This document shows positions 1 to 64,000 of a stretch of DNA of 64,000 nucleotides, piece after piece. The position numbers and the translations under genes were made by a program. A model generated the notes under the pieces. The model ran no database searches, had not been told where the DNA came from, and saw only the letters and a program-made list of their open reading frames with translations. How positions within the stretch are numbered: position 1 is the first letter of the stretch; the number at the start of each line of letters is the position of its first letter. The stretch is from Peptococcaceae bacterium BRH_c4b. Lineage in GTDB: Bacteria; Bacillota; Desulfotomaculia; Desulfotomaculales; Desulfocucumaceae. The stretch is from positions 1 to 64,000 of the forward strand of contig LADO01000028.1 in assembly GCA_000961595.1 (NCBI GenBank). Reading direction: 5' to 3'.

Positions 1-422
1 CCTTTGATGGGTTTTATGCTGTGTGTACAAATCTTGATGATAACGCTTCTGAAATAATCAAAGTAAATCATAGACGTTGGGAAATTGAAGAGTGCTTTAG
101 AATTATGAAAAGCGAATTCAAAGCAAGACCTGTATATTTAAGCCGTGATGACAGAATAGAAGCGCATTTTACTACTTGCTTTATATCATTAATTATTTAC
201 AGGTTGCTTGAAAAAATGCTAAATGAAAAATTCACCTGTTATGAAATTATTAGTGGGTTGAAAGATATGAGTTTTTATGAAGTGAAAGGCGAGGGCTACA
301 TACCTACATACACGAGAACAGATTTTACCGATGCTTTGCACGAAGCTTTTGGCTTCCGCACAGATTATCAAATTGTAAATACAAGCCAAATGAAAAAAAT
401 TTTTAGAGGCACAAAAAAATAA
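1..422 (+). mobile_element. Insertion sequence transposase, C-terminal part (cut by window edge)
   Basis: The open frame runs from the window edge; the first internal GTG is at 21. It encodes the end of a DDE transposase of the IS4/IS1634 superfamily. The stretch DGFYAVCTN precedes the key helix HRRWEIEECFRIMKSEF, where the Glu of the DDE triad and the following Lys of the Y-(2)-R-(3)-E-(6)-K-type signature sit. It ends with a lysine-rich tail. The catalytic Asp residues lie outside the window. A terminator-like hairpin follows at 452-492. The sequence GTGTCAAAGACAGG near 507-520 could belong to the terminal inverted repeat of the IS, but the left end is not available for comparison. The family call is firm at superfamily level, less so at IS1634. 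Confidence 0.8.
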
Positions 423-451
423 AAAAATTACTCATTTTCTAAAAACATATA

Positions 452-492
452 AAAGCTTGAGACCCCTTGCAAATCAAGGATTCTCAAGCTTT
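452..492 (+). terminator. Hairpin after the transposase
   Basis: The 11-base arm AAAGCTTGAGA (452-462) pairs perfectly with 482-492, and the loop contains an inner CCTTG/CAAGG stem. The element ends the transposase transcript or forms part of the subterminal structure of the IS. Confidence 0.6.
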
Positions 493-558
493 GTATTTGT
501 ATCAAGTGTCAAAGACAGGTATATACCATCCCGGTACCAAGGGGAAAGTGTCCGGCAT

Positions 559-1446
559 TTAGAAATTTATCCCGAATCGCCGCATAAACCAGCCGTCGCT
601 TTTGCTCCGGCGCTCAATATAATCCCTGCGCTGTTCCCATACATTGCTGAGGCAAACCGAAGACAGTATGTTTTCAAAGCCGGGCTGATCCTTTATTAAG
701 GCAAAGGCCCTGGCCAGCTGCCCTTCACCCAGGTGGGAGCAGGCCATTCGTAAAAAATTATAATGCACGTGGGTCATGGTCACCGTATAAGGGTGGGCTG
801 GTCGAAAAAGATGTAGCACCTTTACGCTGGGATCGATGTATAATTGATGGCCGAACAGCCACATTTTAAAGGAAATCTCTTCATCTTCGCGGCCCCATAC
901 CAAAAAGCCCCGGTCAAATCCTCCCACATGGTGGAAAGCTTTTTTTCGGAAAGCCATGCAGCCGCCGGGGAGGAGAGGCACCTGGGCTAGGCCGGAAGGG
1001 GCTTCGCTGAGCCACTTGCACTCCAGCCGGCCGTTCCAGGTCTGCCCGTAGCCCACGGCGGCGGGCTCTGTCATGGAAGCAATGGCTGGGGATATGCCGT
1101 CCACGGTGACCAGGGAGAACCCTGCACTGAAAGCTTCCAGCCAGTGCGAGGGAACGGTGACATGGGCGTCACAGAAAACCACTATCTCGCCCCGGGATGA
1201 GCCGGCTCCCAGGTTCCTGGCCCCGGCTGCCCCCAGGCCAGGGGATTCGATGAGCACTATTTTTTCGTAGCCTTTCTCCTTAGCCCTGAGAAAATTGCAG
1301 CAGCCGTCATCCGAGTTGTCATCCACTACCACTATTTCAAAGGGGATGCCGGGATTTGTCTTCAGCATAGAATCAATGGTCATTTGCACATTCTGACGGC
1401 CTTCATTTTTAACCGGGATGATGATGGAAAATTTGCAGTCTTCCAA
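559..1446 (-). CDS. Family 2 glycosyltransferase
   Basis: 295-residue GT-A fold enzyme that moves a sugar from a nucleotide-sugar donor to an unknown acceptor. The N-terminus FSIIIPVKNEG and the acidic VVVDDNSDDG segment (around residues 39-48) form the nucleotide-binding part. VVFCDAHVTVP (around 90-100) supplies the DxH metal site. GGFDRGFLVWGREDEEISFKMW (roughly 176-197) resembles the ED/xE acceptor motif of GalNAc-transferase-like members, so this may sit nearer the polypeptide-GalNAc-transferase-like branch. There is no membrane segment. It stands alone, convergent with the IS remnant, with tRNA genes behind it. A GGAAG sits just upstream of the ATG. The substrate cannot be told. Confidence 0.85.
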   Translation of the reverse strand: MEDCKFSIIIPVKNEGRQNVQMTIDSMLKTNPGIPFEIVVVDDNSDDGCCNFLRAKEKGYEKIVLIESPGLGAAGARNLGAGSSRGEIVVFCDAHVTVPSHWLEAFSAGFSLVTVDGISPAIASMTEPAAVGYGQTWNGRLECKWLSEAPSGLAQVPLLPGGCMAFRKKAFHHVGGFDRGFLVWGREDEEISFKMWLFGHQLYIDPSVKVLHLFRPAHPYTVTMTHVHYNFLRMACSHLGEGQLARAFALIKDQPGFENILSSVCLSNVWEQRRDYIERRSKSDGWFMRRFGINF

Positions 1447-1628
1447 TGACCGGCCACTTCCTTACTGGTTTACTGTTACACTATTTATAAGTATGCCGGG
1501 CCGTGGATTGTAGACACGGATAATAATGGCAGGAAGCATAAACATTAGAAGGTCAGGTGCTGTGCAGTTGTTTTTTAAGTTGGTTTACTTTTTGCCTTTT
1601 CTACCAGTTATATATAGAGGACAATGCC

Positions 1629-1657
1629 TTGACTTAGGTATGGTATTTTGTTAAAAT
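1629..1657 (+). promoter_or_regulatory. Sigma-70-type promoter for the tRNA-Arg pair
   Basis: TTGACT (1629-1634), a 17-base spacer and TAAAAT (1652-1657) lie 33 bases before the first tRNA. Both elements are close to consensus, as usual for stable RNA genes. Confidence 0.65.
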
Positions 1658-1690
1658 ATAATTCGCCGGTGTAACGGCAAGATAAAATAT

Positions 1691-1767
<77 letters not shown>

Positions 1768-1770
1768 TAT

Positions 1771-1847
1771 GCGCCCGTAGCTCAGGTGGATAGAGCAGCG
1801 GTTTCCTAAACCGCGTGCCGGTGGTTCGAGTCCTCCCGGGCGCACCA
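1771..1847 (+). tRNA. tRNA-Arg (anticodon CCT)
   Basis: 77 nt cloverleaf with acceptor GCGCCCG/CGGGCGC, anticodon stem GCGGT/ACCGC around loop TTCCTAA, GGTTCGAGTCC T-arm and encoded CCA. It starts three bases after the preceding tRNA, so the two are almost certainly co-transcribed. Confidence 0.97.
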
Positions 1848-1857
1848 TAGAAAGTTA

Positions 1858-1885
1858 AGTCCTGCATGGTTTGCAGGGCTTTTTG
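1858..1885 (+). terminator. Terminator of the tRNA-Arg pair
   Basis: AGTCCTGCA pairs with TGCAGGGCT (one G-U pair) around a five-base loop, and a T run follows directly. Confidence 0.8.
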
Positions 1886-1957
1886 TATTTTAGCGTAATT
1901 CTGCAGAAGGGCTTTTTGGGAGCATTTTGGGTTAAAAATTGTGATAACCGGGATACA

Positions 1958-1981
1958 AGTTAACTATGAATAAAGTTAACT
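1958..1981. promoter_or_regulatory. Paired AGTTAACT palindromes, possible operator
   Basis: Two identical 8 bp palindromes AGTTAACT (1958-1965 and 1974-1981) are separated by 8 bp, so the centres are 16 bp apart. The arrangement fits a dimeric regulator bound twice. They lie in the 314 bp gap between the tRNA terminator and the AOR module. No regulator is encoded beside them. Confidence 0.4.
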
Positions 1982-2026
1982 AAGACTTCTTTTATACCCG
2001 TTAAAGCATTTTTTCTATAAAGTAAT

Positions 2027-2067
2027 CCCCCCTGGCAATATAATATTATTATATTGCCTTCGGGGGG
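2027..2067. repeat. Long hairpin upstream of the AOR module
   Basis: GGCAATATAAT (2034-2044) is perfectly complementary to 2048-2058 around a three-base loop. Outer C6 (2027-2032) and G6 (2062-2067) tracts extend the stem past small bulges. It sits 94 bp before the ferredoxin start. It could be a terminator closing the upstream side or a structured leader; the T run after it is interrupted. Confidence 0.6.
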
Positions 2068-2161
2068 AGGTTTGTTTTGTTATGATTTGAAAGTGGTTGA
2101 TATTGTGTCTATTGTATAAAAATGGGTGACCGTTATAAAAACAACCTGGAGGGATTAAGAA

Positions 2162-2392
2162 ATGGCCGGGATAAAAATTTCAAATATGGAAGAATGCGCC
2201 GGCTGCCTGCTTTGTATGATGGCGTGTTCATTTTCCAATACCGGATCTTTTGGGCTGGCCGACGCCAAAATTCAGGTAGATAGAATCTATAAGCAAAACA
2301 GATACAGGGTTACTGTATCCGACGACTGCCTGGAATGTGGCAGGTGTGTTGAATACTGCCATTTTGGAATTTTGAGCGAAGGTGAGGAATGA
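2162..2392 (+). CDS. Two-cluster 4Fe-4S ferredoxin, electron partner of the AOR
   Basis: 76-residue HycB/AOR-type ferredoxin. Two cluster motifs are visible: CAGCLLCMMAC (residues 11-21) and CLECGRCVEYC near the C-terminus, each C-x2-C-x2-C-x3-C, so two [4Fe-4S] clusters. It would carry electrons between the tungsten/molybdenum enzyme encoded next and a cellular acceptor. AACCTGGAGGG provides a good ribosome site before ATG 2162. The stop overlaps the start of the next gene by four bases, so translation is coupled. No signal peptide. Confidence 0.9.
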   Translation: MAGIKISNMEECAGCLLCMMACSFSNTGSFGLADAKIQVDRIYKQNRYRVTVSDDCLECGRCVEYCHFGILSEGEE

Positions 2393-4290
2393 GCATGAAA
2401 AATGCAGCGGGAGGCGGCTATCAGGGTAAATATCTGGAGATAAATTTAAACAACTATAAGGCCACTGAAATTGAACTACCCCGCCGGTATATGGAGGACT
2501 TTATCGGTGGGGCCGGGATAAACATGCGCCTGGCTTATGATTATGCAGCGCCGGGAGATGGGGCCTTTTCTCCGGAGAATCCGTTAATCTTTGGCGTCGG
2601 ACCGTTCGTCGGGACGTTCATACCAGGGTCAAGCAAAGGCAATGTTACCTTCCGCTCACCAATCAACAATTTGATTGGAACATCCGGCAGCGGGCAATTT
2701 GGGAAGCTGAAATTTGCAGGATATGACAACCTGGTTATTACGGGCAGGGCGGACAGGCCTGTTTACCTTAAAATAACGGAAAAAGGGGCGGAATTCTGTG
2801 ACGCGTCTCATTTATGGGGGAAGGATGTATGGGAGGCGACCGATGCCATCTGGGATGAAACAGGTCCGAATTTTACTGTGGCCGCCATCGGGCCGGCCGG
2901 CGAAAACCTGGTTAAATTTGCCAGCATCATAATCGATAAGTTTGCCGCTTTTGCCCGCTGCGGGCTGGGAGCCGTTATGGGTTACAAAAACCTGAAAGCA
3001 ATCGCGGTTTACGGCGGCAGTTCAGTGTCTGTGGCCGACCCCGGGAGGTTTACAAAACTGATGGATAAATTATGGTCCGATTTTAACAACTATCCCCTTC
3101 TGGGCGACTGGCGGAAATTCGGTACCGTAATGAGCATGGAATCCATGGCCAAACAGGGACTTTATGGGGCGAAAAATTACCGGGAAGACTTTGGTTTGCA
3201 ATTATTGGATGATTTTAGCCTGAACGATCTGGCGGAACGGGTAAAAATCAAAGATGTGGCCTGTCTGTCGTGCCCGGTGGGCTGCAAACACCACCTCAGA
3301 CTGCCGGGTCCGGCAGCGGAAGGCCGCGAGCTATCCGTCTCCTGCCTTAACGCCACGCTTACAAGCCTGGGGACATTCACCGGCCTCACCGGGTGGGATA
3401 CAATTCTAAGCCTGGCCGAACAGACCACCCGTATGGGCATGGATCTTTACGATATGGGAAGTCTAATCACAATGGTTTTTGAGCTTAATGAAAAGGGTCT
3501 GCTTGACCCGCAGGCGGCGGACAATCTGGATCTGGCCTGGGGAAATGAAGATACGGTGCGTAAATTAATACTAAAAACAGCCCGCCGGGAAGGTTTTGGC
3601 GGCATTCTGGCCGAGGGGCTGCTGGAGGCCCCGAAGCTGATTGGCAAAGACGCGCAGGAATATTCCATGAATGTTAAGGGGATAGGTATAATTCACGATC
3701 CCCGGGTCAGGCCGGATTCCACCGAATTGTTCAGTATGATCACCAATATCAGAGGGACAGCCTCCAATGTAAGCATTACCATGAGTAAAAGGACGCCGGA
3801 TCAGATTAAACGTTTCTGCCAGCGCGCCGGTGTTCCTGGTGAAAGAATTGATAAAATTCTGGACTATCCGGAAGGGTATAACGTGGGGCGCCTGACCAAA
3901 TGGGTGGAGGATATGACCTCGGCCCTGGACTGCCTGGGAACCTGCTATTTCCCGTTCTACCAGCGCATCAGCCTTAGTGACTGGGCACAGATATACTCTG
4001 CCCTGACAGGAATAGAGGCAGACGATAAAAGCATCCTGAGTTCCATGCAGAAGGTCTGGGACGTCAAAAAGGTTTTATCTGAAAGAGAAGGGTGGACAAA
4101 GGCGGAGGACTGCCTGCCGAAAAGATTCATGACAGAGTCCGTCAGTGTGGACGGCGAGGTTTTTCCGGCCTTCACCAGGGATCAGATAGACTCCCTGGCC
4201 GGTGACTATTATGAAGAGAGGGGTTGGGACCGGCTTACGGGCACTGTTTCCCCGGACCGCAAAAAGGAGCTTGGCCTGGCCTGCCTATAA
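2389..4290 (+). CDS. Aldehyde ferredoxin oxidoreductase family protein
   Basis: 633 residues, the usual length for the family. These cytoplasmic enzymes hold a bis-pterin tungsten (or molybdenum) cofactor and one [4Fe-4S] cluster and oxidise aldehydes or reduce carboxylic acids using ferredoxin. The N-terminal domain opens with GKYLEINL and FIGGAGINMRLAYD. The cluster ligands are probably Cys in CLSCPVGC (around residues 293-300) plus the later DCLGTCYF Cys. The coupled upstream ferredoxin supports the assignment. Several AOR subfamilies act on aromatic or unknown substrates, and the sequence alone does not decide between them. A hairpin at 4347-4379 closes the unit. Confidence 0.9.
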   Translation: MSMKNAAGGGYQGKYLEINLNNYKATEIELPRRYMEDFIGGAGINMRLAYDYAAPGDGAFSPENPLIFGVGPFVGTFIPGSSKGNVTFRSPINNLIGTSGSGQFGKLKFAGYDNLVITGRADRPVYLKITEKGAEFCDASHLWGKDVWEATDAIWDETGPNFTVAAIGPAGENLVKFASIIIDKFAAFARCGLGAVMGYKNLKAIAVYGGSSVSVADPGRFTKLMDKLWSDFNNYPLLGDWRKFGTVMSMESMAKQGLYGAKNYREDFGLQLLDDFSLNDLAERVKIKDVACLSCPVGCKHHLRLPGPAAEGRELSVSCLNATLTSLGTFTGLTGWDTILSLAEQTTRMGMDLYDMGSLITMVFELNEKGLLDPQAADNLDLAWGNEDTVRKLILKTARREGFGGILAEGLLEAPKLIGKDAQEYSMNVKGIGIIHDPRVRPDSTELFSMITNIRGTASNVSITMSKRTPDQIKRFCQRAGVPGERIDKILDYPEGYNVGRLTKWVEDMTSALDCLGTCYFPFYQRISLSDWAQIYSALTGIEADDKSILSSMQKVWDVKKVLSEREGWTKAEDCLPKRFMTESVSVDGEVFPAFTRDQIDSLAGDYYEERGWDRLTGTVSPDRKKELGLACL

Positions 4291-4346
4291 GCTACTCTCT
4301 GGAACGCCAGAGGTGTGTCAAAAGACTCTCAGGAACAATAAGTTTT

Positions 4347-4379
4347 AAGGGGACAGATTTATGTTCTGTCCCCTTTTGC
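4347..4379. terminator. Bidirectional terminator between AOR and the GDYXXLXY gene
   Basis: AAGGGGACAGA (4347-4357) pairs perfectly with 4365-4375 around a seven-base loop, followed by T4 on the plus strand and by T-rich sequence on the other. Its GGGGACA...TGTCCCC core also resembles the small palindromes at 42998 and 54968. Confidence 0.8.
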
Positions 4380-4404
4380 AAAGCCTTTTGTTCTTTGAAG
4401 CAAA

Positions 4405-4911
4405 TCATTTTACAAGCCTTTCAATAACCGAATTGCCAAACCGGTCAACCCTGACCAGAATATCCAGGCTGGCCTGCCGCTCCAGTTTCACCCCTTCACC
4501 TTCCGGAACGTAATAACTTTCTATGCCGTAGGTCAAATTGTATGCTTTGCCGTCATAATACATGACCCTGCCTTTAATATACACCTGTCCGTTGCTTAGT
4601 ACCGGCTTACTCTGGCTAATGCTCACCGCATCCCAGTACTTTTCTTTCTTTTCCAGCACAACGTAGGCCAGTTTACTCCCGGCAGACCCCTTTTTTGCTA
4701 TATTGTCTTTGATTTTGCTGCTTTCCAACCGGGATATTTCGTAGCTGAGACTGACATATTCTCCCCTGAATATGTCCCAGGGGTCAACGGGAGACGTTTT
4801 TAACAATACTGGCGTCCCGGTATACATGGTGAAATTTTTAAATCCAATCATACTGAAGAGAAATATCACCTGGAGAAAAACTATGATCACCAGCTTAAGG
4901 CTTCGTTTCAT
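4405..4911 (-). CDS. GDYXXLXY domain-containing membrane-anchored protein
   Basis: 168 residues. An N-terminal hydrophobic helix (SLKLVIIVFLQVIFLFSMIGF) anchors it in the membrane with the rest outside. The family motif appears as FRGEYVSLSYEIS (around residues 48-60), a G-(D/E)-Y-x2-L-x-Y match. Members lie almost always beside a DUF2157 membrane protein, as here, with a four-base start/stop overlap that couples translation. Biochemical function is unknown. Confidence 0.85.
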   Translation of the reverse strand: MKRSLKLVIIVFLQVIFLFSMIGFKNFTMYTGTPVLLKTSPVDPWDIFRGEYVSLSYEISRLESSKIKDNIAKKGSAGSKLAYVVLEKKEKYWDAVSISQSKPVLSNGQVYIKGRVMYYDGKAYNLTYGIESYYVPEGEGVKLERQASLDILVRVDRFGNSVIERLVK

Positions 4912-6206
4912 AAACCGGTCACCACCTCTTCCCAGGAATGAATCACCTTGCGCCTCTGATGCTCAAGCAATGAGCCCCCGACTATAAGCACCAAGCCACC
5001 GACGATGAAGAAAAGGGATTTTGGCAGCATTTGCCAGAAGAAATTAAAATATTCGGTGGTGGTAAAAATCAAAAACGCAAATATACCCAGGGTGAAATAT
5101 ACGCTGTTCTGTTTTTGATAACCCGAAATAATGACTGAGAGTGCCCATACAAACATCAGCAGATTGAGGGTTATCATTATTGCCATTTTGCTCACAGGCG
5201 CTATGAGTAAAATGAATATAACCAGAAGCATAACCATCCAGACCAGGTTTTCTTTAACCTTTGCTATTAAGCCGGCCCGATCCCTGAAGGCAAGATATAG
5301 TCCGGCCGAAGCCGCAAGCAGATAGAGAATCCAAAAAGCTGCCATGTTCATGTTGTGCATTTCGTAAAAACCCCTGGCAACAAATTCGAAGGACATGGCA
5401 AAGAGAGCTATGCCGGATATTATAATACCGGTTATCTCGAAAATTACAGCAAAATAACTGATTTGATTAACGGGGTGCCTGGACAGGCGCGTGAGCAACT
5501 GCCCACACAGCAGTAACACAATAAAGACAGAGAAAGCCAGGTCGGAAGCATTATTATTGTTCTCCAGTATAAGGAATATTTCCGTGGCCACGAAGGCAAC
5601 TGCACTGATGATGACTGCTGCCAATGCAAAGGGCGATGGCATGGAATAGGTCAAATAAAATACAACTGCGAAGAAAAACAAGGCCATGAATATGGTTGCC
5701 GGCGAAGAAGAACGCTCCGCCACTACCCAAAAGCCAAGCAATAAGGAGCTTAATGAAAGGGGTAGAGGTTCTCTCAGGAAAAAGGCTACGGGCAGCACGC
5801 CCAGGAACCAGAAAAGCAAACCGTTAGGGAAATGGGCGTTGATGTGATATATCTGTGCAATCAGCCAAATGCCTGCGCCAAACATTATGCATCCAAGCAA
5901 AGATAAAGTGGCGCTCAGTTTTGGATATTTTGAGTGCATCAGCTGGGAGGATATATGGAAAGAAATGAGCGGGACAATTACCAGACCAACCTTCAGCCAC
6001 TTGGGAAGATACTGCCAGTTTGAAGCAAAGAACAGTATTATCCCGGCCCCCAGTAAGATGGCGCCAAGTATCAGCAGAATTGATATCAGCCTGTTTTTAT
6101 TGTCCTGTGGGTATAAAGCGACTATCTGGCCAGCCTGCTCCCGGCTGATGATTTCTTTTTCTACCCACAAGTCCGTTTCTTTCTTCAACCATGAGGCCCT
6201 GCCCAC
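4908..6206 (-). CDS. DUF2157 multi-pass membrane protein
   Basis: About 432 residues. A short cytoplasmic N-terminal region (LKKETDLWVEKEIISREQAG) is followed by roughly a dozen hydrophobic helices, such as LISILLILGAILLGAGIILFF and LFFIVGGLVLIVGGSLL. The open frame extends to a GTG at 6245, but a strong AAAGGAGGG lies six bases before the GTG at 6204-6206, so I take that start. It forms a two-gene unit with the GDYXXLXY protein. Function is unknown; a role in the envelope is inference only. Confidence 0.85.
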   Translation of the reverse strand: MGRASWLKKETDLWVEKEIISREQAGQIVALYPQDNKNRLISILLILGAILLGAGIILFFASNWQYLPKWLKVGLVIVPLISFHISSQLMHSKYPKLSATLSLLGCIMFGAGIWLIAQIYHINAHFPNGLLFWFLGVLPVAFFLREPLPLSLSSLLLGFWVVAERSSSPATIFMALFFFAVVFYLTYSMPSPFALAAVIISAVAFVATEIFLILENNNNASDLAFSVFIVLLLCGQLLTRLSRHPVNQISYFAVIFEITGIIISGIALFAMSFEFVARGFYEMHNMNMAAFWILYLLAASAGLYLAFRDRAGLIAKVKENLVWMVMLLVIFILLIAPVSKMAIMITLNLLMFVWALSVIISGYQKQNSVYFTLGIFAFLIFTTTEYFNFFWQMLPKSLFFIVGGLVLIVGGSLLEHQRRKVIHSWEEVVTGL

Positions 6207-6420
6207 GGGAAACCCTCCTTTCCGGGATGATTTTGAAGTTGCCACAGCAGCTTACGATATTAAATATTTTGGGAATACTTTTTACCATAAGTACTGTCTG
6301 GCTAATTAATTATATAGCGGTATTATAACACATTAATAATTAGCGTACCGGGAGTTCGATCTTCATTGCTATAGCCGTCGCTTCGGAGAGGTTTTCTTTT
6401 TTATTTTTAGCGAAACCAAC

Positions 6421-6449
6421 TTGACAGCTATATTGATATAGTGTACTAT
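6421..6449 (+). promoter_or_regulatory. Promoter of the YtrA-type ABC operon
   Basis: Perfect TTGACA (6421-6426), 17-base spacer and TACTAT (6444-6449). AGTGT at 6440-6444 and ACAC at 6457-6460 form an imperfect dyad overlapping the -10 region, where a GntR/YtrA repressor would be expected to bind. Confidence 0.7.
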
Positions 6450-6485
6450 GTGACCAACACACCATAATGTTTAGGAGGAAACAAA

Positions 6486-7271
6486 ATGAGTGCCTGGTGG
6501 AATTTATTTAAAAAGGAATACCGAGTTACACGGACTTCCGCCCTTGTATTTTTAGCCATTCTTTTAATCGGGGGGCTGTGGCTGGTTTATCTTTCCCAGC
6601 GCTACAGCGCAGGGGTAATTATTGGACCAACTTCTATGCTTTTGGTTTTTCTAGTTTTTTACCCGGCGACTTATATACTTAAAAGCCTTTCCTGGGAGTT
6701 TAAGGTAACACCTCATCTCTGGCTGCACTGTCCCCAGCCGGCCTGGATGTTGTTATCTGCCAAGCTGGCTATCGGCCTGCTTCAAATGCTGGTAATTATG
6801 ATCATCACTGTGGCGTTACTGTTTTGGGGAATTTTAAACAGTTCATTGCCAGGACAACTAAGCGGTATTATACCTTCGCCTAGTTCATTTTTAATGGAAA
6901 TTGGCTTTTATGCTGCCCTTATTATCATTGCTGCCGGCATTTATATCGGAGCCTGGGCCACCTTAATATCAGTGGTGAGTGCAACTGCCAAAAACATTTT
7001 AGGCAAGTTCCGTTGGCTGGCCGGAATTGCTAGCTTTCTTGCAGCTACCTGGGGTATGGGTCAACTGCAGCAAACCTGGATTTTTCAACAAATCACCCGG
7101 TGGGGCCAGTTGCATTTAAGATTGCAGAGCCTTCAGGATATTCCTGCACCTTATAGAATGCATATCCAGCTGGATCAGCTTTATACCGGACAAATACTGT
7201 TCTATTTGCTATTAACTATATTATTATTTGCTCTGTCGGTCTGGCTGATCGATAACAAAATAGAGGTGTAG
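6486..7271 (+). CDS. ABC transporter permease
   Basis: 261-residue integral membrane protein with about six helices (ALVFLAILLIGGLWLVYL, SMLLVFLVFYPATYIL, LLQMLVIMIITVALLFWGIL, AALIIIAAGIYIGAW and two near the C-terminus). It is preceded by AGGAGG and ATG 6486. It is first in a three-gene unit with a GntR-type repressor and an ATPase. This layout matches Bacillus ytr-like operons that answer cell-envelope stress or antibiotics. The substrate is unknown. Confidence 0.85.
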   Translation: MSAWWNLFKKEYRVTRTSALVFLAILLIGGLWLVYLSQRYSAGVIIGPTSMLLVFLVFYPATYILKSLSWEFKVTPHLWLHCPQPAWMLLSAKLAIGLLQMLVIMIITVALLFWGILNSSLPGQLSGIIPSPSSFLMEIGFYAALIIIAAGIYIGAWATLISVVSATAKNILGKFRWLAGIASFLAATWGMGQLQQTWIFQQITRWGQLHLRLQSLQDIPAPYRMHIQLDQLYTGQILFYLLLTILLFALSVWLIDNKIEV

Positions 7272-7275
7272 CAAT

Positions 7276-7635
7276 ATGTCCTTTAACGCCACCCAGCCTA
7301 TCTACTTACAAATTATCTTGCGACTTTGCCGGCAGGTGGTCCGGGGCGATTTAAAAGCCGGTGAGAAGCTGCCTTCGGTACGGGAAATGGCCGCACAATC
7401 CGGAGTGAATCCAAACACCGTGCAACGGGTTTACACGGAAATGGAGCGCCTGGGGATTGCGGAAACCAGGCGGGGCCTGGGCACCTTTATAACGGAAGAT
7501 GAATCCAGGCTCAGGCAATTGCGGGAAGATTTAAAAAGTGAGCAAATAGGCAGCTTTATCGCGGATATGGAAGAGATGGGCTTTAGCCCGCGTGAAATAA
7601 TAGAGGGCGTCCGCCATAGGCTGTCCGGCCGCTGA
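7276..7635 (+). CDS. GntR family regulator, YtrA subfamily
   Basis: 119 residues. The N-terminal winged helix contains YLQIILRLCRQVVRGDLKAG and the recognition part LPSVREMAAQSGVNPNTVQR. It has only a short C-terminal dimerisation tail and no effector domain, which defines the YtrA subfamily. It starts four bases after the permease gene and lies inside the operon it probably represses by binding the promoter dyad near 6440-6460. Confidence 0.92.
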   Translation: MSFNATQPIYLQIILRLCRQVVRGDLKAGEKLPSVREMAAQSGVNPNTVQRVYTEMERLGIAETRRGLGTFITEDESRLRQLREDLKSEQIGSFIADMEEMGFSPREIIEGVRHRLSGR

Positions 7636-7657
7636 TAATGGGAGAGGAGCAGATAGC

Positions 7658-8359
7658 ATGTCTGAACACATTGTAGAATTTATGAATGTGATCAAAAAAT
7701 ATCCCGGGCAGGTGGCCTTAAACAAGGTGAGCTTTGTTTTGCCCCGGGGGAAAATAATAGGCTTGGTGGGGCCAAACGGTAGCGGTAAATCCACCATTTT
7801 AAAACTAATTTCCGGTTTAGCCCACCCCAGCCAGGGCTCAGTAACCGTAAATGGTAAAATTGCCAACCGCCGCATCGCCGGAGAGGTGGCTTACCTCTCT
7901 GAATTGGATGTTTTGTACCCTTTCTATACCGTAGCCGAAACCATCCGCTTTAACGCGGGGCTCTTTGATGATTTTGATGAGCAAAAGGCCCGGGAAATTC
8001 TCAGCTTTATGCAACTGGAGCCGGATAAAAAGGTTAAAAACCTCTCCAAGGGAAACCGTGGCAGGCTAAAAATATTGCTGGTCCTCTCACGTAAAGCACA
8101 GCTGATTCTTATGGATGAGCCTCTCTCCGGCCTCGACCCCCTGGTGAGGGATAGCATTATTAAGTCTATGATTTCCTACCTGGATTTGGAGCACCAAACA
8201 GTACTCATGTCCACCCATGAAGTATCCGAAGTGGAACCAATACTGGATCTGGTGATAGCTGTCCGGGATGGGGAGATCCGGGGGATAGATGAAGTGGATA
8301 ATATACGGGAAAGATGCGGGTTAAGCCTGGTGGAATGGATGAAAGAGACATTTAACTAA
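7658..8359 (+). CDS. ABC transporter ATP-binding protein
   Basis: 233 residues with one nucleotide-binding domain. Walker A is GPNGSGKST (around residues 38-46). The signature segment is degenerate: NLSKGNRGRLKILL in place of LSGGQ. Walker B is LILMDEPLSGLD, followed by the H-loop STHEVSEV. The LSKGNRGR signature is common in exporters of this small class. It pairs with the permease at 6486. GGAGAGGAG lies ahead of the ATG. Confidence 0.93.
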   Translation: MSEHIVEFMNVIKKYPGQVALNKVSFVLPRGKIIGLVGPNGSGKSTILKLISGLAHPSQGSVTVNGKIANRRIAGEVAYLSELDVLYPFYTVAETIRFNAGLFDDFDEQKAREILSFMQLEPDKKVKNLSKGNRGRLKILLVLSRKAQLILMDEPLSGLDPLVRDSIIKSMISYLDLEHQTVLMSTHEVSEVEPILDLVIAVRDGEIRGIDEVDNIRERCGLSLVEWMKETFN

Positions 8360-8460
8360 CATTGCCCGGTCTGTTGTCAGCCCCGTACCGGTTGTGGTAT
8401 ACTTTTATTTGCTGGAATATTGCTAAGATCGGTTATATTCCTTGAAAAGGGGATGTTCTG

Positions 8461-8976
8461 GTGGATCATCCCGGATACATGCGGGAAGCCCTGCAGGAGG
8501 CCCAAAAGGCTTATGGTCTGGGAGAAGTACCCATAGGGGCGGTGGTGGTGCATAACGGCGAAATCATAGGCCGGGGCCACAACCTTCGGGAAATGCTGGC
8601 GGACAGCTCCGCCCACGCTGAAATACTGGCCATGCGGGAGGCTGCCCGGTTCCTGGGGGACTGGCGGCTGAACGACTGTGTACTGTACTCCACCGTGGAG
8701 CCCTGCCCCATGTGCGCCGGCGCCATAGTACAGTTCCGGGTGGGTATGCTGGTATACGGTGTGGCAGACCCCAAGGCGGGAGCCGTAGACTCCATCATGG
8801 ACATAGTCAGAGAGCCCAGGTTCAACCACCGGGTTGAGGTTGTTTCCGGGGTGTTGGCCGGGGAATGTGCCGGGATTATCAGGAAGTTTTTTCAGGAGCT
8901 AAGACAAAAAAATAAAACTGTTAAAAACGGAGAGATGGCCGAGCTGGTCGAAGGCGCTCGACTCGAAATCGAGTAG
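8461..8976 (+). CDS. tadA: tRNA-specific adenosine deaminase, reading into tRNA-Ser
   Basis: 171 residues. TadA converts A34 of tRNA-Arg(ACG) to inosine, and that tRNA is encoded at 1691. The zinc deaminase signature is complete: HAE (AHAEILAM, Glu as proton shuttle) and PCPMCAG (around residues 81-87). The start is a GTG eight bases after AAGGGG. Codon 157 begins exactly at the first base of the tRNA-Ser gene. The last 15 residues (GEMAELVEGARLEIE) are encoded by tRNA sequence, and the stop codon lies in the anticodon arm. The enzyme core is complete before the overlap, so the tail is probably tolerated extra sequence. Confidence 0.95.
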   Translation: MDHPGYMREALQEAQKAYGLGEVPIGAVVVHNGEIIGRGHNLREMLADSSAHAEILAMREAARFLGDWRLNDCVLYSTVEPCPMCAGAIVQFRVGMLVYGVADPKAGAVDSIMDIVREPRFNHRVEVVSGVLAGECAGIIRKFFQELRQKNKTVKNGEMAELVEGARLEIE

Positions 8977-9022
8977 ACTGTGATGAGCGGTCTCCAGGGT
9001 TCGAATCCCTGTCTCTCCGCCA
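8929..9022 (+). tRNA. tRNA-Ser (anticodon CGA)
   Basis: 94 nt class II tRNA. Acceptor stem GGAGAGA/TCTCTCC, anticodon loop CTCGAAA between CTCGA and TCGAG, a long variable arm, GGTTCGAATCC T-arm and an encoded CCA. Its first 48 bases are also the end of tadA. Its 3' half is repeated at 24140-24205, marking it as the integration site of the island. Confidence 0.96.
8961..9022 (+). repeat. Left attachment repeat (3' half of tRNA-Ser)
   Basis: From ACTCGAAATC at 8961 the sequence matches the copy starting at 24140 for 47 bases without change. It then matches to the CCA except for four extra bases in the right copy. The similarity continues into the terminators that follow. Confidence 0.85.
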
Positions 9023-9035
9023 GATTAGAACAAAG

Positions 9036-9082
9036 ACAAGTGCTTTTCACGTTTTACGGTGAGAAGCACTTGTTAGTTTTTG
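9036..9082 (+). terminator. Terminator of tRNA-Ser
   Basis: A 15 bp stem (9036-9050 with 9059-9073, one G-U pair) is followed by TAGTTTTT. Related hairpins occur at 14564 and 24219. Confidence 0.85.
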
Positions 9083-9095
9083 GAGGGGAATTTCG

Positions 9096-9401
9096 CTATT
9101 TGATAAGCTTTTCAAGATTCATCTTGGCATAAATAATTCTGTGTATTTCTACCTCATACTCAGTCACTATATAGAACACCATGTAGTTTTTTACAGGTAA
9201 CATTCTGTATTCAGCTTCAAGTTGTTCTATTGGTTGATACACTTTACAAGAGTATGGAAATTGTTGAAGTCGTGATATAGAGTTGTCAAGGGCAACAACC
9301 AAATCCATTGCAGCCTTTAGTACTTTAAGGTTATCGGCAATATAACTTGTAATATTCCTCAAATCCTTTTGTGCCAAAGGTAGGTATTTTAACTTATGCA
9401 T
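9096..9401 (-). CDS. RelE/ParE-family toxin
   Basis: About 101 residues from MHKLKYLPLAQKDL, with the family pattern LAQKDLRNITSYIAD, then YRMLPVKNYMVFYIV and a C-terminal IHRIIYAKMN. Members are ribosome-dependent mRNA interferases or gyrase inhibitors, and which applies is not evident. The frame opens at 9425, but ATG 9399-9401 overlaps the antitoxin stop by eight bases and gives the family-like N-terminus. It is cotranscribed after its antitoxin. Confidence 0.85.
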   Translation of the reverse strand: MHKLKYLPLAQKDLRNITSYIADNLKVLKAAMDLVVALDNSISRLQQFPYSCKVYQPIEQLEAEYRMLPVKNYMVFYIVTEYEVEIHRIIYAKMNLEKLIK

Positions 9402-9681
9402 TATCTTTGCCAACTTTATCAGCAAGATTTTTCCTTAAATCAGAAAACACTTCTTCATGCGTATAACGTACATCGGTAGATTTTGCTTCTAACTCTGCTT
9501 CTTTCAGCTTAAAGTAGATTTCACTTTCAAATAATTTGCGCTCATAGGCTTCAATGCTCATAACAACCATGTCACCATAACCATTCTTAGTCAGGAACAC
9601 TGGTTCTGCTGTTTCGTGTACCGTCCTCGAAATATCAGCAAAATTGTTTCGCAAATCTGAAACTGGTCTAATATGTGGCAT
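9394..9681 (-). CDS. Phd/YefM-type antitoxin
   Basis: 95 residues. The N-terminal IRPVSDLRNNFADI and EPVFLTKNGYGDMVVMSIEAY are the hallmark DNA-binding half of Phd/YefM antitoxins; the C-terminal acidic helix would wrap the toxin. It comes first in the operon, as usual. The promoter region holds the dyad 9701-9731 for autoregulation. It shares IRPVSDLRN and the TKNG motif with the antitoxin at 25018. Confidence 0.9.
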   Translation of the reverse strand: MPHIRPVSDLRNNFADISRTVHETAEPVFLTKNGYGDMVVMSIEAYERKLFESEIYFKLKEAELEAKSTDVRYTHEEVFSDLRKNLADKVGKDNA

Positions 9682-9700
9682 ATTATCACCTCTTCATTGG

Positions 9701-9731
9701 TTTAGCGTAATATTATCATAATTATGCTAAA
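9701..9731. promoter_or_regulatory. Operator dyad of the toxin-antitoxin operon
   Basis: TTTAGCGTAAT (9701-9711) and ATTATGCTAAA (9721-9731) form an 11 bp imperfect inverted repeat directly upstream of the minus-strand antitoxin, a normal place for an antitoxin operator. Confidence 0.6.
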
Positions 9732-9779
9732 TCGTCAAACTTTTGGTTTTTTATTTTCACCAAACAAATAAATTTTCTC

Positions 9780-10001
9780 CTATTTCCTTGTTGGACATCC
9801 CCGCTGCCATGCAAATTGCAACAGTATTACCTGTTGGCCATTACCGCCGTGTATAACCGACTACTAACTGATTACCGATCAGTACTCCATGTATTGCAGG
9901 CACTGCACCCACAGGCGTTTTGCCGGCGTCAGCGACAGGGTCCAAGATAGATTCAAATCACATATGGACCGGGATTCCCGGATTTTGCTGCCACTGATTG
10001 A
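9780..10001 (+). pseudogene. Coding debris before the methylase fragment
   Basis: From about 9780 a plus-strand frame reads LLDIPAAMQIATVLPVGHYR and continues through HVLQALHPQAF before a stop near 9950. A second short frame (9889-10077) has no recognisable domain and lacks a ribosome site. I do not recognise the parent protein. The stretch from 9732 to 10001 otherwise shows nothing and probably marks the deletion that removed the methylase N-terminus. Confidence 0.35.
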
Positions 10002-11822
10002 AAACTGGCAGCAGCAGGGCCGGGTTTTGATGCACTTAAACAAATTCTTGATAAACAGATTGCCGGTATTGAGGTGAATGAAGAAGCTGCCAGAATCACG
10101 GCATTTAGCCTATATCTCGCATTGCTTCACTACCTCGATCCACCCGCAATTACAGAGCAAATCAAACAAGGCAATAAGTTGCCAAACCTTTTAGTCTCAG
10201 AACACAAGTCAAAGAACCATTTTCAATGTATTTGGGTGGGGAATGCTTTTGATGCGACAGCGATAGAATCGAATCCACTATTGGCCTCCCGTTTTGGTAA
10301 ACATTGTGCGGATATTATTGTAAGCAATCCGCCCTGGGGGGCATCGGGAAATAAAGCGGATGCCGAAACGAAAGCCCGCCAGAAGGTCATGCTCGAGTGG
10401 TGTCGTGTAAACAAAAAGACTATCGGCGACAAGGAGCCTTCACAGGCATTCCTCTGGCGGTCTCTCGATTTTTTGAAAGACGGCGGGAAGGCGGCAGTGT
10501 TGGTTTCTGCCGGGGTGTTGTTTAAACACAGCACCACTACCCGGGCGTTTCGTGAACAGTGGATGGACAGAGTGAGACTTATTGAAGTGTTTAATTTCAC
10601 TCACGTAAGGAAGTTTTTCTTTAAGGGGGCAGATTCTCCCTTTGTGATAATTTGCTTCGTTAAGGACAGGCAGGATGATTTCCCGGTTAAGTATTGGTCT
10701 GCCAAACAAGTCATAGCGCTAAAAGAAACTGAGGCGGTGCTTTTTGAAGCGGAAAGATTGCAGTCGTTTGAATCACTCTTGAAACTAGAGTCGCGTTATG
10801 AACCACCGGTGTTCACTTCTCCGCCCGAACGCGTGCATCGCTTCGGCGCTAAAGGTGCTTACAGGGGACTGCGTGTGATTGTTAATGAAGGTATGTCTGA
10901 AAATTCTCAGCCTCAAGGAATAATCATTGCCCAATTTAGTGATATTCCCTTTTGTTACTATAGAAGCGTCTATGGGCTAAAGCTGTCTGAGCAGGAAGAG
11001 TGGTGTCACAAGGTACTCCTGGGGATTCTTTGGTCTTCTTTTGCCAGATATTATTTCTTTATGACATCTGCCAACTGGGGCCTTTGGCATCATAAATTGT
11101 TGCTTGATGAGTTGCTGCGACTTCCCGCTGTTTTGGATAGAGAGAACCCGATATCGAGAAAAATTATTGCCATCGTTGACAGCCTTCGCAATTATCACCC
11201 GCAAAGGCAGGATTTGCTGCATCCTGATGGCGTGCCTGAAACTGAAATCAAAGCTCAGCGGCGGATATTGGAGAAAGAACTGGATGAGGCGGTGTTTGAA
11301 CTCTACGGTCTGAATGAGGAACAAAAAGACCTGATCCGGGATTGTTGTGAGGTAACACTTCCGTTTTTCTACAAGCCGTTCAACAGCGTAGGCACCATGC
11401 CTGCGGTGCGGGGCAATGATCTGTCATGGATTGAAAAATACGCACGCATATTTGCCCGGCGCTGGAATACCTACCTTGGGGATGTCGCGGAAATGAGAGC
11501 GGAAGTTCATGTTGGAGCTCATGGTAATATGGTTGCTGTTGAGTTTTTCCCGGCGGATAGGACAGATCCATGGAATCTAAATCCTAAAAATGATTCTTGG
11601 CAGTATGTGTTGGAGAAAATTGGGAAGGCTCTTCCCCAACCAATGGAAACATCCCAAATCCTTGTGGATGGCGTTGTCCATGTTATCTCTGATGACGCCG
11701 TTATTGTAATAAAACGCAATGAAAGACGTTTTTGGACACGCAGCCTTGCCAGGGAAGACGCAGATGTGACACTGTGCAAACGTATGGTTGAGTCTAAGTT
11801 GGAAGATGGAGGGCAGGACTAA
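10002..11822 (+). pseudogene. Eco57I-type adenine DNA methyltransferase, N-terminus missing
   Basis: The open frame begins after a TGA at 9999. It reads AGIEVNEEAARITAFSLYLA, the motif that follows the SAM-binding region in Eco57I-class N6-adenine methylases, then DIIVSNPPWGASGNK (NPPW catalytic motif IV). The C-terminal part includes NWGLWHHKLLLDELLRLPAV, typical of target recognition in this class. SAM-binding motif I (D-x-A-C-G-S-G) and everything before it are absent, although whole proteins usually exceed 1000 residues. The apparent start is GTG 10074, without a convincing ribosome site. It is most likely a dead remnant of a type IIG or BREX-like methylase. Confidence 0.7.
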
Positions 11823-11959
11823 TGGCACGATATTCTATCCCTTCATTCTCCAGCTTATGGCAAAAGCACGAAACCCTTTATGTTGGTATATGGTCAGCGT
11901 ACGGGACCAGCACGTCAGGGGTACCCCAAATTAAAAACCGGATACATATCCGGTATAAA

Positions 11960-12163
11960 TCACTCCTCCGGCTCACCCAGCGCCAACCTCAGCACTCTCT
12001 TTACATCCTCCCAGTTCACCGACCGGCCAGCCTGGTGAGCCTCTATGGCCGCCATTGCATACTGACAAGCCAAGTATCTGGACTCGCCTATGCCAAATTC
12101 AGAGTGATCCGGAGTAAAATCGGGGCAATGGATCAGCGGCTCATGGCCGCACAGCTCTTTCAT
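11960..12163 (-). CDS. Small cysteine-rich hypothetical protein
   Basis: 67 residues from the first ATG; function not recognised. The frame stays open upstream to 12253 and there encodes more cysteines (KHRCLCAFCGNEEGCDNYCE), so the true protein may be longer or its start may be lost. No ATG, GTG or TTG occurs in the extension. Paired cysteines suggest a zinc-binding module. The C-terminal half (FGIGESRYLACQYAMAAIEA) looks helical. It lies between the methylase remnant and the membrane operon, with no obvious partner. Confidence 0.45.
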   Translation of the reverse strand: MKELCGHEPLIHCPDFTPDHSEFGIGESRYLACQYAMAAIEAHQAGRSVNWEDVKRVLRLALGEPEE

Positions 12164-12362
12164 TTCGCAATAGTTGTCACAGCCTTCTTCGTTTCCGCAA
12201 AACGCGCAAAGGCACCTATGTTTGTGTGAGCAAGATACCTTTTGGCAAATTTCTTAGCATAATTTTATTGCTATTTGCCAGTAGTATTATGATAATAACA
12301 TCAACGAGCGGCGCCTATAATTTGCAACAGGTCCCATCACTTTAGCTCTAAAGAATTTATCA

Positions 12363-12662
12363 TTAACCCAGTTCGCCAACAATTGCTAGACACGTAATTG
12401 TTAAACCCCCCACAGCTAAAAGCAAAAAAATCGGATTAATTGGGGTATATTGACTGAAGCGGGCGTTTGGAAATCTTGCCGATAAATATGCATCGATGAG
12501 TTTTTCAACTATATTTATTAACCTCATAGCTAATTGTTGAACACCAAAAACCACCAAAAGGCATATCATTACAACTGTATTAAAATACCCGGCAGTTGTT
12601 GTATACTCTTTTGAAATTCCTTTCAGTAGTAATTCACTAATAGGTAAAATATTTTCTAACAT
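12363..12662 (-). CDS. Small membrane protein, third gene of unknown operon
   Basis: 99 residues with two predicted helices (TVVMICLLVVFGVQQLAM and PIFLLLAVGGLTITCLAIVG) separated by a basic loop containing LIDAYLSARFPNARFSQY. It starts ten bases after the preceding gene and has AAAGGTGA as ribosome site. I recognise no family. Conserved order with the two upstream genes suggests a three-component, membrane-located system. Confidence 0.6.
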   Translation of the reverse strand: MLENILPISELLLKGISKEYTTTAGYFNTVVMICLLVVFGVQQLAMRLINIVEKLIDAYLSARFPNARFSQYTPINPIFLLLAVGGLTITCLAIVGELG

Positions 12663-12672
12663 ATCGTCACCT

Positions 12673-13218
12673 TTACAATAAAGTTAAAAACAATGTTATA
12701 AGCAACCCCAATGATCCTAGCATAACTAAAGCCGATATATTAGGATCTATAATATCCAACCCTGATATTCTTCGTATTGCAAACATGGAAAAAGAAAAGC
12801 AAAAAGCACCAAACAACAAGGATGCAACAGCAAAAAAAGATCCCGTAAAAAGGACTAAAATGATCCCTATAAATATTGCTGAGATTGATATGTAATTGAC
12901 AACCTTGAGAGACAGAAAACTTTTTGTCATTTGCTTTCCCTTCTCTCCGTTATTGATGGATTCTTCCTTCTCCCTGCCATGATAGGATGATCCTTCATCC
13001 GCACCAGAGGGCTGTACGAATGGTAAGGAATAGAATTCAGTTGAATCTTCGTTACTTCCTGTTCCTATTATATTATTACCAAAACCACCCGTTGTCACTG
13101 GTGTATCTTTGGGAATAAATGTCACAATTGCACGATAGCCACTGGGCACTTTTATATGTAAATCTTCAAAGTCGTTTTGTCTGATAGGAACTACCTTGTT
13201 GCTACGTTGTTGATTCAC
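12673..13218 (-). CDS. Membrane protein with hydrophilic N-terminal half, second gene of unknown operon
   Basis: 181 residues. Residues 1-100 are polar and include IKVPSGYRAIVTFIPKD and a Gly/Asn/Ser-rich linker. The C-terminal 80 residues hold three hydrophobic helices (YISISAIFIGIILVLFTG, FFAVASLLFGAFCFSFSMF, ALVMLGSLGLLITLFLTL). The GTG start lies directly after the stop of the upstream gene, with GAGGTGAG inside that gene as ribosome site, so translation is coupled. No family recognised. Confidence 0.6.
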   Translation of the reverse strand: MNQQRSNKVVPIRQNDFEDLHIKVPSGYRAIVTFIPKDTPVTTGGFGNNIIGTGSNEDSTEFYSLPFVQPSGADEGSSYHGREKEESINNGEKGKQMTKSFLSLKVVNYISISAIFIGIILVLFTGSFFAVASLLFGAFCFSFSMFAIRRISGLDIIDPNISALVMLGSLGLLITLFLTLL

Positions 13219-13920
13219 CTATCTCACCTCAATAGAATTTAACATAGCAAAAACTTCATTTTTTAAGTGCCTGGAAGTATCATCCAAAAATACATTTAAT
13301 TTCTTTAGCGTTATCATCTCTTCAATATACATATCTACGTCTATAAAAATACCATATTTTACATTTACCTCAGAGCCTTCGGTGTTAATAACTATATTCT
13401 GATTCTGACCAGGATTTATAGATATATTTGTTTTTAACCCATGTTTATCTGTTGAAAACCTTATCATAAAACCAGTTAAATCTCCAACTCCTTTTATGAT
13501 TTTCTGATCAAGGGTAGAAATTTTATAAATATTTTTTATCGCTTCTTCCATTGAATCCCTCTGGTCAATATAAACCACCCTAAAACCAAACCTGGCAAAT
13601 TTTTGTATATCAAGAACATCTGAGACTATTGCTACAAATTTTTTTATATAATCCTGAAATGTTTCAATATTTATATTTTCAATAGATGACATTCCAATCC
13701 TGTCCAGCATTACACCGCATGTTATTTTATCTTTTGGATTGGTAAAATGTACTTCGTTCTCATTGATGTATGATTGTAAATCTAAGAACCCTCGAACTTT
13801 TTTAGCCAATGTATTTGCTTCTGTCTTATCAATAGCCAGCATCGGTGAGGAAAAGCGCCCATCAAAAATAGAATGCGCACAAAAAAAACCCTTTGTATTA
13901 AATAATTTCACGAAACTCAC
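13219..13920 (-). CDS. Hypothetical protein, possibly TIGR04255-like, first gene of unknown operon
   Basis: 233 residues, soluble, no signal peptide. The segment FARFGFRVVYIDQRD followed by a C-terminal GIFIDVDMYIEEMITL is reminiscent of the sporadically distributed TIGR04255 family, whose members occur in defence and mobile regions; this is a weak likeness from memory. The ribosome site GAGGTGAG precedes ATG 13918-13920. It heads the three-gene operon with two membrane proteins. The A+T content of the operon is visibly higher than that of the surrounding backbone genes, consistent with acquisition. Confidence 0.55.
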   Translation of the reverse strand: MSFVKLFNTKGFFCAHSIFDGRFSSPMLAIDKTEANTLAKKVRGFLDLQSYINENEVHFTNPKDKITCGVMLDRIGMSSIENINIETFQDYIKKFVAIVSDVLDIQKFARFGFRVVYIDQRDSMEEAIKNIYKISTLDQKIIKGVGDLTGFMIRFSTDKHGLKTNISINPGQNQNIVINTEGSEVNVKYGIFIDVDMYIEEMITLKKLNVFLDDTSRHLKNEVFAMLNSIEVR

Positions 13921-14111
13921 CTCACCAATTATTTCAACATAATATGTAATTATCCTCTAAATTTTCCTAAGCTTCATTATTTTCCTGCAGAAGAATCCTC
14001 CACATAAACCCAAAAAAACCTCCCTCCCCGGCCAGTGTGAAAGAAGGCTTTTGTTGAGATATATGTTGATGTTATTTTATGATGTCTGCGGCGGCTCATT
14101 CGCTGGCTTGA

Positions 14112-14549
14112 AAAACTGCGTCAGGCAAGGTTAGAAAGCGCCCTGATTTTACTTGTAAACTGACTAACCCTTTTGCAGTCTGCGCCAATGAGCACGAAAT
14201 ACCATTTCATGTTGAATGCAAGCGTTTGGGATCTCCGACGAGTGCTAGCTGGGTTCTCAATAAGAATTATGTAATAAATGGAATCAAACGTTTTGACTGC
14301 ATGAGGCATGAATATGGGAAACGGGCTTCTTCCGGCATGATGGTTGGTTATATCATCAGCATGTCTCCTGAAATAATATTGGATGAAGTCAACACCCATC
14401 AAAAACAGCATTGCACTGATAATCCAGCTATTGAATTTGAAGTTTGTCAAAAAAACATACAGCAATATCGGCAAAAACTAAATCGGAAAAATTTGAAACC
14501 AGAAATATTTGAACTGGTTCACCTCTGGGTTGATTTGAGGAGCCAATGA
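14112..14549 (+). pseudogene. PD-(D/E)XK restriction-type nuclease remnant
   Basis: The frame is open from after TGA 14109 to 14549 but has no normal start; the only early option is TTG 14226, which would cut off the active site. The translation shows RKRPDFTCK, then HEIPFHVECKRLG, so the Pro-Asp and Glu-x-Lys of a PD-(D/E)XK active site lie 24 residues apart. It continues with NKNYVINGIKRF and GMMVGYIISM, which resemble restriction endonuclease-like proteins. About 145 residues remain. The N-terminal part is missing, so I treat it as a relic. Confidence 0.55.
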
Positions 14550-14563
14550 AATGAGAATGAAAG

Positions 14564-14609
14564 ACAAGGGATTCTCGCTATTGAAGGTGAGAATCCCTTG
14601 TTGTTTTTT
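14564..14609 (+). terminator. Terminator related to that of tRNA-Ser
   Basis: ACAAGGGATTCTC (14564-14576) pairs perfectly with 14589-14601 and is followed by GTTTTTT. It shares its design and wording (AAAGACAAG...GGTGAGA...CTTGTT) with the hairpins at 9036 and 24219. Confidence 0.8.
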
Positions 14610-14803
14610 GGGGTGGATTTGGCTTGTAGCCGAGGTGAGAGCCGATGGTGGCCGCATAACGCATTTTTTAGTAATGTGCCAACCGGCACCGGTGTGTGTA
14701 GGCGATGTTATGGGTAAAACGGTTAGAAAATACAACATGTTCAAAATAACGCACCAATTCATAGGCGTCTATGTCATGTTAAGATATAACATGGCAAAAA
14801 ATG

Positions 14804-14831
14804 TTGACAGAGGAAATTGTTTTGTTATAAT
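14804..14831 (+). promoter_or_regulatory. Strong promoter of the structured RNA/HNH unit
   Basis: Perfect TTGACA (14804-14809) and perfect TATAAT (14826-14831) with a 16-base spacer. Transcription would start near 14838, just before three successive hairpins. Confidence 0.75.
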
Positions 14832-14837
14832 GTAATT

Positions 14838-14947
14838 ATTGTTCAGCCCGTTTCTAGGGAAGGCTGAAGTCACAAAAATAGAGACAAAAAAACAAGCCCA
14901 AGAACAGGCCATTCTTGGGCTTGGCGCTGAGAATCAGCTCATTTTTT
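14838..14947 (+). ncRNA. Candidate structured RNA or attenuating leader
   Basis: About 110 nt start behind a consensus promoter and contain no open frame. Hairpin 1: TTCAGCC (14842-14848) with GGCTGAA (14862-14868). Hairpin 2: a 12 bp stem, 14893-14904 with 14912-14923, loop of seven. Hairpin 3: GCTGA-GAA-TCAGC (14926-14938), then T6 at 14942-14947, which looks like a weak intrinsic terminator. It could be a free small RNA or an attenuator for the HNH gene 95 nt downstream. I cannot match it to a known RNA family. The rest of the gap up to 15042 holds only an AATACC/GGTATT inverted pair and the ribosome site of the HNH gene. Confidence 0.5.
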
Positions 14948-15042
14948 CAAGTATAATCACATAATACCGTAAAACACACTCCAAAAGCAATGGTATTTGT
15001 GGTTTTGCTGGTGGATGCGCTTTGTCTCGGAAAGGAGAAACT

Positions 15043-15353
15043 ATGGCACATCAACCAAATCGTACGTTTCTGAATGAGTCATTTGATCCGCGGACGATTT
15101 TAGCAGTGTGTGGAATAAGGCCGCCATGGTCTCCGGCCAAAATGATTTAAAGATAGACCGGTGTGGCGCGTGGATCAGATTTGCCGATTACGGTAATGTC
15201 AATTCCGATTTTGGTTGGGAAATTGACCATGAGAAGCCGGTAGCCAAGGGTGGAACAGATGACCTGGATAACCTCCAACCGCTGCACTGGCGCAACAACC
15301 GGGGTAAAGGCGACAACTGGCCGAATTGGACTTGTTCATATTCGGCAAAGTAA
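15043..15353 (+). pseudogene. HNH endonuclease, frameshifted in a TG repeat
   Basis: AAAGGAG and ATG 15043 open a frame that reads MAHQPNRTFLNESFDPRTIL and stops at about 15150. The second half is in another frame from 15108: WNKAAMVSGQND, then CGAWIRFADYGN, WEIDHEKPVAKGGTDDLDNL and LHWRNNRGKGDNW. This is a small HNH family in which the WEIDH His and the later Asn and His build the beta-beta-alpha metal site. The frames join at GTGTGTGG; removal of one TG would give ILAVWNKA, the expected family sequence. Either the gene is inactivated or the repeat acts as a slippage switch. Confidence 0.7.
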
Positions 15354-15455
15354 ATAGGCTCCCATGCTGCTACAGCTGCTGCAGACGGAAGAATAAGATA
15401 AATTAGATAGTCACGGTAGCGACCCGTTCTCGCCAAAAGATTAACTTGTCTAAAT

Positions 15456-15490
15456 GCCAAAGCCACTCTTACAATAGTAGTGGCTTTGGC
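15456..15490 (+). terminator. Hairpin between HNH gene and restriction operon
   Basis: GCCAAAGCCACT (15456-15467) is perfectly complementary to 15479-15490. The following sequence is only moderately T-rich (TTCCATTT). Confidence 0.65.
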
Positions 15491-15547
15491 TTCCATTTAG
15501 ACCGGCTTTATGCGTTCTCCCGTAATGTCCCTGAAGGGTGTGAAAAA

Positions 15548-16150
15548 GTGAGGACACTTAGAAAGGTAAAACTTGAGAAAATAGCTAATATATTAAATGG
15601 TGTGCCTGACGCCAAGCTACCGGGGAAAGCAAACAGCACAGGTGTGATAACATATAACTTTATTCAGCCTAACCATTTGGGAATTTTCAATGATATACAG
15701 ATTACTTCAGCAATAAAAAGACATACCTCCGTTGATGATAGCTATTTCGTTCGAAAGAACGATATTTTACTGAAACGGCTGAATCCGGACATTGCAACGC
15801 TAGTAATTGAGGACATGTCAAACACAGTTTTTTCAAGTAATCTCTTTGTTATTCGTGTGTTCAAAGACTATTGCCCGGCCTATATAGCCTGCCTGCTGGA
15901 AAACCAGGGCATGATCTGGTTAAATAGCAATATTGTCGGTTCGGTTGCGGCAATAAAATCTATATCCGCAAAATCATTAGCGGCGTTGGATATTCCCGCC
16001 ATAGACTACGATCAACAAAAAGCGATTGGTCAGATGTGGCTGCTATATAAAAAACGAAAAAAACTGCTTGGGAATATGATTGAAGAAGATCAAAGGCTTA
16101 TGGCAGCAGTAATAAATAGTATCACGGCAGGCGCCAAGGAGGAAAAATGA
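15548..16150 (+). CDS. Type I restriction specificity-like protein with a single recognition domain
   Basis: About 200 residues, half the size of a normal HsdS. It contains one target-recognition domain (VKLEKIANILNGVPDAKLPG near the start) and one helical spacer ending in IDYDQQKAIGQMWLLYKKRKKLL, the place where S subunits contact HsdM. An upstream start at 15446 is possible, but a terminator-like hairpin lies inside that extension, so GTG 15548 is preferred. It overlaps hsdM by four bases. Half-S proteins can work as dimers, or it may be a leftover or a swap partner for the full S gene at 18851. Confidence 0.75.
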   Translation: MRTLRKVKLEKIANILNGVPDAKLPGKANSTGVITYNFIQPNHLGIFNDIQITSAIKRHTSVDDSYFVRKNDILLKRLNPDIATLVIEDMSNTVFSSNLFVIRVFKDYCPAYIACLLENQGMIWLNSNIVGSVAAIKSISAKSLAALDIPAIDYDQQKAIGQMWLLYKKRKKLLGNMIEEDQRLMAAVINSITAGAKEEK

Positions 16151-17733
16151 TGGCTACTACGAGAAAAGACATCGAGGCAGCTCTCTGGAGAGGCGCGAAT
16201 ACTTTCAGAGGTGCTATAGATGCAGCCAATTACAAAGATTACATATTGCCGATGCTTTTTGTGAAATATCTGAGCGACACCTATTTAGAAAAGGTTGGAG
16301 AGTTAAGGGAAAAATATAATGACCCGGTGAGGGTACAAAGAGCGATAAACAGACTCCCTTTTGTGATCAAGGAAAAACACATGTTCTCCTGGCTTCATCA
16401 AAACAGATATAACGACAACTTGGGGGAACTCATCAATATCGCTTTGCGGGGGATAGAAGATGATAATCCTTCACTATTTACAGGGGTATTTAGAAATATT
16501 GACTTTAATAGTGAATCTATGTTGGGCAATCATAAACAAAAAAATACCCGGTTAAGGGAAATACTTGAAGATTTTGAACCCCTTGATTTGCGCCCTTCTT
16601 CCATCCAGCCTGAGGAAGGCAAGGTGGCGGCCGACACTATAGGCGATGCCTATGAATATATGATTGGCGAGTTTGCCAGACAGGCAGGTAAAAAAGCCGG
16701 CTCCTTTTTTACTCCGTCTGAAATTTCGGAACTGATGGCACGCATTGTCGATCCCAAAATAGGCGACACCATGTATGACCCAACGTGCGGCTCCGGATCT
16801 CTGCTCATCAGAACCGGGAAAAATGCTATTGAAAAGGAAAATGGCAATATAAAGATTCTTGCGCTGTATGGTCAGGAAATGAATGGGTCTTCCTGGTCTA
16901 TGGCCAAAATGAACATGTTTATCCATGAAATAATGGACGCCAGGATTGCCTGGGGCGATTCCCTTGCCAATCCCATGCACTTGGACTCCGACGGCAATCT
17001 TATGCAGTTTGATGTCATCGTGGCCAATATGCCTTTTTCGCAGGACAAATGGGCGGCAGGCTTTAATACCGGTGGCGAAATGACCGGCAAAGGCAAAGAA
17101 TTCAAGATGGAAGCATCCCTTGATAAATTTCACCGCTTTGACTGGGGAGTGCCTCCTGCCAGTAAAGGCGACTGGGCATTTTTGCTGCATATGATAGCCA
17201 GTCTTAAAAGCGGTGGCAGAATTGCCGCCGTTGCTCCCCATGGCGTTTTGTTCAGGGGTGCGTCCGAAGGAAGGATAAGGCAAGCCGTAATAGAAAAAAA
17301 TCTATTGGATGCAGTTATTGGTCTGCCTGCAAACCTGTTTTACGGCACCAGCATTCCGGCCTGCATTTTAGTATTTAAGAAAAACCGCAATCGTGATGAT
17401 GTGCTTTTCATTGATTCTGCCGGCAGGGATGAAAATGGCAACCTCCGCTACAGGAAAGATAAGAATCAGAACAGGCTGGAAACAAAACACATCGACGATA
17501 TCGTAAAAGCATATGAGAACCGTGTAGAAAGTGAAAAATTTGCCCATTTGGCAACCATTGACGAGATAAAAGCCAACGAATATAACCTGAATATCCCCCG
17601 GTATGTTGATACTTTTGAAGAAGAAGCGCTGGTGGATATTGAAGAGGTAAAAACCAATATTGCCAACATCCAAAAGGAGCTTGCCGAAGTCGAAGTGCAG
17701 ATGGCCAAGTATCTCAAGGAGTTGGGATTATGA
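16147..17733 (+). CDS. hsdM: Type I restriction-modification system methyltransferase subunit
   Basis: 528 residues, usual length. An N-terminal HsdM helical domain (RGAINTFRGA-like RGANTFRGAIDAANYKDYIL, residues 13-32) is followed by the N6-adenine methylase fold: SAM motif DPTCGSG at about residue 211, and motif IV as ANMPF at about 293, with Met in the second position where NPPF is common. A Met at this site occurs in some HsdM lineages, so it need not inactivate the enzyme. It forms the M2S complex that protects host DNA. It overlaps the genes on both sides by four bases. Confidence 0.95.
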   Translation: MMATTRKDIEAALWRGANTFRGAIDAANYKDYILPMLFVKYLSDTYLEKVGELREKYNDPVRVQRAINRLPFVIKEKHMFSWLHQNRYNDNLGELINIALRGIEDDNPSLFTGVFRNIDFNSESMLGNHKQKNTRLREILEDFEPLDLRPSSIQPEEGKVAADTIGDAYEYMIGEFARQAGKKAGSFFTPSEISELMARIVDPKIGDTMYDPTCGSGSLLIRTGKNAIEKENGNIKILALYGQEMNGSSWSMAKMNMFIHEIMDARIAWGDSLANPMHLDSDGNLMQFDVIVANMPFSQDKWAAGFNTGGEMTGKGKEFKMEASLDKFHRFDWGVPPASKGDWAFLLHMIASLKSGGRIAAVAPHGVLFRGASEGRIRQAVIEKNLLDAVIGLPANLFYGTSIPACILVFKKNRNRDDVLFIDSAGRDENGNLRYRKDKNQNRLETKHIDDIVKAYENRVESEKFAHLATIDEIKANEYNLNIPRYVDTFEEEALVDIEEVKTNIANIQKELAEVEVQMAKYLKELGL

Positions 17734-18575
17734 GCAATATACAAAAATATAGCAATAAAACCTTTGAGGAAATTAAGCACATCAATGAATACGGAGCGGA
17801 GTACTGGCTGGCAAGGGAATTGGCTCCTGTTCTTGAATATGCCCGCTGGGAAAATTTCTATAAAGTCCTGGAAAAGGCTAAGGAAGCCTGCGAGAATAGT
17901 AATATCAACGTGGTAGACCATTTTCGCGAGGTCACGAAAATGGTTGATATAGGCTCCAATACTCAAAGAGAAATTAGAGAAATTGAGCTTTCCCGATACG
18001 CCTGCTATTTGATAGTACAAAATGCAGACCCCAGAAAGAAAGTGGTAGCCCTTGGACAAACCTATTTTGCTGTGCAAACAAGGCGGCAGGAGCTGCAGGA
18101 TGACTTTAATAAACTGGATGAAAATGCAAAACGCCTGGCTATCCGGGAGGAAATCCGTGAACATAATAAATCCCTGGCTGAAGTCGCACAGATGGCGGGT
18201 GTTGAAACTCCGCAAGAATACGCGGTTTTTCAAAACAAAGGCTATCAGGGTCTTTACGGCGGCCTGGGCGTTAAAGAAATACATAAAAGAAAAGGCTTGA
18301 AGAAAAGTCACAAGATACTTGACCATATGGGCAGCACAGAGCTTGCGGCCAATCTGTTCCGGGCGACCCAAACTGATGAAAAAATAAGAAGGGATAATGT
18401 AAAAGGTAAAGAAAAGGCCAACCGAACTCATTATATCGTTGGCAAAACCATTCGGGACACCATCAAAAAGCTGGGCGGAACAATGCCCGAAGAACTGCCC
18501 ACGCCTGAAGAAAGCATCAGGCAGCTTGAAAAGAAAGAGCCAAAAAGAATAACAGGCAAAAATGAGACAAAATGA
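17730..18575 (+). CDS. dinD: DNA damage-inducible protein D
   Basis: 281 residues, colinear with Escherichia coli DinD as I remember it: ARELAPVLEYARWENFYKVL, IGSNTQREIREIELSRYACY, GQTYFAVQTRRQEL, FQNKGYQGLYGGL, HKILDHMGSTELAANLFRAT and GGTMPEELPTPEESI. DinD of E. coli binds ssDNA-RecA filaments and inhibits strand exchange after SOS induction. Here it is embedded in the type I operon by four-base overlap with hsdM. This context fits a role in sparing the host from self-cleavage or in sensing DNA breaks (inference). No LexA box is visible because it has no promoter of its own. Confidence 0.93.
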   Translation: MSNIQKYSNKTFEEIKHINEYGAEYWLARELAPVLEYARWENFYKVLEKAKEACENSNINVVDHFREVTKMVDIGSNTQREIREIELSRYACYLIVQNADPRKKVVALGQTYFAVQTRRQELQDDFNKLDENAKRLAIREEIREHNKSLAEVAQMAGVETPQEYAVFQNKGYQGLYGGLGVKEIHKRKGLKKSHKILDHMGSTELAANLFRATQTDEKIRRDNVKGKEKANRTHYIVGKTIRDTIKKLGGTMPEELPTPEESIRQLEKKEPKRITGKNETK

Positions 18576-18850
18576 AAAGGGGACGACTATATAGACAAAT
18601 ATTTTAATAGCCAAAGAATCCTTGACGGTTAAAATTATGGGCAGAACGTTCTAACACTACAACGTAAGCTAGCCCGCTACGCCACGGGAACGGTTCCATC
18701 GTCTTCCCTTCAGCCCTTCGCTGCGCTTCGGGAACAATCTAACCTACCCCATGGCTCCGCTCAGAAAGAAAGTGGTAGTCTTTGGAAAGCCTATTCGAAA
18801 TGAAATTGAGACATATATATATTGGTGAGCTTGGATTGCAGGTGGTAGTT
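18576..18850 (+). other. Spacer between dinD and hsdS with a dinD-derived scrap
   Basis: 275 bp without a gene. It interrupts an operon that is otherwise linked by four-base overlaps. Positions 18762-18795 repeat 34 bases from inside dinD (18032-18065) with four mismatches. The remainder contains a GC-rich inverted stretch around 18670-18745 and no clear promoter. The layout indicates a past insertion or rearrangement between dinD and hsdS. Confidence 0.6.
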
Positions 18851-20143
18851 ATGAAAAGAAACAATGAATATTCTGTGATAAAGAAGAATTATAAAGATTA
18901 TCCGAGTGACTGGAGAACTATTGAATTAGGTAATTTGCTTGAAAAAGTTAGAAGACCTGTTGAGGTTATTTCTAATTGTGAGTATCACGAAATTGGTATT
19001 CGCTCCCATGGAAAAGGATTGTTTTATAAAGAAACAGTTAAAGGAAGCGACTTGGGGAGTAAATCCGTATTTTGGATTGAGGCGGACTGCTTAATTATTA
19101 ATATTGTTTTTGCATGGGAGCAAGCCGTCGGTATTACTACCGCTCAAGAAAAAGGAATGATTGCTTCGCACAGATTCCCGATGTGGAAGTCAAAAGGAAA
19201 CGTAGAATTAAATTATTTACTGAAGTTTTTTTTGACTCCGTTTGGTAAAAATCTTCTTGAATTAGCCTCACCGGGTGGAGCAGGAAGAAATAAGACACTT
19301 GGACAGGATGAATTCAATAAAATCCTGGTCTGTATACCTTCAAATATTGAAGAACAACAAAAAATAATTAAAATTCTCACTACTTGGGACAAGGCCATTG
19401 ATTTAAAGGAAAGGCTTATCTCCGAGAAAAAACAGCAGAAAAAGTGGCTGATGCAGAATCTGCTAACAGGCAAAAAACGCCTTCCCGGCTTCACCGACGA
19501 GTGGCAAGAGGTATGGCTGGGGGATGTATTTGTTTTTGATGGGGGAATTCCTGTCTCAAGAAATGAATTGCACATGAATGAAGGTATTTGCTATCTGCAT
19601 TATGGTGACATCCATAAATCAAATAAGTCTTATATTGATGTCAAAGAGGAATACTCTTTTCTTCCAAAGATGCTGGTTTCAGTCAATGAATTGAACAGTA
19701 ATTATCTTTTATGTGATGGGGATGTTGCGTTTGCAGATGCATCCGAGGATTATGAAGGAACATGCAAATATGTTGTGGTAAAAAACAAAGAGAACATTCC
19801 GTTCATAGCTGGTCTTCATACAATAATTGCTCGTCCAACAAACGATTCGATTTCTGACGAATTCAAACAACATTGTTTTGGTAGTTTTAATGTCAAAAGA
19901 CAATTTGCAATTCATGCAAATGGGATTTCTGTGTATGGGATTAGTAAAAGGAGCATTGCGAAGATTTCATTTTCGCTTCCGTCCCTGCCTGAACAAACTG
20001 CCATCGCCAATATCCTCTCCACTGCAGACCATGAAATTGATCTACACCAAAAGCAGCTTGAGGAGCTTAAAAAACAGAAAAAAGCTCTGATGCAGCAGCT
20101 GCTGACAGGAATTGTGAGAGTCAACGCGGAGAAGGTGATTTGA
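18851..20143 (+). CDS. hsdS: Type I restriction specificity subunit
   Basis: 430 residues with two target-recognition domains, each followed by a helical spacer. The spacers repeat the motif LMQNLLTGKKRLPGF (residues about 200-214) and LMQQLLTGIVRVN (near the C-terminus). These repeats make the pseudo-dimeric scaffold that binds two HsdM and fixes a bipartite DNA target. ATG 18851 follows AGGTGG; an earlier in-frame ATG at 18782 falls inside the dinD-like scrap and has no ribosome site. It overlaps hsdR by four bases. Confidence 0.94.
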   Translation: MKRNNEYSVIKKNYKDYPSDWRTIELGNLLEKVRRPVEVISNCEYHEIGIRSHGKGLFYKETVKGSDLGSKSVFWIEADCLIINIVFAWEQAVGITTAQEKGMIASHRFPMWKSKGNVELNYLLKFFLTPFGKNLLELASPGGAGRNKTLGQDEFNKILVCIPSNIEEQQKIIKILTTWDKAIDLKERLISEKKQQKKWLMQNLLTGKKRLPGFTDEWQEVWLGDVFVFDGGIPVSRNELHMNEGICYLHYGDIHKSNKSYIDVKEEYSFLPKMLVSVNELNSNYLLCDGDVAFADASEDYEGTCKYVVVKNKENIPFIAGLHTIIARPTNDSISDEFKQHCFGSFNVKRQFAIHANGISVYGISKRSIAKISFSLPSLPEQTAIANILSTADHEIDLHQKQLEELKKQKKALMQQLLTGIVRVNAEKVI

Positions 20144-23100
20144 TGCCCAACCATACCATATTCGACGAACGCCCTGAGAGTCAGGACAGGGCGATAAAAG
20201 TTTTGAATAAATTAGGCTATCAATACATACCCCGCTCGCAGGCGGAAGCCTTACGTGGACGGCTTTCCAATGTCCTGTTCCCCGAGGTTTTGCGTGAATT
20301 TCTGCACCGCCAGTCCTTTGTATACAGGGGCAAGCAAACGCCCTTTTCCGACCGTTCCATCGGCAAGGCCATCAACGATATTGACGCGCCGCTGGTCTCC
20401 GGGCTGATGTCGGCGAGTAAAACAATCTACGATATGCTCCTTTCCGGCAACAGCTATGAAGAGGAGCTGTTTGACGGCGGCCGTCAATCCTTTGATTTAA
20501 AGTTTATTGACTGGGAGCAGCCGGAGAACAATATATGGCAGGTGACGGATGAGTTCCCGGTAGAACGGCAGAACGGCAAGTATGTGCGGCCGGATATAGT
20601 GCTGCTGGTCAATGGTATTCCCCTGGTGGTGATCGAGTGCAAAAAATCCAGTATCGATGTGGAAAAAGGAGTTGCCCAAAATATACGCAACTGTCAGCCC
20701 AACTATATCCCACATTTGTTTAAATATGCCCAAATCATTATGGCCATGAACCCAAACACAGTTAAATACGGTACTTGCAATACGCCTTCCGAACACTTTA
20801 GTATATGGCGGGAAAAGAACTACAAATGGCAGCAGGAAAAATGCAACAAGGTCAGTCCGGACGGAAAAGTCACTGAACAGGACAGGGCTATCGTTTCCAT
20901 ACTCTCCAGGGAGAGATTGTTGGAACTGATTCGCTATTTCATACTATACGACAACAATGTGAAGAAAATCGCCCGCTACCAGCAGTTTTTCGGCATACAG
21001 GCAGCCATGCAGCGCATAAAAGGGGAAGATGGCAAGGGTACCAGAAGCGGTGTGATCTGGCATACGCAAGGTAGCGGAAAATCTCTCACCATGGTGATGC
21101 TGGTTAAAAAGATAATAGCTGATCCGGATATCAGGGAGCCCCGCTTTGTGCTTGTCAACGACCGGATTAATCTGGATAAACAGCTGCGGGATAACTTTGC
21201 CAAAGCCCGGCTTAGTCCGGCCCGGGCCAGGACGGGCACGGGGTTGATCGGTTTGTTGAATGACAAAAGCGAAACGATAATTACCACCCTTGTACATAAA
21301 TTTGATGCGGCGGCCAAAAAAAGAGTCAGGATTAAAGACGACAATATTTTTTTGCTGGTGGATGAAAGCCATCGCACCCACTCGGGCGAACTCCATGACT
21401 TTATGCTTGATGTGCTGCCCAATGCGATAAAAATAGGTTTTACCGGCACGCCGCTGCTTAAGAAACACAAGTTCAATACCTATGCGCAGTTCGGACCGCT
21501 TATCGACAGCTACCCTATTATCAGGGCTGTGGAAGATGGTGTCATCGTTCCCCTTGTTTATGAGGGCAGGATTATTCCACAGGATGTGACGGGCGAGAAA
21601 ATTGACCATTATCTCAAATACATCATCGCGCCGCTGAACCGTGAGCGGCAGGAAGATATGAAGCGCAAATGGAGCCGGTTTTTACCCCTGGCCCAGACCC
21701 GTCAACGTATAGACATGGTGGCCTTTGATATTCATGAGCACTTTATGCGTTATGCCAAGCCGAAGGGGTTTAAGGCTATGATCGCGGCATCCTCCCGCCC
21801 CACAGCTATTGACCTGCATAAATCCATTAGAAAACTTGGCGGTGTAAAAACGGCGGTGGTGATATCACCCGAAAATGTTAAAGAAGGTGATGAGCTTACC
21901 AGCGCAAACAAAGAGAAAATAAAGGCCTTTTTCAAAGATGAGGTGGAGCCTCTCTTTGGCAACAACTACGAGGAATATGGTGAGTGGGCCAAAAATAGCT
22001 TCATTGGCGGCGAAGATGTGGATATGCTTATTGTCAAGGATATGCTTCTAACCGGCTTTGATGCACCGGCTGCTGCCGTGCTGTATGTAGATAAACCCAT
22101 GAGGGAGCATTCACTGCTGCAGGCCATTGCCCGGGTCAATCGAGTGTTTCCCGGTAAAGACTTCGGACTCATCGTGGATTACTGGGGCATTTTCAGCAAG
22201 CTTAATACTGCCCTGGATATGTATGCGGATGAAAAATCCGGCATGGATGGATATGATCGGGCCGATATAGAAAATGCTGTTCATGGCTCCGGTGATCAAA
22301 AGCTCAAACTGGAAAAGGCTCACCAGGAATTGTGGTTAATATTTGAGGGAAAAGATTTTGCTCGTTACAGTTCCGAGGGCTGGCAAAGCGCATTGGCGGA
22401 CAATGATTTGAGAAAAGTATTTTATGAAAGGCTTTCAACATTTTCCCGTTTATTGGATTTGGCTATGGGAAGCTATGCATTGTATAGTGCCATCGGATAT
22501 GACCAGATGCAGAAATACAAGCAAGATTTGCTTCATTTCCAAAAGCTTCGCGGGGCAGTTTTGCTCCGTTACAATGAAAGAGTGGATTTTAGCAAGTATG
22601 AAGACGGCATTCGCAGCCTGCTGAATAACTTTGTGCTTTCCGAACCAAGCCAAATCATTGTTGAACCGGTATCTATCCACGATACCGAAGGGATGAAGGA
22701 GCAGCTTGAAAAACTGGATAGCAAAGCCGCCAAAGGGGATGCCATTCGTACCCGTATGGATAGAGAACTGGAAAGCTGCCGCTATGATGACCCTTTGCTA
22801 TACAAGAGGTTTTCTGAGCAGGTCAAAGAAACCCTTGAAGAATACAGGGCATCAAGAAATGATAATGCTTATCTCTTTGAAATGGAGAAAATGGCGGATG
22901 ATTTTAAAAGAGGCTATACCGGCCATCACTACCCAGCCTGTATAGACAATGACAGTGATGCGAAAGCTTTTTACGGCACGATTCAGAGTATCATTGCCGA
23001 AGCGATAAATGATGTGCCGCCGGAAATGGATGAAGCTATGGGGCAATTGGCCATGGAGGTCAAAAAGGCCATTGCCAGCCGCGCCAAGGTGGATTGGCGT

Positions 23101-23247
23101 CATAATGCAGCTGTGCACAAAGATATGGAGCAAGCCCTGGACGACCTGATTTGGGATTTTACTGAAGAATATGAAATAAAATTGCCTGTTGAGAAAATTG
23201 ATCTTATGCTGGAAGGACTCAGAAAAACAGCAATTAGCAGGTATTAG
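20140..23247 (+). CDS. hsdR: Type I restriction endonuclease motor subunit
   Basis: 1035 residues, full length. The N-terminal RecB-like nuclease shows RPDIVLLVNGIPLVVIECKK (about residues 149-168) with the D...ExK centre. The two RecA-like helicase domains have Walker A HTQGSGKS (about 308-315), DESH (about 408) and the TGTPLL motif III. The C-terminal helical region binds the M2S core. Together with hsdM and hsdS at 16147-20143 it forms a complete type I system that translocates and cuts unmodified DNA. Confidence 0.96.
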   Translation: MMPNHTIFDERPESQDRAIKVLNKLGYQYIPRSQAEALRGRLSNVLFPEVLREFLHRQSFVYRGKQTPFSDRSIGKAINDIDAPLVSGLMSASKTIYDMLLSGNSYEEELFDGGRQSFDLKFIDWEQPENNIWQVTDEFPVERQNGKYVRPDIVLLVNGIPLVVIECKKSSIDVEKGVAQNIRNCQPNYIPHLFKYAQIIMAMNPNTVKYGTCNTPSEHFSIWREKNYKWQQEKCNKVSPDGKVTEQDRAIVSILSRERLLELIRYFILYDNNVKKIARYQQFFGIQAAMQRIKGEDGKGTRSGVIWHTQGSGKSLTMVMLVKKIIADPDIREPRFVLVNDRINLDKQLRDNFAKARLSPARARTGTGLIGLLNDKSETIITTLVHKFDAAAKKRVRIKDDNIFLLVDESHRTHSGELHDFMLDVLPNAIKIGFTGTPLLKKHKFNTYAQFGPLIDSYPIIRAVEDGVIVPLVYEGRIIPQDVTGEKIDHYLKYIIAPLNRERQEDMKRKWSRFLPLAQTRQRIDMVAFDIHEHFMRYAKPKGFKAMIAASSRPTAIDLHKSIRKLGGVKTAVVISPENVKEGDELTSANKEKIKAFFKDEVEPLFGNNYEEYGEWAKNSFIGGEDVDMLIVKDMLLTGFDAPAAAVLYVDKPMREHSLLQAIARVNRVFPGKDFGLIVDYWGIFSKLNTALDMYADEKSGMDGYDRADIENAVHGSGDQKLKLEKAHQELWLIFEGKDFARYSSEGWQSALADNDLRKVFYERLSTFSRLLDLAMGSYALYSAIGYDQMQKYKQDLLHFQKLRGAVLLRYNERVDFSKYEDGIRSLLNNFVLSEPSQIIVEPVSIHDTEGMKEQLEKLDSKAAKGDAIRTRMDRELESCRYDDPLLYKRFSEQVKETLEEYRASRNDNAYLFEMEKMADDFKRGYTGHHYPACIDNDSDAKAFYGTIQSIIAEAINDVPPEMDEAMGQLAMEVKKAIASRAKVDWRHNAAVHKDMEQALDDLIWDFTEEYEIKLPVEKIDLMLEGLRKTAISRY

Positions 23248-23250
23248 GTT

Positions 23251-23979
23251 ATGAAAGAAAACTCATGCATAACAGGGTTGTTTAGCGGTATTGAAGTAAT
23301 CATTGAGCGCAAAAGTGTAAAAAAAATCCGGCTAAAAGTTTTTCCGGACGGCGTTGTTAAGCTATCTGCACCGCTTGGAGTAGCGGATGAATGGATAAAT
23401 GATTACCTTAACAGCAAAACCAAATGGATAGAAAAGTCATTAAATTATTTCAAAGACACCGGGGCCAATGAGTTTGAAACAATAATACGCAGCGGAATAT
23501 CAACCCGTATTTTGGGCAGGCAAAAAAGGATCATTGTCAATGAAGGGAAAAGCTACAAAATAGAACAAAAAGAAGACTATGTTTTTATACAGTCACCCGC
23601 CACGGGGGATAAGCAAGCTCTACAGAAGCAGTTTGAGCGCTGGTGGCAAAAACAGAGCAAGTCGTATTTTTTGCTGGTCATTGAACGGTTATATCCTATT
23701 ATTGCCAAACATGGTATTGATAAACCGGTGCTTCAAGTTAGAAAAATGAAAACCCTTTGGGGCAGTTGCTCTAGCAAACACGGCAAAATCAATCTGAATT
23801 ACTATTTGTACAAAGCTTCGCCGCCCTGTATTGATTATGTTGTTTTACATGAGCTTACACACTTTCTTTATCCCAAACATAATAAAGATTTTTATGAATT
23901 TCTGACCGTGCATATGCCAGATTGGCAAGAGCGTAAAAGAATTCTTGATCACGAGATTGTAAAAGGACTGGAGTATTGA
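23251..23979 (+). CDS. YgjP-like M48 family zinc metallopeptidase (DUF45)
   Basis: 242 residues, starting three bases after hsdR and so part of the restriction operon. The zinc motif is VVLHELTHFLYPKHNKDFYE (around 204-223), with HExxH and a downstream conserved His. TLWGSCSSKHGKINLNYYL is the other block shared by YgjP/DUF45 proteins. Members are very often found behind hsdR genes, but their substrate is unknown. No membrane segment. Confidence 0.92.
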   Translation: MKENSCITGLFSGIEVIIERKSVKKIRLKVFPDGVVKLSAPLGVADEWINDYLNSKTKWIEKSLNYFKDTGANEFETIIRSGISTRILGRQKRIIVNEGKSYKIEQKEDYVFIQSPATGDKQALQKQFERWWQKQSKSYFLLVIERLYPIIAKHGIDKPVLQVRKMKTLWGSCSSKHGKINLNYYLYKASPPCIDYVVLHELTHFLYPKHNKDFYEFLTVHMPDWQERKRILDHEIVKGLEY

Positions 23980-24139
23980 AAAATAAGGTGGGAGTCGCCA
24001 AATAGCTGCCGAAATGGTGAAAAATATATGCAAACACCAGTCAACGGGTGTAATGCTGAAATGTCGGAGTTGGCCGAAAACAGTCGACAGGCAAGCATTC
24101 CGGAAAACAGTAGAAGCCACCAAAAAAGCCCTCCACAGA

Positions 24140-24205
24140 ACTCGAAATCGAGTAGACTGTGATGAGCGGTCTCCAGGGTTCGAATCAATCCCTGTCTCTC
24201 CGCCA
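24140..24205 (+). repeat. Right attachment repeat (tRNA-Ser 3' half, damaged)
   Basis: The copy spans from the anticodon loop to the CCA. It carries a four-base duplication (AATC) in the T-arm. No tRNA 5' half precedes it (24100-24139 is unrelated), so it is a remnant and not a gene. Confidence 0.85.
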
Positions 24206-24218
24206 GAATAGAACAAAG

Positions 24219-24264
24219 ACAAGGGCTTCTCACGATTGAAGGTGAGAGGCCCTTGTTGACTTTT
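24219..24264 (+). terminator. Terminator copy beyond the right repeat
   Basis: ACAAGGGCTTCTCAC (24219-24233) pairs with 24242-24256 with one G-U or mismatch and is followed by GACTTTT. It is homologous to the hairpin behind the intact tRNA-Ser. Confidence 0.8.
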
Positions 24265-24388
24265 GCGGGTATGTGGTTGAATGACGGATTTCTTGGATAT
24301 ATAATGCGATAGTAAGCAGGATTTGTTGATTTTAACAAGGAATAAATTTTATAGTTTTTCAAAGTGGAATGATTGGGGAGAGAGGAAC

Positions 24389-24942
24389 ATGGATATAAAA
24401 GTTACAGATTTAAAAAAATATTTGTCAACAAAAACAGATAAGGAATTAAGGGAAGAAATTATAGAACTTTTTAAGTCCAATGATAAGGTTAAGGAATATT
24501 ATTTTCTCAAAGTCAAGCCGGGTGAAGAAGAGATTTTGATGAATAAATACAAAGTAATAATACAAAACCAATTCTTCCCCAAGAGGGGGGTTGGCCAGCT
24601 TAGGTATTCTGTTTTAAGGAAGGCTATAAGCGATTTTAAAAAGATATCCAGGAATCCACAATATTTAACTGAGTTAATGATGACTTATGTGGAAAATGGC
24701 GTTGAATTTACTTGTACCTACGGAGATATTGATGAAACATTTTATAGTAATATTGCCAGTATGTACCAAATACAGTTGATTATATGCTTGAGAATAACCT
24801 GGAAAGCTTTTTGCCATTGCCGGCTACCAGCTTTCCGATACCCGCAATGTCTGAACACCCGAAAGAAAAAATTGGCCGTAATGACCCTTGCCCCTGCGGC
24901 AGCGGTAAGAAATATAAACGCTGCTGCCTTTTAGGCGTATAA
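24389..24942 (+). pseudogene. DUF6155-type protein with C-terminal SEC-C motif, frameshifted
   Basis: GGGAGAGAGG and ATG 24389 open a frame MDIKVTDLKKYLSTKTDKEL, matching the start of DUF6155-like proteins. It runs on to about 24765, where similarity moves to another frame: [20 protein letters not shown], then [19 protein letters not shown], a textbook SEC-C zinc motif ending at TAA 24942. In the first frame the C-terminus is nonsense up to 24934. A one- or two-base indel near 24765 explains this. The function of the family is unknown. Confidence 0.7.
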
Positions 24943-25017
24943 AAAAAGAATTTTCTTGCCGTATCAAGATTATGATATAATAATGATATAAATTTAACAT
25001 AACATGAGGTGAGCTAT

Positions 25018-25293
25018 ATGCCGGTGATTCGCCCTGTTTCCGATTTGCGGAACAAGACTCCTGAGATTGAGGAAATTTGCATAAAAGAGCATAAACCGGT
25101 TTTTATAACTAAGAACGGCAACGGCCATTTAGTCATCATGAGCCAGCAGCTTTTTGAGGAGCAGCAGGCCCTATTGGAACTTTATGATAAGTTGGACGAG
25201 GCTGAGGATCAGAGCCGTGCCGGAAAACGCCGCCCGTTCCGCGAGGCTATGGCAGACTTGAGGGGCCGTATTCATGCCAAAGCATCTAATTAG
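25018..25293 (+). CDS. Phd/YefM-type antitoxin
   Basis: 91 residues from ATG 25018, preceded by GAGGTGAG. The N-terminal half MPVIRPVSDLRNKTPEIEE and FITKNGNGHLVIMSQQLFEE is the DNA-binding Phd fold. The C-terminal helix is acidic to basic. It overlaps the toxin start by 20 bases. The AT-rich upstream stretch 24960-25010 contains TATGATATAATAATGATAT, a probable promoter/operator. It is a distant paralogue of the antitoxin at 9394. Confidence 0.9.
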   Translation: MPVIRPVSDLRNKTPEIEEICIKEHKPVFITKNGNGHLVIMSQQLFEEQQALLELYDKLDEAEDQSRAGKRRPFREAMADLRGRIHAKASN

Positions 25294-25579
25294 TATAACC
25301 GAGGCGGCAGAGCAGGACCTGGCCGAGATTGTTGATTATATCGCAAACGATAATCCTGCTGCCGCGCTTAAACTAGCTGAGGAAATTGAACAGAATATTT
25401 TAAGGCTTGAGGATTTTCCACTGATGGGCGCTGTACCGAAAAATCGAAGACTAACCAGGCAAGGATATCGTATTTTAATAGTCGATAATTACTTGGTGTT
25501 TTACGTCCTGCTGGATAACGAGACGGTGGAAATCAGGCGCATTGTTAGCGGAAAAAGAGACTATAAATTTTTATATTAG
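25274..25579 (+). CDS. RelE/ParE-family toxin
   Basis: 101 residues with the family pattern ITEAAEQDLAEIVDYIANDN, NILRLEDFPLMGAVP, GYRILIVDNYLVFYVL and a C-terminal VEIRRIVSGKRDY. The Arg-Ile-Val-x-Gly-Lys-Arg-Asp-Tyr ending is shared by ribosome-dependent RelE-like and by ParE-like toxins. The preceding gene is the cognate antitoxin. Confidence 0.92.
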   Translation: MPKHLISITEAAEQDLAEIVDYIANDNPAAALKLAEEIEQNILRLEDFPLMGAVPKNRRLTRQGYRILIVDNYLVFYVLLDNETVEIRRIVSGKRDYKFLY

Positions 25580-25644
25580 CGTAGCAAGCGGGGAATGTTC
25601 TAGAAGGGATAAAGCAATGTGAATGCGTTTATATATCCAAATTC

Positions 25645-26121
25645 CTATTCTACTATTTGAGACAGCACTTCCAGGAAACTTTCCATGCTGTCCTTCAATC
25701 GTTTTAAAGTGGAGTCCATATTCTTGATCAGTTCGTCCATCTTGCCCCATTCCAACTCGTATCCGTAAAGATTACGAAAACGGTGTCTAAAGCTCAAATA
25801 TTGCTGAAGCTGGGTCGCCAATTCAGAACCAATAACTGCCGGTCTTTTAACCGGTATGTCCAGGGTCATTTGTTCCAGGAGCTCCCTGTACCAGCCCTCG
25901 CCTCTGGGTACTGTCCGGTCGGTTTCCCGGGCTATGTTGATAAACATTTTCTCTATACCGGAATAAAAATCGTGCAGAATAGAAGCGCATGCCCTTATTC
26001 GTATACTGTTGACTTTAAGTTCCCGCATTTTTGTTATTGTCTTCAGTTCTTCCACCAGTTTTTCCAGGTTCACAAGTTCCTTGCGCAACCGGACTTCCAG
26101 TAGGATTAGGTTCGGGGTCAC
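25645..26121 (-). CDS. HepT-like HEPN-family toxin of an MNT/HEPN module
   Basis: 158 residues, mostly helical. The segment FRHRFRNLYGYELEWGKM matches the conserved centre of HepT-like proteins (F-R-H-x-F-R-x-x-Y-G), although the usual RX4-6H RNase signature is not clear. SILHDFYSGIEKMFINIA is another family block. It overlaps the nucleotidyltransferase gene by four bases. In characterised pairs the MNT partner neutralises HepT, for example by adding AMP to its Tyr. Toxic activity here is inferred. Confidence 0.78.
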   Translation of the reverse strand: MTPNLILLEVRLRKELVNLEKLVEELKTITKMRELKVNSIRIRACASILHDFYSGIEKMFINIARETDRTVPRGEGWYRELLEQMTLDIPVKRPAVIGSELATQLQQYLSFRHRFRNLYGYELEWGKMDELIKNMDSTLKRLKDSMESFLEVLSQIVE

Positions 26122-26510
26122 AATTCCACCCCTCCTTTGAGGATGTAATCCTGCACTTCCGGTTCTATCTTTTCCAGTTCCACCAGATCAAAGTCAAAGG
26201 GTGCCAGAATGTCCATCACTTCGGAATACATCTTCCAGAAATTTACTTCGTCGCTTAAGCCGGAAACGGCAATATCTATATCGGAGTGTTCCATAAACCT
26301 GTCTTCCCGGAGCAGTGAGCCAAAAAGAGTGACTTTACAGCCGTAGTTTTTTTTCAGGTGGCCGGCTGCCCGCCTGACCCGCTCCATGGCTTGACTGTAC
26401 CGCCGGGCCAGTTGTTGTTCTTTTTGTTTTCGATGTTCCCGCCAAGCGGACCGGTATTGGGATAACTGTTCATAAGTAAGCATATTCGCAGCACTTTCCT
26501 TTTGGTACAT
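26118..26510 (-). CDS. Minimal nucleotidyltransferase antitoxin (MNT)
   Basis: 130 residues. The polymerase-beta-like motif GSLLREDRFMEHSDIDIAV (around residues 63-81) holds the G-S and D-x-D metal ligands, with the third Asp probably in LAPFDFDLVEL. The N-terminal 45 residues form a basic coiled-coil-like stretch (EHRKQKEQQLARRY). It is the first gene of the MNT/HEPN pair. Confidence 0.88.
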   Translation of the reverse strand: MYQKESAANMLTYEQLSQYRSAWREHRKQKEQQLARRYSQAMERVRRAAGHLKKNYGCKVTLFGSLLREDRFMEHSDIDIAVSGLSDEVNFWKMYSEVMDILAPFDFDLVELEKIEPEVQDYILKGGVEL

Positions 26511-26590
26511 CTATTGGATATGCCCGGGAGGTTTCCTGTTTTATGTTCTCTATTCATTATACCATCTTTTTCTTCCACAATCAGTAAGCC

Positions 26591-26630
26591 CTAAATATTC
26601 CAAAGCCGTCTTTGGCTTTGGAATATTTAG
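26591..26630. repeat. Perfect 17 bp inverted repeat
   Basis: CTAAATATTCCAAAGCC (26591-26607) and its exact complement (26614-26630) around a six-base loop. There is no T run on either side (ATTAGCCGACG follows). It lies between the divergent MNT/HEPN operon and the channel gene. It could be a REP-like element or a regulator site. Confidence 0.7.
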
Positions 26631-26827
26631 CCGACGTATTGTCTAAAAAAAATAAGTCAGAAAGTTCAGAGCCTGGCCCATACGAATTTGTTGGTCGCCT
26701 TTGTGGTATATGTTTTAACGACAATGGAGGAATTTGTCGGTTTGTTTAGAATAATATTGACCATTAATTCTTTTTCAGAGGAAAACTGTGGTGGTGCAAC
26801 TTTTATGAAAGAAAAGGAAAAAGAAGA

Positions 26828-27862
26828 ATGAAAAACCTCAAGTTAATTATTAAAATAATAGTGCTACTAACCATTATTGAAATTATTTGTTTTTCCACGG
26901 CTGTTCTGATGTTGTCAAGATTTGAACATCTTAGTTTCTTTAATGCTTATTATTTGGCTGCCATAACTGTTTTTACCGTGGGCTACGGAGATCTTTATCC
27001 GGTTACCCAGGGAGGCAGGGTTGCAGTTATATTTCTCCTTTTTTCTGGGGTGGGATATATCTCCACACTCAGTTCAATGATTACAACATTACTGGTTGAA
27101 GGGCAAGTCATTAGAATCTGGGGTGATAAGTTAATGATGAAAAAAATATCACGTTTGAGGGGACATGTTATTGTCTGCGGACTGGGCAGGGCGGGCTCTT
27201 CCGCAGTGGAACAGCTGCGTAAGGAGGGACTTCCCTTCGTGGGCATTGATAGCAGTGAGATTCATTGCAAGCAGTTGGAGGAGCAAGGTGATCCTGTAAT
27301 AATGGGAGATGCCACAGAGGACAGCTTGCTGGAAAGGGCCGGTATAGAGTATGCTTCCAGCATTATTTCAGCATTGCCCGAAGACGCTGACAATATTTTA
27401 ATTACTATGGCTGCAAAGGATTTGAATAAAAATATTAGGGTGGTTTCGAGGAGCAACCGCAGAGAAAATGAGAAAAGACTCTACCGGGCTGGTGCCGACT
27501 GGGTTATTACGCTGGGCTTAACGGGAGGATCTCGCCTGGCAATGGCCGCGGTAAAACCGGCAACCGTAGGATTTATTCAAAACTTGCTGGATTGGAGCGA
27601 TCACGAGTTAAGGCTGGAGGAATTCCTTATTACTGAGGAGAGTGCTTTAACCAACAGGAGCGTTGCAGACAGCAAGCTGCGGGAGCTTTATGGCGCACAG
27701 ATCCTGGCTCTTGTCAGAAATGAAAAGACCATTGCAAACCCTGACCCGGCAGAACAGATTATTAACGGTGACATTATAATTGCCTTTGGCACCCAAAATG
27801 GATTAAACGAATTAGCAAAACAGTCCGGTGTGGCCTGTCCGCTGAAAATAGTTAAGTTATAA
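26828..27862 (+). CDS. Two-helix potassium channel with RCK (TrkA-N/TrkA-C) domains
   Basis: 344 residues. TM1 is LIIKIIVLLTIIEIICFSTAVL; the pore helix and filter are TVFTVGYGDLYP (about 55-66), the K+ selectivity signature; TM2 is VAVIFLLFSGVGYIST. A cytoplasmic RCK domain follows: HVIVCGLGRAGSSAVEQL is a Rossmann G-x-G-x2-G for nucleotide binding, and the C-terminal TrkA-C part (EFLITEESALTNRSV onward) binds a ligand. It resembles MthK-type channels. It is monocistronic with a terminator. Confidence 0.93.
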   Translation: MKNLKLIIKIIVLLTIIEIICFSTAVLMLSRFEHLSFFNAYYLAAITVFTVGYGDLYPVTQGGRVAVIFLLFSGVGYISTLSSMITTLLVEGQVIRIWGDKLMMKKISRLRGHVIVCGLGRAGSSAVEQLRKEGLPFVGIDSSEIHCKQLEEQGDPVIMGDATEDSLLERAGIEYASSIISALPEDADNILITMAAKDLNKNIRVVSRSNRRENEKRLYRAGADWVITLGLTGGSRLAMAAVKPATVGFIQNLLDWSDHELRLEEFLITEESALTNRSVADSKLRELYGAQILALVRNEKTIANPDPAEQIINGDIIIAFGTQNGLNELAKQSGVACPLKIVKL

Positions 27863-27899
27863 AACTATATAAAACTATATAAAACATCTAAATATCCGG

Positions 27900-27940
27900 A
27901 TAATGCCCGGCAGAGGATTGTTGACGGGCATTATTTTTTT
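27900..27940 (+). terminator. Terminator of the channel gene
   Basis: ATAATGCCCG (27900-27909) pairs perfectly with CGGGCATTAT (27925-27934) and is followed by T7. Confidence 0.9.
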
Positions 27941-28047
27941 ATGGACAGGAGCAAGTAGGAATTTTTTTGATGCTGGATAAACAGTTGAGACGATTCGATG
28001 AGTAAAAGTTGGCCGGGCGCCTGCAGGGTTCGACTATGATAAATCGA

Positions 28048-28088
28048 AATTAAGTAAAGGCGGAAAGACAATGCGCCTTTACTTAATT
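28048..28088. repeat. Perfect 15 bp inverted repeat before mqnB
   Basis: AATTAAGTAAAGGCG (28048-28062) and its exact complement (28074-28088), loop 11. It ends 30 bp before the mqnB start and has no T tract, so it is a candidate operator or leader hairpin. Confidence 0.6.
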
Positions 28089-28117
28089 GCAGCCATGTTG
28101 TGAAAAAGGAGAAAAGA

Positions 28118-28819
28118 ATGAATATGGATTTTAACGAAATAATACCGAATATTACAAATCCTCGCAGGTGGGAATCGGGAATGCGTATCCTTGTGATGAC
28201 CGCTGTCTTGGCGGAGCAGGAAGCGGTGTTACGTGGACTGCACAGCGATAGAAGGTTTGACGTCCTGGTAGCGGGTGTCGGTCCGGTATCGGCTGCTGTC
28301 AACACGGCGAAGGTGTTGGCAACAGCTGAGTACGGCCTGGTCGTGAGCGCTGGTATCGCTGGAGGCTTTCCTGGTAGGGCTGAGGTGGGCTCCCTTGTGG
28401 TGGCGAACGAGATCGTCGCTGCCGACCTGGGAGCGGAGACCCCCGAAGGTTTTAGTAGTTTGGATGAGTTGGGCTTCGGTTCCACCCGCATCCAGGTTGA
28501 TGCCAGCCTGGTGAACGGTGTAACTGAGGCGCTGCTCACGGCCGGGTTGCCGGTCAAAGCCGGCCCTGTGCTCACTGTATCGACTGTGACGGGTACGGCT
28601 GAGACTGCCGCAGAACTGGCCGCACGGGTGCCGGGGGCCACCGCCGAGGCGATGGAGGGGTATGGCGTAGCTCTCGCAGCGTATGACCGCGGTGTGCCAA
28701 TTTTGGAGCTTCGCGCCATCTCAAACCTGGTCGGTCCACGTGACCGGGCCGCATGGCGTATCACAGAGGCCCTGGACGTTCTGGAAGCAGCTTGCTCAGT
28801 ATTATTGGAGGTATTGTGA
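28118..28819 (+). CDS. mqnB: Futalosine hydrolase
   Basis: About 233 residues. MqnB removes hypoxanthine from futalosine in the alternative menaquinone pathway. It has a nucleoside-phosphorylase fold: LVAGVGPVSAAVNTAKVL, VVSAGIAGGFPG, then EVGSLVVANEIVAADLGAE and the substrate-binding AEAMEGYGVALAA (Met-Glu of the family). ATG 28118 follows AAAGGAG; another ATG at 28181 gives the usual N-terminus MRILVMTAV, so the first 21 residues may be extra. It overlaps mqnD at a shared TGATG. Confidence 0.93.
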   Translation: MNMDFNEIIPNITNPRRWESGMRILVMTAVLAEQEAVLRGLHSDRRFDVLVAGVGPVSAAVNTAKVLATAEYGLVVSAGIAGGFPGRAEVGSLVVANEIVAADLGAETPEGFSSLDELGFGSTRIQVDASLVNGVTEALLTAGLPVKAGPVLTVSTVTGTAETAAELAARVPGATAEAMEGYGVALAAYDRGVPILELRAISNLVGPRDRAAWRITEALDVLEAACSVLLEVL

Positions 28820-29682
28820 TGAAAATTGCCTTCTCTCCTTGCCCCAACGACACATTTATCTTCCACGCCTGGGTACACGGACTACTACCCGGCGCACCGA
28901 AGCTTGACGTCACCTATGCAGATATCGACATCACGAACAGCTTGGCAGCTAGTTTCAACGGGCCGGAGGTGGTAAAGATTTCGTATGCAGCACTACCATG
29001 GGTATTGTCCGAGTACGCGCTGCTGCCATGCGGGGGTGCGCTGGGTAGAGGATGCGGGCCGCTGATACTGACATCAAATAGAGCAGGCAGCACCAATGAT
29101 CCAGCGGTGCTGGCCGGTCGACGGATAGCGGTACCCAGTGAGCGATCAACTGCCTACTTATTGTTCCGGCTGTGGGCAACTCAACATGTGCCAGGGGGCG
29201 TGGGAGAGATTGTGATTCTACCGTTTCACGAGATCATGCCGGCGGTACGCGATAGTATGGTTGATGCAGGGCTAGTGATCCACGAAGCACGCTTCACCTA
29301 TCCTGCGTATGGGCTTACTCTCCTGGCCGACTTGGGCAGTTGGTGGGATGCCGATACCAACTTGCCGCTTCCGCTGGGAGCGATCATCGCCCGCCGGTCA
29401 CTGGATCTACTTGAGATCGCCGGCTGGATTAGGGCATCGGTCAGATACGCCTGGGCACACCCGGAGGAGTCACAGGAGTACGTGCTAAGACACGCGCAAG
29501 AGTTGTCCTCTGAAGTAGTAAAAGCGCACATCAAGCTTTATGTAAACGAGTTCACCGAAGATTTAGGCGAGACAGGGTATAAGGCGGTGAACGCCCTGCT
29601 CAGCCAGGCCTCGCAAGAAGGGCTAGTCCCAAAGGTGGATTTGGCAGCGCTGCGTAGCCAGTTTGTCAGTAAATCTAGATAA
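28819..29682 (+). CDS. mqnD: 1,4-dihydroxy-6-naphthoate synthase
   Basis: 287 residues, a periplasmic-binding-protein fold enzyme that turns cyclic dehypoxanthinylfutalosine into 1,4-dihydroxy-6-naphthoate. The N-terminus IAFSPCPNDTFIFHAWVHG is diagnostic, followed by DIDITNSLA, VVKISYAALPWVL, GRGCGPLI and the catalytic-site segment LVIHEARFTYPAYGL. GGAGG precedes the overlapping ATG. The other pathway genes (mqnA, C, E) are not in this window. Confidence 0.94.
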   Translation: MKIAFSPCPNDTFIFHAWVHGLLPGAPKLDVTYADIDITNSLAASFNGPEVVKISYAALPWVLSEYALLPCGGALGRGCGPLILTSNRAGSTNDPAVLAGRRIAVPSERSTAYLLFRLWATQHVPGGVGEIVILPFHEIMPAVRDSMVDAGLVIHEARFTYPAYGLTLLADLGSWWDADTNLPLPLGAIIARRSLDLLEIAGWIRASVRYAWAHPEESQEYVLRHAQELSSEVVKAHIKLYVNEFTEDLGETGYKAVNALLSQASQEGLVPKVDLAALRSQFVSKSR

Positions 29683-30114
29683 AGTGTTTTAAATATAATT
29701 CCCGGATCGTTCCGGGGATTTTGTTTTGTTGGTGAGTATTAAAGACAATGGATAAACCGTAGAGAAACAGGCAAACCAGTAATGAAAGAAGGACGGAGTG
29801 ATCGGACAGATACCCCCCGGCCACAGAACCGGTAAGGATGGCCAGAATGGCAAAGCTTTCAATTTTGGAGTTGGCCTTCAACAGTTCATTTTTGATTTTT
29901 TATCGGCAAAACGGCCTACCCAGGGGGCGAAAACCACATACGAAAAAAGAAAGGCGCTTTGTACCAGGGGCAGGTAATAGCCGGGGTAGGCATCTCTTTT
30001 AATAATAGCCAGGGTAATAAAGAGAATCATGTTATCAGCAAAGGCGGATAGAAACTGAGCGGTTAATAAAGCATTTAGGGGTTTTGGCTTAAGCGTGGAT
30101 TGAATCAGAACCAT
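29675..30114 (-). pseudogene. lplT: Lysophospholipid transporter with large internal deletion
   Basis: Two adjoining frames are the two ends of an LplT-type MFS protein. The first, 29878-30114, gives LNALLTAQFLSAFADNMILF and VVFAPWVGRFADKKSK, the typical LplT start. The second, 29675-29881, gives IESFAILAILTGSVAGGYLSD and the C-terminal helix. A complete protein has about 400 residues; only about 145 remain, with a frame change at 29880. It is coupled to aas by a 26-base overlap, the standard aas-lplT order. The transporter must be non-functional. Confidence 0.8.
29697..29726 (+). terminator. Terminator of mqnBD
   Basis: CCCGGA/TCCGGG stem (29701-29716) extended by AATT/GATT, loop TCGT, followed by TTTTGTTTT. 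It overlaps the end of the convergent lplT remnant. Confidence 0.8.
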
Positions 30115-32218
30115 TTTCGTACCTTCCTTTCATCGCCAGGTTTTTCAGGGTGACGTAATCTGTTTTGCCGCTGCCCAGAAAGGGTAGTTTATCCAACGTT
30201 ATTAACTCTGCGGGCATAAGGAGCATGCTGTGGCCGTGCCGGCTTAAATAATGCTGCAAAGTATGTTTGTTAAAGGATCTATCAGCGGTAAATAAAATAA
30301 TCATTTCTCCCCTTTTTGCGTGTGGAATATTAACGGCAGCACAACTGGCGGCGCCAAAGCACTTTTCGGCCAGTTCCTCCACCAGGTTCAGGCTGACCAT
30401 CTCACCGGAAATTTTAGCGAATCGTTTTAGCCGTGACTTGATGGTAATAAACCCCTGGTCATCAATGCTGACCAGATCCCCGCAGTTATACCACTGCCCC
30501 ATAGGGACAAACCCCTTGCCGTGCAGCAGGTAACCCTCCATGACATTGGGGCCCTGCACCAGAAGGTTGCCTCCTTCAGCTATGCCCTCCACTTTTTCCA
30601 GTATCCAGCTGATGCCGGGCAGGAACTTGCCCACCGTACCCTTTTTATAAAAGAGATTGGTATTAAGACTTAAAACCGGAGAAGTTTCGGTAGTGCCATA
30701 GCCTTCCATAATCCGGATACCGAACTTATCCTGCCAGAGTGTCCTGGTTTCTTCCCTGAGCTTTTCGGCTCCCGCAAAAACGTAGCGGATACTGTAAAAG
30801 TCGTAGGGGTGGGCATAGTTGCCGTAGCCGGCCAGGAAAGTTGAGGTGCCGAAGAGTATGGTGGCGTTATAGTCATAGGCCAGCTCCGGAATAATTTTGA
30901 AGTGCAGCGGGCTGGGGTAGAGATACACTTCCACGCCGCTAAGGAGCGGCAGTATAGTGCCGGCGGTGAGGCCAAAACAGTGAAACATGGGCAGGGCATT
31001 AAGAATCTTATCCCCGGGAGTGAAATCAATGACGCAAGAAGCCTGGTTGATATTGGTCATGATGTTGCTGTGGCTGAGCACAACACCCTTGGGCTTGCTT
31101 TCGCTTCCCGAGGTAAACAGGATCAGTCTCTGGCCTTTTGATACGGACGCTTTTTTACAGGTGATATATTTTATGAAGCCCGTAAATTTATCCCGGAATG
31201 AAACGGAGGATTTAATGTCTTCCAGGTAGACCATTTGATAATTACTGGCTAATTGGTTGACAAGGTTGGTTAACCCGGCCTTTTCAATGAACAAACGTGA
31301 AGTAATGATGGTCTTGAGATTTGCGGTTTCCGCACAATCCAGTATATTTTGAGTTCCGGCGGAGAAGTTTAATATGGCCGGGGTTTTACCGTTATAAAAA
31401 AGTGCAAACAGAGTGATGACATGGGCGCTGGAGTTCGGGAGCAGTACGCCGGTGTTTTCTTCATCCTTCATTAAAGCAGCAAACTTCCGGGTCATGATGT
31501 AGCAGGCAGTGAGCAGTGTCCGGTAAGTAACCTGCCGGCTGATATCTCTGATAGCCACTTTTTTGGCCCCGTGAATTTTGGCGGAATTTAAGAGTTGATT
31601 AAAAAGATTTACTTCCTCCTGGTGCCTGGCCAGGTACAGGGCATTTTGCATAATCTCCAGTATCTTGTCACTAAGCACCCTTTTCTGGAACCTGGCGCTT
31701 TTGCTTTCGTCTATAGTTAATTTAACGGGGTCGCCAACGACCATTTGCACTTCCGGAAACCATTGGGTTCTGACCTTGCCTTTCAGGCGGGATGTTTTAG
31801 AACGTTCCAAACCGGTGAATATGAGGGGGAAAAGGGCAGCTCCGGTCTTTTGAACAATAAAACCGATCCCGTCATAAACCTTCATCAGTCCTCCCGTTGT
31901 GGTTATCCGTCCCTCGGGGAACAGTACTACCGGTCTGCCTGTCTTTACCACATTGACGATCTGCTTAAGGGAGTAAGGGTTCAGGGGGTCTACGGTGATA
32001 TGCCGACAGAACTTTAAAGCAAAGGAAAACCGCCGGGCGATGTGGGTATTTACCACATAAACCACTTCCCCTGGTAAAAACAGGTAAAGAAAAATACCAT
32101 CCAAAAAAGAAATGTGATTGGGTATTATGACGGTGGGACCGGTGAATTGCAACTTATCCAAATTCACCAGGCGGAGTTTGAACAATATCCTGAATATAAG
32201 GCGCAGTAGTGATTTCAT
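30089..32218 (-). CDS. aas: Bifunctional 2-acyl-GPE acyltransferase / acyl-ACP synthetase
   Basis: 709 residues, usual length 710-720. The N-terminal PlsC-type acyltransferase has NHISFLDG (H-x4-D, about residues 35-42) and the FPEGRITTTGG acyl-acceptor motif. The C-terminal AMP-forming synthetase has LFTSGSESKPKG (about 368-379), GYGTTETSP and GSGKTDYV near the end. Aas re-acylates lysophosphatidylethanolamine imported by LplT. It is preceded by a palindrome at 32250-32265 and by a TetR regulator gene on the same strand. Confidence 0.95.
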   Translation of the reverse strand: MKSLLRLIFRILFKLRLVNLDKLQFTGPTVIIPNHISFLDGIFLYLFLPGEVVYVVNTHIARRFSFALKFCRHITVDPLNPYSLKQIVNVVKTGRPVVLFPEGRITTTGGLMKVYDGIGFIVQKTGAALFPLIFTGLERSKTSRLKGKVRTQWFPEVQMVVGDPVKLTIDESKSARFQKRVLSDKILEIMQNALYLARHQEEVNLFNQLLNSAKIHGAKKVAIRDISRQVTYRTLLTACYIMTRKFAALMKDEENTGVLLPNSSAHVITLFALFYNGKTPAILNFSAGTQNILDCAETANLKTIITSRLFIEKAGLTNLVNQLASNYQMVYLEDIKSSVSFRDKFTGFIKYITCKKASVSKGQRLILFTSGSESKPKGVVLSHSNIMTNINQASCVIDFTPGDKILNALPMFHCFGLTAGTILPLLSGVEVYLYPSPLHFKIIPELAYDYNATILFGTSTFLAGYGNYAHPYDFYSIRYVFAGAEKLREETRTLWQDKFGIRIMEGYGTTETSPVLSLNTNLFYKKGTVGKFLPGISWILEKVEGIAEGGNLLVQGPNVMEGYLLHGKGFVPMGQWYNCGDLVSIDDQGFITIKSRLKRFAKISGEMVSLNLVEELAEKCFGAASCAAVNIPHAKRGEMIILFTADRSFNKHTLQHYLSRHGHSMLLMPAELITLDKLPFLGSGKTDYVTLKNLAMKGRYENGSDSIHA

Positions 32219-32249
32219 CCTTTTATACCTCCAACATTACCGGGGCTAT

Positions 32250-32265
32250 GTTAACGATCGTTAAC
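32250..32265. promoter_or_regulatory. Operator palindrome upstream of aas
   Basis: Perfect 16 bp palindrome GTTAACGATCGTTAAC, 32 bp before the aas start codon. The same half-sites occur at 32873-32894 upstream of the TetR gene. Confidence 0.75.
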
Positions 32266-32286
32266 CTCTGGGCAAACATATGCCCG

Positions 32287-32859
32287 CTAGCTCAGGAGCT
32301 TGCGGACTTTAGCCATAATACGTTGTTTTAGTTCGGAAAAGGCCGGCAGTACATCATAAAAATAAGGGTACTGGGTCAGGGGTTCCAGCAATAAACCGGT
32401 ATAAACGGTGATTAACAGGTAAGCCTCCTCCCGGGGTATTTCACCGCTATCCATTCCTTCTTCCAGGATGGACTTGAGCAGAAGGTGGGGCCTGATGTCG
32501 TCAGTGAGAGTGTCCCAGAACTTATGCTGTGACAGCAGGGCAAAGCGGATTTTCGCAGGGTGAGCTTCATAGAGGTCAAAGGTCATGCCCACGATTTTAC
32601 AAAGTTTTTCAATGGCCGGCAGGTCTTGATTCTTTATATTTATTATGCGGCGGCAGTACTCCTGGATAATTTCTTTAAAAATATAGAGAGACATGTCTTC
32701 TTTACCCTTAAAGTGTTTGTAGAGGGCGGATTCCGTAACCCCGGCAGCTCTGGCGATGTCCCTGACCGATACGGCATCATACCCCCGGGCAGCAAACAGT
32801 TCAATGCTGGCCTTTAAGATATCTTCTTTTTTACCGTGGTAAGAAAAAATATGTTCCAT
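32287..32859 (-). CDS. TetR-family regulator of the aas locus
   Basis: 190 residues. The N-terminal helix-turn-helix is ILKASIELFAARGYDAVSV and RDIARAAGVTESALYKHFKG (residues about 14-53). The C-terminal ligand-binding part is variable and helical. Both its own upstream region and that of aas carry a GTTAACG-type palindrome, so it probably represses both genes. An acyl-CoA or fatty-acid-like ligand would fit the target gene (inference). Confidence 0.92.
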   Translation of the reverse strand: MEHIFSYHGKKEDILKASIELFAARGYDAVSVRDIARAAGVTESALYKHFKGKEDMSLYIFKEIIQEYCRRIINIKNQDLPAIEKLCKIVGMTFDLYEAHPAKIRFALLSQHKFWDTLTDDIRPHLLLKSILEEGMDSGEIPREEAYLLITVYTGLLLEPLTQYPYFYDVLPAFSELKQRIMAKVRKLLS

Positions 32860-32872
32860 ACGGCACCCTTTT

Positions 32873-32894
32873 CTAGTTAACGAACGTTAACTAG
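32873..32894. promoter_or_regulatory. Operator palindrome upstream of the TetR gene
   Basis: GTTAACGAACGTTAAC with flanking CTA/TAG gives an almost perfect 22 bp dyad (two central mismatches), sharing both half-sites with 32250-32265. It ends 14 bases upstream of the TetR start codon. Confidence 0.75.
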
Positions 32895-33023
32895 ATTATA
32901 CTTGCCATGGTGAATTTGTCAAGAGGTTTGGGAATAAAAGTATGCAAATGTGGGAGTCGCCGATTAGCGCAAACTTAAAGAAAGCAGTCGGACCAAAGCG
33001 GTGGATGTAGCTCTGGAGTCGCC

Positions 33024-33818
33024 TTAAGTTCCTGAACTTTCAAGTATCCGAATAACAGCTTCATGTTTCCCTTCCCGGGCCAGTGATAATGCTGTCAGCC
33101 CACTGGCGCTTCGCATGGTTGTGTCAGCACCTTCAGCCAGCAACATTTCCACAATCCCGGCATGCCCCATGTAAGTGGTCGCCATCAGTGCAGTTATGCC
33201 ATCCTGGCTTTTAGCATTCACATCGGCGCCTTTGTTCAGCAACGCCCGCACTACAGGGGTATGACCGTTCCTGGCTGCCAGCATCAATGCAGTAGCATTA
33301 TAATTGTCCCTGGCATCAGGGTCCATGCCCTCATCCAGAAGTATTTGCACCATTGGGAGATTACCTTCCTGGACACATTGTAAAAATGAGGCTTCGCTGT
33401 CCGAATAGGCGTAGGCCGCATCTCCTGCTCTTATCAGGCCGCCTTTGACTACCCGCCCGAAGCGGCCCTCACGGCTTACGATATAGGGACGCCCGTGCTC
33501 TTTAAACTTGTCTTTGCCAATGTGCAAAATTTTTATTACAGCATCACCAACACTGACAAAATTACCCACGGCCAGATCGGATGGCATAATCCCTGCTATG
33601 GTAATGTTTTCGGTGTAACCACCGTTTAATACTTCCTCTTTTTTCTCCGGAGGTACTTTTTCCAGGGACTCCACCGGGAAAATGCTTACCTGTCTGTCCC
33701 AGTCACCGCCGTGAGCATCTCCTTTAAGACCCCATCCTTCAATAACCTCAACCTGTTCAATAGAGTTTTTTTCAATTCCCTTAACAGGACTGATGTTAAT
33801 AGCAAGTACTCTTCCCAT
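33024..33818 (-). CDS. MOSC domain fused to ankyrin repeats
   Basis: 264 residues. Residues 1-135 form a MOSC domain of the small bacterial type: SPVKGIEKNSIEQVEVIEGWG, GDAHGGDWDRQVSIFPVE, NITIAG and EGRFGRVVKGG. MOSC proteins handle sulfur or molybdenum cofactor. The conserved Cys that normally lies in the H-I-G-K-x-C region is missing (HIGKDKFKEHGRP). Residues 140-264 are about four ankyrin repeats (GNLPMVQILLDEGMDPDARD, GHTPVVRALLNKGADVNAKS, GHAGIVEMLLAEGADTTMRS, then a partial one). The fusion and the missing Cys suggest the MOSC part acts as a binding module and not as an enzyme. Confidence 0.88.
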   Translation of the reverse strand: MGRVLAINISPVKGIEKNSIEQVEVIEGWGLKGDAHGGDWDRQVSIFPVESLEKVPPEKKEEVLNGGYTENITIAGIMPSDLAVGNFVSVGDAVIKILHIGKDKFKEHGRPYIVSREGRFGRVVKGGLIRAGDAAYAYSDSEASFLQCVQEGNLPMVQILLDEGMDPDARDNYNATALMLAARNGHTPVVRALLNKGADVNAKSQDGITALMATTYMGHAGIVEMLLAEGADTTMRSASGLTALSLAREGKHEAVIRILESSGT

Positions 33819-34156
33819 GGCGCATTCCTTTCGGCAAATATGTAGATTCTAAACATTACATGCTCATGTAAATTTGTTAGAGATATAAATCAGACGACAT
33901 GAATTTTTAGCTGTTCAGGGGCTAATATATAGTAAGGGTTCTGAACTAATATACATTATAGCACACCAGAAATATTATGTATTATTGAGTAAGATTAAAT
34001 AATAAAAGGATGCTCAAGCTTTACTCGAACATCCTTAGAGTGTATAATGATGAGATGGACACAAAACCCCATTAAAACATATCTTTTGCATAATAATATT
34101 ATCACAAATCGTATGGGCCTGTCAATAGGTTCAAGAAAACATTAATGGGAGTAGAT
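33819..34156. other. Intergenic region with one hairpin
   Basis: 338 bp, AT-rich and divergent between the MOSC-ankyrin and helD genes, so it must hold promoters for both. A hairpin AAGGATG/CATCCTT (34006-34036) with partial pairing inside the loop is visible. No gene found. Confidence 0.5.
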
Positions 34157-36388
34157 ATGATGGAAAATTATCAGCAAAACCTGCAAGAAGAAATAATTTA
34201 TCTTGAGCAAACATTGGCAGTTATCAGAAAAGAACTGGACCTGGAAGCGGCCTCCGTAACAGATAAAAAGAGCAGATTGATTGCTTTAAGGAAAGATATG
34301 TGGGAGAACACCGTTCATTTTTCCAATGATTTTGACAGGCTTCCGGAGATTAATCATTTCCTTTCCGAAGTCAATAATCAGACTGCCAATTATGACAGCA
34401 CATTAAAACAAATAAAATATTACAAGAGTATGCTGGGCTCACCCTACTTTGGGAGGTTCGATTTCGCAGAAGACAGTTTCGACGACGGGCTGAAGGTTTA
34501 TATAGGTCTCCATAATGTAATGGATTCAAAAACACACAATATTTTTGTGTATGATTGGCGTGCGCCAGTTTCCAGCATATTTTACCGCTGGGAAGTTGGT
34601 AAAGCGTCATATAGCGCTCCGGCAGGCATAATTTCTGGTGAAGTTTTATTGAAAAGGCAGTATAAAATCCGGGATGCGAAGCTCAAGTACTTTTTTGACT
34701 GCAGTATTAGGATTAATGATGAGAAACTGCAGGAGGTGTTAGGAAACAACTCATCTGCCAAGATGAGAAACATTGTTGAGACCATCCAAAAAGAGCAGGA
34801 TGCCATTATCCGGGATACTGAAAATGAACTTCTGATGGTGCAGGGTGTAGCGGGAAGCGGCAAGACCTCTATTGCCCTGCACCGCATTGCCTTTCTGCTT
34901 TACGAAGGACTGCATGCAAATATAGGCTCCAACAATATCATCATTATTTCCCCCAATACTGTTTTCAGCAAATATATTTCCAGTGTCTTGCCCGAACTTG
35001 GGGAGGAAAATGTAGAGCAAACGACCTTTGATGATATTGTGTCTACGCTTTTTGAGGGCAGGCTGAAAGCAGAAACCAGGAACGAGCAACTAGAGTCTTT
35101 GATTGTTTCCCGAAACAATGAGGAAGGGAAGGTCAGAAGGCAAAGCATTGAATTTAAAGGTTCACGGGTATTTACTCAAATGCTCGACAGATTAATACGG
35201 CAATATGAACGGCGCATGATTGCCTTTGAAGATGTTTATTTCGGCGGTAAAACACTTTTTACCAGACAGCAGCTTAAAAACCTTTTTCTGAACGATAAAA
35301 TAGGCATGCCCATGGTAAAGCGGCTCAAGAGAATAGAAAAAAAGATTATAGAAAGAGTCCATCTGCTGCGAAGGAAAAGGCTCGCCAAAATAGAGAAAAT
35401 AGTGGAAAAAAGCAATGAGCATGAATTGGAAATAAAATCCTTTAGCAGGCTTCTTTCAATCAAGGAAGCTAAAATATTTATGCGGCGGCTGCGTAGATAT
35501 ACGGAAGTTGATTATCTGGACCTTTATAAATTGCTTTTCAACAACCAGGAGCTTTTTTTTAAGCTTGCCCGGAGTTTGGAACTACCCGTGGATATTGAAG
35601 AAATTATTTCAAGAACAAAGGAAAGCCTTGACGAGGGAAAAATTTATTATGAGGACTGCACTCCGGTTCTATACCTTAAAATAAGGCTTGAAGGCAGTGA
35701 TTTATTTTCAGAAATTAAGCAGGTGGTCATAGATGAGGCTCAGGATTATGATCCTCTGCAATATGAGGTTTTTAATCTTTTGTTCCAGGGTGCCAGGTGT
35801 ACCGTGTTGGGTGATACTCACCAGGCCGTTGAAAAAGACGCAGACAATTCCCTATACGATATCGTGGCGGATATTTTCCACAGAAGCAAAATGGTAAAGC
35901 TTTTTTTGAATAAAAGTTATAGGGCTTCTTTTGAAATTAACAACTTTACTCAAAGACTGCTGGGTAAAAAGCAGGACTTTATATCCTTTGAGAGGCACGA
36001 AGCTGAGCCAGTGATTGTGTTTAAGGATACGCCGGAGATGGTTGAGCGTGCTGTTGAGCACGACATAGATTCCTACTTTGAACAGGGCTATGAATCCATT
36101 GCAGTGATATGCAAGACCCGGGAAGAGGCTGAAAGATTACATGCCAGACTTAATAACTCCATGAATATTAAGCTTGTCAGCACCGTGGATGGCGAGATTG
36201 GCAAAGGCGCATTGGTAATCCCAGCTTACATGGTAAAGGGTCTGGAGTTTGACGTTGTGCTTGTTCATGGCGCATCCAGGGATAATTATGCCACTGAGTT
36301 TGACAGAAAGCTGCTATATGTAGCCTGTACAAGGGCACTCCACCGGTTGGTGCTTTATCATGCGGGAGAAAAAAGCCCGTTCATATAA
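34157..36388 (+). CDS. helD: UvrD-like ATPase, HelD-type RNA polymerase recycling factor
   Basis: About 743 residues. An N-terminal antiparallel coiled coil (YQQNLQEEIIYLEQTLAVIR) is the arm that enters the RNA polymerase channel in HelD. Walker A is VQGVAGSGKTSIALHRIAF (about residue 226-244), Walker B VVIDEAQDYDPLQYE, and the C-terminal motif VHGASRDNYATEFDRKLLYVACTRA. The order and the insertion between domains match HelD/helicase-IV-like proteins of Firmicutes. The frame opens at ATG 34145, but GGGAG lies five bases before ATG 34157, so the later start is preferred. Confidence 0.9.
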   Translation: MMENYQQNLQEEIIYLEQTLAVIRKELDLEAASVTDKKSRLIALRKDMWENTVHFSNDFDRLPEINHFLSEVNNQTANYDSTLKQIKYYKSMLGSPYFGRFDFAEDSFDDGLKVYIGLHNVMDSKTHNIFVYDWRAPVSSIFYRWEVGKASYSAPAGIISGEVLLKRQYKIRDAKLKYFFDCSIRINDEKLQEVLGNNSSAKMRNIVETIQKEQDAIIRDTENELLMVQGVAGSGKTSIALHRIAFLLYEGLHANIGSNNIIIISPNTVFSKYISSVLPELGEENVEQTTFDDIVSTLFEGRLKAETRNEQLESLIVSRNNEEGKVRRQSIEFKGSRVFTQMLDRLIRQYERRMIAFEDVYFGGKTLFTRQQLKNLFLNDKIGMPMVKRLKRIEKKIIERVHLLRRKRLAKIEKIVEKSNEHELEIKSFSRLLSIKEAKIFMRRLRRYTEVDYLDLYKLLFNNQELFFKLARSLELPVDIEEIISRTKESLDEGKIYYEDCTPVLYLKIRLEGSDLFSEIKQVVIDEAQDYDPLQYEVFNLLFQGARCTVLGDTHQAVEKDADNSLYDIVADIFHRSKMVKLFLNKSYRASFEINNFTQRLLGKKQDFISFERHEAEPVIVFKDTPEMVERAVEHDIDSYFEQGYESIAVICKTREEAERLHARLNNSMNIKLVSTVDGEIGKGALVIPAYMVKGLEFDVVLVHGASRDNYATEFDRKLLYVACTRALHRLVLYHAGEKSPFI

Positions 36389-36523
36389 TAATTTTTTTGC
36401 ATATACCTAATAAAAATGAAGAAGTATTGACACCATTAGTATATGCTAATAATTACCGATCAAAAGCCACCGCAAGATTTGCGTCTTTTATAATACATTT
36501 GTCGGCACAAGGGGTTTTTATAT

Positions 36524-39500
36524 TTGCTTATACTACATGGTTGTTGGGTTACATCTGCCGGCAGACGGACAGCAGGGCATTTTTTTGTGTGGGCTGAAAC
36601 CCGGCCCTCATATTATCCGGAAACGAGCAGCGGCAGGACATCAAAGACATTGCTGGTAGATGCTTTTGCAGCGTCGGATGGGGATATATTAAATATTATA
36701 ACAGAGCTTGCGGATAAGAAACTGTTGCTCCGGGGGTATCTGGTACCTGAAAGGCATACCATTCTGCTTCCCACTGCTAAGGGAAATATTCCCGTTTCAT
36801 CTTATCCTGTAGGTGTGCTGGAAGAAAATTGGCCCGGGCCGGCCGGAGCGGCGGATAACCACATATTGCAGCCCGGGCCGGTACATGGTATTGCCTTTCC
36901 TGCCCATACGGCGGTTATTTTTTTGTCTAGTCTTTCCTGGTCGAATCAGTCGGCACACAGGCGCTGGGCGGCTGACCTGCTCTTTTGGGGACATGCTGCC
37001 AAATTTGCATTGGAATTGCTTGTTCGCCAGCGTTTTGTATCATCGACAGCTCCTGTCCGGGATAACTCCGGTAAATCAGTTAGGAAAAATTCAAGCTCAA
37101 AACTGCTGAGAGGTGGCGCCGGTGTATATTCCGCCGCCTGGCAAGCAGTTTTCAGCGATCCGGGTGATGCCGCTCGTTTAGATCTTCTGGCAGGCGCCCT
37201 GCCGGAAATATGCAGGGGTGTATATCCAGCAGACGAAGATCGTGTAAAGTATTTTCAGCCTCCTGCAGGAGATATGCTGCTCAGGGACTTTTTATCTGCT
37301 GCTGTGAATGGTTTTGTATGTACCTGGTTTCAGCCAGGACCGGAAAGAATGAACGACGTTAAGGCTTTGGGGAACTATGGGGCTGCGGAAAAATGGCTGG
37401 GGGCGCTCTTCTCCGGTGACCCACCGCCGGCCAGTGACCCGGCCGGCCAGATGAAAGCACTGGACGGGCAGGCAGGCATGTGGGTGGAAACACTTGCAGG
37501 TCAGGCCGGAAAGTCGTCCTTTAGAACATGTTTCAGGCTGGAACCGCCCCCGGAACCGGCAAATGATCTGCTGGAACCGAAGCAAAACATAGCTGGGAGG
37601 AGCCACCGCAGGGAGGAAAACAGTGATTGGCGCTTATCTTTTCTTCTTCAGGCCACCGATGATCCCACCCTTTTAATACCGGCAGACATCATTTGGAAAG
37701 AGACAAAAGCTTCTCTGAAGATTTTGGGCCGCAAACTGGAAAATCCACAGGAGCGCCTGCTGGCTGATCTTGCCAGGGCCTCCTTTGTATTTGATCCCAT
37801 TCGGGAAAGCCTTAATACAACCGCGCCAGAAGGCTGCAAACTGACGGCTGCCGGGGCGTACGCCTTTTTAACTGAAGCACTTCCATTTTTGGAGGAAAGC
37901 GGTTTCGGAGTGCTTGTACCAGCCTGGTGGCAGAAAGGCGGCTTAAAGCCGGGGCTTAGAATTAAGGTCAGGCCCCCAGGAAAGACTGCTAAATCTGACG
38001 GTGTCGGAAGCGGGATGATGGGGTTAAACACCCTGGTGGAATATGACTGGGAACTGGCCCTGGGTGATCAGGTACTCAGCCGGGCAGAGTTTAAAAAATT
38101 GTCGGACTTGAAAACTTCTCTTGTGCGGGTGCGCGGCCAGTGGATAGAGTTATCCCCGGATTTGGTGGAAGAGGCCCTCAAAATATGGGACAGTCCCCGG
38201 AGACTAATGACTGTTGGAGAAATTATGCGCCTGGGTGACCCGGCGCTGCGCAAATCGTTACCAGGGGATGCAGAAACAGAAAGTACTTTAGCGGTGACAG
38301 ACGTAGAAGGAGAGGGCTGGGTTGCTGATGTTTTTAACCGTCTGAATGGCGGGATAAAAATGGAAGAGCTGGTGCAGCCGGAAGGTTTTTGCGGGACTTT
38401 GCGTGGCTATCAGCTAAGGGGGTTCTCCTGGCTGCATTTTCTCAGCGAATTGGGAATCGGTTGCTGCCTGGCAGATGACATGGGTCTGGGTAAGACCATT
38501 CAGTTGATAGCCCTGCTGCTTTACCGCATAGAACAGCGACTGCCGGCAGGCCCTGTTTTACTGATCTGCCCCACTTCAGTGGTGGGAAACTGGCAGCGTG
38601 AAATTGAGCGTTTCGGACCTGGCCTAACTGTTATGGTACATCATGGCAGCCGGCGGCTTGCCGGCAGAGAATTTATCGACGCGGCCAGCTGCGTTGACGT
38701 GGTAGTCAGCACCTATTCCCTGGCCTATCGTGATCATGAAGATTTTATGGGTATCCACTGGGATGGAGTCGTGCTGGACGAGGCGCAGAATATAAAAAAC
38801 TCTTCTGCCAAGCAGTCGCAGAGCATACGAAGCCTGCGGGCCAGCTATAGAATCGCACTTACGGGCACGCCGGTAGAAAACCGCCTCTCCGAGCTATGGT
38901 CCATTATGGATTTTTTAAACCCCTCCTACATGTATTCTTTCAATGATTTTCGCGCCCGTTTTGCCATACCCATTGAGCGTTTTAATGACGAGAGCCGTCT
39001 TTCCCTGCTAAACAAAATGGTGCGCCCATTTATACTGCGCAGGGTAAAAACCGACCCGCTGATTATTAATGATCTTCCTGAAAAACAGGAGATGAAGGTA
39101 TTTTGCCAACTTACTCAGGAGCAGGCGACTCTTTATCAGGCAGTTCTGCAGGATATGTTGGAGCGTATCCAGGTATCTAAAGGAATTGGACGTCGCGGGC
39201 TGATACTCGCGACTCTGACCAAGCTGAAGCAGGTCTGCAACCATCCGGCTCAGTATACCGGTGATGGCGGGGAATTGGCAGGCCGCTCCGGAAAGCTATC
39301 CAGGCTGACAGAAATACTGGACGAGGTTATATCCACCGGTGATCGGGTATTAATTTTTAGCCAGTTTGCGGTGATGGGGGAGCTGCTGAGAAAATATCTG
39401 CAAAAATTTTTTGGACGGGAAGTACTTTTTTTGCATGGCTCAGTGCCGGCACGACAGAGAGATGACATGGTGATCCGGTTTCAGGAAGAAAGAGAAGGGC

Positions 39501-39829
39501 CGGAAATTTTCATTCTTTCCCTTAAGGCCGGGGGGGTAGGATTAAACCTCACCCGGGCAAATCACGTAATCCATTTTGACCGCTGGTGGAACCCCGCCGT
39601 TGAAAACCAGGCTACGGACAGGGCCTTCAGGATTGGCCAGCAGAAAAATGTACTGGTGCACAAATTCATTTGTACCGGCACACTGGAAGAGAAAATAGAT
39701 GAAATGATGGAAAAGAAAAAAGCTCTGGCTGAAAGCATCATCGGCTCCGGTGAAAGCTGGCTGACGGAGCTGGACACGGGGCAACTGCGCGAACTCTTTG
39801 CCCTGGGACCAGACGCACTGGACGGCTAA
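36524..39829 (+). CDS. SNF2-family DEAD/DEAH box helicase
   Basis: 1101 residues. The N-terminus ILHGCWVTSAGRRTAGHFFVWAE is typical of bacterial SNF2 proteins of the HepA/RapA-unlike YwqA group. After a variable region come LADDMGLGKTIQ (Walker A, about 649-660), VVLDEAQNIKN (DEAQ box), [32 protein letters not shown] and the C-terminal [25 protein letters not shown] split into family blocks, then [11 protein letters not shown]. The start is TTG after AAGGGG. Its final 721 bases are repeated at 42070-42785. Confidence 0.92.
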   Translation: MLILHGCWVTSAGRRTAGHFFVWAETRPSYYPETSSGRTSKTLLVDAFAASDGDILNIITELADKKLLLRGYLVPERHTILLPTAKGNIPVSSYPVGVLEENWPGPAGAADNHILQPGPVHGIAFPAHTAVIFLSSLSWSNQSAHRRWAADLLFWGHAAKFALELLVRQRFVSSTAPVRDNSGKSVRKNSSSKLLRGGAGVYSAAWQAVFSDPGDAARLDLLAGALPEICRGVYPADEDRVKYFQPPAGDMLLRDFLSAAVNGFVCTWFQPGPERMNDVKALGNYGAAEKWLGALFSGDPPPASDPAGQMKALDGQAGMWVETLAGQAGKSSFRTCFRLEPPPEPANDLLEPKQNIAGRSHRREENSDWRLSFLLQATDDPTLLIPADIIWKETKASLKILGRKLENPQERLLADLARASFVFDPIRESLNTTAPEGCKLTAAGAYAFLTEALPFLEESGFGVLVPAWWQKGGLKPGLRIKVRPPGKTAKSDGVGSGMMGLNTLVEYDWELALGDQVLSRAEFKKLSDLKTSLVRVRGQWIELSPDLVEEALKIWDSPRRLMTVGEIMRLGDPALRKSLPGDAETESTLAVTDVEGEGWVADVFNRLNGGIKMEELVQPEGFCGTLRGYQLRGFSWLHFLSELGIGCCLADDMGLGKTIQLIALLLYRIEQRLPAGPVLLICPTSVVGNWQREIERFGPGLTVMVHHGSRRLAGREFIDAASCVDVVVSTYSLAYRDHEDFMGIHWDGVVLDEAQNIKNSSAKQSQSIRSLRASYRIALTGTPVENRLSELWSIMDFLNPSYMYSFNDFRARFAIPIERFNDESRLSLLNKMVRPFILRRVKTDPLIINDLPEKQEMKVFCQLTQEQATLYQAVLQDMLERIQVSKGIGRRGLILATLTKLKQVCNHPAQYTGDGGELAGRSGKLSRLTEILDEVISTGDRVLIFSQFAVMGELLRKYLQKFFGREVLFLHGSVPARQRDDMVIRFQEEREGPEIFILSLKAGGVGLNLTRANHVIHFDRWWNPAVENQATDRAFRIGQQKNVLVHKFICTGTLEEKIDEMMEKKKALAESIIGSGESWLTELDTGQLRELFALGPDALDG

Positions 39830-39967
39830 ACGCAGGGAGGTCACCGGTATCCGAATCGAATGACGGTGTCTCGCGAGTAATCTATAAAGGCAAAAACAGC
39901 GGAGTCCGTGAAACTTTTGTGGCGCTGGATTGGTTGGCCCGGCTTAGCATATGAAAGGAGAAGAAAA

Positions 39968-40648
39968 TTGAGTACAAACAAAAAAACAGCAAGATTGGCA
40001 GGATTCTTATGGTTGCTTATGTTTATATTTGGTCCTATTGCACAAATTGTCCGTTCCAAAATATTTGTAATTGGGGATATAGAAGCTACAGCTAATAATA
40101 TTTTAGCAAATGAGTTTCTATTCCGACTGGGTTTTGTGAGCGATCTAATTATGATGGTCATCTTTCTGTTACTGCCTTTAGTCTTATACAAGCTGCTAAA
40201 TACAGTAGATAAAAACCTGTCTATACTCATGGTTATTTTTGTAATAGTAAGTGTTCCTATTAACATGCTAAACCTTTTGAATGAATTTTCATCATTACAC
40301 CTTTTAAGTGGTGCAGAATACTTAAGCGTGTTTGAAATCAGGCAGATAAAGGCACAGGCAATGCTGTCTTATGATTTATACTTACACGGATATGAAATAG
40401 CCAATATCTTCTTCGCTCTGTGGCTTGTTCCCCTGGGCATTTTAGTTTACAGGTCGGGATTTCTTCCAAGAGTTCTCGGTATTTTACTTGTGGTTGGCGG
40501 TTGTGGCTTACTTCTAGAAGTATTTATACATTTTCTATTTCCAAACTGCGTAATAGTTAACACAATTCTTTTAATACCACAAACAATCGCGGAATTTTCA
40601 TTCTTAATATGGATATTGATTAGAGGCATAAATGAATCAAAGGTATAA
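39968..40648 (+). CDS. DUF4386 membrane protein
   Basis: 226 residues with six hydrophobic helices (ARLAGFLWLLMFIFGPIAQI, LIMMVIFLLLPLVLYKLL, LSILMVIFVIVSVPINMLNL and three more). It contains the family features KKTARLAGFLWL and LLVVGGCGLLLEVF. TTG 39968 follows GAAAGGAG; the longer frame from 39908 has no ribosome site. Function of DUF4386 is unknown. A truncated paralogue lies tail-to-tail at 40676. Confidence 0.85.
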   Translation: MSTNKKTARLAGFLWLLMFIFGPIAQIVRSKIFVIGDIEATANNILANEFLFRLGFVSDLIMMVIFLLLPLVLYKLLNTVDKNLSILMVIFVIVSVPINMLNLLNEFSSLHLLSGAEYLSVFEIRQIKAQAMLSYDLYLHGYEIANIFFALWLVPLGILVYRSGFLPRVLGILLVVGGCGLLLEVFIHFLFPNCVIVNTILLIPQTIAEFSFLIWILIRGINESKV

Positions 40649-40675
40649 GCTGTAAATTTTTCAGATATTCTAAAT

Positions 40676-40987
40676 CTATCCAATACATTCCGGTGCCAGT
40701 ATAAACACTACCATAAGCACCGCATGGTTCTTATTGACCGGTTTGAGCAATTTGTACAACAGGAGAACCAAAAAAATATTAACGATAGGAACGGTCAAGG
40801 CGCTCATAATACTGAGACGGAACAGCCATACATGTGCCAAAATATTATTGACCGTCGCCGCGGCATCTCCCGACACGATAAGTGAGGGAATATACATGCC
40901 GCCGAAAAAACCGAGCGGAGCCAAAAGCAAATACAGGAATCCAGCGATTCTTGCGGTCTTATTGATTGAATGCATTTTAGCAGTCAT
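40676..40987 (-). pseudogene. DUF4386 protein, C-terminus missing
   Basis: 103 residues. NKTARIAGFLYLLLAPLGFF, AAATVNNILAHVWLFRLSIM and LLLYKLLKPVNKNHAVLMVV match the first half of the intact paralogue at 39968 (TARLAGFLWLL, ATANNILANEFLFRLGFV, LVLYKLLNTVDKNLSILMVI). It ends abruptly after helix three at VFILAPECIG. The cut lies 28 bp from the stop of the intact copy. Confidence 0.75.
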
Positions 40988-41237
40988 CGATTCATCTCCA
41001 ACTTACTGTTATTATAAATTCAGATCGTATTTTGCTAGCTAACTTATGGGTAAGCGGCGGCGGCCACTGACCTTGCCTTGAAAATCGCCATTGTTCCCGC
41101 CGTCCGCTTTAACTGATTGTTGGAAATTTTGACAGGCTTTCAACCGAAGAGGTTTTATGGAGCCTGTCCTTTGACTTCCTTACTCGCATAACCGAATTTG
41201 TTTGCAATTATCCTGTATTTTGTATGAATAACCCAAC

Positions 41238-41534
41238 TCACTTACTGATTCGATTTTTCCAATATGCAGGCTCTCTGTTTAATTGCATTACTGCAATAAT
41301 CAAGATCTCACTCTCCAAAATCTGGTAAACCAATCCATATGGGAAACGGTTAGTTAAACATCTTCTGGTGTTTTTTGAAAATCCGCCCCATGCCTTTGGA
41401 TATTGGATAATACGAAAGATAGTTGCTTTAACCTCTCTAGCGAATTCCTCTCCAAGTCCGGCTTGGCATTTCTCATAATAATCGATTGCTTGATTTAATT
41501 CAAGTCTGGCCGAAGGATGAAAAGTATATCTCAT
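41238..41534 (-). CDS. ParE-family toxin
   Basis: 98 residues. YTFHPSARLELNQAIDYYEK, GLGEEFAREVKATIFRIIQY, RRCLTNRFPYGLVYQILE and the terminal IIAVMQLNREPAYWKNR are the usual ParE landmarks, including the W at the end. It overlaps the antitoxin by four bases. Confidence 0.92.
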   Translation of the reverse strand: MRYTFHPSARLELNQAIDYYEKCQAGLGEEFAREVKATIFRIIQYPKAWGGFSKNTRRCLTNRFPYGLVYQILESEILIIAVMQLNREPAYWKNRISK

Positions 41535-41755
41535 TTCGAAAACCGATCATGAATTTCTCTAAAAACTTCCTCGCCATCAATTAGAGTGACTTTTCCTGAT
41601 CGTATCTCCGCTACTCTTTTTTCAGACTCTTGCGCCCAGAGTTCATCAATTTCCTTTTGTGATGGATTCAAGCTATTCAGAAGGCGAGTAATCAATTGCG
41701 TTTTCAAGTCTAACGGTAGGGAATCCACCATCGTCATCAGCTCATTTGTATCCAT
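41531..41755 (-). CDS. Addiction module antitoxin (PF09720-type)
   Basis: 74 residues. VDSLPLDLKTQLITRLLNSL and IDELWAQESEKRVAEIRSGK then IDGEEVFREIHDRF are hallmarks of the short TIGR02574/PF09720 antitoxins that accompany this ParE type. Start ATG 41753-41755, nine bases after TTGGAGG; the apparent upstream TTG is part of that ribosome site. Confidence 0.92.
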   Translation of the reverse strand: MDTNELMTMVDSLPLDLKTQLITRLLNSLNPSQKEIDELWAQESEKRVAEIRSGKVTLIDGEEVFREIHDRFSK

Positions 41756-41911
41756 TGATAAAACCTCCAATTCATAAACTCATCCGGCAAAAAAATCGAT
41801 TATTTGAATTTTGAGAACCACTTAAAATCATTCCTTTAGTACAATTATACCATCGGTAAATTTAAGAGCAATATCTTAATATTCTCCGTCTTCTTACCAA
41901 AACGATCGCCT

Positions 41912-42774
41912 GTTTAATTCAAGGCCGGCATCCCTTTCTGGTGGATTTGACCCATAAGGTCAAGTGGGACCTGCAGGATAAGAATCTGGCCACCAGCAAA
42001 CCGCTGGGACTGGATATTCCGACGTTGCCCGGCGCTTGCGTCTTTCAAAAAGGCGTGCTAATCAGTCAGAGCAGGCGACTCTTTATCAGGCAGTTCTTTA
42101 TGTTGGAGCGTATCCAGGTATCTAAAGGAATTGGACGTCGCGGGCTGATACTCGCGACCCTGACCAAGCTGAAGCAGGTTTGCAACCATCCGGCTCAGTA
42201 TACCGGTGATGGCGGGGAATTGGCAGGCCGCTCCGGAAAGCTATCCAGGCTGACTGAAATACTGGACGAGGTTATATCCACCGGTGATCGGGTATTAATC
42301 TTTAGCCAGTTTGCGGTGATGGGGGAGCTGCTGAGAAAATATCTACAAAAATTTTTTGGACGGGAAGTACTTTTTTTGCATGGTTCAGTGCCGGCACGAC
42401 AAAGAGATGACATGGTGATCCGGTTTCAGGAAGAAAGAGAAGGGCCGGAAATTTTCATTCTTTCCCTTAAGGCCGGGGGCGTAGGATTAAACCTCACCCG
42501 GGCAAATCACGTAATCCATTTTGACCGCTGGTGGAACCCCGCCGTTGAAAACCAGGCCACGGACAGGGCCTTCAGGATTGGCCAGCAGAAAAATGTACTG
42601 GTGCACAAATTCATTTGTACCGGCACACTGGAAGAGAAAATAGATGAAATGATGGAAAAGAAAAAAGCTCTGGCTGAAAGCATCATCGGCTCCGGTGAAA
42701 GCTGGCTGACGGAGCTGGACACGGGGCAACTGCGTGAACTCTTTGCCCTGGGACCAGACGCACTGGACGGCTAA
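41912..42774 (+). pseudogene. Chimeric ORF: unknown fragment fused to duplicated SNF2 C-terminus
   Basis: From 42070 to 42785 the DNA is nearly identical to the end of the SNF2 gene (39120-39840), including ten bases after the stop. One 5-base deletion near 42098 and scattered substitutions, mostly silent, separate the copies. Upstream, the same frame carries an unrelated piece reading [20 protein letters not shown] and [16 protein letters not shown], whose parent I do not recognise. Only helicase lobe 2 is present, so no ATPase activity is possible. There is no convincing start. Confidence 0.85.
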
Positions 42775-42785
42775 ACGCAGGGAGG
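42070..42785 (+). repeat. Duplicated SNF2 segment
   Basis: Second copy of 39120-39840. The synonymous pattern (for example CGCGACT/CGCGACC and CAGGTC/CAGGTT) shows slight divergence. Confidence 0.95.
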
Positions 42786-42997
42786 CTGGAAACAGTCTCG
42801 GGCAACAAAGAGCAATCAATAATCAATCTGCGTTACCCATATTCCCAACAGGGGTGAACAACTTGTCCGGTATTACGGGTACTATTCAAACAAGTCACGG
42901 GGAATACGCAAGGGATAATCTGTTGCTTGTATAAGTGAGCCTTGGGTTCGGAAGGGGTTATTCTCCTGCCGAACCCTTAGAGCGAACATAAAGGTAT

Positions 42998-43048
42998 GGG
43001 GACACACCTCACTTTAGAGTCTGGATCTAGGGTCAGAGGACTGTCCCC
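42998..43048. repeat. GGGGACA palindromic repeat
   Basis: GGGGACACACCTC at the left and GAGGACTGTCCCC at the right give a 51 bp imperfect hairpin. A shorter version with the same left end (GGGGACACACCTC) sits inside topB at 54968. Confidence 0.7.
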
Positions 43049-43139
43049 AACTTTGAGCTTTACAGCCTGTTTATCCCCGATCTTCGAGGACGGGGTCTTA
43101 CAGGCTGTTAGCGAGATAAAAGGTTTTATGTAAAACCGG

Positions 43140-43180
43140 TTACTGTAAATAGCAAAAAAGTTTTTTGCTATTTACAGTAA
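43140..43180. repeat. 41 nt perfect palindrome upstream of yhbD
   Basis: TTACTGTAAATAGCAAAAAA (43140-43159), a single G, then its exact complement to 43180. The centre A6-G-T6 could act as a bidirectional terminator, but the position 40 bp before yhbD and the separate TTACTGTAAATAGC half-sites also fit an operator. Confidence 0.85.
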
Positions 43181-43219
43181 AACAGTGTTATGTTACACTC
43201 CCTGTGGGGGTGTTTTTTT

Positions 43220-43852
43220 ATGGAACAGGACTTAATATCCAAAAAGGAGCTATTGGAACTAACAGGCATTTCCTATGGACAGTTATACAGGTGGAAAAGA
43301 AAAAATCTGATTCCTGAAGACTGGTTTATCAGAAAATCCACGTTTACCGGCCAGGAGACTTTTTTCCCGAAAGAAAAGGTGCTGGCCAGGATTAATAAAA
43401 TCAAAAACATGAAAGAAGATTTGTCTCTGGATGACTTAGCGGATATGTTTTCTCCCAACCCGGCGGAGGTTACCTTAAAAAAGGAGGAGCTTGCAGAGCG
43501 AAACATTGTTACTATAAACGCCCTGGAGCTTTTTGTTGAAATACAGGGTGATGCCGAAGTATTTATTTTTGAAAAAATATTACACTTATTTGTTCTGGAT
43601 AAGCTGTTGCAATCAGGAGAGATAAACCTGGAGGAAGGGAAAACCCTGCTGCTAACACTAGGAGATAATTATAAGAAATTTGAGGGTAAAGGCTGTGAAC
43701 TACTTATGGCGAGAAAGATGGGAGTATCTACCTGCTTTCTGATATCAACCCCCGCAGAGGCCTTTTTCGAGAGCGGAGCCAAGGTTGTGGCTCGCATCAA
43801 TTTAACAAGCTGTACGGAAGAACTTAAAACCAGAATAAGTAGGGAGGGTTAA
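43220..43852 (+). CDS. yhbD: YhbD-like protein with MerR-type N-terminus (DUF4004)
   Basis: 210 residues. The N-terminal helix-turn-helix ISKKELLELTGISYGQLYRWKRK precedes a wing-like segment with FPKEKVLARINKIKNMK. The C-terminal part (residues 90-205) is specific to DUF4004. It is followed by two bactofilin-type genes, the same order as Bacillus subtilis yhbD-yhbE-yhbF, where the genes belong to motility/cell-surface regulons. ATG 43220 follows GGGGG; the frame opens earlier at 43190. Confidence 0.85.
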   Translation: MEQDLISKKELLELTGISYGQLYRWKRKNLIPEDWFIRKSTFTGQETFFPKEKVLARINKIKNMKEDLSLDDLADMFSPNPAEVTLKKEELAERNIVTINALELFVEIQGDAEVFIFEKILHLFVLDKLLQSGEINLEEGKTLLLTLGDNYKKFEGKGCELLMARKMGVSTCFLISTPAEAFFESGAKVVARINLTSCTEELKTRISREG

Positions 43853-43854
43853 AG

Positions 43855-44108
43855 ATGGAAAGGCACGATTTAAAAATTGCCGGTGCAGGGAGAGCATCAA
43901 GAGGTATTTATAATGATGTACCGGGCTCTCCAGCGAAACCATCGAAGGCGATGATATTTTTCTGGAATATACCAGGGCTAAAGTGGTGAGAGGAAATAAT
44001 GTCAGCATTGGAGTCGGCTGTGATATTGAAATGGTGGAATATAAAAATAACCTGCAGGTGGCCAGAGAAGGCAAGATTAAGGACAGTAAAAAAATAAGTC
44101 CGGAGTGA
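43855..44108 (+). pseudogene. yhbE: Bactofilin (YhbE-like) with internal deletion
   Basis: AGGGAGGG precedes ATG 43855, which opens MERHDLKIAGAGRASRGIYNDV, matching the start of the next gene. After about 22 codons the sequence jumps, in another frame, to TIEGDDIFLEYTRAKVVRGN and VGCDIEMVEYKNN, matching the end of the next gene. About 480-500 bases of the middle, including the whole beta-helix, are gone, and the total length (254) is not a multiple of three. The intact ancestor was a paralogue of 44167. Confidence 0.85.
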
Positions 44109-44166
44109 GGTCTACCAATCAAGGCTGTATAGAAAAATTTAAGAAATAAAAATGGAGGGACGTCAG

Positions 44167-44916
44167 ATGGAAGGGGAAACCAGATATGATTTAAAAATTG
44201 CCGGAACCGGAACTGCCTCTGGAGGTGTTTATAACGATGTGGTAATAAACGGTGAGGGGAAGATAAGCGGCGATTTAGACTGCATAGATTTTAAAATTAA
44301 CGGAGTTACCAACGTTAACGGCAGTTTAAAGGCTAAGACGGTAAAAATCAATGGTGAAGCTAAAATGAAAGGAAATCTGGAAGCGGAAGATTTTAAAATC
44401 AACGGAAATTCAGATATACGGGGCAATGTTGTGGTAAAGGATGCCAGGATTAACGGTTCCGCCAGCATAGGAGGCGGCATAAAAGCAGAAGAATTTGAGA
44501 GTGAAGGTGTTTTAAAAGTCCAAGGCGACTGCAATGCGGAATTTTTTCTCTCCAAGGGGGCGTTTAACATAGGCGGTCTGCTGAATGCGGGGAGTATTGA
44601 CATAACCCTGTTTGGGAACTGCCAGGTCAGGGAAATTGGCGGGGAAAAAATAAAAATAAAAAAGGGTGAGGGTTTCAAATTAATAAAAATTATCAAATCT
44701 ATTTTTATGCCTTCGGATTTTTACGATGGACGACTTGATACCGAAACCATTGAAGGTGATGATATATATCTGGAATATACCAGAGTCAAAGTGGTGCGGG
44801 GAAGCAATGTCAAAATAGGAAAGGGCTGTGAAATTGAGCTGGTTGAATATGAAAACAACTTCCAGCAGGACAGGGAAGCTAAAGTTAATGACAGCAAGAA
44901 AATAAACCAGGATTGA
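44167..44916 (+). CDS. yhbF: Polymer-forming cytoskeletal protein (bactofilin family)
   Basis: 249 residues. The middle shows the repeating beta-helix pattern of bactofilins: VVINGEGKISGDLDCIDFKI, then VNGSLKAKTVKINGEAKMKG and further turns every 18-20 residues to about 150. It has an extra C-terminal domain (TIEGDDIYLEYTRVKVVRGS). GGAGGGA precedes ATG 44167; the open frame begins at 44152. These proteins form filaments at the membrane. The neighbour yhbD and the collapsed yhbE make this the yhbDEF cluster. Confidence 0.87.
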   Translation: MEGETRYDLKIAGTGTASGGVYNDVVINGEGKISGDLDCIDFKINGVTNVNGSLKAKTVKINGEAKMKGNLEAEDFKINGNSDIRGNVVVKDARINGSASIGGGIKAEEFESEGVLKVQGDCNAEFFLSKGAFNIGGLLNAGSIDITLFGNCQVREIGGEKIKIKKGEGFKLIKIIKSIFMPSDFYDGRLDTETIEGDDIYLEYTRVKVVRGSNVKIGKGCEIELVEYENNFQQDREAKVNDSKKINQD

Positions 44917-45101
44917 ACGGTCGCCTCATAGCCATTTATAAAACCAAGATAATAAACTATTCTTATTTTTACACTATAAAATATTAAAAAAACGAATGTC
45001 TATCATAAAGGTGTTTTATAGTTCTTTAGAGAAAGCAAAACAAGTTTGTTATAGGATAACAGCATTTATTGAAATATTAGGCAGGGGGTAGCCTGAAGCA
45101 C

Positions 45102-45860
45102 ATGTATACGGCTGGTATTGACGTAGGCTCCATGACCACCAAGGTGGTCTTGCTCAAGGACAACGACTGGCAGAGCATTATTGTCCCCACTGGGGTTAGC
45201 CCCCGGCAGGCGGGCCGGGAAGCTTTTGACAGGCTGCTGTCCGGGACAGGCCTCAAGAGAAATGACATAGATTACATTGTCGGTACTGGCTACGGAAGGG
45301 TATCCCTGGATTTTATCGATAAATCCATAACTGAAATAACTTGTCATGCCAGAGGCGCCCACCATCTGGTGGAGGGCACTGATATGGTTATTGATATCGG
45401 CGGGCAAGACAGCAAGGTAATAATCACAAATGGGAAGGGTAAGGTTGTTGAGTTTGCCATGAATGATAAATGCGCTGCAGGGACTGGAAGGTTCCTTCAA
45501 GTTATGGCAACTGCCCTGGGTGCCGACGTGAGTGAGCTTGAGGAGCTTTCAAAAGACGCTGAACCCGTGGATATAAGTAATATGTGTACCGTTTTTGCCG
45601 AGTCGGAAGTTGTCAGCCTGCTGGCCCAGGGTGTGTCCAGGGAGAGGATAATAGCTGGAATTCACCGGTCCGTGGCCCGAAGGGTGGCTGCTATGGCCGG
45701 CAGGCTTGGTACAGGCAGGCTTATTACCTTTACAGGAGGCGTTGCCAGAAACGGAGGAGTTGTTAATTTTTTAGCCAGGGAGTTGAAAACAAAAATTATA
45801 ACAACGCCGGAATCCCAGCTTGCAGGGGCACTGGGGGCGGCTCTCCTGGCTAAAAGATGA
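45102..45860 (+). CDS. Acyl-CoA dehydratase activase (BcrA/HgdC family)
   Basis: 252 residues. An ASKHA-fold ATPase that injects an electron into a 2-hydroxyacyl-CoA dehydratase or benzoyl-CoA reductase. Visible are GIDVGSMTTKVVLL (phosphate 1), VIDIGGQDSKVI (phosphate 2), NDKCAAGTGRFLQ (Cys about 125) and ISNMCTVFAESEV (Cys about 164). These two Cys bind the [4Fe-4S] cluster shared across the homodimer. FTGGVARNGGVV is the adenosine motif. No dehydratase subunit lies nearby, so the partner must be elsewhere or lost. Confidence 0.93.
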   Translation: MYTAGIDVGSMTTKVVLLKDNDWQSIIVPTGVSPRQAGREAFDRLLSGTGLKRNDIDYIVGTGYGRVSLDFIDKSITEITCHARGAHHLVEGTDMVIDIGGQDSKVIITNGKGKVVEFAMNDKCAAGTGRFLQVMATALGADVSELEELSKDAEPVDISNMCTVFAESEVVSLLAQGVSRERIIAGIHRSVARRVAAMAGRLGTGRLITFTGGVARNGGVVNFLARELKTKIITTPESQLAGALGAALLAKR

Positions 45861-45902
45861 AATAACGGACGTTAATGAAGGAATTTAGGGCTTGGCAACA
45901 TA

Positions 45903-45929
45903 AAAACCGCCCCGGGCGGGAGCGGTTTT
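45903..45929 (+). terminator. Terminator of the activase gene
   Basis: AAAACCGC (45903-45910) pairs with GCGGTTTT (45922-45929) around a C/G-rich loop. Confidence 0.75.
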
Positions 45930-45936
45930 GGCTCTA

Positions 45937-46091
45937 CTAATCCCCGGTGGGCATGGTCGGAACCGGGGCGGGTTGTGGAGGGCAGGGTATCCACTTATCA
46001 ACCATGTTTGTGTTAACTATTTCCGATAAATAAACAAATTCTATGCCCTGTTTTTGCAACTGGGGGATTTTTTCTTTGAGTAAGCGGGCGG
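45937..46091 (-). pseudogene. C-terminal piece of a divergent polysaccharide deacetylase
   Basis: The minus-strand frame reads KITARLLKEKIPQLQKQGIE, then FVYLSEIVNTNMVDKWIPC and a Pro-rich end with stop at 45937. This fits the last 50 residues of divergent polysaccharide deacetylases (T-A-x-x-L-x-x-x-I-P-x-L-x-x-x-G-I-E-F-V-x-L-S-E). The rest of the gene is cut off exactly where an SNF2-derived scrap begins at 46092. Confidence 0.5.
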
Positions 46092-46131
46092 TGATTTTCG
46101 TGCCCGTTTTGCCATACCCATTGAGCGTTTT
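46092..46131 (+). repeat. 40-base scrap of the SNF2 gene
   Basis: TGATTTTCGTGCCCGTTTTG and the following 20 bases repeat SNF2 positions 38944-38983 with one mismatch. No gene structure is left. 46132-46284 has no recognisable content. Confidence 0.85.
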
Positions 46132-46284
46132 GCAAAATTATTACATTTCAGAGACCTGTGGGTTGGATCCTGTTTTAAAAAAACCCATGGATTGGAATAA
46201 CTTAATATCTTTGGTACCGGGTACCATCATATTCGCAGGCAAACCGGCATTTAAGCCGGCCGGCCTGTTCTTTTTGAACTAGCA

Positions 46285-47271
46285 TCAGGCCATGATCACC
46301 CTGACGGCCTGAATGAGCTGGCCTTCATTGGGAATGTAAAATCGTTCCAGCGGAGGGCTAAAGGGAACCGGTATATCGGGAGGCGTCACCCTTTTAATAG
46401 GTGCCTTGAGGTCACTAAATGCCTCCTCCGCCACCAGCGCGGCAATCTCTCCACCGAAACCGCCGGTGCGGGTCGCTTCGTGCAACACAACCAGGCGTCC
46501 TGTTTTTTTGACCGATTTTAGAATAGTATCCTTGTCCAGGGGAACCAGCGTCCTCAAATCAACAATCTCCATTTCTATCCCATCTTTAGCCAGTTCGGAC
46601 GCAGCTTTAAATGCCACTCCCAGCATCTTGGACCAGGTTACCACCGTCACATCGTTGCCCGGCCTTTTTATGTCAGCCACGCCGATGGGAATTGCATAGT
46701 CTTCCTCCGGCACCGGTCCGGGAGCAAAATAAAGCATCATGTCCTCGATGAAAATTACCGGATTATCATCACGGATGGCCGACTTTAAAAGTCCTTTGGC
46801 ATCAGCCGGAGTGCCCGGCATGACAACTTTCAGGCCGGGGCAGTGCGCCACCCACGCCTCTAAGTTGTGGGAATGCTGGCAGCCCGCCCCAAAACCGGCG
46901 CCGGTCTTAACCCGCACCACCATGGGAAAGACGCTTTTACCGCCGGAAAGATAACGCAGCTTGGCGGCGTGGTTGACAATCTGATCGGAGGCAATGGTAA
47001 AGAAGGGATTAAACATCACTTCCACCACCGGCCGCAGCCCCATGGTTGAAGCACCCACCGCCAATCCGGCAATAGCAGCTTCAGAAACAGGAGTGTCTTT
47101 CACCCTGCCCGGTCCGAACTCCTTTAAAAGTCCGTACGTGGGCATCACCGGAGACTCATGAATTCCCACCCCTACACCCTCTCCTGCGATGAAGACGTCG
47201 GGATTTCTGCGCATCTCTTCAAGAAGGGCTTGCTGAACCGCTTGACCCATTGTAATCTGCTGCATGGTCAA
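46285..47271 (-). CDS. 2-oxoacid/acetoin dehydrogenase E1 component, beta subunit
   Basis: 328 residues, full length. Blocks MQQITMGQAVQQALLEEMRR, VFIAGEGVGVG, DTPVSEAAIAGLAVGAS, QHSHNLEAWVAHCPGLKVVM and VVLHEATRTGGFGGEIAALV place it in the transketolase-like E1-beta family (pyruvate, branched-chain or acetoin dehydrogenase). The partner alpha gene just upstream is missing its first half, and no E2 or E3 gene follows, so an active complex from this locus is unlikely. Confidence 0.93.
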   Translation of the reverse strand: MTMQQITMGQAVQQALLEEMRRNPDVFIAGEGVGVGIHESPVMPTYGLLKEFGPGRVKDTPVSEAAIAGLAVGASTMGLRPVVEVMFNPFFTIASDQIVNHAAKLRYLSGGKSVFPMVVRVKTGAGFGAGCQHSHNLEAWVAHCPGLKVVMPGTPADAKGLLKSAIRDDNPVIFIEDMMLYFAPGPVPEEDYAIPIGVADIKRPGNDVTVVTWSKMLGVAFKAASELAKDGIEMEIVDLRTLVPLDKDTILKSVKKTGRLVVLHEATRTGGFGGEIAALVAEEAFSDLKAPIKRVTPPDIPVPFSPPLERFYIPNEGQLIQAVRVIMA

Positions 47272-47288
47272 TCTCCTTCCTAAATTAT

Positions 47289-47768
47289 TTATACGTATAC
47301 GTCTTCGAGGGCTTCTTCGGGGTTCGGCCAGGGGCTTTCTTCGGCAAAACGTACAGCGTTATCTACCGCTTCGTTAGCCTCCTTTTCAATCTTTGAAAGC
47401 GCCTCCTCCGAAATCAAATCTTCTAGCAACAGTTCCTTTTGTAGTTTATCGACCGGGCAGCGCTCCATCCAGGCGGCAATTTCGTCCCGGGGCTGGTAGA
47501 CCTGGTGGTCGGCTTCGCCGTGCCCACGCCAGCGGTAGGTTTTGCATTCAAGCAGGGTCGGGCCCTCCCCGGCCAGGCACCGCACCCTAGCTTTGGTTGT
47601 CACCTCATAAACTGCGAGGGCGTCATTGCCGTCCACCACCACACCCGGCATATTATAGGCCATCGCTCGAACCGCCATATCCTTCACTTTCGTATGTTCT
47701 TCCACCCGCTGGGCACCGGAATAAACATTGTTTTCACAGACAAATATAGTAATGTTACGCGGTATCAT
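47289..47768 (-). pseudogene. E1 component alpha subunit, N-terminal half missing
   Basis: 159 residues instead of about 320. It begins at ITIFVCENNVYSGAQRVEEH, which follows the thiamine-diphosphate motif GDG-x(25)-N in whole proteins, so the cofactor site is lost. MPGVVVDGNDALAVYEVTTK and TYRWRGHGEADH (phosphorylation-loop region) are intact. The break is at about 47765. The upstream DNA to 47870 shows no homologous continuation. It is 17 bases from the beta gene. Confidence 0.85.
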
Positions 47769-47956
47769 TAAAGAGGAAATGCAGTCGCTATTATTGCGTT
47801 TTTTTCAATGCTTACAGATTAATATATTTCCTGCCGGGCAGTAGCTCTGCATTAGCTAGGGCCGGGGAGTGCTTGACAGTATTTATTTAAAAAGGTAGTC
47901 TTTAGGTAGATGGTTTTTCCTTGGATTGATTGGATTTAATAGGGGGTTGTCTAAAA

Positions 47957-48520
47957 ATGCAGACTGAAAAAGTCGACACCGACAGGTTGTACACGTATGA
48001 GGACTATTTAAAAATTAATGATGACAACCAGTACGAGTTGATCGGGGGGAAATTAATTTTGGTTCCGTCACCAAGATCAATACATCAAATAATTAATACT
48101 GAATTAGTGGCTACACTGCGGGACTATGTACGGAAAAATAAATTAGGCAGGGTTATTACGGCTCCTCTTGATGTTCTTTTATCGGAAACTGAAAAGCCTC
48201 AGCCGGATATATTATTTATCTCAAAAGAACGCCTGGACATTATTACTGAAATGAATATTCAAGGTGCCCCCGATTTGGTGGTTGAAATACTATCACCGTC
48301 AACGGGCAAAAATGATAGGGTTGAAAAAAGTAGAATGTATTACAAACATGGAGTAAAGGAGTACTGGATAGTAGACCCCGACCATAAAACTATTGAAGTT
48401 TTTATCCCTGGCGAGAAGAACTGGAATCTATTTCAATCCTATGATGATGATGATATTTTAACATCTCCTCTCTTGCAAGGCCTGGAAATACAACTGGGGG
48501 ACATTTTTCAGCAGCCCTGA
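47957..48520 (+). CDS. Uma2-family putative restriction endonuclease (DUF820)
   Basis: 187 residues. Conserved blocks YTYEDYLKINDDNQYELIGG, LVPSPRSIHQIINTELVATL, KPQPDILFIS (the PD of the PD-(D/E)XK fold), GAPDLVVEILSPST (ExxS in place of ExK) and YYKHGVKEYWIVDPDHK. The family is widespread in multiple copies and its biological role is unclear. A possible promoter TTGACA-17-TAGTCT lies at 47873-47901. The ATG at 47957 is preceded by GGGGG. Confidence 0.9.
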   Translation: MQTEKVDTDRLYTYEDYLKINDDNQYELIGGKLILVPSPRSIHQIINTELVATLRDYVRKNKLGRVITAPLDVLLSETEKPQPDILFISKERLDIITEMNIQGAPDLVVEILSPSTGKNDRVEKSRMYYKHGVKEYWIVDPDHKTIEVFIPGEKNWNLFQSYDDDDILTSPLLQGLEIQLGDIFQQP

Positions 48521-48614
48521 TGCTGTTTGTACTTGACCTTTAAAAAAGGGAGTGATAATTCTTGAGGCAAATAATATATCCAGATTCTTGTATTGTCAAT
48601 AAATTGAATCTGTT

Positions 48615-48683
48615 TGGGACGGCCCCCGGTCATGAAACTGTCCCCCTTCATACTCATATACTGCCGGGCAATTGACCGTCCCC
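48615..48683. repeat. Palindromic repeat after the Uma2 gene
   Basis: GGGACGG (48616-48622) and CCGTCCC (48676-48682) frame a second GGGAC/GTCCC pairing (48640-48646). It resembles the GGGGACA-type elements in style, but the sequence is not the same. Confidence 0.45.
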
Positions 48684-48688
48684 TTTGT

Positions 48689-49036
48689 CTATTGTTGGGA
48701 AGGCATTTCAACAAAGCCAATGAGGATGTCAACCACCTCTTCCAAAATATCTTTAGGAGCTTTTTCTAAAAATGAAGCGTTTCTCGCTGTTATATCCAGG
48801 GATTTCGCCTGCTCACACATAACCACGCCGGTTGTTTTCGTCCTTTCGTCAAGAGGTACATGAAGGGGAAATTCTCTATTGGTGTTAGTGATTGGGCAGA
48901 CGATGGCTATTTTGGTAAGCTGATTAAAAGTGTTATTGCTCACCACAAAAGCAGGCCTTCTACCCTTTTGTTCATGCCCTTCCTGTGGGTCAAATTCAAG
49001 AAAAATAATGTCTCCTTGCTCCGGTATATAGGCCAT
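48689..49036 (-). CDS. mazF: MazF/PemK-family endoribonuclease toxin
   Basis: 115 residues from MAYIPEQGDIIFLEFDPQEG. GHEQKGRRPAFVVSNNTFNQ, VCPITNTNREFPLHVPL and GVVMCEQAKSLD are standard MazF blocks, with the catalytic Arg and Thr in place. Start ATG 49034-49036 shares bases with the antitoxin stop (TAATG). It cleaves mRNA at short motifs; the motif is unknown here. Confidence 0.95.
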   Translation of the reverse strand: MAYIPEQGDIIFLEFDPQEGHEQKGRRPAFVVSNNTFNQLTKIAIVCPITNTNREFPLHVPLDERTKTTGVVMCEQAKSLDITARNASFLEKAPKDILEEVVDILIGFVEMPSQQ

Positions 49037-49275
49037 TACCACACCTCTTTGCCTAGTGGCTTTCCGGTATTCCATTCACTGCAATGATAATCCTCTTTGT
49101 AGCCGGCCAATCTTTCTTCTAAAGTTTTATGCTTTTTAACCGGATTGATGATAATCATACCATTTTCAACTATTATTTTTACCCTGTCGTTCTCATGAAT
49201 TTCTGCCATTTCAAGAATGGCCTTTGGCAGTCTTACCGCCTGGCTATTTCCCCACTTTTGAATCGTCGTATACAT
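49036..49275 (-). CDS. mazE: MazE-family antitoxin
   Basis: 79 residues. IQKWGNSQAVRLPKAILEMA is the AbrB/SpoVT-like DNA-binding fold and the acidic C-terminus (LEERLAGYKEDYHCSEWN) binds MazF. AAGAGGTG precedes ATG 49273-49275; an apparent start three codons earlier overlaps this ribosome site. Confidence 0.95.
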   Translation of the reverse strand: MYTTIQKWGNSQAVRLPKAILEMAEIHENDRVKIIVENGMIIINPVKKHKTLEERLAGYKEDYHCSEWNTGKPLGKEVW

Positions 49276-49461
49276 ATGAATCACCTCTTAGTTTAAGTAT
49301 ATACCATGTATCTACAGTCGTCAACACAGAGGCCTTTTCTAAGTATAGAGTGCTTCCAACCCTGATTTAATAAAATGCCGATGCCTATAAGCAGTGCTAT
49401 TAAAGAGAGCATCAGCAGGGAAAGGTCGAATTTTCTAAAAAAAGCCAAAAACAGGGTAAAT

Positions 49462-49596
49462 ATCATCATTTTCACCACCGCCTCCGGGCAATATGTTTAT
49501 ACCGGCTACGAGGTGCAGGCCCTGCAATACCTTCTGAAGCCCATAAACCGGCAGGCCTTGGCGGCTGCGCTGCTGGTCGATCTCAAAAAACGGTTT
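49462..49596 (+). pseudogene. Fragment of a LytTR-type response regulator receiver domain
   Basis: About 45 residues read IIIFTTASGQYVYTGYEVQA and LQYLLKPINRQALAAAL. This is the beta4-alpha4-beta5-alpha5 end of a receiver domain with the conserved Thr and the Lys-Pro, in the LytR/AgrR style (A-L-x-Y-L-L-K-P). Neither the phosphorylated Asp nor the DNA-binding domain is present. The surrounding 49276-49461 shows no gene. Confidence 0.65.
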
Positions 49597-49676
49597 GAAA
49601 ACAGGTATTCTGTCTTCCTTTGTCTTAACCTGTCTGAAACGAGCCTTGAACCACCACCAGCCGGAGATCATCAACA

Positions 49677-50045
49677 GTGACCAAGGCTGTCATTTTACTA
49701 ATCCTGACCAAAGTTCAAAGTATACCAGGATTACAGGCAGGGCCTTTCGGCAGCATGTTGGCAAAGGCGCACGACAACCCGCAGAGTTTATTTAATGTGC
49801 TCCTGAGCCCGGATACCTTAAAACAAATTCCTTTAGCGTTGCAGCAGGTTTTGCTTCCACCACTTAAAATCGCACTGGCGGATTCACTGCATATGGTTTT
49901 CTTTGCTGCGATGCTAATTACCATCGCAGGTATATTTGTCAGTCTTTTAATGGGTAATGCAAGAATAGAAAAAAAACTGCACAGGCCTGTTTTAAAGGAA
50001 AAAGTCGAGGAATTGTTGGCTAAAGGGGTTACTGTGGAAGGATAA
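49677..50045 (+). pseudogene. C-terminal piece of a DHA2-type MFS transporter
   Basis: 122-residue frame. The second half reads LLPPLKIALADSLHMVFFAA and MLITIAGIFVSLLMGNARIE, the last helix of EmrB/QacA-like drug exporters, which span about 500 residues. The first 30 codons look like a junction product. No ribosome site. It follows the response regulator fragment directly, so the two were joined by deletions. Confidence 0.65.
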
Positions 50046-50108
50046 TCACTACCTGAGACTGAGCCTGGCTGGCTTAACAGATAATGAAATAATTAGGTAA
50101 GTTTTATG

Positions 50109-50150
50109 AAGGGGTTATCGCTTTGTAGCGGTAATCCCTTGATTGTTTTT
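50109..50150 (+). terminator. Terminator behind the MFS remnant
   Basis: AAGGGGTTATCGC (50109-50121) pairs with GCGGTAATCCCTT (50128-50140), then GATTGTTTTT. The remaining gap up to 50357 is AT-rich with no gene; a possible promoter for the next gene must lie there. Confidence 0.8.
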
Positions 50151-50357
50151 ATGAAGGATAGGGATGCCAATCAGCATTATTCCTATTACTGGCCTGGTAG
50201 GCGATAATGACGGAATATGGCAAAAAATGCTGTAATTAATAGATTAAGGCAAATTCTATAAATTTTAAAGGGAAAAGCGGTTTTTTGTTGAATAACTAGT
50301 AAGTTGTTTAAATATTACAATAATTTGTATGTTAATTATTTATGCATTGGAGATATT

Positions 50358-53330
50358 ATGAAGAGTTTCAAAATTAAAATCACCTCCTTTATTGTCATTG
50401 TATTGATTTTGAGTTTGGGTGGGATATCTTCCCTGAACTATTTTGAGACCCAGCGTTTATTAACTGACAATCTAGAGCAGTCAATAACGTCATTAACCCT
50501 CTCATCCGGCTCAGAAGTGAGTCTGTGGCTTAACGCCCGCAAAGCGGAAATGGAATTAATGGCAGGCATGCCGCTTATGCAAAGCGGGGCTAAGGATGCC
50601 ATTATTGCTTATATGCATGCGGAAACCCAGCACAATAAAATTTACGAGCAATTTTTTATTACCGATGACCAGGGCAACTGTCTTTTAAACTCGGGTAAAA
50701 CCGGCAGTGTCGCTGACCGCGAGTATTTTCAGAAAGTAATGGCTACGGGCAGCACTGTTATATCAGATCCTATGATTTCCAGAGGCAGCGGCAATCAAAT
50801 TGTCGTGGTGGCCGCTCCCATTAAGAAGAATGGCAAATTGGCAGGACTTATTGGAGGCAATGTCAACCTGGCCGAACTCTCCCAGAAGGTATCCGCCGCA
50901 AAGGTCGGCAAGTCCGGCTATGCCTTTATGGTACAGGAAGACGGTTTGGTTATTACTCACCCGGACCAAAAGCTTGTCATGAAATATAATGCGTTAGAGG
51001 ATCGTGACGCCCAGCCAGAATTTAAAGAAGCCATTGTAAAAATGACCGCAGGAAAAACCGGGTTTACACGTTATTTTTTTCTTGGTGAGGATAAGTATAT
51101 GGCCTATGCGCCAATCCCCGGGATGAAATGGTCTCTGGGTGTTACTGTTCCGGCAACCTATGTGACAAACCAGATCAGTCATTTACCCAGATACTTTATT
51201 TCCGTAATGCTGTTTTTGGGTTTGGTCCTGACACTATTATCAAGTCGATGGCTGGTTGCTCCCCTATCCAGGCTGGTAAAAACAACCACAGACCTTACCA
51301 ACAGATTACATGAACAAATAGACGTTACCTGGCTAAAAACCCCGGTAACAGAAGTGGCCTCTCTCATTGATAATTTCCATAATATGGCTGCCGCGCTAAA
51401 AGAAAAATTTCAGGAGCTAAAAGACTCTAATGAAACTTTAGAAATTGAAATTGCAGAGCGCAAACGCGCGGAAGAAAAATTAAAACAAAGCTATGAAGAA
51501 TTGGCAGTAACTTATGAAGAGCTTGGGTCTACAGAGGAGGAGTTAAGATACAACTACGAGGTAATGCAAAGGAATGAAGAAGCCCTGCGGGAATCGGAAG
51601 AACTGTTTAGAACGATGTCCGAAAGCTCACCGATTGGCATCTATATCCTTCAAGATGGAAAATTTTATTTTGTTAATCCACAGTTCCAACGGTTTACAGG
51701 CTATAATGAAAAGGAACTTTTGGGGCTGAATTCGATGCAAATTGTCGTTCCGGAGGACAGGGACAGAGTCAGGGATTGTGCTGTCAACATGTTCAAAGGG
51801 AAAAGCTCGTTGCCCTATGAGTATAGAACTATAACAAAAAGCGGGGAAATAAAGTGGATAATGGAGACGGTTGCTTCTATTAAATACAAGGGCAAAGTGG
51901 CAACCCTGGGCAATTATATGGACATTACTGGACGCAAGTTAGCGGAAAAAGCCTTACAGGAAAGTGAAAATAAATTCAGGACCCTGTTTGAGGAGGCCTT
52001 GAATCCCATTTTTGTGTTTGACGAAAACGGCCGTTACATTGATGCCAATCGTGCAGGCCTGACATTTTTTGAATGCTCAAGAAAGGAACTCATAAATAGA
52101 TCTGTTGGTACAAGCCACCAACAGAATGACCAACCAGAGTCCTGTTTTGGTCCCGGGACATTGGAGGTGAATTGCCTGGTTGGCAGCAGTTTAAAAACAA
52201 TCCTGATAAATGTAGTGGCCGTACATGTTTCAGGCAATAATACCTTCTACGGTATTGGTCAGGATATTACCGAGCGAAAACTGATGGAAGAAAAACTCAA
52301 ACATTTGAGCCTTCATGATCCCCTCACCGGTCTTTATAACAGGACGTATTTTGAAGAAGAGATGCAACGTTTGGAAGGAGACCGCTACGCCCCGGTGGGT
52401 ATTGTGGTATGTGACGTGGATGGATTAAAACTGGTTAACGATACCCTGGGACATAGTAAAGGCGATGAACTGTTAAAGGTAACCGCCGAAATTATCAGTA
52501 AATGTTTTCGTAAAGAAGATGCCATATCCCGAATTGGGGGAGACGAATTTGCTGTTATTTTACCTAAAAGCAGCATGTCTGTAGTAGAGCGAGCCTACCG
52601 CAGGGTACAGCAAGCCGTGGCATTGTATAATACGGAAAGTCTGGACATTCCTTTGAGTTTATCCGTAGGATTTGCTGTGGGTGGGGAGTTATATGCTAAT
52701 TTGAACGATATATTCAAAGAAGCGGACAATAATATGTACCGGGAGAAATTGCACCGCAACCAGAGTACTCGCAGTTCCATAGTACAAGCTCTAATGAAGG
52801 CGTTGGAAGTAAGAGATTTTATAACAGAGGGGCATGCAGAGCGTTTACAGGATTTGGTCGCAGAAGTGGGCAAGGCTATAGGCATGTCCGACAGAAATTT
52901 AACAGACCTGCGTCTTCTGGCCCAATTCCATGATATAGGTAAAGTAGGTGTGCCGGATCGCATACTATTTAAGGATGGACCTTTGACCCGGGAAGAGTAT
53001 GCAGAAATGCAGCGACACTCCGAAATAGGCCATCGTATTGCGCTGTCCGCCCCGGACCTGGTTCCCACTGCCGACTGGATTCTGAAGCACCATGAGTGGT
53101 GGAACGGCGGTGGCTATCCCCTTGGGTTAAATGGAGAGGAAATCCCGCTGGAATGTCGCATCTTAGCCATTGCAGATGCCTATGATGCTATGACCAGTGA
53201 TCGCCCTTACCGCAAAGCCATGGGTCATGGGGAAGCCGTGCACGAATTAGAAAGACGTGCCGGGACCCAATTTGACCCCAAATTAGTTCCAGTAGTTTTA
53301 AATATTCTTAATAAGCAATCTAATAATTAA
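50358..53330 (+). CDS. Membrane sensor with Cache, PAS, GGDEF and HD-GYP domains
   Basis: 990 residues. TM1 (ITSFIVIVLILSLGGISSL), an extracytoplasmic double-Cache sensor (about 35-285), TM2 (FISVMLFLGLVLTLLSSRW), HAMP, coiled coil (to about 410), two PAS domains (about 415-535 and 540-650), GGDEF (active site GGDEF at about 729, with the inhibitory RxxD as RKED five residues before it) and HD-GYP (HDIGK at about 858; HHEWWNGGGYP at about 908-918). It can both make and degrade cyclic di-GMP in response to an outside ligand. ATG 50358 follows TTGGAGA. Confidence 0.94.
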   Translation: MKSFKIKITSFIVIVLILSLGGISSLNYFETQRLLTDNLEQSITSLTLSSGSEVSLWLNARKAEMELMAGMPLMQSGAKDAIIAYMHAETQHNKIYEQFFITDDQGNCLLNSGKTGSVADREYFQKVMATGSTVISDPMISRGSGNQIVVVAAPIKKNGKLAGLIGGNVNLAELSQKVSAAKVGKSGYAFMVQEDGLVITHPDQKLVMKYNALEDRDAQPEFKEAIVKMTAGKTGFTRYFFLGEDKYMAYAPIPGMKWSLGVTVPATYVTNQISHLPRYFISVMLFLGLVLTLLSSRWLVAPLSRLVKTTTDLTNRLHEQIDVTWLKTPVTEVASLIDNFHNMAAALKEKFQELKDSNETLEIEIAERKRAEEKLKQSYEELAVTYEELGSTEEELRYNYEVMQRNEEALRESEELFRTMSESSPIGIYILQDGKFYFVNPQFQRFTGYNEKELLGLNSMQIVVPEDRDRVRDCAVNMFKGKSSLPYEYRTITKSGEIKWIMETVASIKYKGKVATLGNYMDITGRKLAEKALQESENKFRTLFEEALNPIFVFDENGRYIDANRAGLTFFECSRKELINRSVGTSHQQNDQPESCFGPGTLEVNCLVGSSLKTILINVVAVHVSGNNTFYGIGQDITERKLMEEKLKHLSLHDPLTGLYNRTYFEEEMQRLEGDRYAPVGIVVCDVDGLKLVNDTLGHSKGDELLKVTAEIISKCFRKEDAISRIGGDEFAVILPKSSMSVVERAYRRVQQAVALYNTESLDIPLSLSVGFAVGGELYANLNDIFKEADNNMYREKLHRNQSTRSSIVQALMKALEVRDFITEGHAERLQDLVAEVGKAIGMSDRNLTDLRLLAQFHDIGKVGVPDRILFKDGPLTREEYAEMQRHSEIGHRIALSAPDLVPTADWILKHHEWWNGGGYPLGLNGEEIPLECRILAIADAYDAMTSDRPYRKAMGHGEAVHELERRAGTQFDPKLVPVVLNILNKQSNN

Positions 53331-53448
53331 AGTCAAAAGTCAAAAGTCAAATGTCGAATGTCAAAAGTCGAATGTTAATAGAAATCGCAAACCAAAGACC
53401 TTGAACTTTAGACTTTGGACTTTCGACTTTAGACTGAAAACGGGGGAT
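53331..53448. repeat. AAAAGTC heptamer repeats in inverted arrangement
   Basis: Between the sensor gene and topB, 53331-53375 contains at least six copies of (A)AAAGTC/AAATGTC-like units, and 53400-53435 contains the complementary GACTTT units. The two blocks can fold into a long imperfect hairpin. It is not coding; the open frame upstream of topB ATG 53452 is caused by the repeats. Confidence 0.75.
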
Positions 53449-53451
53449 CTC

Positions 53452-55563
53452 ATGAAAGCACTGGTATTAGCTGAAAAACCAAGCGTGGCCCGGGAAATTG
53501 CCCGGGTTCTAAACTGTAATGTCAAAAACAAAGGGTACCTGGAAGGTCCTAAATATGTGGTGACCTGGGCATTGGGGCATTTGGTCACCCTGGCCGAGCC
53601 GGAGGACTACGACCAGAAATATAAACAGTGGCGGTTGGAAGACCTGCCCATGGTACCGGAGCAAATGAAGCTCAAGGTAATCCGGCAGACTTCCCACCAG
53701 TTTAATATGGTTCAAAACCTAATGAAGCGGCAGGATATAGGGGAAATGGTAATAGCCACCGATGCCGGGCGGGAGGGCGAGCTGGTGGCCCGCTGGATCA
53801 TGAAGCTGGTCAACTGGAAAAAGCCCTTTAAAAGGCTGTGGATTTCCTCTCAAACAGATGCGGCCATCCGGGAGGGCTTTGCCAAATTAAAGCCGGGAGC
53901 GGAGTATAACAATCTGTACGATGCAGCGGTTTGCCGGGCTGAGGCGGACTGGCTGATCGGGCTTAATGTTACCCGGGCCTTAACCTGTAAATTTAATGCC
54001 CAGCTTACTGCCGGCCGGGTGCAAACCCCTACCCTGGCGATGATAGTGCAGCGGGAAGAAGAGATAAAAAAGTTCGTGCCTGTGGATTATTGGACCATCC
54101 GGGCAGATTTTGGTGACTATTTCGCTGATTGGCGGGGTAAAGATGGTAACCGCATCTTCGATTACGCCAAGGCGGAAGAACTTCTTGCTAAGTTGAAGGG
54201 GCATCCCGGCAAAATAACTGAGCTGCGCCGGGAGGGTAAGAGTGAGCCGGCGCCCCTGGCCTATGATTTGACCGAACTGCAGCGGGATGCCAATAGACGT
54301 TTAGGCTTTTCCGCTCAGAAGACCCTGAATGTATTACAAAATTTATATGAGCGGCACAAACTGGTTAGTTATCCCCGTACAGATTCCCGCTATATCTCTG
54401 CTGATATTGTGCCCACCCTGCCGGCCAGACTAAAAGGCATGGCGGTAGGTCCCTACGCCGAGCCGGCCGGAAAGCTTTTGCAAAAGCCCCTGGCTACAAC
54501 CAAACGTTTCGTGGATGACAGTAAAGTTTCCGACCACCATGCCATTATTCCTACGGAGCAGCCGGTAAAATTAGCAGAGCTTAGCGCGGAGGAAAAGAGT
54601 CTGCATGACCTGATTGTCCGGCGTTTCCTGGCCGTATTATATCCACCTTACCGCTACGAGCAGCTTACCCTGGTCACCACTGTCAACGGGGAAAGTTTTT
54701 ATTCCCGGGGCAAGGTGGTCAAAGACCTGGGCTGGCGGGCGGTGTCCCGCAACCTGGCCGAGCGGGAAGACGGCAAGGAAGAGGCCCTGCCGGAGCAAAC
54801 TCTCACCAGCCTCAGCAAAGGCGAAGAGCGGCAGGTTAAAGGCCTCAAGGCCAATAAGGCCAAAACCAAGCCACCGGCCCGGTATAACGAGGCAACCCTG
54901 CTTTCGGCCATGGAAAACCCGGGGAAATTTATAGAAGATGAAGAACTACGGGAAACAATTAAGGAAAGGGGACACACCTCCTGCGGAGGAATGTCCCCAA
55001 TTAATGGCGCCGGCCTGGGGACCCCCGCCACCCGGGCGGATATTATTGAAAAGATACTTTATAACAACTACATTGAGCGCAATGGCAAAGAATTAGTGCC
55101 CACCTCCAAAGGCTTCCAGCTGATTAATATTGTTGCCCCTGAGTTGAGGAGTCCCGGGCTTACCGCCAAATGGGAGCAGAGTCTGACCAATATTGCCCGG
55201 GGCAAGGGAAGCAGGGCTGCATTCATCAAGGGTATCCGGGAGAATACTGTGGAACTGGTGCAGAGTGTTACCACGGACACCTCTGTCTATAAGGCAGACA
55301 ATATATCCAAAACCAAATGCCCGGCCTGCGGCAAGTATATGCTGCTGGTCAAGGGCAAGCGGGGCAAAATGCTGGTATGCCAGGACCGGAACTGCGGGCA
55401 CCGGCAGCCGGAAAAGGAAGGTAATTTCGGGTTTGCCAGTTCCAAACGGGCCAGTCAGGTTAACCAGAAACTGATCGCCCAGTACAGTGACCAGGGTTCT
55501 ATTGGCAACAGTCTGGGAGACTTGCTTAAGGCAGCAATGAATAAGGAAGACGGGGATAAATAA
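53452..55563 (+). CDS. topB: DNA topoisomerase III
   Basis: 703 residues, type IA topoisomerase that decatenates DNA. Toprim motifs LVLAEKPSVAREI and ATDAGREGELVARWI (about residues 101-115), active-site Tyr in VSYPRTDSRYIS (Tyr about 307), GLGTPATRADIIEKI, and a C-terminal zinc ribbon CPACGKYMLLVKGK with CQDRNCGHRQ. ATG 53452 starts MKALVLAEKPS; the frame is open earlier only through repeats. Fourteen residues (KERGHTSCGGMSPI) are inserted before NGAGLGTPATRAD by a palindromic element at 54957-55004. Confidence 0.95.
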   Translation: MKALVLAEKPSVAREIARVLNCNVKNKGYLEGPKYVVTWALGHLVTLAEPEDYDQKYKQWRLEDLPMVPEQMKLKVIRQTSHQFNMVQNLMKRQDIGEMVIATDAGREGELVARWIMKLVNWKKPFKRLWISSQTDAAIREGFAKLKPGAEYNNLYDAAVCRAEADWLIGLNVTRALTCKFNAQLTAGRVQTPTLAMIVQREEEIKKFVPVDYWTIRADFGDYFADWRGKDGNRIFDYAKAEELLAKLKGHPGKITELRREGKSEPAPLAYDLTELQRDANRRLGFSAQKTLNVLQNLYERHKLVSYPRTDSRYISADIVPTLPARLKGMAVGPYAEPAGKLLQKPLATTKRFVDDSKVSDHHAIIPTEQPVKLAELSAEEKSLHDLIVRRFLAVLYPPYRYEQLTLVTTVNGESFYSRGKVVKDLGWRAVSRNLAEREDGKEEALPEQTLTSLSKGEERQVKGLKANKAKTKPPARYNEATLLSAMENPGKFIEDEELRETIKERGHTSCGGMSPINGAGLGTPATRADIIEKILYNNYIERNGKELVPTSKGFQLINIVAPELRSPGLTAKWEQSLTNIARGKGSRAAFIKGIRENTVELVQSVTTDTSVYKADNISKTKCPACGKYMLLVKGKRGKMLVCQDRNCGHRQPEKEGNFGFASSKRASQVNQKLIAQYSDQGSIGNSLGDLLKAAMNKEDGDK
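54957..55004. repeat. Palindromic mini-insertion inside topB with 6 bp duplication
   Basis: GGGGACA (54968-54974) and TGTCCCC (54992-54998) enclose CCTCC/GGAGG, giving a tight hairpin. The direct repeat AATTAA lies on both sides (54957-54962 and 54999-55004). Removing 42 bp from one AATTAA to the next restores the reading frame as LRETINGAGLGTPATR, the expected family sequence. Confidence 0.8.
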
Positions 55564-55902
55564 CGGGGCGGGAAAATTAATGACCGCACCTCAATAACGT
55601 TTTTTGTTCGGCAACCCAGGGGCTTTGCGATTCTTGCAAAGCCCCTTTTGACATTAAGATGAATCTCCCCGCTCCGGACAGGTTCGAGCTTTATAGGCTG
55701 TTAGCGAGATAAAGGCTGTACACTATAGCGATGTTGATCATAATGGTCAGCTAATACATAGCCTTTGTAAATGGTTAGCAAAAAGAATCATGCCTGTTTG
55801 CCGCTATCTTCGTTTAGTGAAGCACGGGACAATGATATGTTTTCTTTTTGCAAAGTATATGTTACAATAATTCCAGTTATAATGTAAAATAGGTGAGAAA
55901 TA
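55564..55902. other. Intergenic region after topB
   Basis: 339 bp. Contains the topB terminator, then GAGCTTTATAGGCTGTTAGCG (split copy of the 43054-43120 repeat) at 55686-55713. A possible promoter for the ATPase gene lies at 55837-55885 (TTTTTGCAAAG...TATAATGTAAAAT). No gene is visible. Confidence 0.5.
55619..55650 (+). terminator. Terminator of topB
   Basis: GGGGCTTTGC (55619-55628) pairs perfectly with 55636-55645 around GATTCTT (loop), then TTTT. Confidence 0.9.
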
Positions 55903-57375
55903 GTGGCTATTATTGATAGAGAGCGTCTGCTCAAAGTATTATTTTCATTTAATCCCTGGTGGACCACTGGAAACGTACCCAGGGATTCCACCAAACCGGT
56001 GAAGCGATTAGCTTACTATGAGGCATATAAAATTATCAGTCACCCTACTATTCGCAGATCGGTTATTCTTTCCGGCGCAAGGCGGGTGGGAAAGACAACC
56101 ATTTTATATCAGCTTATAGAAGAACTATTAAACCGTGGAACCCCCACAAAGCATATTTTATATGTTTCCTTTGACCATCCTATTTTGAAGTTTTGTACTG
56201 TTGAAGAGATTCTAGAGGTTTACGAGGAAAACGTCTCCGGTAGTAGTGAAAACCTTTGCTTTTTCTTTGATGAGGTTCATTATGCCAGCCAGTGGGATCT
56301 CTGGATGAAGCACCTCTACGACCATCGTAAAAGTTGCAAAGTAATTGCTACCGGTTCCGCCAGTCCCGTATTAGCTGCCCAGGCAGCGGAGAGTGGGGTA
56401 GGCCGTTGGACAATAATAAAGATTCCCACCCTGTCATTCTACGAATATTGTGAATTGCTAGGAGTGGATGATCGGCCCGAACTCCCACCCGAATTAAAAC
56501 CCAGCCAATTAGCAGCCCTTTCCCCGGATAGGTTGGAAGACCTCATGCGCTCCCTTGCGGTAATGCAAAAATATTTCCATCGTTACCTGTTGGTGGGCGG
56601 ATTCCCTGAAATAGCGTTGTCTGATGATGTTCCTTTTGCCCAAAGAATCCTTCGGGAAGATGTCGTCGATAAGGTTTTAAAAAGGGATTTGACTGTTTTA
56701 TATGGTGTCCGTAACGTAGCGGAGCTTGAAAAGGTATTTCTATATCTATGTATTCACTCCGGCGGGCTTATTGCTGTTGACACTATTGCTAAAGAAATTG
56801 GCGGCGTTGCCAGGCAGACAGTTTCAAACTATTTGAGTTTATTGGAGGCAGCTAATTTAATCTATATCAGTAACCCTGTGGAAATCGGCGGCAAGAAAAT
56901 ATTAAAATCCAGACCAAAAGTGTATGTTGCTGATGCAGCCATCCGGAATGCGGTTTTAATGCTGGACGATATACTCTCAGATCCGGACGAAATGGGTATT
57001 ATGGTGGAAACCGCGGTTTACAAGCATGTGGCTTCATTCTACTACAGGCACCAAACCAGGGTGGGCTACTATAGGCAATCAGGTAGGGAAAAGGAAATTG
57101 ATGTAGTGGTAGACTATCACCCTGTGGGACGGCTATTAATCGAGGTAAAATACAGGGAAAATTTGAGTATAGGCTCGAAAGAAGCCATCGTGGACTTGGC
57201 AGATGACACCAGTACCGCTGCTGCGCTGGTGATTACCAAGCGCTCTGAGGACTACGGTACGCTAGACTTCAATACAAAGGTGCCTATTATCAAAATCCCC
57301 GCCTTTGCCTTTCTGTATATGCTGGGCCATGCCGAAAAACATGGGTATCTACTTCCATTCTCTCAAAAAATATAA
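55903..57375 (+). CDS. AAA_14 / DUF4143 ATPase
   Basis: 490 residues. The N-terminal AAA ATPase shows VILSGARRVGKTTILYQLIE (Walker A, about 50-69) and LCFFFDEVHYASQW (Walker B, about 117-130), with the sensor-like IATGSAS. The C-terminal DUF4143 shows LVGGFPEIAL, GLIAVDTIAKEIGGVARQTV (helix-turn-helix-like) and the nuclease-like YYRQSGREKEIDVVVDYHP with LLIEVKYRE (D...E-x-K). Such proteins are common solitary ATPases of unknown role. GTG 55903 follows AGGTGAG. Confidence 0.9.
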   Translation: MAIIDRERLLKVLFSFNPWWTTGNVPRDSTKPVKRLAYYEAYKIISHPTIRRSVILSGARRVGKTTILYQLIEELLNRGTPTKHILYVSFDHPILKFCTVEEILEVYEENVSGSSENLCFFFDEVHYASQWDLWMKHLYDHRKSCKVIATGSASPVLAAQAAESGVGRWTIIKIPTLSFYEYCELLGVDDRPELPPELKPSQLAALSPDRLEDLMRSLAVMQKYFHRYLLVGGFPEIALSDDVPFAQRILREDVVDKVLKRDLTVLYGVRNVAELEKVFLYLCIHSGGLIAVDTIAKEIGGVARQTVSNYLSLLEAANLIYISNPVEIGGKKILKSRPKVYVADAAIRNAVLMLDDILSDPDEMGIMVETAVYKHVASFYYRHQTRVGYYRQSGREKEIDVVVDYHPVGRLLIEVKYRENLSIGSKEAIVDLADDTSTAAALVITKRSEDYGTLDFNTKVPIIKIPAFAFLYMLGHAEKHGYLLPFSQKI

Positions 57376-57508
57376 ACGAGTCCGCTAGATTAGTCAAAAA
57401 TTCTCCCGTACGGACGACAAATACAAGCAGCTGTAAAAGTATAGTCATGATATAATTAATATGGAAATGTTTAGTGTGTGTCGAATAAAAAATGCGTATT
57501 TTTAATAA

Positions 57509-57724
57509 TACTCGTTAAAACATGCTTTAAACAATCCACTTGATAACTTTAAATATGCTTTTGAGGAAGTATTCATCAACAAACTCATTGAACGGATGGA
57601 AAGTAACCAGGAAATATTTGATAAAATTATGGAGAATACAGAGTTCAAAAATGATGTAAAAAACTGGCTGACAAAAAAAATCTATCAGCGTTTCAACGAT
57701 CAGCAGGAATCTATTTCAGAGTAG
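57509..57724 (+). pseudogene. C-terminal fragment of a second HsdR
   Basis: The open stretch after TAA 57506 ends at TAG 57724. It reads LNNPLDNFKYAFEEVFINKL, then IERMESNQEIFDKIMENTEF and VKNWLTKKIYQRF, which matches the C-terminal helices of type I R subunits (N-F-x-x-x-F-x-x-x-F...M-x-x-N-x-x-I-F-x-K-I-x-x). It is unlike the end of the intact hsdR at 20140, so it comes from another type I system. The gap 57376-57508 and 57725-57845 shows nothing else. Confidence 0.65.
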
Positions 57725-57845
57725 GCGGCAACAGATCAGATAGTATTTGCGTCTTAGCTTTGTATCTCCCCATGAATTGAAACTTTGTCGATAAATTTCA
57801 ACTGAATAAATCGTGTTCCGGTGCTATGTAAGGAGGAAGCCACGA

Positions 57846-57974
57846 ATGAACACCAGTAAACGTGATAAAGGTGACACTTTACCAACGCAGAGCCGGAGTC
57901 TGCTGTACCAGACCGAAGACGGCCATCAGCGGATCGAGGTGCGGCTGGAAGAACCTGGGGGCGATTGGCTATGA
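57846..57974 (+). pseudogene. N-terminal fragment of a RhuM paralogue
   Basis: AAGGAGG precedes ATG 57846. The 42-residue product reads SLLYQTEDGHQRIEVRLEEP, a near match to ELMMYQTDDGETKINVRLEN of the next gene, then stops at the TGA that overlaps the next ATG. It may now serve as a leader peptide for translational coupling of the intact gene. Confidence 0.75.
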
Positions 57975-59008
57975 GCTTTAAGAATCGGTCCGAACTCATG
58001 ATGTACCAGACCGATGACGGAGAAACCAAAATTAATGTCAGGCTGGAGAATGAAACTGTTTGGCTTTCTTTAAACCAGATGTCCGAATTATTTCAAAGAG
58101 ATAAGTCGGTGATATCAAAGCATATAAAAAACGTCTACCAGGAAGGGGAATTGGACGAAAAATCAACTGTTGCAATTTTTGCAATAGTTCAAAATGAAGG
58201 TGACAGAAGTGTTGAGCGGAATATTGCCTACTACAATTTGGATGTGATTATATCCGTTGGATACCGTGTAAAGTCTCATCGGGGAACCCAGTTCAGAATC
58301 TGGGCGACTCAAAGGCTCAAAGAATATATCATTAAAGGCTTTACTATGAATGACGACCTGCTGAAAAAGGCAGGAGGCGGTAATTACTTCGATGAGCTGC
58401 TTGAAAGAATCAGGGACATTCGTTCCTCCGAAAAGGTATTCTGGCGAAAAGTGTTGGAAATCTATGCAACAAGTATTGATTATGATCCACGGGTTGAGGC
58501 TTCGAAAAAGTTCTTTCAAACGGTTCAGAATAAAATGCACTGGGCAGTCCACGGACATACGGCAGCGGAGATTATATCATTGCGGGCTAATGCAGACAAG
58601 CCGTTAATGGGGCTTACCGTTTTTTCCTGCTCAAAGCCGCGAAAGACGGATGTGACAGTGGCAAAGAATTACTTGAATGAAGAAGAAATCGATTTATTGA
58701 ATAGAATTGTGAGTATGTATTTGGATTTTGCGGAAATGCAGGCTAAGCGCAAGAGGACCATGTATATGAAAGACTGGATAGAAAAACTGGATGATTTCTT
58801 GCGTCTGGGAGAGCACGAAATACTGACCCATGCGGGTAAAGTCAGTCATGAAGATGCCCTGAAAAAGGCTAATGCGGAATATGAAAAATATGTGGAACGG
58901 ACGAAAAATGAGCTTTCCCGGGTGGAGAGGCACTTTTTAGATGCAATAGATAATACGGCGAAAAGAATTGAGGGAAAAAAAGGGCGGTCTGGGAGTGATG
59001 GGATGTGA
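57971..59008 (+). CDS. RhuM family protein
   Basis: 345 residues. YQTDDGETKINVRLENETVW, LSLNQMSELFQRDKSVISKH, YYNLDVIISVGYRVKSHRGT, FRIWATQRLKEYIIKGFTMN and MHWAVHGHTAAEIISLRANA are RhuM hallmarks. The family was named after a Salmonella island gene and is frequently inserted in type I restriction operons. Here it stands next to an HsdR relic, so it probably outlived such an operon. The start overlaps the preceding fragment by four bases. DNA-binding is likely; the role is unproven. Confidence 0.92.
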   Translation: MSFKNRSELMMYQTDDGETKINVRLENETVWLSLNQMSELFQRDKSVISKHIKNVYQEGELDEKSTVAIFAIVQNEGDRSVERNIAYYNLDVIISVGYRVKSHRGTQFRIWATQRLKEYIIKGFTMNDDLLKKAGGGNYFDELLERIRDIRSSEKVFWRKVLEIYATSIDYDPRVEASKKFFQTVQNKMHWAVHGHTAAEIISLRANADKPLMGLTVFSCSKPRKTDVTVAKNYLNEEEIDLLNRIVSMYLDFAEMQAKRKRTMYMKDWIEKLDDFLRLGEHEILTHAGKVSHEDALKKANAEYEKYVERTKNELSRVERHFLDAIDNTAKRIEGKKGRSGSDGM

Positions 59009-59257
59009 GTTTCGGCTCCCGGGTTGTGGTATAATTGTAACGCAGATTTATGTTCACAGTATTAATAGTGGTATCTTTGTCCTGAGGTGCCTGCTGGGTG
59101 CTTTTTTTCTTTTACCCTTGGGCATGCTATAGATAATAATGTCTTAGCGCTGTCTAGGGGGACTTACAGGGGATAATTATTACTGTTAACACCTCTGTAT
59201 AGCTAGCGGAGGTTGTTGTGGATAAAAATTAGTGTAAATTAAGTAGAGGAGAGAAAC

Positions 59258-60700
59258 ATGACAACATTTAATGATTTTGGTTTAACCGAACCTGTAATGC
59301 GGGCACTTAATAATATGGGCTTTGAAGAGCCGACACCGATACAGGAGAAGGCTATTCCCATAGGTTTACAAGGTGGGGATCTGATCGGGCAGGCCCATAC
59401 CGGCACCGGTAAAACCGCAGTCTTTGGCATACTTTTGGCTGAGTTTTTAAAGACTGATCGAGAGCAAATACAGGGGGTTGTTTTAACACCCACCCGGGAG
59501 CTGGCTGTCCAGGTGGCCGAAGAATTAAACAGGATCGGACAGTTCAAGGGTATCCATGCGCTGCCCATATATGGAGGCCAGGATATCAGCCGACAAATCA
59601 GGGCTCTGAAAAACAGACCGCACATTATTGTGGGGACGCCGGGACGTTTGATGGACCACATGAGGCGCAGGACCATCCGTCTGAATCAGGTAAATGTGGT
59701 GGTTTTGGACGAGGCGGACGAAATGCTGAATATGGGCTTTATTGAGGATATAGAGACCATCCTGAAGGAAGTTCCCGGGGAGCGCCAGACTTTACTTTTT
59801 TCTGCCACCATGCCCAGCCCGATAAAGGCCCTGGCCCGGCGGTTCATGAGGAACCCGGAGGTTATTAGTATAGAATCCAGGCAGGTTACCGTGCCCAGTA
59901 TTGAGCAAAATTATATAGAAGTTGAAGAGAGGCAAAAATTTGATGTGCTCTGCCGCCTGCTGGATGCCGAGTCACCGGAGCGCACCATTGTTTTTGGCCG
60001 AACCAAGCGCCGGGTGGACGAGCTTTTTGATGCTTTGACCAAGCGGGGCTATTCAGCGGCGGGGATACATGGGGATATGCCCCAGTCACGCCGGGACGTT
60101 GTAATGCGGCAGTTTAAGACAGGTACCATCGAAATGCTGATAGCCACTGATGTTGCCGCCAGGGGTCTGGATATTACCGGGGTGACCCATATATATAATT
60201 TTGACATTCCCCAGGACCCGGAAGGATATGTCCACCGCATCGGCCGTACCGGACGTGCCGGCCAAACGGGTGTGGCCATTACTTTTGTTACACCCAGGGA
60301 AATCCACCACTTAAGGGTTATTGAAAATATGACCAGAGGTAAAATAGCTCGCAAGCCAGTGCCATCGCCCAGAGAGGCCTTTGAAGGGTTACAGCGCGTG
60401 GCCGTGGATAAACTTTTGCTGACCGTAGAAAAGGGAGGCATTGATAATTACCGGGGTCTGGCTGAGAGTTTGCTGGAGGATACCGACTCCGTTACCCTCA
60501 TTGCAGCAGCCTTAAAGGTACTCACCAAAGAATCCGACCGTACTCCTGTTACACTCACCGAGGAGAGGCCGATGAGGGTAAAAATGAATAATAATGTAGG
60601 CGGTAGAAAAGGTGGCTTTGGCCCCGGAGGCGGTAAAAAAGGCGCCGAGCGGGGTGGCGGTTTAAGGGGAAAAAGCCGGTTTAGTAACCGGGCCTTCTAG
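59258..60700 (+). CDS. DEAD-box RNA helicase (CshA/DeaD type)
   Basis: 480 residues. [20 protein letters not shown] and [10 protein letters not shown] (Q motif), AHTGTGKT (motif I, about 46-53), PTRELAVQ (Ia), VVLDEADEM (II, DEAD), FSATMP (III), [12 protein letters not shown]-like [12 protein letters not shown] (V) and [10 protein letters not shown] (VI). The C-terminal tail is Gly/Arg/Lys-rich ([20 protein letters not shown]), for RNA binding. It unwinds RNA in ribosome assembly or decay. GAGGAGAG precedes the ATG. Confidence 0.95.
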
Positions 60701-61005
60701 TTTTTTGCAAAATCAACTTTAAACACAAGCAACGTGCAAAACGCTCACAACCCTAGATAGGATCTGAACTCTCTGAAGTGTTGACCCTGTACAGGAAATA
60801 AACAGCAAACTTATTAGTGTGGTGTATGAACCTTACAAATAAGAAGTGGGGACGAGTTAATTCGCCCCTTTTTTCTTTTTCTAACCCTATTGCAGATAAA
60901 ATAAAATTTTTTTTGTTTATTGAAATAAAGTTAAACTGTGATCAGTCATATTAGATGTCATGAAGAGGGAGGGAAGGGAGGGGTGGGGTTATCGGAATAC
61001 CAGAT
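60701..61005. other. Intergenic region with helicase terminator
   Basis: 305 bp. GGGG-A-CGA (60848-60855) pairs with TCG-CCCC (60862-60868) and T6 follows (terminator). A GAAGGGAGGGGTGGGG purine tract at 60971-60988 is the ribosome site region of the next gene. No other gene seen. Confidence 0.6.
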
Positions 61006-61329
61006 GTGACACAGGATTTGATAGAAAAAGCGATCAAAGGAGATCTGGAATCATTTGAGATCATTGTCAGGAAGTACAAGAACAGTGTCTACAATTTAGT
61101 CTTACGTATCTTAAATGACCGCGAGGAAGCTCAGGATGTAACCCAGGAGGCCTTTATCAAGCTCTACTCCTCCCTGCCTTCCTTTCGTGGAGAAGCCAAG
61201 TTTGCCAACTGGTTGTATCGTATTGCCACGAATGTTTGTATAGATCGGTACCGGCTGGAGAGGAGAGAAATTAATTGTCCACAGCAAAAACCATCTTCAA
61301 GTTTCTATTTAAATGGACAGCCGTATTAA
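61006..61329 (+). pseudogene. ECF sigma factor truncated after region 2
   Basis: 107 residues. LIEKAIKGDLESFEIIVRKY and LVLRILNDREEAQDVTQEAF, then GEAKFANWLYRIATNVCIDR form a complete sigma region 2 (core and -10 binding). Region 4, needed for the -35 element, is absent: after RYRLERRE the frame runs into the next gene and stops. GTG 61006 is the first usable start; the purine-rich ribosome site lies about 20 bases upstream, so the true start may be a rarer codon near 60990. A deletion likely removed the second half and any anti-sigma start. Confidence 0.75.
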
Positions 61330-62720
61330 TTGTTCTGGCAGCTCTGGTGGTGGGCTTTAGTTTTCTGGAGCGAGGTTACTTAGCCCGTGAAATATCTTTG
61401 AGCCTGAACCTGCCGGCTCAACAATGGTGGCAAAATGAGCCCATAGAAAGAGTTGTGCCACAATCACCGGAAGTAACGGATGACTGGATTTTTATTGGCA
61501 ATCAGAATCAAATATTGCCGGAGCTGAAGGAACCGGCGAAACGGGTTAAAATGCGTGAAGGTCAGGTTATAGGAATCCTGGAGGCCAGGGAAGTCCGCCT
61601 CTATGAAAATGCCCAGGCCGGCTCCGTGGTGGCCGTTGAGCTGGCGGGAATCTACGGTGGCGCCGTCAGGCAAAATGTACAGGGTGCCAGAGTGGTTCTG
61701 GCCCCTGATGAACGGGCGGAATATGATTACCGCAATACTGATCCGGACATTGAGACGGACAGAAACCGTGGAATTGTCTACGGTAATATTTCCGGTAGTC
61801 AAATCCTGACACTGGCCGGCACCTCTGTCCTGGGTAATGCAGGTACACCGGAAAGTCAGTTGGATCTGGCCGGTACTGTACAGGGTAATGCCACGGGCAG
61901 GCAAATCATACTGCGCTCTTCTGCCCTAATCCGGGGAGATTTGATTACCAGCAGTGAATCGGTGGTTATGGAACCCGGCGCCAGTGTTTTGGGCCGTATA
62001 GTAAACAGTGAAAACAAGCCTATCAAAATAGTAAAAGGTGAAACCAGGGACGAATACATCTACCGTGAACAATCCGATAGGGCAGGATATAACCAGCCGG
62101 CAGAAAGGATATTTGTCCATGACGATAATAACTTCGGTCTGGTTTTCCTCTGGATTCCTATATTGCTGGGGATTATAGCCACCCTCTTTCTTACCTATAG
62201 TTTTTTTACCAGAGATGTTACTGACGGTGTGGATAATTTAACTTTCAGCCCGCTGCGGGCACTTTGGACGGGTTTTGTAACCGTAGCTATCGGTATTCCC
62301 TTGATGTTTCTATTGTTCATCTCCATTTTGGGTATCCCGGTGGCACTGGTCCTGGTTTTTACCCTGGGTCTGGCCGGACTGGTGGGTATATCCGGTATAT
62401 GCCTGATGGTGGGCCGGAAGGTATGTGCTGCCTTTGATTTAAGTGGCATCTCCCAGGCCAAACAGATGTTGCTGGGCATTTTGCTGGTGGCTCACCTCGT
62501 ATGGGTTCCCGTTTTCGGCTGGCTGGTTCTGGCTATTGGAGGTGTCATGGGCCTGGGCAGTATTGCCATGATCTGGTGGCCCAGATTTAAAAGCCGCTGG
62601 CATAACTGGCGACAATCCGGCAGGCAAAAAAATGCGGAGCCTGAACAATTGGAAAAGTCTCAGTGTGAAGAAAAAGAACTGGAAAAAGAAGAAGATGAAA
62701 ATGAAAATGAAATAAAATAA
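61275..62720 (+). CDS. Bactofilin-like beta-helix protein with C-terminal membrane helices
   Basis: 481 residues. The N-terminal helix FLFKWTAVLIVLAALVVGFSF is an anchor. Residues 95-260 show repeated short beta-turn units (QVIGILEAREVRLYENAQAG, IVYGNISGSQILTLAGTSVL, LAGTVQGNATGRQIILRSSA, IRGDLITSSESVVMEPGASV), as in polymer-forming proteins. About four helices follow (LVFLWIPILLGIIATLFLTY and so on), then a highly charged Glu/Lys tail. The TTG start lies inside the truncated sigma gene behind GGAGAG, so the two are coupled and overlap by 55 bases. Function unknown; an envelope-stress role is a guess from the sigma neighbour. Confidence 0.75.
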   Translation: MSTAKTIFKFLFKWTAVLIVLAALVVGFSFLERGYLAREISLSLNLPAQQWWQNEPIERVVPQSPEVTDDWIFIGNQNQILPELKEPAKRVKMREGQVIGILEAREVRLYENAQAGSVVAVELAGIYGGAVRQNVQGARVVLAPDERAEYDYRNTDPDIETDRNRGIVYGNISGSQILTLAGTSVLGNAGTPESQLDLAGTVQGNATGRQIILRSSALIRGDLITSSESVVMEPGASVLGRIVNSENKPIKIVKGETRDEYIYREQSDRAGYNQPAERIFVHDDNNFGLVFLWIPILLGIIATLFLTYSFFTRDVTDGVDNLTFSPLRALWTGFVTVAIGIPLMFLLFISILGIPVALVLVFTLGLAGLVGISGICLMVGRKVCAAFDLSGISQAKQMLLGILLVAHLVWVPVFGWLVLAIGGVMGLGSIAMIWWPRFKSRWHNWRQSGRQKNAEPEQLEKSQCEEKELEKEEDENENEIK

Positions 62721-62730
62721 CGGCGCCGGT

Positions 62731-62772
62731 GAGGGGGGAAGCAGGGGGACGGTTCTGTTGCTTCCTTTTTTT
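62731..62772 (+). terminator. Hairpin after the beta-helix protein
   Basis: GGGGAAGCA (62736-62745 region) pairs with TTGCTTCC (62759-62766), then T7. The same GCTTCCCCCT wording recurs at 62833-62842. Confidence 0.65.
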
Positions 62773-62870
62773 ATATATGTTAAAATATTGCTAAAACTAT
62801 AAGAGTGATGCATATGCCAAGAAAAGTCCCCTTGCTTCCCCCTACAGAATATGGATGAAAGGGTATGAAA

Positions 62871-64000
62871 ATGAAGATTGCAGACATAGTTAATTCCACC
62901 AGTAATGCCGTGGTTGCCGTCAACCGGTCTGGAATTATTGTTTACTGCAACCGCCAGGTAGAAAAAATTTTGGGAGCACCTTCAAGCCTTATTTTGAGTA
63001 GGCATGTCAAGGATTACTTTCCTACCACCGGCCTTCTGGAGGTCTTGGAGAACGGCAGATCCCAACTAGGCTGCCGCCTTTCCCTGAATAACAGCATGTA
63101 CCTGTCCAACCACAACCCGGTTGTAGTAGACGGCAAAATTGTGGGGGCGGTTGCTGTTTTCCAGGACGTTACTGAGATTCAGAATACTATCGATGAACTG
63201 ACTACTAGAAGCGAACAGATCAAGGAACTACAGGAATTTCTGGCCAATATTCTGGAACTGTCCAGTGACGGGATAATAGTGGTGAATAGGGATTATAAAA
63301 TAACCCTGACCAACCAGGCGTTTGCCAGTTTTTTCAATAAAAAGGTGGACGAAATCATCGGCCTGCATATAAAAGAGGTTTACGGCAACCCCATTTTCCC
63401 CCAGGCTATGGAAACAGGGGAAGCGGAATACGGATACGTTACCACCCTTAACGGCCAGGAAATAATAGCCAATCGAATGCCCATCATGAAAAACGGTGAA
63501 ATAATCGGAGCACTGGGTATGGTAGTATTCAAAAAAATATCGGATTTGCACACTCTTTCCGAGAAAATTCATAATCTCCGCAGCCAGGTTGATTTTTACA
63601 GGAACGAGTTGGAACGGGAGCGCAAATCCAGGTTTAGCTTTGACCAGATTATCGGCCAGAATCCGGCCTTTATCGCTTTGAAGGAAACTGCGGCACGGGT
63701 GGCCAAAAGCCAGTCCACGGTGCTGCTAAGGGGTGAAAGTGGAACCGGCAAGGAATTATTTGCCAGAGCCATTTACACGGAAAGCAGCCGGAACCGCGGG
63801 CCATTCGTCAGGGTCAATTGCGCCGCCGTACCGGAAAACCTGCTGGAATCAGAGCTTTTCGGCTATAAGGAGGGGGCTTTCACCGGCGCCAAAAAGGGCG
63901 GCCAGTTAGGGAAGTTTGAGTTGGCAGACAAGGGAGTCATTTTTTTAGATGAAATTGGGGACATGTCCCTCCACATGCAGGCCAAGCTATTGCGTGTGCT
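62871..64000 (+). CDS. Sigma-54-dependent transcriptional activator with PAS domains (partial)
   Basis: At least 376 residues, open at the window end. Two PAS domains (about 8-105 and 118-225, e.g. [20 protein letters not shown]) are linked by a helix. Then comes the AAA+ domain: [11 protein letters not shown], Walker [17 protein letters not shown] (about 285-300), the sigma-54 contact loop [17 protein letters not shown] and Walker [12 protein letters not shown]. The Fis-type DNA-binding end is outside the window. AAAGGG lies seven bases before ATG 62871; an in-frame ATG at 62865 is too close. It acts on -24/-12 promoters in response to a signal read by PAS. Confidence 0.95.

Follow-up and report, generated by a model that had tools for sequence, protein, structure and literature searches.

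The window, as the whole stretch of 64,000 nucleotides analysed here is called, derives from Peptococcaceae bacterium BRH_c4b and carries a type I restriction-modification operon, recognisable from the joint presence of HsdM (16147-17733; TIGR00497, E 2.9e-87), HsdS (18782-20143; Pfam Methylase_S, E 1.2e-23) and HsdR (20140-23247; TIGR00348, E 1.1e-146). The first gene encodes a small HNH endonuclease (15043-15353; Pfam PF01844, E 3.5e-7) and is followed by a gene for an HsdS-like protein with a single TRD (15446-16150, with its conserved core from about 15569), which was assigned through the match of its relative L003 to PADLOC Specificity_I (E 7e-11) and through alignment A4. A DinD gene with a BRO-N domain (17730-18575; NF008573, E 3.3e-129), absent in several relatives, lies between HsdM and HsdS, and a gene for a YgjP-like metallopeptidase (23251-23979; Pfam PF01863, E 1.8e-53) closes the operon. 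All of these genes are on the plus strand and are overlapping or near-contiguous. The extra single-TRD protein before HsdM is well conserved across genera, the identities to the sequence that heads A4 being 60-89%; the full HsdS homologues are only 33-86% identical to that of the window. A perfect hairpin, GCCAAAGCCACT...AGTGGCTTTGGC (15456-15490), is conserved without a T-run at the junction of the HNH and specificity-like genes, and is possibly a processing or stability element. The intergenic region of these genes is otherwise short, but in two relatives (L055 and L057) it holds an extra short sequence, apparently a further small ORF. The 3' part of tRNA-Ser(CGA) and its adjoining hairpin occur as a direct repeat at 8961-9080 and 24139-24264, approximately 15 kb apart, and the restriction operon and its neighbours therefore look like part of an integrated island associated with tRNA-Ser.

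The HNH gene starts at the ATG at 15043. A 2-base (TG) insertion in GTGTGTGG (15106-15113) splits it into two frames, the second of which spans 15108-15353, and a search of the window's own genome returns HNH as two pieces in different frames; the gene is intact in 17 relatives, none of which has the insertion. The HNH protein of the window is probably N-terminally truncated or inactive, or else the insertion is a sequencing error. The initial annotation of this region had placed a structured RNA upstream of an HNH gene; such a gene does follow, although it is frameshifted rather than intact. HNH proteins at these loci have 81-115 amino acids, with HNH as the only domain found, and a sequence-based search for solved structures matching the family returned none.

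A consensus promoter, TTGACA-N16-TATAAT, is located upstream on the plus strand at 14804-14831 (TTGACA at 14804-14809, a spacer of 16 nt, and TATAAT at 14826-14831), and is the probable promoter of the operon. The hexamers had been described as perfect, and they do give a 12/12 match that is kept in homologues and is the sole one among the promoter-like sites of positions 12000-17000; as a class, matches of 9-12/12 are no commoner there than chance would give (11 found, 13.9 expected). Upstream of the -35 element lies an inverted repeat, ATGTTA-N5-TAACAT (14776-14792, no strand assigned), the probable operator of the operon. The repeat is found at the same position in relatives, including the leaderless loci L053, L062 and L064, and identity over the repeat and promoter is 65%, compared with 23% further upstream. 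Four matches to the repeat pattern occur in the window's own genome and three to a reversed control, i.e. without enrichment, and membership of the operator in a genome-wide regulon was rejected on these grounds. The bipartite palindrome resembles a site suited to a dimer of the single-TRD HsdS-like protein, and it is a guess that the operon is autoregulated by its own half-S/HsdM through this repeat.

Between the promoter and the first ORF of the operon, on the same strand, is the sequence in which the initial annotation had recognised three consecutive hairpins ending in T6. Folding recovers them as H1 (7 bp, 14842-14868), H2 (12 bp, 14893-14923) and H3 (5 bp, 14926-14938), with the T6 following H3 in the window. 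The predicted fold of 14838-14947 has a minimum free energy of -35.2 kcal/mol (z = -3.10 against 200 shuffles), and this segment has no ORF of at least 60 amino acids, in keeping with the earlier remark that it has no open frame. Inspection of the alignment by eye for an upstream ORF within the leader revealed none that is retained, with indels shifting the frame between relatives.

The RNA had been taken to be a transcript of 110 nt with its end at 14947, a boundary that comparison with homologues does not uphold. A T-run of at least six after H3 is present in only three of 22 homologues, one of them being the window, and several have fewer than four T in the eight nucleotides after H3; the H3 stem is conserved. 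In the oriented alignment, conservation starts at the inverted repeat, takes in the promoter and hairpins, does not break off at the T6 and reaches the Shine-Dalgarno (SD) sequence of the following gene, so that the conserved RNA runs on for approximately 90 nt, as far as the SD (15029-15037). Since the T-run is unconserved and conservation reaches the SD, the boundary of 14838-14947 was abandoned in favour of 14838-15037. These data also bear on whether the element is a transcription attenuator, in which H3 with its T-run, or alternative pairings of H2 and H3, would end transcription early and a signal would permit read-through into the operon. H3, followed in the window by TCATTTTTT, is scored terminator-like, as attenuation would predict, but the lack of conservation of the T-run led to rejection of H3 as a terminator, and conservation extends beyond it through the SD. 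Attenuation is thus unlikely. Of the options first proposed it nevertheless comes nearest, in that the position of the RNA fits a cis-regulatory 5' leader, although the evidence favours control of translation over termination.

The 3' half of the leader is joined to the 5' half by a long-range helix, P1, in which GAGACAAA (14881-14888) pairs with TTTGTCTC (15021-15028), the latter lying directly before the SD. The SD itself reads GGAAAGGAG in all but two of the 22 homologues, and those two have AGAAAGGAG. Across the 22 sequences 97.5% of P1 cells are paired, and compensatory changes occur at two pairs: 54/210, which is A-U or G-C, and 55/209, which is C-G, U-A or A-U, the U-A being confined to two sequences of one genus and so possibly a single event. 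Most P1 pairs are invariant or changed on one side only. The covariation score of P1 is 0.126 compared with 0.076 when shuffled, and is reached by one of 500 shuffles, controls that ignore phylogenetic relatedness; when the strands were slid out of register, covariation did not exceed 0.032 nor pairing 53%. Five pairs of H2 also show two-sided changes. A lack of compensatory base changes among homologues had been named as a refutation of this RNA, and such changes are present. A tentative fourth helix, H4 (14969-15008), pairs GTAAAAC (14969-14975) with GTTTTGC (15002-15008); 79% of its cells are paired and one pair is changed on both sides, and it was dropped from the consensus fold. An alternative pairing in the 3' half, AATACC:GGTATT, was rejected, having 82.9% of cells paired and no two-sided changes. 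We judge the predicted structured RNA and its promoter to be real. Comparison among homologues shows P1, as a predicted helix, bringing the 5' region beside the SD of the first gene, and so involves the expression platform in the structure; the part played by H1 in this is suggestive only.

The 5' arm of H1 contains an anti-SD, CCUUUUC, complementary to the GGAAAGG of the SD. Relatives usually have CCTTTTC, and the window has CCGTTTC (14848-14854), with one mismatch to the SD. RNAalifold, given the alignment only, placed the H1 5' arm on the SD unprompted. In each of the 22 sequences the SD-H1 duplex has an energy lower than the shuffle mean (mean shuffle fraction 0.042), and 91.6% of cells in the anti-SD helix are paired, a value that is still 82.5% when the helix is slid by one column. 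There is almost no covariation in this pairing, a test made uninformative by the near-invariance of the SD. The complementarity of H1 and SD, together with the RNAalifold pairing, makes two exclusive states plausible and suggests an on/off fold in which H1 and the anti-SD:SD duplex would exclude one another. In the predicted ensemble of the window the SD is 98% unpaired, which corresponds to a predicted ON state. About half of the sequences, among them the window, have a predicted fold in which P1 and H1-H3 form and the SD stays free. This last prediction would suit a fold that merely protects or positions the mRNA, for stability or insulation and without switching. Such a role is quite unlikely, as it leaves unexplained the recurrent complementarity of H1 to the SD.

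H2 has also to be considered from the other strand. A strong terminator-like site with a T7 run is present on the minus strand at 14923-14893, and 5-8 A precede H2 in all 22 homologues, features that would be expected if a minus-strand RNA of approximately 60 nt, starting near 14955 and ending at the H2 terminator, bound the leader as an antisense regulator, by analogy with EcoRI and Eco29kI. However, A-rich linkers need no antisense reason, and the best minus-strand promoter match averages 8.1/12 compared with 7.6 in shuffles, an excess that is small and not clearly above chance, and a minus-strand promoter was set aside on this account. Antisense control is regarded as improbable.

Within HNH-type loci, mean pairwise identity of the leader is 67%, compared with 59% at third codon positions of HNH, 55% at fourfold sites, 32% in the intergenic region between HNH and the specificity-like gene, and 23% upstream. 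Moreover, P1 and the SD are retained when the coding sequence behind them switches from HNH to phrog_4298, an unrelated family, which argues that the constraint is on the RNA and not on HNH codons. When the leader was modelled by covariance over 199 positions, the element of approximately 200 nt was found in 20 of 113 genomes searched within the order, with one leader per genome among the matches listed and a single copy in the window's own genome. Among 399 genomes spread over the phylum the model finds one clear genome outside the order, which represents a second family elsewhere in the phylum, and one weak match. A blastn search over 120 related genomes matched 23. Carriers include Desulfocucumis palustris (the genus of the window), Pelotomaculum, Desulfoscipio, Desulforamulus, other Peptococcaceae and a Syntrophomonas MAG. 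A search of Rfam (4,227 families) at gathering and lax E-values gave no family match, returning only tRNAs and chance miRNA-type hits; blastn against phage records gave no match, and literature searches found no description of the element. The suggestion that the RNA is new is therefore sustained as regards Rfam, and the leader appears to represent a hitherto undescribed RNA family.

All 20 leaders head one type of operon, comprising a small gene, the single-TRD HsdS-like protein, HsdM, in some cases DinD, HsdS, HsdR and YgjP. The specificity-like protein is present in 23 of 120 relatives, a weak match in G116 being left out of this count, and the leader in 20 of those 23. The small gene behind the 20 leaders encodes HNH in 16 genomes and, in four, an unrelated protein of 72 amino acids (PHROG family 4298), from which it follows that the RNA is not HNH-specific. 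HNH itself occurs in 18 of the 23 genomes with the specificity-like protein: 16 with the full leader, and G076 and G112 with matches to the promoter region only. L053 and L062 lack both leader and small gene, and their inverted repeat and promoter immediately precede the specificity-like gene. In L064 the repeat and promoter are kept and the leader is absent, and the slot (about 6600-6900) holds a fragment that appears DUF2188-like by eye, unscored, with no single-frame read-through. Loss or decay of the small gene at these loci thus coincides with absence of the leader, which therefore goes with the slot gene and not with HNH as such. HNH follows a truncated leader in three relatives, L058, where direct reading shows only H1 to be left, and G076 and G112, where truncation is deduced from the promoter-only matches; the full structure would be dispensable there.

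These observations weigh upon the earlier proposals that the element is a separate small RNA of 110 nt or an RNA antitoxin dedicated to the nuclease. A stand-alone small RNA or type III-like antitoxin neutralising the HNH protein would account for the structured RNA that precedes a small, nuclease-like gene, and has a precedent in AbiF/RCd22, where an RNA antitoxin lies beside its toxin gene (PMC12373285), but it is highly improbable, since the 3' end and terminator are not conserved, the structure takes in the ribosome binding site through conserved pairing, the same RNA precedes the unrelated phrog_4298 in four of 20 genomes, and HNH relatives on viral contigs lack the RNA, none matching the covariance model. 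Plasmid members of the HNH and phrog_4298 families, viewed for gene content only, have unrelated gene neighbourhoods; together with the viral HNH result, this led to rejection of a general RNA link to either family.

Taken together, the hairpins first noted are probably the 5' half of a structured mRNA leader of approximately 200 nt (14838-15037), acting in cis to control translation, and a switch on translation is the most likely interpretation, ahead of a free small RNA or an HNH antidote. The consensus promoter would give rise to one transcript containing the leader followed by the small HNH gene and then the type I operon. The leader would control translation initiation of the first gene, and perhaps the wider operon through coupling or mRNA stability. 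In the ON state H1 would be formed and the SD free; in the OFF state the 5' arm of H1, CCUUUUC, would lie on the SD, GGAAAGG. Several observations speak against this interpretation: the mismatch in the anti-SD of the window and its largely unpaired SD, the frameshift in the HNH gene there, the near-absence of covariation in the anti-SD pairing and its persistence when slid, the invariance or one-sided change of most P1 pairs, and the three relatives that have HNH behind a truncated leader. Candidate signals that may shift the balance between H1 and the anti-SD pairing are an operon protein, a host factor, a metabolite and temperature. A broader and more doubtful proposal is that the head of a mobile type I operon is an exchangeable 'cargo slot' under a dedicated RNA switch, which would hold translation of whichever small protein occupies it, HNH or the phage-related phrog_4298, OFF or ON until a signal such as DNA entry, phage infection or heat flipped H1 against the anti-SD. 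If the leader works as a switch on translation, type I restriction cassettes bring along an RNA switch of their own that serves an exchangeable accessory gene. The leader also serves to mark, in sulfate-reducing and syntrophic Bacillota, a restriction module that is recognisable and transferable.

Among known systems, the IscB omega RNA (HEARO) likewise places a structured RNA beside an HNH gene. In contrast, the leader has no HEARO/omega or other Rfam match, is not HNH-specific and is predicted to be part of an mRNA, and the protein has HNH only, without RuvC, which agrees with the initial view that this is not an omega RNA. The RCd22/AbiF pair and type III antitoxins resemble it in that a small defence-linked gene is immediately preceded by a structured RNA (PMC12373285), but the leader occurs with unrelated proteins, has an unconserved 3' end and is predicted to pair with the ribosome binding site. 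Closer parallels are riboswitches, ribosomal protein leaders and RNA thermometers, with which the leader shares its position between promoter and ORF, covarying helices, a conserved helix strand flanking the SD and a possible anti-SD/anti-anti-SD pair. It differs from these in its lack of an Rfam match, in being found only before one type of restriction operon, and in being kept while the regulated gene is swapped. Within restriction-modification systems, a text search of two reviews of their control found no structured leader, attenuation or riboswitch for a type I operon (PMC3874152, PMC12707154), and these reviews describe antisense RNAs or hairpins at the ribosome binding site for type II systems such as EcoRI and Eco29kI. 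The likeness to these is that a restriction-modification operon is controlled through RNA where its translation starts, which is here predicted from sequence, and the difference is that EcoRI and Eco29kI are type II systems, whereas the leader heads a type I operon.
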